From contig JAJFIQ010000007.1 in assembly GCA_021774785.1 (NCBI GenBank), positions 1 through 38,312 of the forward strand: a stretch of 38,312 bases of DNA. The letters run 5' to 3'. Source of the stretch: Emcibacter sp. GTDB taxonomy: Bacteria > Pseudomonadota > Alphaproteobacteria > Sphingomonadales > Emcibacteraceae. Each line of letters opens with the position of its first letter. Within the stretch, counting starts at the first letter, position 1. The position numbers were made by a program, and so were the translations under genes. Below, in pieces: positions 1 to 38,312 of this stretch. The notes under the pieces were generated by a model. That model had not been told where the DNA came from and did not search any database. It saw only the letters and a list, made by a program, of their open reading frames with translations.

Positions 1-134
1 CCTGTGCCTTGGGATCAATCTGCGCCACAACCGGACCGGTTTGAACGCCCGGCGTGCCAGAAGGTGTTGGTGAAACCTGTGCCTTGGGATCAATCTGCGC
101 CACAACCGGACCGGTTTGAACGCCCGGCGTGCCA
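1..134. repeat. Direct repeat, 59-bp copies on a 75-bp period
   Basis: Bases 1-59 and 76-134 are identical, so the period is 75 bp, exactly 25 codons. It lies inside the minus-strand partial fliK-like frame and encodes a Gly/Pro/Val/Gln-rich unit beginning GTPGVQTGPVV. The left copy is cut by the window edge, so the full copy number is unknown. The exact DNA identity suggests recent expansion or homogenisation. Confidence 0.9.
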
Positions 135-361
135 TTTGCTAAGACTAGTAATGATTTTTGTGGCGCGAAGTGCGTTGGTAATATGATGTTATTGACGCCT
201 TCCTGAGGCGTATCAAGAAGGTGCAGAAAATCTGAAAACCGGGCTTCATCTGCCAGTTCTTGAGTTTTTGGCAAAACGAATTGAGCCGACGAAACAGCGC
301 CAGCACCAGTTTTCACACCAGCGCTATTGGTTGCCGTCAGAAAATTCAAATTCAAATCCAT
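1..361 (-). CDS. fliK: Flagellar hook-length control protein FliK-like, N-terminal part (runs off window)
   Basis: An open frame of 120 codons starts with ATG at 361 on the minus strand and reaches the left edge without a stop. It begins MDLNLNFLTATNSAG and continues into a 25-residue repeat (GTPGVQTGPVVAQIDPKAQ...) present at least twice. The low-complexity, repeat-bearing N-terminus, the position divergent from flgK, and a sigma-54-type promoter 46 bases upstream suggest FliK, the secreted ruler that sets hook length and switches export specificity. FliK N-termini are poorly conserved and the diagnostic C-terminal domain (Flg_hook) lies outside the window, so the name is inferred from context. 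Another flagellar-locus protein with a repetitive linker is possible. There is no strong Shine-Dalgarno. Confidence 0.55.
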   Translation of the reverse strand, partial: MDLNLNFLTATNSAGVKTGAGAVSSAQFVLPKTQELADEARFSDFLHLLDTPQEGVNNIILPTHFAPQKSLLVLANGTPGVQTGPVVAQIDPKAQVSPTPSGTPGVQTGPVVAQIDPKAQ

Positions 362-407
362 ACTACTCGCTCGTTTCACACGTGTCGCGCACGTCCTGCA
401 CAACAAC

Positions 408-422
408 GCAAAAGCCGGGCCA
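408..422 (-). promoter_or_regulatory. Candidate sigma-54 promoter for the fliK-like gene
   Basis: Read on the minus strand from 422 to 408 the sequence is TGGCCCGGCTTTTGC. The GG and GC dinucleotides are separated by 10 bases, the invariant -24/-12 spacing of RpoN promoters. Transcription would start near 396, giving a leader of about 35 nt before the ATG at 361. Late flagellar genes of many alphaproteobacteria use sigma-54, which supports the call. Confidence 0.55.
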
Positions 423-581
423 ACTCATCAATTTAAAAAAATATCTATTAAAACAATAAGATAAAAGATTTTACATGCAGCCGGACATGGGCTTCACACG
501 GATTTTTCTGCCCAGTTGTCTTTTTTTGCCGGGATCAATTGGGCCACAGAGCACATTGATTATTGGACGCTCATCTGACTT

Positions 582-596
582 TGGCCCAACCTTTGC
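582..596 (+). promoter_or_regulatory. Candidate sigma-54 promoter for flgK-flgL
   Basis: TGGCCCAACCTTTGC has correct GG-N10-GC spacing and shares its TGGCCC and TTTGC boxes with the divergent promoter at 408-422. Initiation would be near 608, leaving a leader of about 170 nt before flgK. That is long, so a second start closer to the gene is possible. The stretch 362-777 holds no convincing gene. Confidence 0.5.
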
Positions 597-748
597 GTTG
601 CATACTTTATGGTTAATACGCACGTGTGCCAAAATTTGAGTGTGAAAATGAAATATATGCAGAAAAAACAAATAGTTGTCGAGAAATCCAACAGCTATCC
701 TGTCTCCAGGAAATTTTTGCTAACGAGGAAAAAAACAACCCAAAGGGC

Positions 749-762
749 GGCAAGTCCTGCCG
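749..762. promoter_or_regulatory. Inverted repeat upstream of flgK, possible enhancer site
   Basis: CGGCA (749-753) and TGCCG (758-762) form a perfect 5-bp inverted repeat with a 4-bp spacer, 15 bp before the flgK start. Sigma-54 flagellar promoters need an enhancer-binding activator (FlbD in Caulobacter), and palindromes of this type can be such sites. An mRNA hairpin near the ribosome binding site is the alternative. Confidence 0.25.
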
Positions 763-777
763 ACAAGGTATAAATAG

Positions 778-2907
778 ATGTCCATAAACTCAATCCTTGG
801 CAATGCCCTCTCAGGACTGAATGCAGCCCAATTGGGCCTGCGCTCAGCCTCGACCAATATCAGCAATGTCAACACACCTGCCTATGCCCGCACACAAGCC
901 AACATTGTCTCGCGTAATGTTGCGGGCGCTGGCCTTGGTGTTGATGCCGCAAGCCTGACACGCATTACCGACAGATTTTTGCTAGCCACATCTTTAAGTG
1001 CCAACGCTGATGCTGCCGCAGGTGGAGCAAAAGCTACGCTTCTGGACCGGGTACAGGCACAATTTGGTTCGCTGGACGATGCAGGTTCTCTTTTTGCCCG
1101 TCTCAACAGCGCTTTTGTAGAAATTGGATCTGCTGCACTGGACCCGGCTTCGGACGTTCGCCGCCTGACCGCTGTAACAGATGTACAATTTTTGTTTGAT
1201 GAGTTTGCCCGCCTTGAAGGTGAATTGCTAACAGCACGAAGCGAAGCTCAGCGACAAATTAGTTTTAACATCGAACAGGCCAATTCATTAATCTTGCAAA
1301 TCAGCGACATGAATAACGATATTACTCTGGGTAGTCTGCAAGGCGATTCAACGGGCGCAGAAAATCGGCAGGAGGCCCTGATAACAGAGCTTTCCGAGAT
1401 ACTGGATATTAAAGTTGACCGGACTGAAAATGGTGGCGCTGTTTTACGAACCTCGGACGGTGTTTTATTGCTGGGTCAGTTTCCTTTGACCATCGAAGGG
1501 CCTAACGCCGGCCCGGGCGACCTTGGTCAAAGCTTTGCCCCTATCCAAGGCCGTAGCCCATCGGGAAATGTGGTGGAATTACAATCGCACTTCAAAAGCG
1601 GAGCACTGCGCGGTTATCTGGATTTACGCGATCAGGAATTGCCTGCGCTGGCGCTGGAACTGGCTGAATTTGCCTCCGGAACCGCCGATGCGCTAAACGC
1701 TGCACACACCAACGCCACTGCCGTACCCGCACCCACCACACTACGGGGCCGCAATACCGGGCTTTTAAGTACTGATGCCCTCAATTTTACGGGGCAAACC
1801 AGTATAGCGCTGGTTGATACCGCCGGCGGATTGGTGCGCCGGGTTGATATAGATTTTGATGCGGGAACACTGAGCGTTGATGGTGGCGCCCCAACTGCAT
1901 TTGGTGCAACAGTTGGTAACGTCACCACAGCGTTGGATACGGCACTGGGTGCGCTGGGTACTATCAGCTTCACCAATGGGGAATTGCGCATCAATGCCGC
2001 CGGGGCCAACGGTGTTTCGCTTATTCAAGACGCAACAACACCATCCGCGCGGGCCGGACGCAGTTTTGCCCATTTCTTCGGTCTCAATGAGTTAGTTACC
2101 AGCGCCCAGCCCACTCAGTTTGAAACCGGCATTGTCGGCACTGACGCCCACGGGCTTGGTGCAGGTGGTGCTCTGGATTTTACTATTACCGGCCCTGATG
2201 GCCGCACTGCAGCGCAAATCAGCGTTCCTGTCGCCGGGGTTAGTGTCGATGACTACCTTGCTGCACTCAATAACCCGGCAACCGGAATGGGCCGCTTCGT
2301 TACCTTCTCTCTTAATGGTAACGGGCAACTGATACAGACCCCCGTGGTTGGAGCCGAAAATTATACAACAGAAATGAGTGCCGATAGCACGACGCGGGGA
2401 ACTACAGGGCTTTCTTTTTCCCACATTTTTGGTCTTGGTGAAGGCACACGCGGGACACGAAGTTCTGCCTTTGCCATCCGCAGTGATATTGCTGCCAATA
2501 CCAATCTTTTATCCTTGGCGCAGCTAGAGCTTTCCCCGACAACCGTTGTCGGCGATGTGGTGCTTGGCAGCGGTGATGGACGCGGCGGCGAAGCTATCCA
2601 GCATGCCCTTGAACAAACGCGTAACTTTCAAAGCGCCGGATCTTTATCAGGTGTTGCCAGTTCCCTCAGTGATTTTGCCGGACGTTTTGCCACCGATGTC
2701 GGCAGCCGGGCTGCCCGCGCTTTGCGTCAGTCTGATGCGGCCGGTGCTTTAAAAATCGAGGCCGAACAAAGACTGGCCAATACTCAAGGGGTCAACATTG
2801 ATGAAGAACTGGCCCTAATGACCCAATTCCAGCAATCCTATAATGCCTCGGCGCGTCTTATTCAGGCGGCCAAGGAATTAACTGACACCCTTCTCAATAT
2901 CATTTAA
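778..2907 (+). CDS. flgK: Flagellar hook-associated protein 1, FlgK
   Basis: FlgK is the first hook-filament junction protein, secreted through the flagellar export apparatus and assembled on the distal hook. The 709-residue protein has the family's conserved ends. The N-terminal D0 helix begins SINSILGNALSGLNAAQLGL, followed by the rod/hook signature STNISNVNTPAYAR around residues 25-38. The C-terminal helix is GVNIDEELALMTQFQQSYNA followed by a helix ending TLLNII. The middle, about residues 280-600, is rich in Gly, Thr, Ala and Asn, as expected for the variable surface domains. An AAGG at 765-768 serves as a weak ribosome binding site. flgL follows 17 bp downstream, so the two are probably co-transcribed. 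Confidence 0.95.
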   Translation: MSINSILGNALSGLNAAQLGLRSASTNISNVNTPAYARTQANIVSRNVAGAGLGVDAASLTRITDRFLLATSLSANADAAAGGAKATLLDRVQAQFGSLDDAGSLFARLNSAFVEIGSAALDPASDVRRLTAVTDVQFLFDEFARLEGELLTARSEAQRQISFNIEQANSLILQISDMNNDITLGSLQGDSTGAENRQEALITELSEILDIKVDRTENGGAVLRTSDGVLLLGQFPLTIEGPNAGPGDLGQSFAPIQGRSPSGNVVELQSHFKSGALRGYLDLRDQELPALALELAEFASGTADALNAAHTNATAVPAPTTLRGRNTGLLSTDALNFTGQTSIALVDTAGGLVRRVDIDFDAGTLSVDGGAPTAFGATVGNVTTALDTALGALGTISFTNGELRINAAGANGVSLIQDATTPSARAGRSFAHFFGLNELVTSAQPTQFETGIVGTDAHGLGAGGALDFTITGPDGRTAAQISVPVAGVSVDDYLAALNNPATGMGRFVTFSLNGNGQLIQTPVVGAENYTTEMSADSTTRGTTGLSFSHIFGLGEGTRGTRSSAFAIRSDIAANTNLLSLAQLELSPTTVVGDVVLGSGDGRGGEAIQHALEQTRNFQSAGSLSGVASSLSDFAGRFATDVGSRAARALRQSDAAGALKIEAEQRLANTQGVNIDEELALMTQFQQSYNASARLIQAAKELTDTLLNII

Positions 2908-2924
2908 CCATCTGAAAGCCTGCC

Positions 2925-3851
2925 ATGACCCGCATTGCCACCAACGTCTCCAACCAGGTTTCTCTATCGGAATTATTGCGTAATCAAAGTGATTTGCTGG
3001 AAGCACAAAAACAGGTTTCCAGTGGCAAAAAGGCCAGTGACCTTAAAGGCCTGGCGCCGCAATTAGGGGCATTAAATGCAGCCCATAGCCTAAGCGCCCG
3101 CACTGAAAGTTTTCTGCAAGCAGGAAAACAAGTCAGTGGTCGTCTGGCAACGCAAGACCTGGCCCTGAACGAAATTGCAGGTGCCGCTGATGAACTGCGA
3201 CAAAATGTTATTGATGCGATTGGCCTGGATTCCGGAACCACCATAATGCAACAATTGGAGACTGTTTTTGATCGGGCACTTAACGGACTAAACCAGACAT
3301 ATTCAGGCCATCCCTTGTTTGGTGGCAGCAAAGTAGATGCCCCTCCGGTGAATATTCCCACATTAAATGACCTGGGTACTGCCGCCGCAGTTGCGGATGT
3401 TTTTGACAACACAAAAGTAAAAGTAACCGCACGCTTGGATGAAGGTAGGCCAGTAGAAATTGGATTTCTTGCAGACGATATTGGTACTGATATTTTGACA
3501 GCTATAAAATCCATCAAAGATTTTAACGATAGTGCCTCTGGTCCTTTCGGTGCACAGTTAACGGCCGCACAAAAAACTTTTTTGCAAACCACGTTGAGCA
3601 GCATTACAAGTGCCGCAGAGGGCTTAAATGCCGTGGTTGGCAAAAACGGGTTGCTGCAAAACCGCGTGGAAAACGCGCAAACCCGTGCCGAAGATCAACA
3701 ACTTTTGTTACGGCAAGTTATAGGTGAAATTGAGGATGTGGATTTAGCCGAAGCTGCCACGCGCCTATCGCAAGCGCAAACCGCTGTTGAGGCTTCGGCG
3801 CGAACATTCTCGCTCTTAAGCAACCTCTCGCTGCTGAACTTCTTGCGTTAA
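2925..3851 (+). CDS. flgL: Flagellar hook-associated protein 3, FlgL
   Basis: FlgL is the second junction protein, linking FlgK to the flagellin filament. The 308-residue product shows the flagellin-like N-terminal helix (TRIATNVSNQVSLSELLRNQ, then QKQVSSGKKASDLKG) and the matching C-terminal helix (EDVDLAEAATRLSQAQTAVE, ending LSLLNFLR). The central part, about residues 120-220, is the divergent exposed domain. The length is normal for the family. It lies 17 bp after flgK and ends 1 bp before the stop of the convergent methyltransferase gene, so no room is left for an intergenic terminator. A flagellin is the main alternative, but size and adjacency to flgK favour FlgL. Confidence 0.92.
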   Translation: MTRIATNVSNQVSLSELLRNQSDLLEAQKQVSSGKKASDLKGLAPQLGALNAAHSLSARTESFLQAGKQVSGRLATQDLALNEIAGAADELRQNVIDAIGLDSGTTIMQQLETVFDRALNGLNQTYSGHPLFGGSKVDAPPVNIPTLNDLGTAAAVADVFDNTKVKVTARLDEGRPVEIGFLADDIGTDILTAIKSIKDFNDSASGPFGAQLTAAQKTFLQTTLSSITSAAEGLNAVVGKNGLLQNRVENAQTRAEDQQLLLRQVIGEIEDVDLAEAATRLSQAQTAVEASARTFSLLSNLSLLNFLR

Positions 3852-3852
3852 C

Positions 3853-4575
3853 TTAGTTCTGCGCACAAATTACCGCTTCTCGGTATTCCAGCCAAAGCAC
3901 GCTGACGTGTGAAAAGCCGGCTTCACGAAAGAGCGCCAGATCTGCCTCAACATCCAAAGGTTGATCGCCTTCTGCACGCTCCATTTCGCCAAGGTAGGCA
4001 TGTGTTTCGGCTTTGTTGGCAAAGCGCTCATCACCCGCACCGGCGCGTTCCAAAATGCCCTCAACACGTAAATCCTGAATGCGCGTCTCAAATTCGGGGG
4101 ATTCATTTTTGACAAGATCAGCATTGAAAAGAAGGCCGCCCGGTACCAGAAGTTCCCGACATTCACGCAAAACGTCCACCTTCTCCGCAGCGTTTAAATG
4201 GTGCAAGGCATAGGATGACACCACCGCATCAAAAGAGGCCGGTTCCAGTTCTAACCCCGCCAGCTCACGAAAATCCGAACACTTGTAGACAATACGGTTA
4301 TTGTGCTTTTCCAGTCTGGATTTTGCCAGATCAAGAATGTTTTGAGCCCCGTCAAGACAGGTAATATTCACACCTGAAAATCGCTGTGCCAGACGTTCTG
4401 CAACAAACCCGGTGCCGCAACCAAGGTCAAGCACACGAATAGGCGCAGCGTTCAGGCCAGCAAGAAAATCCAGTGCTATATCTGCCATCTTGCCCCTGTT
4501 CGGGTGCATAACATCCATATCGGCGTCATATTTTTCAATGCGCCCAATATCGTCATATCTGTCTATGCTGCTCAT
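3853..4575 (-). CDS. Class I SAM-dependent methyltransferase
   Basis: This 240-residue protein has a Rossmann-type methyltransferase core. Motif I is RVLDLGCGTGFVAERLA around residues 47-63. An acidic post-I residue follows in ITCLDGAQ, and the motif IV/V segment is SFDAVVSSYALHHL. The layout matches methyltransferase family 11/12/25 enzymes, but nothing fixes the acceptor. It is the last of three minus-strand genes (mutY, msrC, this one) with a 45-bp gap to msrC, so it is likely co-transcribed with repair functions. It converges with flgL. A small-molecule, quinone or tRNA acceptor are all possible. Confidence 0.85.
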   Translation of the reverse strand: MSSIDRYDDIGRIEKYDADMDVMHPNRGKMADIALDFLAGLNAAPIRVLDLGCGTGFVAERLAQRFSGVNITCLDGAQNILDLAKSRLEKHNNRIVYKCSDFRELAGLELEPASFDAVVSSYALHHLNAAEKVDVLRECRELLVPGGLLFNADLVKNESPEFETRIQDLRVEGILERAGAGDERFANKAETHAYLGEMERAEGDQPLDVEADLALFREAGFSHVSVLWLEYREAVICAQN

Positions 4576-4620
4576 CTTTTCCTCTCATCCACCACTATCA
4601 ATTGGGCATCATTGCTCACG

Positions 4621-5094
4621 CTACACAACCAACAGATCAGCGCAGATGGCTTCAAGCCCGCTCTGATCTTCTTTATCAAAGGCGCTCGCTTGCGTAGAAT
4701 CCACATCCAGCACCGCGCAAAGCGTGCCTTGTGCGTCAAAAACCGGCACCACAATTTCTGAATTAGTGGCACTGTCACAAGCAATGTGGTCGGCAATGGC
4801 GTGAACATCAGCAATGAGTTGCGTTTTGCCCGTGCGAGCCGCTGCACCACATACCCCGCGAGAAAAAGCAATGCGTAAACAGCCCAGCGTACCCTGATAC
4901 GGCCCGACCACAAGTTCGTTCTCTTTGTGTGGGTCCACTTCATAAAACCCGGTCCAGTAAAAGCGCGGAGAAAATGCCTGACTTAACAGGCAAACAGCAG
5001 TGGCAAAACGCGCCGTGCGGCTGTGTTCATTGGCAATAACCGCATTGATCTGCTGGTGAACCTCGGCATAAAGGGTAGATTTGGATGCAGACAT
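4621..5094 (-). CDS. msrC: Free methionine-(R)-sulfoxide reductase (GAF domain)
   Basis: This enzyme reduces free L-methionine-(R)-sulfoxide in the cytoplasm. The 157-residue protein is a single GAF domain. It carries the three family cysteines at C72 (GCLRIAF), C82 (SRGVCGAA) and C106 (HIACDSATNSEIVVPV). The 10- and 24-residue spacings equal those of E. coli MsrC/YebR. I chose the ATG at 5094 (MSASKSTLYAEV) because the family begins there. The frame stays open upstream to 5196, but only as a shadow of mutY. It lies 28 bp after mutY, on the same strand, which suggests an oxidative-damage operon. Confidence 0.88.
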   Translation of the reverse strand: MSASKSTLYAEVHQQINAVIANEHSRTARFATAVCLLSQAFSPRFYWTGFYEVDPHKENELVVGPYQGTLGCLRIAFSRGVCGAAARTGKTQLIADVHAIADHIACDSATNSEIVVPVFDAQGTLCAVLDVDSTQASAFDKEDQSGLEAICADLLVV

Positions 5095-5122
5095 TGCCTT
5101 ACCTTTTTCCAGGGCTGAGCTT

Positions 5123-6217
5123 CTATTTAGGGGGCATGTCGGCCTGTGCCAAGACTTTGCGCATGAGGCTAGGCAGGGCTTCATCGTCCAGCGCATTCAG
5201 GGCTGCCCACCAGCCCTCATTAATTTGATAACTTTCGGGAGCCTCGGCTTCATAGACGTCAAGCATCAGGATGAAATGGGTAAACACATGCCGGACAGTA
5301 CCACAAGCACACCATTTGGCCGTTACGGGTGCTTCTTCCAGCCATAGTTTAGATGTTCCTTTTTCCACGCCCCATACTGTTCCCGGCACTTCGCTCATCG
5401 CGCCCAAAAGCCCCTTGGCCGGACGCCGACGTAATAGCACACTATCATGCCGACGCAGGACAAAGGCCGCGCCAAAGCGTACCTGTTTTACTTTTTTTGG
5501 TGCCCGGCGGGGATAACTCGTCGCATCACCAGCCTTGGCGGCGGCGCAAAACTGGTTCAACGGGCAGGCATTGCAGTCGGGGTTTTTGGGGCGACACACA
5601 ATCGCGCCCAAATCCATAAGTGCCTGTGGCCAGTCCTCTGCCCGTATTGGTGTCACGTAATGCGCTGCAATGGCTTTTAACTGCGCCTTGGCACGCGGCA
5701 AGGGGGTATTATGTCGGTGCAAGCGGGCCATCACCCGCTCTATATTGCCATCAATCACATTGGTGGGCGCACAGTGGATGATGGCCATCATCGCTGCTGC
5801 GGTATAATCGCCAATACCGGGCAAGGCACGCAGGCCCGCCTCGGTTTGCGGGAATATACCATCATGATGGTCCATCACCATTTGAGCGCAGGCGTGAAGA
5901 TTTCGCGCTCGTGCATAATAGCCCAAACCGGCCCAGGCACTTAACACATCACTTAACGGCGCGGCGGCAAGGTGTTCCACCTTTGGCCAACGTGTCAAAA
6001 AAGCTGCGTAATAGCCCCGTACACTGGCAACGACGGTTTGTTGTAACATAATTTCACTAAGCCACACACGATAAGGGTCTGGCTGCATACCTCGTGCGCG
6101 AGCATCAGGGCGCACCCGCCAGGGTAGCTCGCGCCCTTGCGCGTCATACCAGGCCAGTACCGCCGCCCGGGATAAATTCACGGTTTGTAACAGTGGTTTT
6201 GTTGAATCAGTGCTCAT
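5123..6217 (-). CDS. mutY: A/G-specific adenine glycosylase MutY
   Basis: MutY removes adenine mispaired with 8-oxoguanine, the first step in base-excision repair of this lesion. The 364-residue protein has the catalytic Glu in VWLSEIMLQQTVV (E55) and the helix-hairpin-helix LPGIGDYTAAAM (about 132-143). The catalytic Asp is in VIDGNIERV (D156). The 4Fe-4S loop C-X6-C-X2-C-X5-C lies at residues 208-224. A C-terminal NUDIX-like domain that recognises 8-oxoG follows. Length is normal. Its start is divergent from the DUF721 gene, with 19 bp between their likely start codons. msrC and a methyltransferase gene follow downstream. Confidence 0.95.
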   Translation of the reverse strand: MSTDSTKPLLQTVNLSRAAVLAWYDAQGRELPWRVRPDARARGMQPDPYRVWLSEIMLQQTVVASVRGYYAAFLTRWPKVEHLAAAPLSDVLSAWAGLGYYARARNLHACAQMVMDHHDGIFPQTEAGLRALPGIGDYTAAAMMAIIHCAPTNVIDGNIERVMARLHRHNTPLPRAKAQLKAIAAHYVTPIRAEDWPQALMDLGAIVCRPKNPDCNACPLNQFCAAAKAGDATSYPRRAPKKVKQVRFGAAFVLRRHDSVLLRRRPAKGLLGAMSEVPGTVWGVEKGTSKLWLEEAPVTAKWCACGTVRHVFTHFILMLDVYEAEAPESYQINEGWWAALNALDDEALPSLMRKVLAQADMPPK

Positions 6218-6236
6218 AGAAGCGCATCATGGCCCG

Positions 6237-6839
6237 ATGACAACGCACAATAAAGACAGCTCACCATCTGCGGCCCTGAAAGCACACGTGCGACAGCAGC
6301 GCGCACACACGCGCATTGACCCTGATCGTGCCGCACAATTGCTACGCTTGCCAACGCGCCCCGCCGCCCGGTCAGTGCCAAAAATTGGCCGCAGGGTATT
6401 GGGCATTGTGCGTCCGCTTTTGCGGGGTAATGGGGCCAGCCTGAATGAGCTTTCCATGCGCTGGTCCGAATTAGCTGGTCCGCGCCTTGTGCGCATTTGC
6501 CAGCCGGAAAAGCTTTCACGTAGCCGGGATGGTACTATCCTGACCATTGTGGCGCGCGGTGGTGCCGGGGCGGCGCTGGTTGAACTGGAGGGTAATGCGT
6601 TGATGGCGCGTATTAACACTGCTTTTGGCCGGAATTTTGTTAGCCGCCTGAGTGTTCGCCAAGGCCGCATCGGTGCGCCAATCGCCCATTCTGCCCAACA
6701 ATCTCCCTTAATAGGGCCATCTCCAGTGGAGCTGTCTGCCTTAACGGCAAAACTTGACAGACTGCCCGCTGGTCCGCTGCGTGAAGCAGCACGAAAATTA
6801 GGCCTTGCCATACTGGCACGCAAGGTTCAGTCAGATTAG
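6237..6839 (+). CDS. DUF721 (DciA-like) protein
   Basis: The 200-residue protein contains the DUF721 core (about residues 52-140: IVRPLLRGNGASLNELSMRW through ARGGAGAALVELEGNALMAR). DciA, the best-studied member of this family, loads the replicative helicase in bacteria without DnaC/DnaI. A basic N-terminus precedes the core. The ATG at 6237 was chosen because an upstream GTG in frame at 6210 would overlap mutY. The order mutY, DUF721, dsbA, smc recurs in alphaproteobacteria. Its last 26 bases, encoding ARKVQSD and the stop, are duplicated exactly at the end of the next gene. Confidence 0.8.
   Translation: MTTHNKDSSPSAALKAHVRQQRAHTRIDPDRAAQLLRLPTRPAARSVPKIGRRVLGIVRPLLRGNGASLNELSMRWSELAGPRLVRICQPEKLSRSRDGTILTIVARGGAGAALVELEGNALMARINTAFGRNFVSRLSVRQGRIGAPIAHSAQQSPLIGPSPVELSALTAKLDRLPAGPLREAARKLGLAILARKVQSD
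6814..6839 (+). repeat. 26-bp exact repeat, copy 1 (end of DUF721 gene)
   Basis: The segment begins TGGCACGCAAGG and ends with the TAG stop. It is identical at every base to 7527-7552, 713 bp downstream. The bases just outside differ on both sides, so the repeat is bounded. Confidence 0.95.
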
Positions 6840-6889
6840 GGTAACAGGAGTGTAAACCACTACCTTACCAGGTGTTTAGAGGAAGTATT

Positions 6890-7552
6890 ATGCTTATTTT
6901 ACGTCGAATTATTGCTGTATTTATCCCGCTTGTTTTAAGTGCCGGGCTTGCAACTTGCTCTGGAAAGGGGGCGGATGAGATCACGCGCTCACCTGTCGAA
7001 CGCGATGATGATATGGCACTGGGTAACCCCAAGGCACCTGTAGTCATGGTCGAATATGCGTCACTGACCTGCCCGCATTGCGCTGAATTTCACGAAAATA
7101 TCTTTCCGGAATTAAAGGCAAAATACATCGATACCGGCAAGCTGCGGTTTATCTTTCGCCAACTCCCAACACCGCCGATACCTTATGCCGTTGGCGCCGA
7201 AGCTGTGGCGCGGTGCGCAGGACCAGATAAATACTTTGATCTTCTGGATGCGCTGTACCAGAAGCAGGCATATTGGGTAAGGGCTAGTAATCCACGTAAT
7301 GCACTGATGGAAATAGCGGCAACAGCGGGGATCAATCAGGACGCTTTTGATATGTGTGTCAGTGATGAAAGCAACATCAAGCGCATACAGGAAGTCAGTA
7401 AGCTCGCGAGTGATGAGTTTGGCATCACAGGAACGCCATCTTTTGTTATCAATGGCGAGCGACGACCACATGTTACAAGTCGTCCCTATGTCCTTGAAGA
7501 CTTTACAGTCATCATTGATCCAATGTTGGCACGCAAGGTTCAGTCAGATTAG
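6890..7552 (+). CDS. DsbA-like thiol oxidoreductase, copy 1
   Basis: This is an envelope thioredoxin-fold protein of 220 residues in the DsbA/thioredoxin_4 family. The active site is CPHC at residues 61-64, and the cis-proline loop is ITGTPSFVING. A hydrophobic export segment ends in AGLATC at residue 23. Thr at -1 of that Cys is a poor lipobox, so anchoring is doubtful in this copy. The ATG at 6890 has an AGAGGAAG ribosome binding site; an upstream in-frame ATG at 6872 has none. Much of the protein matches the next gene, but after IIDPM the C-terminus switches to LARKVQSD, the tail of the DUF721 protein. It may form or isomerise disulfides in exported proteins; the partner is unknown. Confidence 0.85.
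   Translation: MLILRRIIAVFIPLVLSAGLATCSGKGADEITRSPVERDDDMALGNPKAPVVMVEYASLTCPHCAEFHENIFPELKAKYIDTGKLRFIFRQLPTPPIPYAVGAEAVARCAGPDKYFDLLDALYQKQAYWVRASNPRNALMEIAATAGINQDAFDMCVSDESNIKRIQEVSKLASDEFGITGTPSFVINGERRPHVTSRPYVLEDFTVIIDPMLARKVQSD
7527..7552 (+). repeat. 26-bp exact repeat, copy 2 (end of first dsbA-like gene)
   Basis: This is identical to 6814-6839 and supplies the last seven codons and the stop of the first dsbA-like gene. The paralogue diverges from copy 1 exactly here (IIDPM then LARKVQSD versus IIDPI then LGIKPEP). That places the recombination junction at the TTGG just before or at 7527. Confidence 0.9.
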
Positions 7553-7605
7553 TATCTTGCACAGACTCAAGAATCGTAAGTTTATAACCGTTCGGGAGAA
7601 TTTTC

Positions 7606-8331
7606 ATGTTTAATATACGTCGCCTCTTCGTTGTTCTGATGCCACTTGTCATAAGCGCCGGGCTTGCTGCCTGTTCTGGTGGTGGTTCCGGTGGAGACGG
7701 GCGTTCAGCAGGGGAGCGTGATGATGACATGGCCATGGGCGACCCAAATGCGCCGGTGGTGATGGTTGAATATGCTTCACTAACCTGCCCGCATTGCGCC
7801 GATTTTCACGAGGAAATTTTCCCGGAACTAAAAGAAAAATACATCGACACCGGCAAAATGCGGTTTGTCTTTCGCCAGTTCCCCACCTCACCTGTGCCTT
7901 ATGCCGTAGGCGGCGAGGCTGTGGCGCGCTGCGCCGGGCCGGATAAATATTTTGACCTGCTGGATGTTCTTTATGAAAAGCAGCGTTACTGGGTGACCTC
8001 GAATAACCCGCGCCAGGCGCTTATGGAAATAGCGGCAACAGCGGGGATCAGTCAGGATGCTTTTGATGCGTGCGTCAGTGATGAAGCCAACATCAAACGC
8101 ATTCAGGAAGTAAGCAAAATCGCTCAGGATGATTTTAAAATTACCGGCACGCCATCATTTGTCATTAATGGCAAACTGCGACCCCGGGTGCGCACATTGG
8201 AAAGTTTTGTGGAAATCATTGATCCTATTTTGGGGATCAAGCCTGAACCAAAACCTGAGCCAGCGCCTGAAACTGAGCCCGAAACTGAGCCCGAAACTGA
8301 GGCTGGTTCTAGCGAAAACGAGGAACACTAG
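7606..8331 (+). CDS. DsbA-like thiol oxidoreductase lipoprotein, copy 2
   Basis: This 241-residue paralogue of the preceding gene has the same layout. A signal segment is followed by a good lipobox (GLAAC, Cys at residue 23), then a Gly/Ser linker, CPHC at residues 61-64, a cis-Pro loop (ITGTPSFVING), and an acidic Pro/Glu-rich tail (about residues 212-241). The ribosome binding site GGGAG precedes the ATG. The product is predicted to be an inner-membrane lipoprotein facing the periplasm that oxidises or isomerises disulfides. It overlaps the ribosome-binding region of smc: GAGGA at 8319-8323 lies inside this gene. This copy probably represents the ancestral gene because it keeps its own 3' end. 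Confidence 0.88.
   Translation: MFNIRRLFVVLMPLVISAGLAACSGGGSGGDGRSAGERDDDMAMGDPNAPVVMVEYASLTCPHCADFHEEIFPELKEKYIDTGKMRFVFRQFPTSPVPYAVGGEAVARCAGPDKYFDLLDVLYEKQRYWVTSNNPRQALMEIAATAGISQDAFDACVSDEANIKRIQEVSKIAQDDFKITGTPSFVINGKLRPRVRTLESFVEIIDPILGIKPEPKPEPAPETEPETEPETEAGSSENEEH
8269..8301 (+). repeat. 12-bp tandem repeat encoding Glu-Thr-Glu-Pro
   Basis: GAAACTGAGCCC occurs at 8269-8280 and 8281-8292, with nine bases of a third copy to 8301. It encodes an ETEP unit in the acidic tail of the second DsbA-like protein. In-frame slippage would change the tail length without breaking the gene. Confidence 0.85.
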
Positions 8332-8335
8332 GTAC

Positions 8336-11300
8336 GTGCAATTCACTGCGCTCAAACTGGCGGGCTTCAAGTCCTTCATCGACCCGGCGGAGTTTCGTAT
8401 CGAGCCGGGGCTGACCGGTGTGGTTGGCCCCAATGGTTGTGGTAAATCCAACATTTTGGAGGCCTTGCGCTGGGTGATGGGGGCCAATTCGGCCAAGGCC
8501 ATGCGCGCCGGGGCTATGGACGAGGTGATCTTTTCCGGCTCAGCCAGCCGTCCGGCACGCAATCATGCCGAAGTTGTACTGATCGTTGATAATGCTGACC
8601 GCACCGCACCATCGCGCTTTAATGATAATGATATTCTGGAGGTTTCGCGCCGCATCTCCCGTGGTGCCGGTTCAACCTATCGCATTAATGGGGCCGAGGT
8701 ACGGGCGCGTGATGTGCAATTATTATTTGCAGACGCTTCGACGGGTGCCAATTCTCCGGCGCTGGTGCGTCAGGGGCAAATTTCCGAACTGATCTCTGCC
8801 AAGCCGCAAAACCGCCGCCGGGTACTGGAAGAGGCTGCGGGCATTTCCGGCCTGCACAACCGCCGCCATGAAGCCGAGCTGCGCTTGCGGGCAGCAGAAA
8901 ACAACCTTTCCCGGCTGGATGATGTCTTTGGCGAGATCGAAGCCCAGCACGCCCAGTTAAAACGTCAGGTACGAGCCGCCACGCGCTATCGCAATCTTTC
9001 GGCGCAAATCCGTGCCCTGGAAGCCTTTAGTGCACATTTGCGCTGGAGCGAAGCCAAGGCACAGGTTGAAACGCTAGAAGAAGAATTGCGCGCCACTACC
9101 AGCATGACAGGTAAGTTGACCGCTGCTGCTGCTGCTGCCCGCACAACCGCTGAGCAAAGCACCCAGGGGCTGGATGACCTGCGCCAGGAAGAAGCCGTTG
9201 CCGCCGCCTTGCTAGCCCGCACAACTGCCGCCGTAGAGGCCATTGAACGCGATGCCAGTGAAGCACAAACCCGAATAGAGCAATTGCAGACACGCCTAGA
9301 AGAACTGGGCCGTGATCGTGAACATGAGGAAACCGTGATTGAGGATGGCCAGACCGCCATCACCCGCCTTGAGGGCGAGGCGCGCTCCTTGCAAAGCGCG
9401 GGCATAGATGAAGATGCGGTTGAGAAGCTAACGGATCGGCGCGATGAAACGGCTAAGGCACGGGCCAAAGCCGAAACAGAATTGTCGCAAATTCAGGCAC
9501 GCCATGCTGAACATATTGCTGATCGCCGCGCCGCAGAACAAAGTTGCGCCCATAGCGATGCCCAACTTGTTCGTGCAGAAGAAGAAGTATCGCGCGCGCA
9601 AACAACCCTTGAAAACATCAAACAGAACGACAGCGCTTTATCCCGCTATAAAGAAGCTAAAGAGGCCGTTCAGGCAGCTGAAGATGTATTGGTTGCAAAA
9701 CGAAATGCTCTGGCTGGTTTTGAAACGAAACGTCATGATGCCGAAGAAGCCGAGCGTCATAGCCGCGAACGCTTTGATGATGCCCGCCGTGAGCAAGCCG
9801 CCTTGCAAGCCGAAGCCGATGGTCTGGCCAAGGCGTTATCCGGGCAGGAAGCGGGCGACTGGCCAGAAATCTCGGATCAGATTAATGTGCGCTCAGGCTA
9901 TGAGCGCGCCGTTGCCGTCGCCTTTGGTGATGATTTGCAAGCCTCGGACGATAAGGGCGCACCAGTACACTGGCATGGTGCATCAGAAATTAATGCCGCT
10001 TTGCCAGATGGCACGAAACCACTTGCAGATTTTGTAAAAGCGCCTGATGTGCTGGCCGCCCGGCTTTCGCAAACTGGTTTGGTAGATGCCAGCAAAGGTG
10101 CTGGCTTGGCTAATGCACTAAAACCCGGTCAGCGCCTTGTCAGTCTGGAAGGTCATTTATGGCGCTGGGATGGATTACGTGTCAGTGCCGAAGCCCCGGC
10201 CCCGGCAGCGCAGCGCCTTGAACAACGAGGCCGCCTCGCCGCCCTCACACCGCTATGTGAAAGCGCACAGGAAGAGACACAAACCACCCGCGCCACATGG
10301 CTGCAAGCCAAAGAGAAGGTTAGTGAGACACGGGAGGCAGAAAAAACAGCACGTAAAAAACTGCCCGGGGCTGAAGCTGAATTAAGAAGAGTATCTGAGC
10401 AATTTGCTACGCTGGACCGTCAGCAAAGCGCCGAAGCGGCGCGTGCACAGGCGCAGGAAGAAGCACTGGTGCGCTGGCAGGGTGTGTTTGGCGAAGCTGA
10501 GGCCAGCGCCAAGGCAGCGCACGCAGCATTGGCGGCCTTGCCGGATATTGATAATGAAGCGGGCGAGCGGGCCATTGCCCGTGCCGAAGATAATGCGGTT
10601 GCTGCGCGTGCGGATGCCGCCGATGCGGATGGTGCCTTGCGGGCGCTGGTTCGTGAAGCCGAAGCACGGTCATTGCGACTAAACGCCATTGAGGCAGAAC
10701 TGGATCAATGGCGAAACCGCACCAAAAATGCTGTAGCGCGCAGTGAAGCACTTGCTGTGCGAGAAACAACCAGTTCCGAAGACCTGACCCGTGCCCGTTC
10801 TGCACCTGATGAAATCAGTGCACGCCGGGAAGAAGCTTTTGCCGCTTCTGAAGCAACCGAGAAACGGCGCACAGCCGCAGCTGATGCGTTGGCCGAGGCA
10901 GAAAGCAAACGTCGCGCTGCCGAAACCCACGCCCGTGAGGCTGAGGCCGAGGCAGCTAAATTACGCGAATCCCGTGCTGGCGGTGAAGCCCGCCTTCAGG
11001 GTGCGCAGGAACGCCTTGGCGAAATTGTGGAGCGCATTGGCGAAACCTTGCATTGCGCACCCGAAGCTCTGGCGGCGCAGGGGGAGGCCTTGAACCAGAC
11101 CCCGGATGATGCACATGGGGCTGAACAAAAGCTGGATACATTGCGCCGACATCGTGATGGTATAGGGCCTGTGAATTTACGCGCCGGCGAAGAAGCCGAA
11201 GAAGCCGAAGAACGTTTGCAGGCCATGGGGACTGACCGTGATGACCTAGTGGCGGCCATTAACAAGCTTAGACAGGGCATAGGCAGTTTAAACGCCGAAG

Positions 11301-11788
11301 GGCGTACACGTCTGCTGGCCGCCTTTGACGAAATCAATGCTCATTTTCAATCGCTGTTTCTGACGCTGTTTGGCGGGGGGCAGGCCGAACTGCGCCTGAC
11401 CGAATCAGATGATCCGCTGGATGCCGGTCTTGAGATTTACGCCAGCCCGCCAGGTAAAAAGCTGGATACCATGTCGCTGCTTTCAGGTGGTGAACAATCC
11501 CTGACCGCCGTAGCGCTTATTTTTGCAGTATTTTTATCAAACCCTGCCCCGGTTTGTGTGCTTGATGAAGTTGAGGCACCACTGGATGATGCCAATGTGG
11601 ACAGGTTTTGTATCATGCTGGACGAAATGCGCCGCCGTACCAACACCCGCTTTGTGGTCATAACCCATAATGCCGTCACCATGTCCCGTGTTGACCGTCT
11701 CTATGGCGTGACCATGGCTGAACGCGGTATTTCGCAACTGGTCTCGGTAGATTTACAGCGGGCTGAAACCCTGGCCGCTGCACAATAA
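8336..11788 (+). CDS. smc: Chromosome segregation protein SMC
   Basis: SMC is the ATPase core of bacterial condensin, which compacts and segregates the chromosome with ScpA/ScpB. The 1150-residue protein has the Walker A GPNGCGKS at residues 31-38. A long Ala/Glu/Arg coiled coil follows, then a hinge near residues 500-620 (SGYERAVAVAFGDDLQA). A second coiled coil precedes the C-terminal head, with signature LLSGGEQSLTAVAL and Walker B PVCVLDEVEAPLDD. I placed the start at GTG 8336, where MQFTALKLAGFKSFIDP begins as in the family. The frame is open back to 8129, but that part overlaps dsbA in another frame. It lies 4 bp after the dsbA-like gene, so translation is probably coupled. Confidence 0.95.
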   Translation: MQFTALKLAGFKSFIDPAEFRIEPGLTGVVGPNGCGKSNILEALRWVMGANSAKAMRAGAMDEVIFSGSASRPARNHAEVVLIVDNADRTAPSRFNDNDILEVSRRISRGAGSTYRINGAEVRARDVQLLFADASTGANSPALVRQGQISELISAKPQNRRRVLEEAAGISGLHNRRHEAELRLRAAENNLSRLDDVFGEIEAQHAQLKRQVRAATRYRNLSAQIRALEAFSAHLRWSEAKAQVETLEEELRATTSMTGKLTAAAAAARTTAEQSTQGLDDLRQEEAVAAALLARTTAAVEAIERDASEAQTRIEQLQTRLEELGRDREHEETVIEDGQTAITRLEGEARSLQSAGIDEDAVEKLTDRRDETAKARAKAETELSQIQARHAEHIADRRAAEQSCAHSDAQLVRAEEEVSRAQTTLENIKQNDSALSRYKEAKEAVQAAEDVLVAKRNALAGFETKRHDAEEAERHSRERFDDARREQAALQAEADGLAKALSGQEAGDWPEISDQINVRSGYERAVAVAFGDDLQASDDKGAPVHWHGASEINAALPDGTKPLADFVKAPDVLAARLSQTGLVDASKGAGLANALKPGQRLVSLEGHLWRWDGLRVSAEAPAPAAQRLEQRGRLAALTPLCESAQEETQTTRATWLQAKEKVSETREAEKTARKKLPGAEAELRRVSEQFATLDRQQSAEAARAQAQEEALVRWQGVFGEAEASAKAAHAALAALPDIDNEAGERAIARAEDNAVAARADAADADGALRALVREAEARSLRLNAIEAELDQWRNRTKNAVARSEALAVRETTSSEDLTRARSAPDEISARREEAFAASEATEKRRTAAADALAEAESKRRAAETHAREAEAEAAKLRESRAGGEARLQGAQERLGEIVERIGETLHCAPEALAAQGEALNQTPDDAHGAEQKLDTLRRHRDGIGPVNLRAGEEAEEAEERLQAMGTDRDDLVAAINKLRQGIGSLNAEGRTRLLAAFDEINAHFQSLFLTLFGGGQAELRLTESDDPLDAGLEIYASPPGKKLDTMSLLSGGEQSLTAVALIFAVFLSNPAPVCVLDEVEAPLDDANVDRFCIMLDEMRRRTNTRFVVITHNAVTMSRVDRLYGVTMAERGISQLVSVDLQRAETLAAAQ

Positions 11789-11841
11789 TATTTTTATAAT
11801 TTATATGTTTAGTTTCAATAGATTAAGTGTAACGCTTTGCC

Positions 11842-11870
11842 TTGACTTGGGTTTGTCTCACAGATAGATT
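11842..11870 (+). promoter_or_regulatory. Candidate sigma-70 promoter of the F0 operon
   Basis: TTGACT (11842-11847) and TAGATT (11865-11870) are separated by 17 bp. They match the -35 box at 5 of 6 positions and the -10 box at 4 of 6. The site lies about 50 bp before atpI, in the 130-bp gap after smc. Confidence 0.5.
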
Positions 11871-11918
11871 GCGCCGCGATCCCGGGCGATTTCCTCGCAC
11901 TGAGAGGGCTTGAATTTA

Positions 11919-12254
11919 ATGACCGATAAAGACCAACTACCCAAGGCCTCTGCCGAACTTGAAAGTCTTGGCAAACGGCTTGATGCTGAGCTTAGAGCGG
12001 CAAAAATTGAAGAAGAAATACGGCGCACGGCAACACAGGCGCTTGGCGGTGGGTTTAGAATTGCAGTTGAGATGCTCGCAGCACTGGTCGTCGGCACCGG
12101 TTTGGGTTATATGGCCGACCAAATGCTTGGTACCTTGCCGTGGTTTATGGTGGCAGGCATTTTTTTAGGCTTTGCAGCCGGGGTAAAAAACATGATCCGT
12201 TCCGCCGAGCGTATGCACGCAAAGCGGGATGGTGAGGATGAAAAAACGGGTTAA
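11919..12254 (+). CDS. atpI: ATP synthase accessory protein AtpI
   Basis: AtpI is a small membrane protein that assists assembly of the c-ring. The 111-residue product has a charged N-terminal half (about 1-45) and two membrane segments: FRIAVEMLAALVVGTGLGYM and a second from WFMVAGIFLGFAAGV. A basic/acidic C-terminus follows. This is the usual layout of AtpI/AtpQ family proteins at the head of alphaproteobacterial F0 operons. The ATG at 11919 is preceded by GAGAGG. A TTG nine bases earlier is in frame but sits too close to that site. atpB follows after 44 bp. Confidence 0.85.
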   Translation: MTDKDQLPKASAELESLGKRLDAELRAAKIEEEIRRTATQALGGGFRIAVEMLAALVVGTGLGYMADQMLGTLPWFMVAGIFLGFAAGVKNMIRSAERMHAKRDGEDEKTG

Positions 12255-12298
12255 TCGCGGCCACTTACGGTGGCGCGTTATGTGAGGGAAATGAGCTA

Positions 12299-13045
12299 GT
12301 GGATCCGCTTCACCAGTTTAATATTGAGCGTTATGGGGAGTTTCATCTTTTCGGGATGGATCTGTCTTTTACCAACTCTTCCTTTTTCGCGCTTTTGGCG
12401 GTGGCACTTGTTGTCGCATTTCTCGCCTTTGGATCGCGCAAACGTGCGCTTGTGCCGGGCCGTATGCAGTCACTGGCTGAACTTTTCTACGAGTTTGTCG
12501 CGCAAATGGTGCGCTCGACCATGGGGCAGGAAGGTTTTCGTTTTTTCCCGCTGATTTTCTCGCTTTTTGCTTTTGTGCTGACCACCAATCTTTTGGGCAT
12601 GTTCCCTTACTTTTTTACGGTCACCAGCCATATTGCCGTGACCGGCGCGCTGGCACTAATGGTCATTAGCGTTGTTCTCATTTACGGGTTTTCCCGGCAC
12701 GGGTTGAAATTTTTTAAATTGTTTGCCCCTTCCGGCCTGCCTTTACCGCTTTATTTTGTTATTGTGCCGATCGAGATTATCTCATTTTTGGCCCGCCCGT
12801 TCAGCCTCTCCATTCGACTTTTCGCCAACATGATGGCTGGTCACGCTTTGATGAAAGTGTTTGCCAGTTTCATTGTCATGCTCGGCGGTGCCGGTGCGTT
12901 CAGTGTTTTGGCTATCTTGCCTTTCCTGACCAATACTGCCGTGGTCGGGCTGGAGTTTCTCATTGCCTTTTTACAAGCCTATGTGTTTGCCTTGTTGTCG
13001 TGCATCTATCTTAGCGACGTATCGGGCGAACATATCGGTCACTAA
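12299..13045 (+). CDS. atpB: F0F1 ATP synthase subunit a
   Basis: Subunit a forms the proton half-channels against the c-ring. The 248-residue protein is strongly hydrophobic. It carries the essential arginine in the conserved fourth-helix segment FSLSIRLFANMMAGHALMKV and a final helix around AFLQAYVFALLSCIYLSD. The start is GTG at 12299 with GAGGGA at 12284-12289. An ATG at 12291 hits a stop after two codons. It is the second gene of the F0 operon, and atpE follows 36 bp later. Confidence 0.95.
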   Translation: MDPLHQFNIERYGEFHLFGMDLSFTNSSFFALLAVALVVAFLAFGSRKRALVPGRMQSLAELFYEFVAQMVRSTMGQEGFRFFPLIFSLFAFVLTTNLLGMFPYFFTVTSHIAVTGALALMVISVVLIYGFSRHGLKFFKLFAPSGLPLPLYFVIVPIEIISFLARPFSLSIRLFANMMAGHALMKVFASFIVMLGGAGAFSVLAILPFLTNTAVVGLEFLIAFLQAYVFALLSCIYLSDVSGEHIGH

Positions 13046-13081
13046 CTATTTGGATTAACTGGTTATTTTTGGAGAAAAATT

Positions 13082-13309
13082 ATGGAACCAGAAGCAGCAA
13101 AACTTATCGGTGCCGGCCTTGCCTGTATCGCTTTAGCCGGGGCCGGTATTGGTATCGGCACCATTTTTGGCGCATATTTGCAAGGTGCCTTGCGTAACCC
13201 TTCGGCCGCAGCCGGACAGTTTACCAATCTGCTTATTGGCTTTGCCCTGGCAGAATTCACCGGCCTTCTGGGCTTTGTGATGGGTATGCTTCTTCTGTTC
13301 GTATTTTAG
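13082..13309 (+). CDS. atpE: F0F1 ATP synthase subunit c
   Basis: Subunit c is the 75-residue hairpin that forms the rotor ring. Helix 1 holds the glycine-rich packing motif AGAGIGIGTIFGAYL. The polar loop is RNPSA. Helix 2 carries the ion-binding carboxylate, Glu58, in FALAEFTGLLGFVM. Nothing in the neighbouring helix suggests the polar ligands of Na+-binding rings, so the coupling ion is most likely H+. A clear GGAGA precedes the ATG. Confidence 0.97.
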   Translation: MEPEAAKLIGAGLACIALAGAGIGIGTIFGAYLQGALRNPSAAAGQFTNLLIGFALAEFTGLLGFVMGMLLLFVF

Positions 13310-13334
13310 GGCTTTTCCCTATTAAACGCATCGG

Positions 13335-13925
13335 ATGATGATGATGATTGTGTTTTTCGACACCAGCCAAGCGGCAGGTCACGCTACAGAAACTGTCGTT
13401 GAGGCTGCTGAACATACCAGTTCAGGTATGCCGCAACTTGATTTCTCCACATTCCCCAGTCAGATTTTCTGGCTGGCGATTGCCTTTGGGTTTTTGTATC
13501 TGGCGCTTGACCGATTTTTGATCCCGCGTATTGGCGGGGCCATTGAAGAGCGCAAGGATCGCATTGCCGATGATCTGGACATGGCTGCCCGTAAAAAGGC
13601 CGAGGCCGATGAGGCCGTCATCGCTTATGAGAAAAACCTTGCCGAGGCGCGTGCCAAAGCCAGTGTGATCGCGGCGGAAAATCGCGCAGTACTGGATGCA
13701 CAACTGGCCGAGGAAAGTACCGCTCAGGAAGCTGAACTGGACAAGGCTGCTGCCAAGGCAGACGCAAAAATTGCCAAGGCCAGGTCAGAAGCTATGCACC
13801 ATGTTGAAGAGATCGCCCTTGAGGTCGCTGGGGAACTTGTTGCCAAGCTGGGCAATATCACGCCAGATCCTAAAAAACTACAAAACGCACTTGAGCTGGC
13901 CCGCACACAAAGTGAGGCATCATGA
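13335..13925 (+). CDS. atpF2: F0F1 ATP synthase subunit b'
   Basis: This is one of the two peripheral-stalk b subunits of alphaproteobacteria and photosynthetic bacteria. The 196-residue protein has a short N-terminal extension, a membrane helix FPSQIFWLAIAFGFLYLALD (about 40-60), and then a long charged Ala/Glu/Lys coiled coil that would reach up to F1. The b' form is recognised by its position directly after atpE and by the FSTFPSQIFWL lead-in. The first codons are four ATGs in a row at 13335, so the exact start is uncertain. It overlaps the next gene by 4 bp (ATGA). Confidence 0.92.
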   Translation: MMMMIVFFDTSQAAGHATETVVEAAEHTSSGMPQLDFSTFPSQIFWLAIAFGFLYLALDRFLIPRIGGAIEERKDRIADDLDMAARKKAEADEAVIAYEKNLAEARAKASVIAAENRAVLDAQLAEESTAQEAELDKAAAKADAKIAKARSEAMHHVEEIALEVAGELVAKLGNITPDPKKLQNALELARTQSEAS

Positions 13926-14473
13926 GTTTGATTAGCATTATTTTGCTTGAAACTGCCGAGCACGGTGCCGCCGCGCCCGGTGTTTTTGACCTTTCCGATC
14001 CCCGCCTTTGGGTGTTTTTCTCACTGGCCGCTCTGGTGGCTGTTGTGGTGTGGAAAAAGGTTCCGGCGCTAGCAACCAAAGCTCTGGATGAACGGGCCGA
14101 GCTTATCCGTAAGGAACTGGATGATGCCCGCCGCTTGCGTGAGGAAGCCCAGGAATTGCTGGCCTCTTATGAACGTCGGCAGCGTGAAGCCGAAAAAGAA
14201 GCTGAAGAGATTATTGCCCAGGCCAAAAAAGAAGCCGAGCTGTTTGCCCGTGACGCTCGTGAAAACTTGCAGGACGTACTAACACGCCGGGCCGAAGCGG
14301 CGACCCGCAAAATTGCCCAGGCCGAAACCCGTGCCGCCGCTGATGTGCGCGAACATGCTGCCGCGCTTGCCAGCGCCACTGCCGAGATTGCTCTGGCGCA
14401 ATCACTGACCAAAACTGCACAAGGCAAGCTGGTTAGCGACAGTATTGAGGAATTGGGTAAAAGTCTGCAATAG
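13922..14473 (+). CDS. atpF: F0F1 ATP synthase subunit b
   Basis: This is the second peripheral-stalk subunit, 183 residues. A membrane helix (LWVFFSLAALVAVVVWKKV, about residues 29-47) is followed by a continuous Ala/Glu/Arg coiled coil, including LREEAQELLASYERRQREAE. It pairs with b' in a heterodimer. The start ATG overlaps the b' stop. The F0 operon ends here; the F1 genes must be elsewhere, which is normal for this class. Near the stop an imperfect stem (AATA, GCC / GGC, TATT at 14469-14487) lies against the convergent small gene and might act as a weak terminator. Confidence 0.93.
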   Translation: MSLISIILLETAEHGAAAPGVFDLSDPRLWVFFSLAALVAVVVWKKVPALATKALDERAELIRKELDDARRLREEAQELLASYERRQREAEKEAEEIIAQAKKEAELFARDARENLQDVLTRRAEAATRKIAQAETRAAADVREHAAALASATAEIALAQSLTKTAQGKLVSDSIEELGKSLQ

Positions 14474-14482
14474 GCCTGATGG

Positions 14483-14758
14483 CTATTTAGGCTTTCTTGT
14501 TTTGGCAAAAAACCGTCTTATGTGCTTTCCCGTATTAGGGTAGCGAGCAAGAACGCTGCCCATGGTTTTTTGTGCCCGCTTTGAATTGCGCACCAGAACA
14601 ACTACACCGCTGGCGGTAACGATGCCGCCAACAGGCAAGGGAAAGGGTATTAGGGGAATACCAACAGCAATAAGCGCCACACCGCCCGCAATCCGGGCTT
14701 TTCGCTTTAACGCTTCACTGCGCGTCTCATTCTCGGTATTGAGAGGTTCAAAATCCAT
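14483..14758 (-). CDS. Small membrane protein, unknown function
   Basis: This is a 91-residue protein with a charged N-terminus (MDFEPLNTENETRSEALKRK), a hydrophobic Gly/Ile/Pro-rich stretch at about residues 25-58 (GGVALIAVGIPLIPFPLPVG then GIVTASGVVVLV), and a basic C-terminus ending KTRKPK. The central part could form two short helices or a re-entrant hairpin. I do not recognise the family firmly; it resembles small PGPGW-like membrane proteins only in general style. It converges with atpF, 9 bp away. The coherent membrane pattern supports a real gene. Confidence 0.6.
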   Translation of the reverse strand: MDFEPLNTENETRSEALKRKARIAGGVALIAVGIPLIPFPLPVGGIVTASGVVVLVRNSKRAQKTMGSVLARYPNTGKHIRRFFAKTRKPK

Positions 14759-14828
14759 TTTTTTATCCTCTCCCCAGCACGTACTATTTAGGAAACCTTT
14801 GCCGATAATGCAAGCTAGGGCCCTGCCC

Positions 14829-15452
14829 CTACCGCCAATAAGAAATCAGATGATCAACCGTGGGCCGTGGCCGTTCTTTTATCAGCTCGTTTGCAGTACC
14901 AAGGTGAACAAACCCGGCCACTCGTTCATCCTTATCCAGACCAAACCCGGCGGCAATACGTTCGTCAAATGCCATCCATCCGCTCAGCCAGTTTCCCGCC
15001 CAACCGGCAGCGTTAGCAGCCAGTAAAAGATTATAACACAAGGCCCCGGCGGACAATTCCTGTTCCCATACCGGGGTTTTATGCGCAAGTTCTGGACTGG
15101 AAATCACGGCTACAATAACAGGCGCACAACTAAACCTGCGGCGTTCACGGGCTAAATTATCTGCACTGGCGTCCGAATGCAGCTCATGATGTCGTTTTGC
15201 AAACAGCTGGCCAGCCCGCTCCCGGGCTGCGCCTGTAAAGACAACAAATCGCCATGGAGCAAGACGCCTATGGTCCGGTATCCGGGCAGCAATACGGAGC
15301 AGCTCGGCCAGTTCATCCTTGCTCGGACCAGGCTCATGCAATGCCGGTGCCGGACAGGACCGGCGGTTGCCAAGGAATGCCAAAACCTCATCACTGGATC
15401 TGGCTGCGGCCAGCATGGCACTGGATGAGGGGGCAGCAGGATATAAGGCCAT
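14829..15452 (-). CDS. Nitroreductase family protein (YdjA-like)
   Basis: This is a 207-residue FMN-dependent nitroreductase-fold protein. It has the N-terminal FLGNRRSCPAPAL, which resembles the Arg/Ser FMN-phosphate contact of the family. It also has RIPDHRRLAPWRFVVFTG, and WEQELSAGALCYNLLLAANA leading to GWAGNWLSGW, typical of the shorter YdjA-type members. The physiological substrate cannot be read from sequence. It is transcribed divergently from a TetR-family gene with 110 bp between likely starts, so that regulator may control it. Confidence 0.85.
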   Translation of the reverse strand: MALYPAAPSSSAMLAAARSSDEVLAFLGNRRSCPAPALHEPGPSKDELAELLRIAARIPDHRRLAPWRFVVFTGAARERAGQLFAKRHHELHSDASADNLARERRRFSCAPVIVAVISSPELAHKTPVWEQELSAGALCYNLLLAANAAGWAGNWLSGWMAFDERIAAGFGLDKDERVAGFVHLGTANELIKERPRPTVDHLISYWR

Positions 15453-15495
15453 GGGAATTCCTTCAGGCTAAACTTTGACGCCATAGGCATATAGG

Positions 15496-15505
15496 CCTTA
15501 TAAGG
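15496..15505. promoter_or_regulatory. Palindrome between nitroreductase and tetR genes
   Basis: CCTTATAAGG is a perfect 10-bp palindrome in the middle of the divergent promoter region. TetR proteins commonly bind such sites and control both themselves and the divergent gene. A palindrome this short can occur by chance. Confidence 0.3.
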
Positions 15506-15562
15506 TAAAGCAGAAGGGGCCGACTTTGCCAACAGGTGAGGCGTCGAGGGAAAATTGTTGAT

Positions 15563-16207
15563 ATGAGTAGTACTGACCTGGCACCAGAGTGTTGTTGTGC
15601 TACGCCGGCAGAGCGGCGGCGCGAAAAAATGCGCGACACCATTATTGCCGCAGCTCAGAATATCTTTACCAAAGATGGCGAAGCCGGACTTTCCATGCGG
15701 CGCCTGGCCGAGGCCATCGATTATTCTCCAGCGGCGCTCTACAAATATTTTTCCTCCAAGGACGACCTGTTTGAAGCTGTACGGGAACAGTTTTTTGAAA
15801 ACCTTCTTAAGCGTATGAACGAGGCATTGCAGGGTTCTGGCACCACACGGGAGCTGTTTGAAGCCTGTGGGAAGTCCTATATTGAAACCGCACTGGAAGA
15901 ACCCAGCACCTATGTCATGGCTTTTGCCGACATTGGGGCTGATACGCACCCCGCAGAGGGCACATTTGGCTATGCCGCCGCAGAACAACTGGAGCGCATG
16001 ATAGAGCAAGGCATTGCCGAAGGCCTTATCCGCGAAGTTGATCTGGCGTTGGCGGGCAAGGCGGTCTGGGCCGCAGTACACGGGCTGGCTACACTTCTCA
16101 TCCAGATCCCGAATATGCCCGGCGGCGTAACCCAGGAAAATGAGCATACCCGCGAAGATATGATCCGTTTTCATACGGATTTTATCTGGCGTGGCATGGC
16201 GGCTTAG
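15563..16207 (+). CDS. TetR/AcrR-family transcriptional regulator
   Basis: The 214-residue protein has the TetR DNA-binding domain at about residues 20-70: RDTIIAAAQNIFTKDGEAGL, SMRRLAEAIDYSPAALYKYF, then SSKDDLFEAV. A variable alpha-helical ligand domain follows, like that of TetR_C_33/WHG-type members. The ATG at 15563 has GAGGGA at 15546-15551; an in-frame GTG at 15536 is less likely. The N-terminus contains three consecutive cysteines (PECCCATP, residues 9-11 or so), unusual for the family. It is divergent from a nitroreductase gene, suggesting control by a redox-active or electrophilic compound. Confidence 0.85.
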   Translation: MSSTDLAPECCCATPAERRREKMRDTIIAAAQNIFTKDGEAGLSMRRLAEAIDYSPAALYKYFSSKDDLFEAVREQFFENLLKRMNEALQGSGTTRELFEACGKSYIETALEEPSTYVMAFADIGADTHPAEGTFGYAAAEQLERMIEQGIAEGLIREVDLALAGKAVWAAVHGLATLLIQIPNMPGGVTQENEHTREDMIRFHTDFIWRGMAA

Positions 16208-16325
16208 AAAACTTTTAACCCACAAGCTAGGGATAGCTGCACCAGGCTACTAAATGGACATACGAAGTTCATCGTAATCAAGTTGAAACCCTATTATTGA
16301 TGCAGTGGTCTACATTGTTGTTTCA

Positions 16326-16688
16326 CTAGCCGGGTTTGTGCGTGCTCATCGAAGCCCCATCCACCTCAATAATCGGCACATCATAAATATCTACGTCGTT
16401 CAAGCAATAAACATTCACCCCAAAATAGTCAGGAGTGACCCGTTTGCGGTGGAATACATATATTCCACAATTTTCGCAGAAATGATGTTTGGCAGTGTGC
16501 GTGTTCCATTGATAGAGACCAAGTTGCCCCTCACCTTACAATAGCCTGAACTGGCTCTCATGTACCTTGGTCATAACTGCATTCTTCTTGCGACAAAGAG
16601 AGCAGTCACACTTTGTAAATTCCGTGAACTCTGTTTCAATCTCAAAGACTGCAGTTTCACAATGGCATGACCCTTGGTAGGTTTTCAT
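16326..16688 (-). pseudogene. GFA-family (DUF636/CENP-V-like) zinc protein with in-frame stop
   Basis: Reading from ATG 16688 gives a 121-codon frame intact except for one TAA at codon 51 (16536-16538). Before the stop are MKTYQGSCHCETAVFEIE and CDCSLCRKKNAVM; after it are LYQWNTHTAKHHFCENCGIY and DYFGVNVYCLNDVDIYDV. These are the zinc-binding CxC, CxC-x2-C and CxxC segments of the glutathione-dependent formaldehyde-activating family, in register on both sides of the stop. The stop falls where relatives often have a Ser, as a C-to-A change in TCA would give. An AAGG ribosome binding site 9-12 bases upstream is intact. It is therefore a very young pseudogene, a sequencing error, or a read-through case. 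Confidence 0.8.
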
Positions 16689-16793
16689 CGTTTCGACACC
16701 TTACTGTAAGCCTACTTTCACCCATAATAGTTCCATAATAACAGTCCATATTTTTTTGTGAATACAGGGTTTAATGAGATTGAATTGTATTGC

Positions 16794-16971
16794 GGTACGG
16801 ATGAGAGGACTGGCCTCGAACCGTACCAAAGGGCGCGACTGCGCCCCGGCGAGCGTTCGCCGCCCCGTCGGAGGCACTTCTTCGCACCGCGAGACAAGAA
16901 AATTAATGTCCTCAAGCAGCAAAGCGGTAGGACAGCTAAAATGGTGCCCCATAGGGGACATAGATGGGCAC
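16794..16971. other. GC-rich segment with five perfect inverted repeats, unassigned
   Basis: This gene-free 178 bp holds successive perfect stems. (A) GGTACGG 16794-16800 with CCGTACC 16821-16827, enclosing GAGG/CCTC at 16805-16817. (B) GGGCGC/GCGCCC, 16831-16846. (C) CGGCGA/TCGCCG, 16847-16862. (D) TGTCCT/AGGACA, 16907-16934. (E) GTGCCC/GGGCAC, 16944-16971, overlapping CCCC/GGGG at 16947-16957. The flanks are AT-rich. Frames open through it on both strands do not resemble known proteins. It could be a structured RNA, a decayed mobile-element end or attachment site, or a dispersed repeat. The rest of 16208-17036, apart from the GFA pseudogene, shows nothing I can name. Confidence 0.45.
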
Positions 16972-17036
16972 TGGTGTGAAACAGTTATGTTATAATAGCT
17001 GCGCATCAGCATTTTACGTAAAAACAATGGCCCTGT

Positions 17037-18200
17037 TTACAATTCAAGGGATCCCTTAATGGCACCCAAACAGATCGCACTATACGCTTTTTGATCGAAA
17101 ATTATGGGATTGGTGCCCGCGCTTGGGTCTGCCACAGACATCTTACTTATATGCTCAACGCTATCCGGTGTAATCCCAATAGCGGCTAAACTATGTGGAA
17201 TTTCAAGTTCTTCACGCAGACTGAGAATCCATTCAAGAAATGTCTCAAAACGCCCCTCCAGCCCGATCATTTGAGCCAACCAGGCAATGTCATCCTCGAT
17301 CACAGATTGGTTGGCCTTTAAAACATAAGGCATCAGTATGGCGTTCAGCATTCCATGATGAGCCCCGAAAACAGCGCCCAGGGAATGCGCAAGGGCATGC
17401 ATTGCGCCAAGGCCACGCTGAAATGCGGTTGCGCCCATAGTCGATGCAACCAGCATATGAGTGCGTGCTTCAATATTTTGTCCGTCTCGAACAGCCCGTG
17501 GCAACCACTCTTTGATCATACCAATGGCTTCGACAGCAATACCGCGTGCCATAGGATGATATCCCGGGGCGCAAAAGGCTTCCAGACTATGGGACAGAGC
17601 ATCCATGCCTGTTGCTGCGGTCAAACCCGCAGGCAAACCAACGGTAAGTTCGGGGTCCAATATGACCTTTTTGGGCATCATAAGAGGATGAAAAATAATT
17701 TTCTTCTCATGGGTCTCTGTATCCAGAATAACAGATGCCCGCCCGACCTCTGATCCTGTGCCTGCGGTAGTTGGTATGGCAATAACAGGCGCTACACCAG
17801 ATGTGATAACCCGTGCCCAGTTATCTCCCACATCTTCAAAATCCCATAGAGGGCGTGTCTGCCCCACCATCAGCGCCACAGCTTTTCCGGCATCAAGACT
17901 GCTGCCGCCACCAAGTGCGATCACGCCATCATGCCCGCCCTGCCGGTAAATATTCAGGCCAGCCTCTATGTCTTCACTGGTAGGGTTTGGATGCACTTTA
18001 GAAAACAAGCCAACACCAAGGCCAGATGCCGCGCAATCAGCTTGTAATTTATCGACGAACGGTAGATCGCACAGACCAGGATCTGTCACAATCAAAGGCC
18101 TTTTAATCCTCAGAACCCGACATTCATCGGCGACATCACCAATGCGGCCTGCCCCTAGCGCAATAGAGGTTGGGTAATTCCAATTTGCAAATAATGCCAT
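17037..18200 (-). CDS. Iron-containing alcohol dehydrogenase
   Basis: This is a 387-residue group III (Fe-type) NAD(P)-dependent alcohol dehydrogenase. The nucleotide-binding GGGSSLDAGKA lies at about 97-107, IPTTAGTGSEVG at 142-153, and the metal ligands are D200 and H204 (GMDALSHSLEAF), H268 and H282. The H-to-H spacing of 14 matches FucO-type enzymes. It is the last gene of permease-ALDH-ADH, 15 bp after the aldehyde dehydrogenase gene. The pair would oxidise an alcohol through the aldehyde to an acid. With a PuuA-like synthetase nearby, the likely substrate is a gamma-glutamyl amino alcohol such as gamma-glutamylethanolamide. That is inference; 4-hydroxybutyrate-type substrates are an alternative. 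Confidence 0.9.
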   Translation of the reverse strand: MALFANWNYPTSIALGAGRIGDVADECRVLRIKRPLIVTDPGLCDLPFVDKLQADCAASGLGVGLFSKVHPNPTSEDIEAGLNIYRQGGHDGVIALGGGSSLDAGKAVALMVGQTRPLWDFEDVGDNWARVITSGVAPVIAIPTTAGTGSEVGRASVILDTETHEKKIIFHPLMMPKKVILDPELTVGLPAGLTAATGMDALSHSLEAFCAPGYHPMARGIAVEAIGMIKEWLPRAVRDGQNIEARTHMLVASTMGATAFQRGLGAMHALAHSLGAVFGAHHGMLNAILMPYVLKANQSVIEDDIAWLAQMIGLEGRFETFLEWILSLREELEIPHSLAAIGITPDSVEHISKMSVADPSAGTNPIIFDQKAYSAICLGAIKGSLEL

Positions 18201-18215
18201 TTATTAGTCTTTCTA

Positions 18216-19610
18216 TTAAGTCAAAACCCGAAAATGATATGATTTGGGCCTGGTCAATGCCTCATAACCAACGCTGGACAAGGTGCAGCCGCGCCCCGAA
18301 TTCTTAATGCCCGTCCAGGCAAGGGCAGGGTCCAGATAATCACAACGGTTTGAGAAAAAAGTCCCCGTTTGTACGCGATTACCTATGGCGGTTGCCGCAG
18401 ACATATTGTCGGTCCATACCGAAGCGGTAAGGCCGAACTCGCTATCGTTCATGAGGTCTATGGCCTGATCATCGCTGTCAACAGCCATAATCCCGATAAC
18501 GGGACCAAAACTTTCCTCTGTCATAACCCGCATGGAATGATCAACATCAATCAACACCTGTGGGGCGAGATAATTACTCCCCGGATGGTCCATGGGAAAT
18601 AATGATGGATCAATCAGGGCTGTTGCGCCCAGGCTGATGGCTTCTGCGGTTTGGTTGCGGACAAATTCAGCGGCTTTCATATTAACCAGGGGACCAAGAT
18701 TGGTCTCCTGTTCCAAAGGGCTACCCAATATATATTGCCTTGTCAGGTCCGAAAACCCCTCTACAAAATCCTTAAAAACTGACCGGTGAACATAGATGCG
18801 TTCTATGCCGCAACAGGATTGCCCGGAATTGAAAAATGAACCGTCAACCAGGCTTTCGATAGCATAGTGCACGTTCGCATCTTCACGAACGTATGCCGGG
18901 TCTTTTCCGCCAAGCTCCAGACCAGAGCCAATGAACTGGCCAGCGATGGTCTTTTCAATGCGTGCACCGGCGGCGACAGAGCCCGTAAAAGCCACATAGT
19001 TGATTTTTCCAGAGCGTATGGCCGTTGCCGTGTCCTCGTGGGTCATATGCAAGGACTGGAACACACCCACAGGCAATCCAGCTTCACGAAAAGCTTCCTC
19101 AAGACGTTCTGAACATAGTGGCGTTTGACTGGAATGCTTAAGAATAACGGCATTTCCCGCCATAATGGCAGGGACAACAGAATTGATTGCCGTAAGGTAC
19201 GGATAATTCCAGGGGGCTATTGTAAGAACAACACCGATGGGTACCCTTTTGATAAAACGCTCCCCAGCAAGATTATCCTTTATGTGAATATCCGCCAAGG
19301 CGTTTGCGGCAATGTCTATCATATAACTTGATCGCTCAACCACGCCAGATACTTCACCGCCGCCAAAGCGGACAGGGCGCCCCATTTGCCAGGCTAGTTC
19401 TTCCCCATGCCGAGTGTTGTGTTGTTGGAAAATATCAATTGCGCGGGTGCAGATTTCTGCACGTTCCTCAATAGACCTGTCTTGCCATTTTTCCTGTGCG
19501 TTTGTTGCCCTTTCTATCGCCTGTTCTAATTGTGCCTTAGAGGCATATTCACGTTCAAGGTATATTGAACCATCCACAGGCGATATGACTTGAAATATAT
19601 TGGTAGTCAC
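18216..19610 (-). CDS. NAD(P)-dependent aldehyde dehydrogenase
   Basis: This 464-residue member of the ALDH superfamily has the catalytic Cys266 in FFNSGQSCCGIER and the general-base Glu232 in LELGGKDPAY. The cofactor segment is IAPWNYPY at about 131-138, and TGSVAAG lies at 209-215. Length is slightly short but complete. The start is GTG at 19610 with AAGGA seven bases upstream. It lies 15 bp before the iron ADH gene and 163 bp after the permease gene. By context it would oxidise the aldehyde made by the ADH, playing the role PuuC has in the gamma-glutamyl putrescine pathway. A succinate- or glycolaldehyde-type specificity cannot be excluded. Confidence 0.92.
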   Translation of the reverse strand: MTTNIFQVISPVDGSIYLEREYASKAQLEQAIERATNAQEKWQDRSIEERAEICTRAIDIFQQHNTRHGEELAWQMGRPVRFGGGEVSGVVERSSYMIDIAANALADIHIKDNLAGERFIKRVPIGVVLTIAPWNYPYLTAINSVVPAIMAGNAVILKHSSQTPLCSERLEEAFREAGLPVGVFQSLHMTHEDTATAIRSGKINYVAFTGSVAAGARIEKTIAGQFIGSGLELGGKDPAYVREDANVHYAIESLVDGSFFNSGQSCCGIERIYVHRSVFKDFVEGFSDLTRQYILGSPLEQETNLGPLVNMKAAEFVRNQTAEAISLGATALIDPSLFPMDHPGSNYLAPQVLIDVDHSMRVMTEESFGPVIGIMAVDSDDQAIDLMNDSEFGLTASVWTDNMSAATAIGNRVQTGTFFSNRCDYLDPALAWTGIKNSGRGCTLSSVGYEALTRPKSYHFRVLT

Positions 19611-19773
19611 TTTTTTTCCTTATTCATTATGGCCATAGTAAAAGCGGCATGAGGGTAGCTTGTTTTCCAGATGTAACTGTTGATTTGTAATAATATGAAA
19701 TTGAACTTAACGCGCGATACTCTTTGTGCATTCGCAACTTCAAATCCCTGAAATCACAGGTTTTTATGTGTTG

Positions 19774-21219
19774 TTAATCAAGAGAAGCTTCCGCCTGTCT
19801 AATCGCTTCAAATTCTTCTTCCGGTGCTTGGGCCACAAGGTGATGCCGACTATACAACAGAAAATATGCCACCATCAGAGCGTAGAAAATCGCAGCATAA
19901 AAAATCACACTTGGTTCCACTAAAAAGCCCGCGATCAAGGCAATAATGGCAAGAAATAAAGCAATTCCCGAAGTGACAATACCGCCGGGCGTGCGGTATG
20001 GCCTATCCATTTCAGGTTCACTTATCCTGAGCTTTATATGGGCAGCCATCATTAAAACATAGGATATGGAAGCCCCAAATACCGCCACCAAAATCAATAT
20101 ATTACCATCTATAGCCAACGAAAGCAGAAAGCCCATTGCCCCGGGTACCAAAAGTGCAAGATAAGGTGTTTTGCGTTTTGACGTCAGAGACAGAACCCGC
20201 GGCAAATAACCCGCACGAGACAAGGCAAACACTTGGCGAGAGTACCCAAATATTATTGAGAAGAAACTGGCTATCAATCCCGCCAACCCCACTATGTTGA
20301 TTATTTTTCCTGTTAATGTAGGCCCGCCATAAGCCGTTTCCGATCTCATCGCCGCAATCAAGGGATCCCCTGCATTGGCAAGGTTTGCCGCACCACCACC
20401 ACCGGGTCCAACAAGCAGAACCAGCGCTGCCAAAAGCAATAAAATAGAAATCGCCGCGATCATTCCTTTTGGCATATTACGTTGCGGGTCTGCCGTTTCC
20501 TCAGCCGCTAGCGGCAATCCTTCAACGGCAAGAAAAAACCACATTCCATAGGGAATAGCTGCCCAGATGCCTAATATTCCATAAGGAAGGTATTTGCTAG
20601 CTCCAATGCCCCCTTCAACGGGAATATCAAAAAGATTGGCAACATCAAATTGGGGAACCATAGCGACAAGAAAAATCAGTAAAGCCATAACAGCCAAAAT
20701 GGTCACGCCCAACATAAGCTTTAGAGCCTCACCAACACCATATAAATGTATGCCAATGAAAACCGCAAAGAAGGTCAGTGATACAGGCCAACCGGAAACA
20801 CCTATCAGGCTATCAAGATAGGCGCTAATAAAAGTAGCAATCGCAGCAGGTGCTACGGAATATTCCAGAAGTATGGCTGTCCCCGTCAGGAAGCCCCCAA
20901 ATGGCCCGAAGGCCCGTCGGGCAAATCCGTAACCGCCGCCAGCTGATGGAATTGTCGCAGAAAGTTCTGCAAGGGAAAAGATCATGGTGGTGTACATCAC
21001 CGCCATTAAAAGCGTTGCAACGGCGAGACCGCCCCAACCGCCCTCTGCCAGACCAAAGTTCCAACCGGCAAAATCACCTGAAATTACATAAGCGACACCA
21101 AGCCCTGCCAGAAGTATCCAACCGGCAGCGCCTTTGCGCAGTTCGCGTTCAGAAAAATAACCATCTCCGACAGCTCCAGTTGTACCATCAGCCAGATTTT
21201 TATTGCTTTCTGTGTCCAT
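19774..21219 (-). CDS. APC-family amino acid/amine permease, ethanolamine-permease type
   Basis: This is a 481-residue inner-membrane transporter with about 12 hydrophobic segments. The first helix region reads GVAYVISGDFAGWNFGLAEG, and it is followed by FSLAELSATIPSAGGGYGFA, both characteristic of the ethanolamine permease branch of the APC superfamily. The conserved FGYSRQVFALSRAGYLPRVL lies late in the protein. Uptake of ethanolamine or a related small amine fits the neighbouring glutamine-synthetase-like and dehydrogenase genes. It heads the operon with ALDH and ADH and is divergent from an RpiR-type regulator gene. Confidence 0.85.
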   Translation of the reverse strand: MDTESNKNLADGTTGAVGDGYFSERELRKGAAGWILLAGLGVAYVISGDFAGWNFGLAEGGWGGLAVATLLMAVMYTTMIFSLAELSATIPSAGGGYGFARRAFGPFGGFLTGTAILLEYSVAPAAIATFISAYLDSLIGVSGWPVSLTFFAVFIGIHLYGVGEALKLMLGVTILAVMALLIFLVAMVPQFDVANLFDIPVEGGIGASKYLPYGILGIWAAIPYGMWFFLAVEGLPLAAEETADPQRNMPKGMIAAISILLLLAALVLLVGPGGGGAANLANAGDPLIAAMRSETAYGGPTLTGKIINIVGLAGLIASFFSIIFGYSRQVFALSRAGYLPRVLSLTSKRKTPYLALLVPGAMGFLLSLAIDGNILILVAVFGASISYVLMMAAHIKLRISEPEMDRPYRTPGGIVTSGIALFLAIIALIAGFLVEPSVIFYAAIFYALMVAYFLLYSRHHLVAQAPEEEFEAIRQAEASLD

Positions 21220-21414
21220 GACCTACCCGATCCCGCTTTTTATTTTTCTACAAAAACCATGCATAATTATTGCTGAAATTTATATTACAAAAAAAACACA
21301 CAAGCAATGTTAAGGCAATTATTATTACTTTTTTTCTTGATCTGCATCTTGAAGCAATTTTATATAACCCCAAGGGGTGGTAAAAAGTAGAGTATCCAGA
21401 AACAATGGCTGAAA
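21220..21414. promoter_or_regulatory. Divergent control region, permease / rpiR
   Basis: This 195-bp, strongly AT-rich gap holds the starts of both genes. A palindrome ACCCC-AA-GGGGT at 21367-21378 lies 37 bp before the regulator's ATG and is a candidate operator. No clear -35/-10 pair stands out. Confidence 0.4.
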
Positions 21415-22305
21415 ATGACCGATAATAGCACTCAACCTGATAACATGGGCGTACTTATTCGTTCAAATTTTGACCAGCTTACGTCAAAAGAACGCATTGT
21501 TGCGCGCACGCTTCTTAATCAATATCCAACGGCTGGACTTTGCACAATTGCGGCCCTTGCCGAAATTGCCAACGTCAGTGGCCCGACTGTCCTGCGTACG
21601 ATAAAAAAACTGGGCTTCAAAAGCTATGGTGATTTTCAGGCAAGGCTCCGTAAAGAACTTCAATTAGGATTTCAAGCGCCGCTGGACAGGGTAGATACAT
21701 CAAAAGTTCCGTCCAGTACGGAAGCCACCTTTGCCCCCTTTGCCGAAGCCTGTATTCAAAATATCAGGCTGGCTCATATGTCAGTTAATAATAATGAGTT
21801 TAATGCGGTGATTTCTCTCCTCTCGGATGAGAGCAGGCCCGTTTTTCTGCTAGGCGGACGTTTCACGGATAGTCTGGCCCGATATTTTTATTTTCACCTG
21901 CATATTTTAAGGGCCCATGTGAATATCGTTCCTCAGCAACGCGAAACCTGGCCAGAAGTGATTTATGATTTCGGGGTTAAAGATATTATCATTGTCTTTG
22001 ACGTGAGGCGGTATCAGAGAGATATTTTACTTTTCTGTGAGCAGGCAAAAAAGAGGGGGTCGCATATCGTTCTTTTCACCGATCAATGGCTATCGCCGAT
22101 CTCAACAATTGCTGATCACATTTTTCCCATGCCAACTGCCGTCCCGTCTCAATGGGATTCGGCGGTCTCCACACTTGTCTTGTTAGAATGTATTGTTGCA
22201 AGGTTGAACGAACGCAATCATAAATCAATTAATGATCGCATTAAGAAACTTGAAGCATTACGCCAGCCATTACGTAGTGACCTTATCGGTAATGATACTC
22301 ACTGA
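21415..22305 (+). CDS. MurR/RpiR-family transcriptional regulator
   Basis: The 296-residue protein has an RpiR helix-turn-helix (TSKERIVARTLLNQYPTAGL then IAALAEIANVSGPTVLRTIK, about residues 24-68). A C-terminal SIS domain follows at about 120-250 (PVFLLGGRFTDSLARYFYFH, then VKDIIIVFDVRRYQRD). RpiR proteins usually sense phosphorylated sugars, but some members control amine or amino-acid catabolism. This gene lies between the permease operon (divergent) and the glutamine-synthetase-like gene (convergent), so the likely regulon is the surrounding amino-alcohol genes. The DVRRYQRD stretch in place of the usual Ser/Gly-rich sugar-phosphate loop hints at a non-sugar effector. The ribosome binding site is weak. 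Confidence 0.88.
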   Translation: MTDNSTQPDNMGVLIRSNFDQLTSKERIVARTLLNQYPTAGLCTIAALAEIANVSGPTVLRTIKKLGFKSYGDFQARLRKELQLGFQAPLDRVDTSKVPSSTEATFAPFAEACIQNIRLAHMSVNNNEFNAVISLLSDESRPVFLLGGRFTDSLARYFYFHLHILRAHVNIVPQQRETWPEVIYDFGVKDIIIVFDVRRYQRDILLFCEQAKKRGSHIVLFTDQWLSPISTIADHIFPMPTAVPSQWDSAVSTLVLLECIVARLNERNHKSINDRIKKLEALRQPLRSDLIGNDTH

Positions 22306-22329
22306 TGGTAACGCTAAACTATCAAAGCT

Positions 22330-23697
22330 TTAAATAATCTCGAAGTAACGCTGGAGCTGCCAATCCGTAACCGCTTTACGGGATTCAAGCTCCTCCCAGT
22401 CACGGGTGCGGGCGTAATGGTCCACGAACATATCACCAAATAATTCCTTGGCCGCCGCTGAGCCGCGTAAACGGTCCGCCGCAGAACCCAATGTAGATGG
22501 TAAAGTAAACTCGGCCGGCATAGGGTGATCATAGGCATTTCCAGTGATCGGCGCTGTCGGTTCAATTTTGTTTTCAATGCCCCAAAGACCACTACCAATA
22601 GCGGCGGCCCCGGCAATATACGGGTTTATGTCTGATGCTGAAATGCGGTATTCAACCCGGGAGGAATGCTCCCCCCCGCCAATCGTTCTTAGTGCACAAG
22701 TGCGGTTTTCAACACCCCATGTGGCATCGGTTGGTGCCCATTGACCCGGCACAAGCCGTGCATATGAATTTACCGTACAGGCGACCATTGAAAGAAATTC
22801 CGGCATCAATTTCTGTTGTCCCCCGATGAACCAGCGCATCTGATCAGAAATATTATCCGGCTTTGTTTTATCATAAAAAGCACCACCCCCTTGCTCATTT
22901 TGCAAAGAGATATGAATATGACCAGACTGGCCGGGGTAATCCACTGACCATTTTGCCATAAAAGTCGCTATCAGCTCACGCCTCTGCGCCAGAACTTTTA
23001 TGAAGGTCTTAAATAGTGTTGCCTTATCTGCCGACTGCATCGCGCTGCCGTATCTAAGGGCAGCCTCAAGCACGCCTGGGCCTGTTTCCGTATGCAACCC
23101 TTCAATTTCCATATCCATTTCAAGACACAGGTTGACCATCTCATGATATAATTCGTTGTGAACGGAGGACCTGAGAACAGAATATCCAAAATTTCCGGGC
23201 GTAATGTTTTTTAAATTCTTATAATTTTTTTCCCGTATCGTGTCGGGCGTTTCGTCAAAAACAAAAAATTCAAATTCATAAGCCGATGTTACGCCATACC
23301 CCATGCCCTTTGCTTTTTCCAACACACGTTTAAGGACGTTTCTTGGGCATATAGCCGCCGCAGAGCCAATAAATTCAGCCAGAAAGAATAAGACATTCTC
23401 TTCAAAAGGTGCCTCACGGCAACTATCATATATTAACTGGATTTCCGCGTCCGGATAAGCTGTATGCCAACCCGTATATGAGCCATTCTCATATAATGTA
23501 TCGTTTGAATCCCACCCAAGAATGACATCGCAAAAGCCCAGTTTCCCATCCAGGAGTGATAAGAATTTATCCCGCGATATATACTTGCCACGCAATATGC
23601 CATCAACATCATTAACAGCAATTTTTATAGTCTTGATGTCTCGCTCAATAACAATTTTTTTCGCATCGGCGGCTGTACGAACCTCTCTAACATGCAT
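22330..23697 (-). CDS. Glutamine synthetase family, PuuA/IpuC-like gamma-glutamylamide synthetase
   Basis: This 455-residue protein carries the GS catalytic core: EFEFFVFDE (metal-binding Glu), ETGPGVLEAAL, GQSGHIHISL (glutamate/ATP site), and WGVENRTCALR in place of the usual RSAxxRIP-type ATP-binding arginine motif. SSRVEYRISASDINPYIAGA follows. These variants and the missing adenylylation-site tyrosine context separate it from GlnA of nitrogen assimilation. They resemble enzymes that ligate glutamate to amines (PuuA on putrescine, IpuC on isopropylamine, GlnA4 on ethanolamine). It follows the N-formylglutamate-amidohydrolase-family gene by 94 bp on the same strand. With an ethanolamine-type permease nearby, ethanolamine is the best substrate guess. 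Confidence 0.85.
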   Translation of the reverse strand: MHVREVRTAADAKKIVIERDIKTIKIAVNDVDGILRGKYISRDKFLSLLDGKLGFCDVILGWDSNDTLYENGSYTGWHTAYPDAEIQLIYDSCREAPFEENVLFFLAEFIGSAAAICPRNVLKRVLEKAKGMGYGVTSAYEFEFFVFDETPDTIREKNYKNLKNITPGNFGYSVLRSSVHNELYHEMVNLCLEMDMEIEGLHTETGPGVLEAALRYGSAMQSADKATLFKTFIKVLAQRRELIATFMAKWSVDYPGQSGHIHISLQNEQGGGAFYDKTKPDNISDQMRWFIGGQQKLMPEFLSMVACTVNSYARLVPGQWAPTDATWGVENRTCALRTIGGGEHSSRVEYRISASDINPYIAGAAAIGSGLWGIENKIEPTAPITGNAYDHPMPAEFTLPSTLGSAADRLRGSAAAKELFGDMFVDHYARTRDWEELESRKAVTDWQLQRYFEII

Positions 23698-23791
23698 GGT
23701 TGTTTTTCCTTTTGCTATTAAATTATAACTGTAATGAACATGTTTGAATATGGATATGGATCCAATGGTCGCGTCTCATTAGTCAATCGGT

Positions 23792-24562
23792 TTATGCCAG
23801 TGAATAATATTCACTGCTGGCTCTCTTGAGGGTATGGGACAGCCGTTCAGCCCAGGAAATTTGCGTTTCCTTTGTGGCAATTAAATCCTGCCTTACCTCA
23901 ATCATAACATACGGTATATTGCGCCCGTCTCCATGAATGGGAATAGTGTAATCATCGATCTCATGAACGGGCCATGGTTGGTTGTCACCCACATAAAGAA
24001 CCGAATCTTCCCGTAAAATGCGCATTACAATATTCGCAAATGTCATATTTTTTGCATATTGAACACCAATATGCCATGGCCTGTCTTCGTTTCCAAGTTT
24101 AGGGGTAAAACTGTGAATTGACGCCAGAATAGTCTGTATATCCTGACGTTGTCTGGTTTCCAGCACGTGTTCAATTTCCTTATGAAAGGGCACGTGAATT
24201 TCATCAATACGGGCCATGCGTTGCATCTTGCCAAGCCCTTTGTTTCCGGAAATTTCCGTCCCGTGGCTTACTTCTGGAATCAAACTTTTGGCCTTATATG
24301 TGCGATTGCAATCAATAACCAACCTGCTGTATTGTTGAAAAATCAAGGCCGAGCTTAATTGTTGTGCAAGATGACGCGCCACTTGCTTGGCACCCAAGTC
24401 GCTGGCGATATGTTGTTTCCAGCAATCATCCATAAGCCCTAAATCACCAAGCGCCGCCGGCACGGCCAAACCCGCATGTTCACACACCAATACGAATGGC
24501 GACACGCCTCCACCTTTTTCTACAATAACAGGCACAGGATCTATCGAAGGTTGCAATAGCAT
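23792..24562 (-). CDS. N-formylglutamate amidohydrolase family protein
   Basis: This 256-residue protein is of the FGase family, zinc hydrolases related to carboxypeptidase-type folds. It has SPFVLVCEHAGLAVPAALGD (metal-ligand His at about residue 29), IASDLGAKQVARHLAQQL, and YSRLVIDCNR (about 118-127). HDGRN-like (HGDGRNIPYVMIEVRQD) and other C-terminal family segments also match. No histidine-degradation genes lie nearby, so its role here is probably not in the Hut pathway. Located just upstream of the gamma-glutamylamide synthetase gene, it may hydrolyse the gamma-glutamyl amide at the end of the pathway, as PuuD does in E. coli. That role is inference. Confidence 0.82.
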   Translation of the reverse strand: MLLQPSIDPVPVIVEKGGGVSPFVLVCEHAGLAVPAALGDLGLMDDCWKQHIASDLGAKQVARHLAQQLSSALIFQQYSRLVIDCNRTYKAKSLIPEVSHGTEISGNKGLGKMQRMARIDEIHVPFHKEIEHVLETRQRQDIQTILASIHSFTPKLGNEDRPWHIGVQYAKNMTFANIVMRILREDSVLYVGDNQPWPVHEIDDYTIPIHGDGRNIPYVMIEVRQDLIATKETQISWAERLSHTLKRASSEYYSLA

Positions 24563-24623
24563 GTTTATTCCCGCCTCGGCGTTGTATGCAAATTATAGTA
24601 ACACCAATGATGCAAATAATACA

Positions 24624-24639
24624 ATATATTATAATATAT
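24624..24639. promoter_or_regulatory. 16-bp AT palindrome upstream of the FGase gene
   Basis: ATATATTATAATATAT is a perfect 16-bp palindrome about 60 bp before the FGase-family start. It might be an operator for the RpiR protein or part of an AT-rich promoter. AT-only palindromes occur easily by chance. The gap 24563-24781 contains no gene. Confidence 0.3.
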
Positions 24640-24781
24640 ATTATTCTGGTATATTTATTTCTAAATTGCCTTCACGTAACATCGCAGAGGAAATTTTCTG
24701 ATTGATCCACGGTTAAAGAGGCAAGACATACAACTCATTATATAAAACCGGAAAACAGGTAGACTCGAAACCTCCTTTATC

Positions 24782-26761
24782 CTACCGGAAGTTAGTCAAG
24801 GCAGGGCCGAGAGCCCTCTCAAGTGGACCAAGAAAAGGTTTAAAATTCTGCCATTGATCCGTGCCTGATTTATAGATTGGTTGACGAACCTGTTCAGAAC
24901 TTGGGGTACGGACAGCACGTTTTGTTTTGTAAAAATCAAGACAAGCCTGCTCGAATGGGAGGCCGCAATAGTCCAGAATACGCCGCACCTGTGTTTCAAG
25001 ATCGTCGATCACATCCTCATATTGCACCCGTAATATCCGCCCGGGCAATTCTTTGTCCCAATGATCCATAATTTCCACATAACGCCGGTAATAATGACCA
25101 ATGTCCTCAAGGCCATAGGAGAATTGCTGCCCCTCTCCGAACAGCTGCTTGAAACCGCTGAAACAGCAGGCCATAGGGTGGCGTCGGGCATCAATGATTT
25201 TTGCATTGGGCAGCATCAGGTGAATGAGGGCAATATGGCGAAAATTATTAGGCATCTTGTCAATAAAAAAAGCGGCGCCCTGTCGGTGGTATTGAGTGTC
25301 TTTAATATATTCCTCACCCATTTTCGTCAGATCACTGGGTGCTATCTCATTCAGAATTCCCGGGTAACGCGGATTATCCTGAAGCACCTCCCGACCATTC
25401 AGCCGATGCGCCAGACCAATAATATTGGCCAGTTCCATCGTGCCATCAACCTGTGAGTGGGACGAGAGGATTTGTTCCAAAAGCGTCGATCCCGCGCGGG
25501 GAAGCCCAACAATAAATATGGGATCAGGGGCCGGACAACCTGTCTTTTCATGGCGTTTAAAAAATGCCGCGTCAAATAACTTCTTCTGCGTATCGTATGC
25601 CTTGTTCATAGGTTTTCTGTCAAATTTCTCCAAATCATTTTTCAAGGCATTGCCACGGGAATAACAGGAAAAAGCCTCTTCAAATTTTTCACTGTCCTCA
25701 AGGTCTTTGCCCAGCGCAAAACACAAATGTATTTTATCATTTAAGGGTGTGGCAGAATTTGCCTCATGGTCGCGCATATGTTGGCGTTCTTTCGGTGAAA
25801 AGCGATAGGTTTTCAGGTTTGCCAGCGACCAGAATGCATCACCATATTCGGGCTTGACACTATAGCTGCGCCGGTAAGCCTCAATGGCATCATCAACCCG
25901 CCCCATGGTCTTTAAGGCATGTCCCAGCGTCAGAAGAAGCTCATGATCATCTGGTGTTGTTTTCAGGACATTTTCAAAAGTGCTAATGGCCGCTTCAAAA
26001 TCTCCCATGGCCTGTTGGGCGTTGCCAAGGCAGTTTTGGAAATTAGTATTATTGGGGTCAGAGCTCAGCAGAACTTGTGCTTGTTCCAAGGCTTTATTAA
26101 ATTTTTGCCGCTTTTGCAAAACATGAACATAGTCCAGCCGTGCGCGTCTAAAATCGGGATCAAACTCAAGACAACTTGCCAATAAAAATTCAGCATCATC
26201 AAGGATTTGAAACTTGGACCCTAATTCTGCCAGCAAACGCATGGCTTCGGGATGACGGGGTTGGCCTTGTAAAAAATGACGGCAGAGCTCTTCTGCCTGG
26301 TATAATTGTTTTTGATGGATCAGGCTGGCTACAGATACCAGTTCGGGTGGCAAGCTGGAAAGCCAGGCCACATGTTGTTGTGCTTCCTGACCTTTGGGAT
26401 AATTTGGTATTTCGGCCAACGCCCCCCAACTTCCAAACAAGGCGGGGTTTATCTCAACCGCTTTTTCAAAGGCTGCTATGGCTTCAGAAGATTGACCTAG
26501 CTCCTGATAAATATAGCCCTGTTCCTGATATGCCCGGCCATAACCCGGCTCATCCGCCAATATCTGATCAAGATTTGTCAGCGCCTCTGAATGTTTTTCC
26601 TGTTTGCGCCGACAAACTGCAAGGCAATATAGCCCTTCAATATGCCCCGGATTTTCCAGGAGCATTTTATTGAGCAGTCCAGAGGCCTCTTGGAGGTTTC
26701 CCCTCTGTATCAACAATTGGCCTTGGTTAATAATATTCTCAAGTGATGGTTCTTCAGCCAA
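24782..26761 (-). CDS. TPR-repeat sulfotransferase family protein
   Basis: This 659-residue two-part protein has roughly residues 1-330 as tandem tetratricopeptide repeats (for example ALTNLDQILADEPGYGRAYQ and AIAAFEKAVEINPALFG). The C-terminal half is a PAPS-dependent sulfotransferase domain. It has the 5'-phosphosulfate loop PIFIVGLPRAGSTLLEQIL, a later 3'-phosphate-binding segment IIDARRHPMACCFSGFKQLF, and a catalytic-region IALIHLMLPNAK. There is no signal peptide, so it is probably cytoplasmic. The sulfate acceptor is unknown; a glycan, lipid or protein tyrosine are all options. It lies 115 bp after the TonB-dependent receptor gene and beyond that gene's terminator, which suggests partly coupled expression. 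Confidence 0.85.
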   Translation of the reverse strand: MAEEPSLENIINQGQLLIQRGNLQEASGLLNKMLLENPGHIEGLYCLAVCRRKQEKHSEALTNLDQILADEPGYGRAYQEQGYIYQELGQSSEAIAAFEKAVEINPALFGSWGALAEIPNYPKGQEAQQHVAWLSSLPPELVSVASLIHQKQLYQAEELCRHFLQGQPRHPEAMRLLAELGSKFQILDDAEFLLASCLEFDPDFRRARLDYVHVLQKRQKFNKALEQAQVLLSSDPNNTNFQNCLGNAQQAMGDFEAAISTFENVLKTTPDDHELLLTLGHALKTMGRVDDAIEAYRRSYSVKPEYGDAFWSLANLKTYRFSPKERQHMRDHEANSATPLNDKIHLCFALGKDLEDSEKFEEAFSCYSRGNALKNDLEKFDRKPMNKAYDTQKKLFDAAFFKRHEKTGCPAPDPIFIVGLPRAGSTLLEQILSSHSQVDGTMELANIIGLAHRLNGREVLQDNPRYPGILNEIAPSDLTKMGEEYIKDTQYHRQGAAFFIDKMPNNFRHIALIHLMLPNAKIIDARRHPMACCFSGFKQLFGEGQQFSYGLEDIGHYYRRYVEIMDHWDKELPGRILRVQYEDVIDDLETQVRRILDYCGLPFEQACLDFYKTKRAVRTPSSEQVRQPIYKSGTDQWQNFKPFLGPLERALGPALTNFR

Positions 26762-26822
26762 GTATATTTCCCTTTTCCCATGATATTCCTAGCATGGTTT
26801 CTGCGAGTTATAAATAGAAGAA

Positions 26823-26848
26823 GGGCCGGTGTGTTGAAGCACCGGCCC
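26823..26848 (-). terminator. Intrinsic terminator after the TonB-dependent receptor gene
   Basis: GGGCCGGTG and CACCGGCCC form a perfect 9-bp GC-rich stem with an 8-nt loop, starting about 29 bp after the receptor's stop codon. On the minus strand a T-rich tract (TTCTTCTATTT) follows. The tail is not a pure T run, so some read-through into the sulfotransferase gene is likely. Confidence 0.8.
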
Positions 26849-26876
26849 TGCAACTTTTCAGAGTGGTTTAAGCATC

Positions 26877-29318
26877 TTAATAATCAAAAGATACTCTGAA
26901 ACCGATTGTACGAGGCCGTGTTGGAACGAATCGTAAAACACTTTCCTCGCTAGCAGCACTCAACAAGCCAAGCTCGTCAAAGGCATTATCCACAAATAGA
27001 GTGGCGCGCCACTGATCCTTTGAAAGACCCGCAGACAGATTTACCTGAGTATAGCTGGGCAATGTCTGACGGTTTGCGATAACCAGAGAGCTGAAACGTG
27101 TTCCGGTCCACGTGAACACACCTTGAGTGAACGCGGAATATTCACCAACGTTCCAATGGTAACGTGCACCAATATTGCCCTCTGTTGTTGGCGACAAAGG
27201 AAGATCAGAGCCTTTAGGCGCAATATTAATCAGTGTCGCAGGAAGTTTGGTTATGCGTGAATCAATGTAAGAAAACGAGCCGAATAGATCCAGGTTGTCC
27301 CCGGCAGCCCATTCAACCTGTAACTCAGCACCATCAACTTTAGCATCCCCAACATTATCAAAAAAGGTGATATTGGAGATAGAGAAATCAAGGACACCTT
27401 GCTGAAGGTTACTGAAATCAACATGGTAAATGGCACCATTGATACGCAGAGTATTATTCAACCACATGGTTTTAAAGCCAAGCTCGTAATTATCCACATC
27501 ATCGGTACCAAACGATGCGACGACACCTTCGCTGCCCGGATCACCAGGGCCATTTGTCCCTGGAGCTCTGGCACCACGACCGGCAGCACGGTTAAAGCCA
27601 CCACTGCGGAACCCTTGCGAGAATGTGGCGTACAACAAAGCTTCGTCCGTTGCTTGCCATGCCAGATTCGCCTTGAAAATAACATCAGACAAGTTCTTGG
27701 GTGATTGTCCCGCGAGGTTTGCATCCACATTGGCACCGCCAGCGGCCCCAGGCCCTGTGGCGCGTGAACCAAAGTTTGATGATCCCATCAACCCAATGTC
27801 AATGCTATAACGTCGCGCACCAAACGTTGCGGTCAGGCGATCCGTAATATCGAAAGCAGCTTCACCAAAAAATGATATTTCTTCGCGATCAGCTTGAAAA
27901 TCATTGAAGAACACGACACCAGGAGGACGCGGGTCGCCGCCCGTATTGGTAAAGGCTCCAGGGATTGAGAAGTTTGGTTGCAAACCGGCATTGGTGGAAC
28001 CATCCCAAAAGAAGTCAGTTAAAAAATTGAGCTTATTATCATCATAATAAAGCCCACCTATTGCCCTGAAGCGTTTATCAGAATCTGTGGCAAAACGAAT
28101 TTCCTGAACAATTCGTTTTTGTTGCGAATATTCCAACGTTGTGGATACCGGGCTAAAACATTGGTCTCTGGCCAAGGTACAGGTGTAATAGGCAGAACTC
28201 CCACCGAACGCAATATATTGCGTATAGTCGGTTTTCCCGTTAAATCTACGGTCCGTATAAGAGCCGTTATAGATGACCTCAAGTCCGGCCATCATGCCCT
28301 TCAACGTCCACTGCGAAATATCCACCTTGTCATCGGCCTCGTTAGGTGAGAATGTTGATGCATTCAGATCGCGACCTGTGCTTTTAAGTGGATTAAATTC
28401 AAATAGACCCTGTGTATCAAGTCTCTGAGCTGTATGCTGAACCAGCAAATCCCAATTTTCATTGACTTGCCAGAGCGCGCTTGCCCTTATCCCACGATAG
28501 GTCGCGTCATTATAATTTTTTTCTGTAAAAGCACCATTATTGGCTGATTGAATATTGTCCGGGATAATTCCTCCCAATCCGCGATGATCCTCTGGCAGAG
28601 AAATTGTGGCAAAGACATTATCGATATAGCCCGCTTCCGTGGAACTATACCCGGCCACACGAAGTGCCAGTTTATCCTCAACGACCGGAATATTGATATA
28701 GCCCTCAAGTTTGGTACTGACCCCACCACTACGTGTAGATGAAGCGCCCACAATGCCTCCCGCATGAAATTCATTCATTTGCGGCTTGTTGGTAATGAGA
28801 CGAAGAGTACCTGCCTGAGAACTGGATCCAAACAAAGTGCCTTGTGGGCCTTTCAATACTTCGATCCGCTGTAAATCAACCGCATATAAATCAATATTAC
28901 GTCCTGCGGTCGAGATCGGTGCTTCATCAAGATATGTAGCCACGCCAGGCTCACCACCAATACCGGCCAGTCTGACAGCTGTTCGGCCAGAGTTTATGCC
29001 ACGTATATAAATATCTTTTTTGCCTGGGCCCTGACCATCTCCACTTACGCCCGGCAGATAGGAGACATATTCATCAAAACTGTCGATGCCAAGCTCCTTG
29101 AGCTTTTGCCCACTCACCGCCTGAACTGCGACCGCCACAGATTGCTGGTTTTCAGATCTGCGGGTGGCTGTCACAATGATCTCATCCAGAGCGCGTCCAT
29201 CTTTATCTGCGCTTACTGTTTCCTGGGAAAATGCAACTCCTGCAGATCCCAGAACAACGGCACCAATCAACGCTGTAGACAGCGCTGTAGTGCCTAAAAT
29301 TTTCTTATCAATTAACAT
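26877..29318 (-). CDS. TonB-dependent outer-membrane receptor
   Basis: This 813-residue protein has a signal peptide (MLIDKKILGTTALSTALIGA, cleavage near AFSQ-E at about residue 31) and a TonB box/plug start LDEIIVTATRRSENQQSVAV. Plug motifs GKKDIYIRGINSGR and LQRIEVLKGPQGTLFGSSSQ follow, then AGTLRLITNKP. The rest is a beta-barrel rich in aromatic strands, ending in GFRVSFDY with the expected terminal aromatic residue. GGGGAAAG precedes the ATG at good spacing. Ligand specificity is not readable; this long type is common in alphaproteobacteria for organic substrates rather than only siderophores. Downstream of the glp operon and upstream of the amine genes, it might admit a phospholipid-derived compound, which is inference. 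Confidence 0.93.
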   Translation of the reverse strand: MLIDKKILGTTALSTALIGAVVLGSAGVAFSQETVSADKDGRALDEIIVTATRRSENQQSVAVAVQAVSGQKLKELGIDSFDEYVSYLPGVSGDGQGPGKKDIYIRGINSGRTAVRLAGIGGEPGVATYLDEAPISTAGRNIDLYAVDLQRIEVLKGPQGTLFGSSSQAGTLRLITNKPQMNEFHAGGIVGASSTRSGGVSTKLEGYINIPVVEDKLALRVAGYSSTEAGYIDNVFATISLPEDHRGLGGIIPDNIQSANNGAFTEKNYNDATYRGIRASALWQVNENWDLLVQHTAQRLDTQGLFEFNPLKSTGRDLNASTFSPNEADDKVDISQWTLKGMMAGLEVIYNGSYTDRRFNGKTDYTQYIAFGGSSAYYTCTLARDQCFSPVSTTLEYSQQKRIVQEIRFATDSDKRFRAIGGLYYDDNKLNFLTDFFWDGSTNAGLQPNFSIPGAFTNTGGDPRPPGVVFFNDFQADREEISFFGEAAFDITDRLTATFGARRYSIDIGLMGSSNFGSRATGPGAAGGANVDANLAGQSPKNLSDVIFKANLAWQATDEALLYATFSQGFRSGGFNRAAGRGARAPGTNGPGDPGSEGVVASFGTDDVDNYELGFKTMWLNNTLRINGAIYHVDFSNLQQGVLDFSISNITFFDNVGDAKVDGAELQVEWAAGDNLDLFGSFSYIDSRITKLPATLINIAPKGSDLPLSPTTEGNIGARYHWNVGEYSAFTQGVFTWTGTRFSSLVIANRQTLPSYTQVNLSAGLSKDQWRATLFVDNAFDELGLLSAASEESVLRFVPTRPRTIGFRVSFDY

Positions 29319-29389
29319 TTATCTTTCCCCTTTTAGGTTGATATTTCCCATAAGCTCACACAACAAACTTCTAAGTTATTCTCACATGA

Positions 29390-29417
29390 ATGCTCAAAAT
29401 AAATTATTTTGAAGCAT
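29390..29417. promoter_or_regulatory. 28-bp inverted repeat upstream of the TonB-dependent receptor gene
   Basis: ATGC-TCAAAATAA (29390-29402) and TTATTTTGA-A-GCAT (29404-29417) pair over 13 bp around a single central base, with one bulged A. It lies 72-99 bp before the receptor's start. A transcription-factor operator fits better than a terminator, because no T-tract follows. Nothing else was identified in 29319-29691. Confidence 0.5.
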
Positions 29418-29691
29418 AGGGTTTATAGGCAATTATAGATGACAAACGGCGTTTAAACACCGCACGATAACCAGTCCTAATCCTCATAAACCGGCCAATA
29501 CATTGAGGTATAATTTTGATCAAAAACACCAGATCCATATACCTCACAACATGACGATAGTGATGACATGTCATTTTGAGGAATTCATATCAAACTTCCC
29601 CCTTTCCGCTATCCAGTTTACAATAACTTTTATTTGTTCAGGCAATGGAAGTTTTGTGACCTCCGGCCTTATCGCAAAAAACGCTTTCATT

Positions 29692-31053
29692 TTAAATGGC
29701 CCCCTCAAGTGCTGGTGAGGAAGTTATCTTTTTTTCTGCTTTCCATGTCATGGCAAGCAACACAATGGAGAAAAAACAAGCTGCCAGAATTATGCCAAAG
29801 CCCGCATCCCAACCCCATTTATCAACCACAATACCGATCACAATATTTGCCGTCATTGCCCCGCCAACATAGCCAAACAGGCCGGTAAAACCCGCTGCGG
29901 TTCCAGCAGCTTTCTTGGGGGCAAGGTCAAGGGCATGAAGCCCGATCAACATCACCGGACCATATATAAAGAAGCCAATGCCGATCAGCATGGCAATATC
30001 TATGCCCGGGTTTCCTGTGGGATTGAGCCAATAGACAATCACGCAGATCATGGTCAGCAGCATAAAAACAATCGCCGCCGGGGCACGGCGTCCCTTAAAG
30101 ACAACATCCGACAGCCAACCACAAATAAGCGTTCCGGGTATCCCCGCCCATTCATACATGGCGTAGGCCCAACTGCTGTTATCAAAAGAAAACGCCTTTA
30201 CTTCGCTGAGATAGGTTGGTGCCCAGTCAAGAACCCCGTATCGCACCAGGTAAACAAAGGCATTGGCGAACGCAATCATCCATAAAAGTTTGTTATTGAG
30301 AACATATTTAAAGAAAATTTCTTTAGCTGAAAATTCGGTCTCATGGTCAGTGCTATAGGCAAATGATTTCGGATAATCATTGTTATGTTCCTCAATACTG
30401 GGCAGTCCCTGTGACTGGGGTGTATCCCTGACCATGAGAAAAATAATGGCGGCTATTACAAGAGCAAACAAACCATGAAAATACAAGATTGCATGCCAAT
30501 CCGCAAAAATTGCCATGCCCAGAATAGCTATGGGACCCACAAACCCGCCGCCCACATTATGGGCTACGTTCCATAGGGCCATTTTCGTTCCCCGTTCACT
30601 TGGCGAGAACCAATGGACCATTATCCGACCGCTGGGCGGCCAACCCATCCCCTGAAACCAGCCATTAAGGAGCAAAAGCATAAACATGATGCCCACCGAG
30701 CTGGTGGCAAGAGGTATTGTCCCCATGACAATTAGAATGAAAGCTGAAACCATCAGCCCAAGAGACATAAATACTCGTGCATTGCTCCGGTCAGAGACGC
30801 TGCCCATAAAAAATTTAGATAAGCCATAAGCAATGGATACACCGGAAAGCGCCAACCCTAACTCAGCCTTTGAATAGCCTTCCTCAATGAGATGAGGCAT
30901 GGCAAGGCTGAAATTTTTCCGCACCAGATAATAGCCCGCATAACCTATAAAAATTCCAATAAAAACCTGCCAGCGCAGACGCGCATATGCGCGATTCGCC
31001 TCACCTGCATGAAGCTTTTCGCAGTGTGCCGCCGGTTTTAAAAACCCAATCAT
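29692..31053 (-). CDS. glpT: Glycerol-3-phosphate transporter GlpT
   Basis: This 453-residue MFS organophosphate:phosphate antiporter imports sn-glycerol 3-phosphate across the inner membrane. The N-terminal segment [20 protein letters not shown] carries the arginine ([14 protein letters not shown]) that binds phosphate in Glp[15 protein letters not shown] is the loop 2-3 motif, and [20 protein letters not shown] is diagnostic for the OPA family. A second-half [15 protein letters not shown] also matches. About 12 membrane segments are visible. It is the third gene of glpD-glpQ-glpT, 29 bp after glpQ. Confidence 0.95.
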
Positions 31054-31082
31054 AGTGCCCGTATTCCTTTATTTCTAAGCGA

Positions 31083-32147
31083 TTACTTGCTGGATGATTT
31101 CAAGAAATCCACGGTTCTGTCGGTAAAATCTGTGAACACCCCGTCAACGCCAAACTGGAATAAAAAGATATGCAAAAGATCCGTATAATTTTCCGCATAG
31201 GCCGGAATTTCCGTGTTTTCTACACGAAAAGTATAGGGATGAACGACCAGCCCTGCCGCATGCGCACGGGATACCAGACCGGTTGTCTGGATATTGCCCA
31301 CAACAGATTCCTCGCTGATTATCATCGACATTTTCGGCCCGATGCCATCAGCATATTCAGCAATCTCTTTTATACTGCCCTTCTTCTTGATCCACTCACC
31401 ATCGTCCGCAGGCCATAAAAGCTGGACCAGCTTTATGTCCATCCCCATTTCGGGCAGTAAATCATCATGAATACGTTTTAATTCCGGAGGTTCAAAAGAC
31501 TGGAGGTAGATTTTGTCCGTTTTTTTCGTATAGCCATAGGCTTTGAGAATTTTGAGGACAGCCCGTGAAATATCCTTACCTTCCTGCCTATGAAAATCAG
31601 CGCTTTTAATTTCAGGGTATATCCCGATATCCCTTCCCATAGATTTGTTCAGTCCCTGGACAAGCTCAATTTCTTCTTCAAATGTATGGATTTTAAATTT
31701 TGATTCTTCCAAGGGAAAACGGTCTTTAAAGACAGGTGTATGTTGCCCGTCTGACACCTCAAAACGTTCAATTACAGAAAGCTTTTCAAGCTCGGCAAGT
31801 GTGAAATCAATGACATAATACTTGCCGTCCTTGCGGGCACGATCAGGAAAAACATCCCGTACATTTGTGACCTGATCCAGATGATGGTCGTGAAGAACAA
31901 TGATCCTGTCATCACGGGTCATCACTAGGTCTTGCTCGACATAATCCGCCCCCATGGCATATGCCATGGCTTTGGCCGCAATTGTATGCTCCGGCAAATA
32001 TCCACTCGCCCCCCTGTGGGCGATAACTATTTTCTTGTCACTCAGATCCGCGCCGTGAGACAGGGCTGAATTTGCTAAAAAACCTGAACAAAGCCCGATC
32101 GTTATGAGTCGGCTGAAAAACCGGAATAGTTTATAAGAATTCATCAT
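31083..32147 (-). CDS. glpQ: Periplasmic glycerophosphodiester phosphodiesterase GlpQ
   Basis: GlpQ hydrolyses glycerophosphodiesters such as glycerophosphoethanolamine and glycerophosphocholine to sn-glycerol 3-phosphate plus the free alcohol. The 354-residue protein has a signal peptide (IGLCSGFLANSALSHGADLS, about 17-36). It carries the catalytic TIM-barrel motifs VIAHRGASGYLPEHTIAA, DYVEQDLVMTRD and LHDHHLDQVTNV, and a late VDGVFTDFTDR. These match the long periplasmic GlpQ type, not the cytoplasmic UgpQ. Its ATG overlaps the glpD stop by 4 bp, so the two are translationally coupled. The alcohols it would release match the catabolic genes on both sides. Confidence 0.95.
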   Translation of the reverse strand: MMNSYKLFRFFSRLITIGLCSGFLANSALSHGADLSDKKIVIAHRGASGYLPEHTIAAKAMAYAMGADYVEQDLVMTRDDRIIVLHDHHLDQVTNVRDVFPDRARKDGKYYVIDFTLAELEKLSVIERFEVSDGQHTPVFKDRFPLEESKFKIHTFEEEIELVQGLNKSMGRDIGIYPEIKSADFHRQEGKDISRAVLKILKAYGYTKKTDKIYLQSFEPPELKRIHDDLLPEMGMDIKLVQLLWPADDGEWIKKKGSIKEIAEYADGIGPKMSMIISEESVVGNIQTTGLVSRAHAAGLVVHPYTFRVENTEIPAYAENYTDLLHIFLFQFGVDGVFTDFTDRTVDFLKSSSK

Positions 32148-33721
32148 TGCACGCCCTGTAAATTATATACTTTGTTTTGACTGTTGCCGGTTTTGCCGTA
32201 ATTTCTCATCCACAAATCCAGAGCAGCGATTTCAACGTCACTTAAACGCAACCCGAGCTTGCTTCTGCGCCACAAAATATCTTCCGCTGTCACTGCCCAT
32301 TCATTTTTCATGAGATAAATCACCTCTGCCTCGTATAAATCACCACCAAAACACAGGCCTAAATTTTCCATTTTCTGAATTTGATTCAATACCTTATCCG
32401 CCAAACTGCCATAGCTTCGCACAAGACGTTCCATGTATTTTTTATCGAGGGCGGGGTATTTGAAATGCATTCTGGCGGTTTCCGCCTCTACACTGCCCCC
32501 CGCCATATCACCACCGGGCAAGGTTTGCGCTGAGGTCCATTTGTCTTTCATTTCGGGGACAAGGTGTTTTATCTTTTCAAGAACGTCCTCTGCCTGAACC
32601 CGATAGGTCGTGACCTTTCCCCCGATAACGTTCAAAATCGCAGGCTGGCCGTTCAAGCCACCTTCGAGGTTTAAGATATAATCACGTGTTGCCGCCTGAG
32701 CCATGCCGGTGCCATCATCAAAAAGAGGGCGTACGCCTGCATATTGCCAGACCACATCCTTTGGGGTCAGGGGCCGCTCAAAATACTCGCTGACAAGATC
32801 ACAAAGATACGTAATTTCCTCAGTGGAAATCTTCACTCTGTTCAGGTCACCCTCATAATCCACGTCAGTCGTGCCAATGAGGGTGAAATTTTCTTGATAG
32901 GGAATCGTAAAAACAACCCGCCCATCACTACCTTGAAACGTATAGGCCTTGTTATGATTGTAGATCCGGGGAACTACAATATGACTGCCCTTTACCAAGC
33001 GCACCTCTGCTTTGGATTTGCCATTATTCGTTTCAGTTTTTTGATTTTCCGGCTGAATAACGTTCTCAACAATACCAGAGACCCATGGGCCTGCTGCATT
33101 AATCAGAATTTTGGCGCGCAGGACCCGTTTTACCCCTGTCATCATATCTTGAACTTCAATCGCCCAGAATTTGTTTTCTCGATGGGCCGAGAGAACCTTG
33201 CATCGGCTATAAATCTGCGCGCCTCTATCCCGAGCGGCCATGGCATTTAAAATGACCATCCTTGCATCATCTACGATGCAATCTGAATATTCAAAGGCCA
33301 TGCGGTATTTATCCCGCAACGCTTCGCCATAACGACTGTTTCGTAAATCGACCGTCTTGGTGCCTGACAATAATTTTCGCCCGCCCAGGTGATCATAGAG
33401 AAACAGTCCCAAGCGAATGAGCCAGGCAGGTCTGAGGCCCTTATGATGCGGCAGGAGAAAGCGCATAGGATGGACTATGTGCGGCGCAATACGTAAAAGT
33501 GTCTCACGCTCCTCAAGAGCTTTTCGAACAAGGCCGAACTCATAATATTCTAGGTACCGAAGCCCACCGTGAATAAGTTTTGAGCTGGAAGATGATGTTC
33601 CCTGAGCAAGATCGCCTTGCTCACATAAAGTAACATTCAGCCCACGGCCTGCAGCATCGCAGGCAATTCCGCAGCCATTTATACCGCCGCCAATAATAAA
33701 AATATCGGAAAGTTTTTCCAA
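32144..33721 (-). CDS. glpD: Aerobic glycerol-3-phosphate dehydrogenase GlpD
   Basis: This membrane-associated FAD enzyme oxidises sn-glycerol 3-phosphate to dihydroxyacetone phosphate and passes electrons to quinone. The 525-residue protein has the FAD-binding IIGGGINGCGIACDAAGRG (about 9-27), SSSSKLIHGGLRYLEYYEFG, RAKILINAAGPWV, FTLIGTTDVDY, and VIGGKVTTYRVQAED. The C-terminal cap domain (GDLYEAEVIYLMKNEWAVTA) is present. It is the first gene of the glp operon and is divergent from glpR. Dispersed AACGAAA repeats lie about 45-60 bp upstream and may bind GlpR. Confidence 0.96.
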   Translation of the reverse strand: MEKLSDIFIIGGGINGCGIACDAAGRGLNVTLCEQGDLAQGTSSSSSKLIHGGLRYLEYYEFGLVRKALEERETLLRIAPHIVHPMRFLLPHHKGLRPAWLIRLGLFLYDHLGGRKLLSGTKTVDLRNSRYGEALRDKYRMAFEYSDCIVDDARMVILNAMAARDRGAQIYSRCKVLSAHRENKFWAIEVQDMMTGVKRVLRAKILINAAGPWVSGIVENVIQPENQKTETNNGKSKAEVRLVKGSHIVVPRIYNHNKAYTFQGSDGRVVFTIPYQENFTLIGTTDVDYEGDLNRVKISTEEITYLCDLVSEYFERPLTPKDVVWQYAGVRPLFDDGTGMAQAATRDYILNLEGGLNGQPAILNVIGGKVTTYRVQAEDVLEKIKHLVPEMKDKWTSAQTLPGGDMAGGSVEAETARMHFKYPALDKKYMERLVRSYGSLADKVLNQIQKMENLGLCFGGDLYEAEVIYLMKNEWAVTAEDILWRRSKLGLRLSDVEIAALDLWMRNYGKTGNSQNKVYNLQGVQ

Positions 33722-33764
33722 TTTTTTTTCTTTTCAATTTTGTTATACTTCGCATTTTGTTAAT

Positions 33765-33782
33765 AACGAAAATTAAACGAAA
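33765..33782. promoter_or_regulatory. AACGAAA direct repeats upstream of glpD, possible GlpR site
   Basis: AACGAAA occurs at 33765-33771 and 33776-33782, 11 bp apart (one helical turn). On the glpD strand this reads TTTCGTT twice. DeoR-family regulators often use TTTCG-type half sites. A related ATTTCG lies near 33811. The remainder of 33722-33960 is AT-rich with no gene. Confidence 0.4.
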
Positions 33783-33965
33783 GGAAAAAGAAAGTCAAAT
33801 AAATGATTTCGCACAAAAACCAAAAATTTAACATAGAATACTATATTTTGAAAAACAGGCGCAGATAACTGAAATAGATTATTAATATCATATAATTAGC
33901 ACGAGGTGGCGAGGCAATTTCTCTCGAGATGTTCACAAGGAACTTATCAAGCATTTCCGCTTTGA

Positions 33966-34235
33966 CGTTACGGTGCGCTTTGCCGCGCCGCGGCAAATTC
34001 CCCTGTGTTCGCAATCCTTAAAGGTGTTGCCAGGATTTCTACACATGTGACTCAAATTGCTAAACGCAAAACCTTGATTCCGGGCATCAGAGACTATAAC
34101 CTGACTGGCAGTAACGTGTACACTGATGGCTTTCGGGCTTATGATGTTCTTGATGTTTCAAAGTTTTACCACCACGGTATCAACCACTCAAAACTGTTTG
34201 CGGATGCCAACCTCTACAAGACACTCCTCAAATGA
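33966..34235 (+). pseudogene. IS1595 (ISXO2-like) transposase fragment
   Basis: The frame ending at 34235 contains NSPVFAILKGVARI, then GSNVYTDGFRAYDVLDVS and GINHSKLFAD. These correspond to the central DDE domain of ISXO2-like transposases, including the second catalytic Asp in YTDG. The N-terminal zinc-ribbon part is missing (a stop lies just upstream at 33963), as is everything after HSKLFAD. It is therefore a decayed internal fragment. It sits in the glpD-glpR divergent region, and its last codon abuts the upstream extension of the glpR frame. Confidence 0.75.
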
Positions 34236-34306
34236 CGGGGCAAGTGAAAATAAGTTCCTTAGTTGTGTCAGTCCCATATAGAAAAACGAAACCAAAAAGA
34301 AGAACC

Positions 34307-35104
34307 ATGTTATTAACAGAGCGACACGAAGAAATATTGACCATTGTGCGCAATGAAAGAAAAGCGACTGTAAAAAAATTAGCGTCGCATTTTTCAGTGA
34401 CCGAACAAACTATTCGCAAAAATTTGAATGAATTATGCGAGAAGCGCCTCATACAACGCACTCATGGCGGCGCCATTCCCTATTCCGGCACGACGAATAT
34501 GGAACATGAAGTAAGGCGCCTGATTTCTGCAGATGAAAAAAGTAAAATTGCCCAAAGAATTGCGAGCCTTATTCCAGAAAAAAGCTCTATACTATTAACC
34601 ATTGGAACAACAACGGAAGCTGTGGCCACGGCTCTGGAAGGTCATAATGACCTCCTGATCATTACTAACAACATTAATGTGGCAAATATTTTGCGTGTCC
34701 ATCCAAAATTTGAAGTTATCATTGCCAGCGGGGTGGTTCGTTCGTCCGATGGAGGGATTGTAGGAGAATCTGCATCCAATTCTCTTAACCAGTTCAAGGT
34801 TGATTATGCTATTATTAGCGTGTCTGCCATCGACGAAGATGGTAGCTTGCTGGATTTTGATTTTAGAGAAGTTCAAGTGTTACAAAAAATAATCCTAAAT
34901 GCTCACCATGTTATTCTGGCGGCGGATAGCACAAAACTTACCCGCACAGCGCCTGTACGCATTGGTCATATTTCTCAAATTGATACGTTTGTTACAGATC
35001 GTATAATTTCACATAAATTCAAAAAAAATATCGAGGACGCCAACGTAGAAACTATCGAAATATGCCCTGAAAAAAATGTACCGGAATCAGAGACAGAAGC
35101 CTGA
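34307..35104 (+). CDS. glpR: DeoR-family glycerol-3-phosphate regulon repressor GlpR
   Basis: This 265-residue regulator begins with a DeoR winged helix (LTERHEEILTIVRNERKATV, KKLASHFSVTEQTIRKNLNE, then KRLIQRTHGGA). A sugar-phosphate-sensing domain follows, with LTIGTTTEAVATALEG, ITNNINVANIL, SSDGGIVGE and DEDGSLLDFDFREVQV. The match to GlpR of enterobacteria is close along the whole length. I start at ATG 34307 because homologues begin there. The frame is open to 34232, but those 25 codons derive from the edge of the IS1595 remnant. It is divergent from glpD-glpQ-glpT, its expected target. The insertion may have altered its promoter. Confidence 0.9.
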   Translation: MLLTERHEEILTIVRNERKATVKKLASHFSVTEQTIRKNLNELCEKRLIQRTHGGAIPYSGTTNMEHEVRRLISADEKSKIAQRIASLIPEKSSILLTIGTTTEAVATALEGHNDLLIITNNINVANILRVHPKFEVIIASGVVRSSDGGIVGESASNSLNQFKVDYAIISVSAIDEDGSLLDFDFREVQVLQKIILNAHHVILAADSTKLTRTAPVRIGHISQIDTFVTDRIISHKFKKNIEDANVETIEICPEKNVPESETEA

Positions 35105-35203
35105 GGTTTTGATATTCCTGACATGAGAATGCTATCCGGGACAGACGGTTTTAAAAACATTGCGGCGCACCGGGGCAAGGGTTGATGTTTTCAAGAAGAA
35201 GGC

Positions 35204-36895
35204 CTAACGCGACTTCACCGGCTGTCTTTCACGTTGGCGGGTTTGCCAGGCTTCATCAATCCACATGGGCGCGTTTGTATGAACAAGCGCTGGATTACCC
35301 AAAATAATATCGGCCGCTTTTTCAGCAACCATAATGATTGGCGCATTAATATTACCATTAGGCACCGTCGGGAAAACGGACGCATCAACAACGCGTAAAG
35401 CCTCAAGCCCTCTGACCTGACAGTTCTTATCAACAACGGCCAGGGGGTCGTCATCAGCCCCTATTTTACAGGTGCCGCAGGGGTGATAGGCGCTTTCAAC
35501 ATTGTCCCGGACCCAGGCATCAATGTCTTTATCACTGTGCACAGCGTATCCGGGTTGAATTTCATCACCGCAATATAAATCCATCGCCGGTTGTGCCATT
35601 ATCTCGCGGGTTAAACGAATACATTGTCGCCATGCCGCCACATCATCGTCGTGGGCAAGATAGTTAAACAATATGCTGGGTGCCTGATTTGGATCAGGGG
35701 ATGTGATCTGCACCCGTCCCCGGCTTTTTGGTTTGTTCGGGCCGACATGAACCTGAAACCCATGGCCTTTGATAGACACTGTGCCATCATAACGCATCGC
35801 GGCAGGCAAAAAATGGTATTGTATATCCGGCCATTTTACCCCGGCCTTTGAGCGAATAAACGCACATGCCTCAAAATGATTTGTGGCCCCAAGACCGGTT
35901 TTGAATAATACCCAGCGTGCACCGATCAGAAGTTTACTAAAGAGACCCAACTTGCTGTTGAGACTGACAGGCTGTTTGCAATGGAACTGAAAATAAACCT
36001 CTAAATGGTCCTGCAAATTTTTGCCGACACCTGGTAAATGATGAACCTGTTTCACACCTGCCGCGCTTAGCGTCGCTTCGTCGCCAATGCCTGAGCGTTG
36101 CAGTATGGCCGGAGACGCGATTGATCCGGCGCAAAGAATGACCTCCTTTTTGGCATGTAATACTGTGCTTTTTCCCTTGTACGATAAGGCAATGCCGACG
36201 GCGCGCTTTCCCTCCAGTACAACACGATCGACCAGAGCATGCGTGATCACAGTCAGATTAGTGCGTTTTTTTGCAGGCTTTAGAAAAGCATGAGAGGTGG
36301 ATTGTCTAACCCCGCCGCACACCGTCATGTGCATCGCTCCAAAGCCCTCTTGGCGATAACCGTTATAATCATCAGTATGTGAATAACCCGCCTCCACACC
36401 GGCATCAATGAAGGCCTGATAGAGCGGGCTAAATGACATGTTATTGCCGCCCGATACGCCCAGTTCACCACGACCACCGCGATAGTCATCTGCCCCATTT
36501 TGCCAGGCCTCGGAGCGCCTGAAGTATGGCAAGCAGTCCTGATACCCCCAGCCGGCCGCACCGCGTCTCTCCCATTCATCAAAATCCAGGGCATGACCGC
36601 GCACATAGACCATGCCGTTAATTGACGAACTGCCCCCCAGCGCCTTGCCGCGCGGACAGCTGATTTGTCGATTGCCCAAGAAGGGCTCAGGATCGGAATA
36701 ATAACCCCAGTTATAAGTCTTCATAGCCATCGGATAGGACAGGGCGGTGGGCATTTGGATAAGAATATTCTTGTCACTGCCGCCAGCCTCAACAAGCAGC
36801 ACCGTATATTGGCCACATGCAGACAATCGGTTGGCCAAAACGCAACCTGCCGAACCGGCACCAATAATGATGTAGTCATAAATGGCTTGCGTCAC
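35204..36895 (-). CDS. betA: Choline dehydrogenase BetA (GMC oxidoreductase)
   Basis: This 563-residue FAD enzyme oxidises choline to betaine aldehyde and onward to glycine betaine at the membrane. It has the nucleotide-binding [15 protein letters not shown] (about 10-24), the GMC signature [20 protein letters not shown], and GMC signature 2 around [16 protein letters not shown]. The active-site region is [12 protein letters not shown] with the His, and it ends [19 protein letters not shown]. Similarity to BetA extends over the full length. The start is GTG at 36895, overlapping the stop of the upstream BCCT gene by 4 bp (GTGA). No betB or betI lies in the window. Another amino-alcohol oxidase of the GMC family is the alternative. 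Confidence 0.88.
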
Positions 36896-38040
36896 GCGAC
36901 GACACCTTCATTAAGAGCCGCACCTAACAAAGCGCGGCGTCTGAATAACAACAGATAAATGCCGCCGTAAAGACCAATGACCAACAGACCGATCCATTCA
37001 ATCTTCAAGGGCGTATATTGATAGAGCAAGATCAGGGCAGACAGCAAACTCCAATGTACTGTCACGTATAAAGGCCCGCCTAAACGCTGAACGGTCAAGC
37101 CCAGGTTTTGAGAATAAAGCCGGGTCAGAGAATCAAGAGAATTGATGACAAAAATTATCCCGACCGTCACCATAGAAAAACGCACAAAGCCGGTAAGCTC
37201 TATGGCCTGACTGTACGTATAAAACAGAACCGAAAACCATAACGCTATGGGAATGGATGGCAGGATCAACAGTGCCAGAAGCAATTGCCAGGCACGCAGG
37301 CCACCCACAAATCTGGCAACGAATTGCCCGATCATAATGCTCCAGGCGAACCACCAGAACAGATAAAAACTGTGATAGTCTGAAAGCGGGCTAATGAAGC
37401 GGTGAATATTTGTAAAATAACCGCTAATATTGCCCATAGTGCTCACCAAACTGCCAAGGCTCATGCCACTAAATATCCATAACCCCGCAATCAGCACAAA
37501 AAACAGACCGGCAGAGCCAAGGCTGAGCCATTTTACATAACGAATATCTGTGCTGGATAGCACCGCCAACAACACAACTGTTCCGACCAAGCCATACCTG
37601 AACACAGGTGTGATGCCATTGATGTAATTTGGCAAATAATCGAAAAACAAAAACCCGGTGAAGGCGCAAGTGCCAATAATAACGATGTTGTTGATCAGTT
37701 TAACAAAAAATATCTCAAATAATTTCAGCTTTGGCTCGATAACACAAAAATAAAATATGGTCAGAAAATAAAAGCCCCAGACCAAAAAACCCCAAAATCC
37801 AAATTCAATCGCCAAAGCATTGGTAAACGTGTACTGCACCTCACTTTCATAGATCGGGAACTCGGTCAGGGGAAACATAATGAGGCCCACATCAAGGCCG
37901 GATGTAAACAAAATCGCCATAAATGCCATCAAAGTGGTTGGCTGGGTTCCTTGCAAAATAAAGCGGCGATCATAGCGAAAAAGCAGCACGACAGAGGTTG
38001 CCAGCGTGCCCATGATCGCCAGTGTCAGTATGAGATTCAA
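36892..38040 (-). CDS. Short BCCT-family choline/betaine-type transporter
   Basis: This 382-residue protein has about ten hydrophobic segments. The BCCT signature region is recognisable in [20 protein letters not shown] followed by [15 protein letters not shown], and an earlier [20 protein letters not shown] aligns with the family's glycine-rich helix. It is clearly shorter than typical members (about 500-700 residues) and lacks the long terminal extensions that sense osmolarity. The likely start is TTG at 38040, with GAGAGGAA upstream; an ATG just before it hits a stop at once. Overlap with betA suggests it imports choline for BetA. The family call is good, the substrate inferred. Confidence 0.75.
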
Positions 38041-38164
38041 TGCATTATTCCTCTCATTCCCGGTGCACGTTAACGATACTCATAAATGTTGAAATGCTCA
38101 CGGATCAACTAAAATTTTATTTTTTTGATTTTTAGACGTGCCGCCAAAGCACTTTTGTGGATAT

Positions 38165-38187
38165 GAACGGACGGTAATACCCCCCTT
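38165..38187. mobile_element. Possible outer end of the IS3-family element
   Basis: About 30-50 bp past the transposase stop is GGGGGGTATTACCGTCC (read on the minus strand). G-run followed by ATTACC sequences are common near IS3-family ends. The opposite end lies outside the window, so the inverted repeat and target duplication cannot be verified. Nothing else was found in 38041-38213 apart from the BCCT gene's upstream region. Confidence 0.3.
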
Positions 38188-38213
38188 TATAGAGGGCATC
38201 GTAAGTAGAACGG

Positions 38214-38312
38214 TTATGCGGCTATGGACATGTCCATGGCCGATTTCTGTTTTGGCGTGATACCGCCGATAGCCATATTGGGTCTTTCATTGTTGTAAGT
38301 CCAGAGCCAGTC
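38214..38312 (-). CDS. IS3-family transposase OrfB, C-terminal end (partial)
   Basis: The frame enters from the right edge and ends at TAA 38214-38216, giving 32 residues. They read DWLWTYNNERPNMAIGGITP followed by KQKSAMDMSIAA. The YNxERPN...GG-TP motif is the conserved end of the rve integrase core of IS3-family OrfB. The element itself lies mainly beyond the window, and it points towards the BCCT gene's promoter. Confidence 0.88.
   Translation of the reverse strand, partial: DWLWTYNNERPNMAIGGITPKQKSAMDMSIAA

Follow-up and report, generated by a model that had tools for sequence, protein, structure and literature searches.

A recent short templated substitution probably gave a tandem dsbA gene the 3' end of the neighboring DUF721 gene at a mutY-smc locus

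The question raised by this locus is why two different neighboring genes end in the same 26 nucleotides. In the window (the whole stretch of DNA that was analyzed, 38,312 nt), the sequence TGGCACGCAAGGTTCAGTCAGATTAG was found at 6814-6839 and 7527-7552, with 26/26 positions identical, and in both places it reads LARKVQSD* and closes in frame with the TAG stop of its own gene, the DUF721/DciA gene in one case and the first of two dsbA-like genes (dsbA1) in the other. The earlier note had correctly described the recurrence of the DUF721 end, and the puzzle that it raised was a fair one: dsbA1 and the second copy, dsbA2, are 73% alike in protein, only 34 of 78 fourfold sites are identical, which is near saturation, and the spacers upstream of them show no more similarity than shuffled sequences do, yet the end shared with DUF721 is perfect. 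The features of the locus, all on the + strand, are as follows.

6237..6839, +, DUF721/DciA gene, donor of the tail (Pfam DciA PF05258, 39.9 bits, cut-off 24)
6814..6839, +, repeat copy 1, donor (exact match, genome and shuffle searches)
6840..6889, +, dsbA1 upstream spacer, lacks the promoter-like element (similarity to 7553-7605 no higher than in shuffles)
6890..7552, +, dsbA1, derived second copy of the DsbA-like gene (Thioredoxin_4 PF13462, 142.2 bits)
7307..7334 (= 8023-8050), +, 28-nt perfect run, possible small conversion tract (dsbA1/dsbA2 comparison)
7481..7492, +, 4-residue insert in dsbA1 (in all three dsbA1 copies, absent from 9 other aligned rows)
7527..7552, +, repeat copy 2, transplanted tail, TGG + 18 nt + ATTAG (exact match, relatives, flank comparison)
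7557..7587, +, promoter-like TTGCAC-N8-GAATC-N7-TATAA, ancestral dsbA-smc leader (kept in genus leaders)
7606..8331, +, dsbA2, ancestral copy with a Pro/Glu tail, 4 nt before smc (identity to the smc-adjacent dsbA of relatives)

The start of DUF721 was judged from the sequence to be the ATG at 6237 (or the GTG at 6210), and the DUF721 queries used in the searches began at codon 6228; smc starts with the GTG at 8336. Both DsbA proteins carry a CPHC motif and score far above the curated Pfam Thioredoxin_4/DSBA cut-off of 23.2 bits (dsbA2 with 142.7 bits), and the N-terminus of dsbA1 is lipobox-like by eye. The identity of dsbA2 to the smc-adjacent dsbA is 79-86% in G716, G790, G831, G846, G872, and G873 and 73% in G761. 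A tandem duplication of dsbA, with the DUF721 tail at the end of the first copy, is supported. Also, the Pro/Glu tail of dsbA2, which is variable among relatives, contains a coding 12-nt tandem repeat of 3.1 copies at 8265-8301.

With up to 3 mismatches, the 26-mer was found at two places in the window, compared with none in 100 shuffles, and likewise at two places in the whole genome assembly, so that a dispersed independent element, which the earlier note had named as a possible refutation, was rejected. Viral contigs searched for the exact 26-mer and plasmids searched by megablast with 6700-8400 gave no match. The donor copy lies 713 nt upstream of the recipient copy on the same strand. The 26-mer is not the sole perfect stretch at this locus, given the 28-nt run between dsbA1 and dsbA2.

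Close kin of the locus were sought in the genus, family, and order of the assembly, and none were found; a further search gave 49% as the best among the matches listed, and a search of viral contigs found no relative. The assembly's own genus is uninformative because the contig of the window seems out of place there: on contig C11, the assembly carries a mutY-DUF721-dsbA-dsbA-smc-atpI-atpB locus of its own, where MutY is 45% like that of the window. In a tree of 158 rows, the dsbA pair of the window was placed as sisters on the Caulobacterales side (SH-aLRT 99), and after the tree had pointed there, a search of 398 genomes of the Caulobacterales order identified the source genus (g304, 18 genomes), of which 15 matched at E 1e-20 or better. 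The genome nearest to the window was G716 (98/98 in a MutY+DUF721+SMC tree), with synteny from 4.6 to 16.2 kb and AtpB 98% identical.

Several observations concern the contig itself (window 1-38312, G000:C25), which looks foreign to its assembly, its left part being akin to g304. Second copies of MutY, DUF721, the dsbA pair, SMC, AtpI, and AtpB are on C11, and copies of GlpD and an aldehyde dehydrogenase, 75% and 84% identical, are on C8 with a spacing of about 15.5 kb, which the window also shows. The GC content drops from about 0.53 to about 0.455 at 16-20 kb, and the synteny with the stretches of G716 that were read stops at 16.2 kb. The right half is closer to another genus, g1 (aldehyde dehydrogenase 84% identical to G009, and no match at E 1e-60 in 6 g304 genomes), and would be either a transferred island or part of a chimeric contig. 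FlgK, FlgL, and a methyltransferase gene left of the GAF gene (778-4575) had no match in 62 kb of G716:C54, and an exact 59-nt direct repeat with a spacing of 75 nt lies at the left end of the contig (1-134).

The mutY-smc loci of the source genus, which the earlier note had advised comparing to date the duplication, show that the pair is older than the repeat. Among the 15 genus loci read, two dsbA genes were present in two (G716 and G790) and a single dsbA between DUF721 and smc in 12; in G872, the contig ends within the gene, and the presence of a first copy was not judged. The first copies of the window, G716, and G790 all lie between DUF721 and the conserved GAATC leader, and their C-termini are DPMLARKVQSD*, DPLLDHLDN*, and DPLLSAKSE*, respectively, the window alone among the loci read having the shared DUF721/dsbA1 tail. 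In a tree of the dsbA copies, the first copies of the window and G716 group together (91/80), and these with the first copy of G790 and with G882 (86/85), a long-branched single copy without the insert that was placed beside the G790 first copy; this grouping stays under the 95 bootstrap mark. In a window/G716 quartet, orthology has 39 sites in its favor, similarity within genomes 21, and the remaining pairing 11. Because the first copies share their position, the insert, the tree grouping, and the quartet majority, the dsbA pair most likely predates the split of the window and G716, and probably that of G790 as well. The 26-nt repeat, judged from these compared loci, is younger than the dsbA pair.

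Across the 14 remaining genus loci that have DUF721, the longest stretch common to both tails was 4-8 nt. Two-copy loci make up 31 of the 136 listed (the window included, and not all independent), of which 30 are true; L148 was dropped as an artefact because its DUF721 and dsbA hits fall in one frame, and 14 were unmeasured because they gave no DUF721 hit. In the 15 measured besides the window, the tails again share just 4-8 nt, and an ancient junction common to two-copy loci was rejected. An attachment-site cassette was also rejected, because dsbA1 of G716 and G790 has no flanking repeat. As a separate observation, at least two tandem dsbA-like frames occur at 30/136 mutY-smc loci and several pairs are tree sisters (L034, L035, and the window), and such tandem genes seem to have arisen at this locus more than once (L034, L035, L033/L036/L042/L043, and others). 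A literature search on dsbA tandem duplication at smc in alphaproteobacteria found no paper treating dsbA.

The direction of the copying can be read from the same relatives. The tail is native to DUF721, with LARKVQSD in the window versus LARNVKPD, SRNVQSQ, and TRTVQKN in relatives. In the six nearest relatives with DUF721 on the contig (G716, G831, G790, G846, G761, and G873), the last 26 nt of this gene have 8, 5, 7, 5, 6, and 7 differences from the window, respectively, and in remoter genus members 13-21, while the dsbA1 ends of G716 and G790 have 17 and 13. Since the DUF721 ends of relatives are nearer to the 26-mer than their dsbA1 ends, DUF721 is the donor and dsbA1 the recipient, a direction that is clear. 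Both flanks of the patch still match the dsbA1 region of G716 (47/60 nt on the left and, beyond the stop codon, 53/59 on the right), and the old dsbA1 end was thus replaced by a patch of about 18-23 nt. Donor, recipient, direction, the bounds of the patch, and its absence from the relatives read are thus all legible at this locus.

With G716 as a stand-in for the ancestor, its CTGG-12 nt-ATTAG corresponds to TTGG-18 nt-ATTAG in the window, and the event would have exchanged about 12 nt for 18 with the frame kept. At the joints, the left match is TGG and the right one ATTAG, both short enough for chance, and TAG could be shared by chance. The ancestral dsbA1 tail rests on two rows, because dsbA1 occurs in just two relatives. 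A patch dating from the G716 split should have gathered about 5.7 differences over 23 nt, and 0 were seen (P about 0.003, a rough value from a rough clock with branch lengths from the MutY+DUF721+SMC protein tree). The age of the patch is therefore probably less than about half the length of the window's branch, and its youth would explain why the two 26-nt copies are identical.

In the spacers, GAATC is present in 15/15 genus leaders (that of the window and those upstream of dsbA in L191-L196 and L211-L218), and TTGCNN-N8-GAATC-N7 in 12/15; in other Caulobacterales-side loci, GANTC lies close to where the first dsbA frame is bounded upstream in 11/18, a raw count without a shuffle control. 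A scan of the dsbA1 spacers of the window, G716, and G790 found no GANTC. By this comparison, the ancestral leader is the one preceding dsbA2, and the spacer ahead of dsbA1 is not recognizable as a copy of it. GANTC is the CcrM methylation site that is read by GcrA in Caulobacter promoters, and the element is here considered a candidate CcrM/GcrA cell-cycle promoter for dsbA-smc. In the available portion of PMC7987155, an extended motif, YGAKTCK, is given for C. crescentus, to which the window's site is no exact match, and such an extension is not given there for a B. species. A sigma-70 consensus scan returned 1 promoter-like site versus 2.0 expected and 0 terminator-like sites versus 3.0 expected; the TTGCAC/TATAA pair went unreported since its spacing of 20 is outside the 16-18 of the scan. 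As dsbA1 is placed upstream of the element, it is probably transcribed with DUF721, with dsbA2 and smc retaining the old promoter.

The earlier note had attributed the pair to an unequal exchange in which dsbA, close to its 3' end, was fused to the end of DUF721, with gene conversion as one of two ways, the other being a function, in which the 26 nt could have stayed identical. The repeat in the same frame and the TGG match at the joint agree with this, and some conversion between dsbA1 and dsbA2 is suggested by the 28-nt perfect run and by clustered fourfold identity (runs test p 0.005; 0.034 for all synonymous codons), although the longest-run permutation gave p 0.055; a row of six conversion-type sites, reached in 2.0% of shuffles, overlaps the run. 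Small conversions within the pair are suggestive only, and given these signs, conversion may also have been a route for the dsbA1 tail. However, a junction is expected in all two-copy descendants, and it is missing from G716 and G790, which carry the same first copy with unrelated C-termini, the very finding that the note had said would count against it. An exchange also predicts two copies of the leader, whereas GAATC is missing from 3/3 dsbA1 spacers (the leader could possibly have been lost after duplication), and it would leave fourfold sites near saturation beside 23 perfect nt. Conversion maintained since the duplication is unsupported for a repeat that is later than the pair, and the exchange as a whole is improbable.

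Even less probable is that the 26 nt are a functional element (an RNA, an attachment site, or a C-terminal peptide tag) held identical by selection. The identity does cover synonymous sites and stop at the stop codon, but the DUF721 tails of the six nearest relatives differ at 5-8 of 26 nt, the tail is identical to that of G716 at 18/26 against a gene mean of 19.1/26 (38% of 26-nt stretches are as low), and the genome has no other copy. No RNA family match up to E 1 was found in an Rfam search of 5500-8700, and folding energies of the repeat region were like those of shuffles (z 0.06 to 0.54), which leaves the RNA or other function suggested earlier without support. An assembly or binning artefact is similarly very doubtful. 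The contig looks foreign to its bin, with the same locus on C11 and a cluster related to its right half on C8; against this, both patch flanks match G716 and are ordered as they are there, synteny with G716 extends over 4.6-16.2 kb, and for a misjoin, two breaks separated by about 23 nt would have to be assumed.

The event is best read as a recent, small patchwork copying of DNA, of a known kind, and here it is proposed, with a probability of about 0.8, that an old dsbA pair was followed, in the window lineage only, by replacement of the last codons of dsbA1 with the DUF721 end through a short templated substitution. A tandem duplication would have given dsbA1 before the window lineage separated from G716; later, the last few codons would have been replaced by a copy of at most 26 nt from 713 nt upstream, with the 18-nt core between TGG and ATTAG. 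A short local single strand may have annealed at a replication gap or fork (short-patch double illegitimate recombination, SPDIR), or a brief template switch may have left the same trace. The microhomology on both sides and the enzymes of this step are inferred, as is an ancestral dsbA1 end like that of G716. As the frame and stop codon were kept, the change was apparently tolerated.

SPDIR patches are bounded by microhomologies and are independent of RecA, and the process was reportedly shown by Harms and colleagues in laboratory work with transformable Acinetobacter. In the portions available, PMC7192050 names SPDIR (Harms et al. 2016 PNAS) as a process, and the references of PMC8116780 include Harms et al. 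2016. The present case resembles SPDIR, in which a short intragenomic patch replaces local sequence with clustered changes: the patch comes from the same genome, with its donor direction given by relatives, and the recipient flanks are homologous to the unpatched G716. It differs from that laboratory system in being deduced from sequences found in nature, with neither reads nor a parent strain to compare. In template switching or microhomology-mediated copying, a short copy is made from a nearby site with matches of a few nt at the joints, as is seen here; however, donor and recipient here share a strand and are 713 nt apart, and no palindrome is needed. Unequal crossing over between tandem genes shares with this locus the dsbA pair, but here the repeat came later than the pair.

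A wider reading, tentative and on balance unlikely, is that short patches templated nearby arise repeatedly in this operon (26 nt from DUF721 to dsbA1, and 28 nt between the two dsbA genes) and reshape the ends of genes in nature, the repeats making dsbA1 a precisely excisable unit of 713 nt. If true, a deletion between the 26-nt repeats would bring DUF721 back next to the ancestral leader and dsbA2, and such deletions may explain the single-copy relatives. The locus also gives a caution: when two genes share a short perfect repeat, it does not have to be functional or to be left over from their duplication. In this natural case, relatives reveal the donor and the recipient of a tiny templated substitution as well as its direction and approximate age, and a new C-terminus would have been gained in one step from a neighboring gene.
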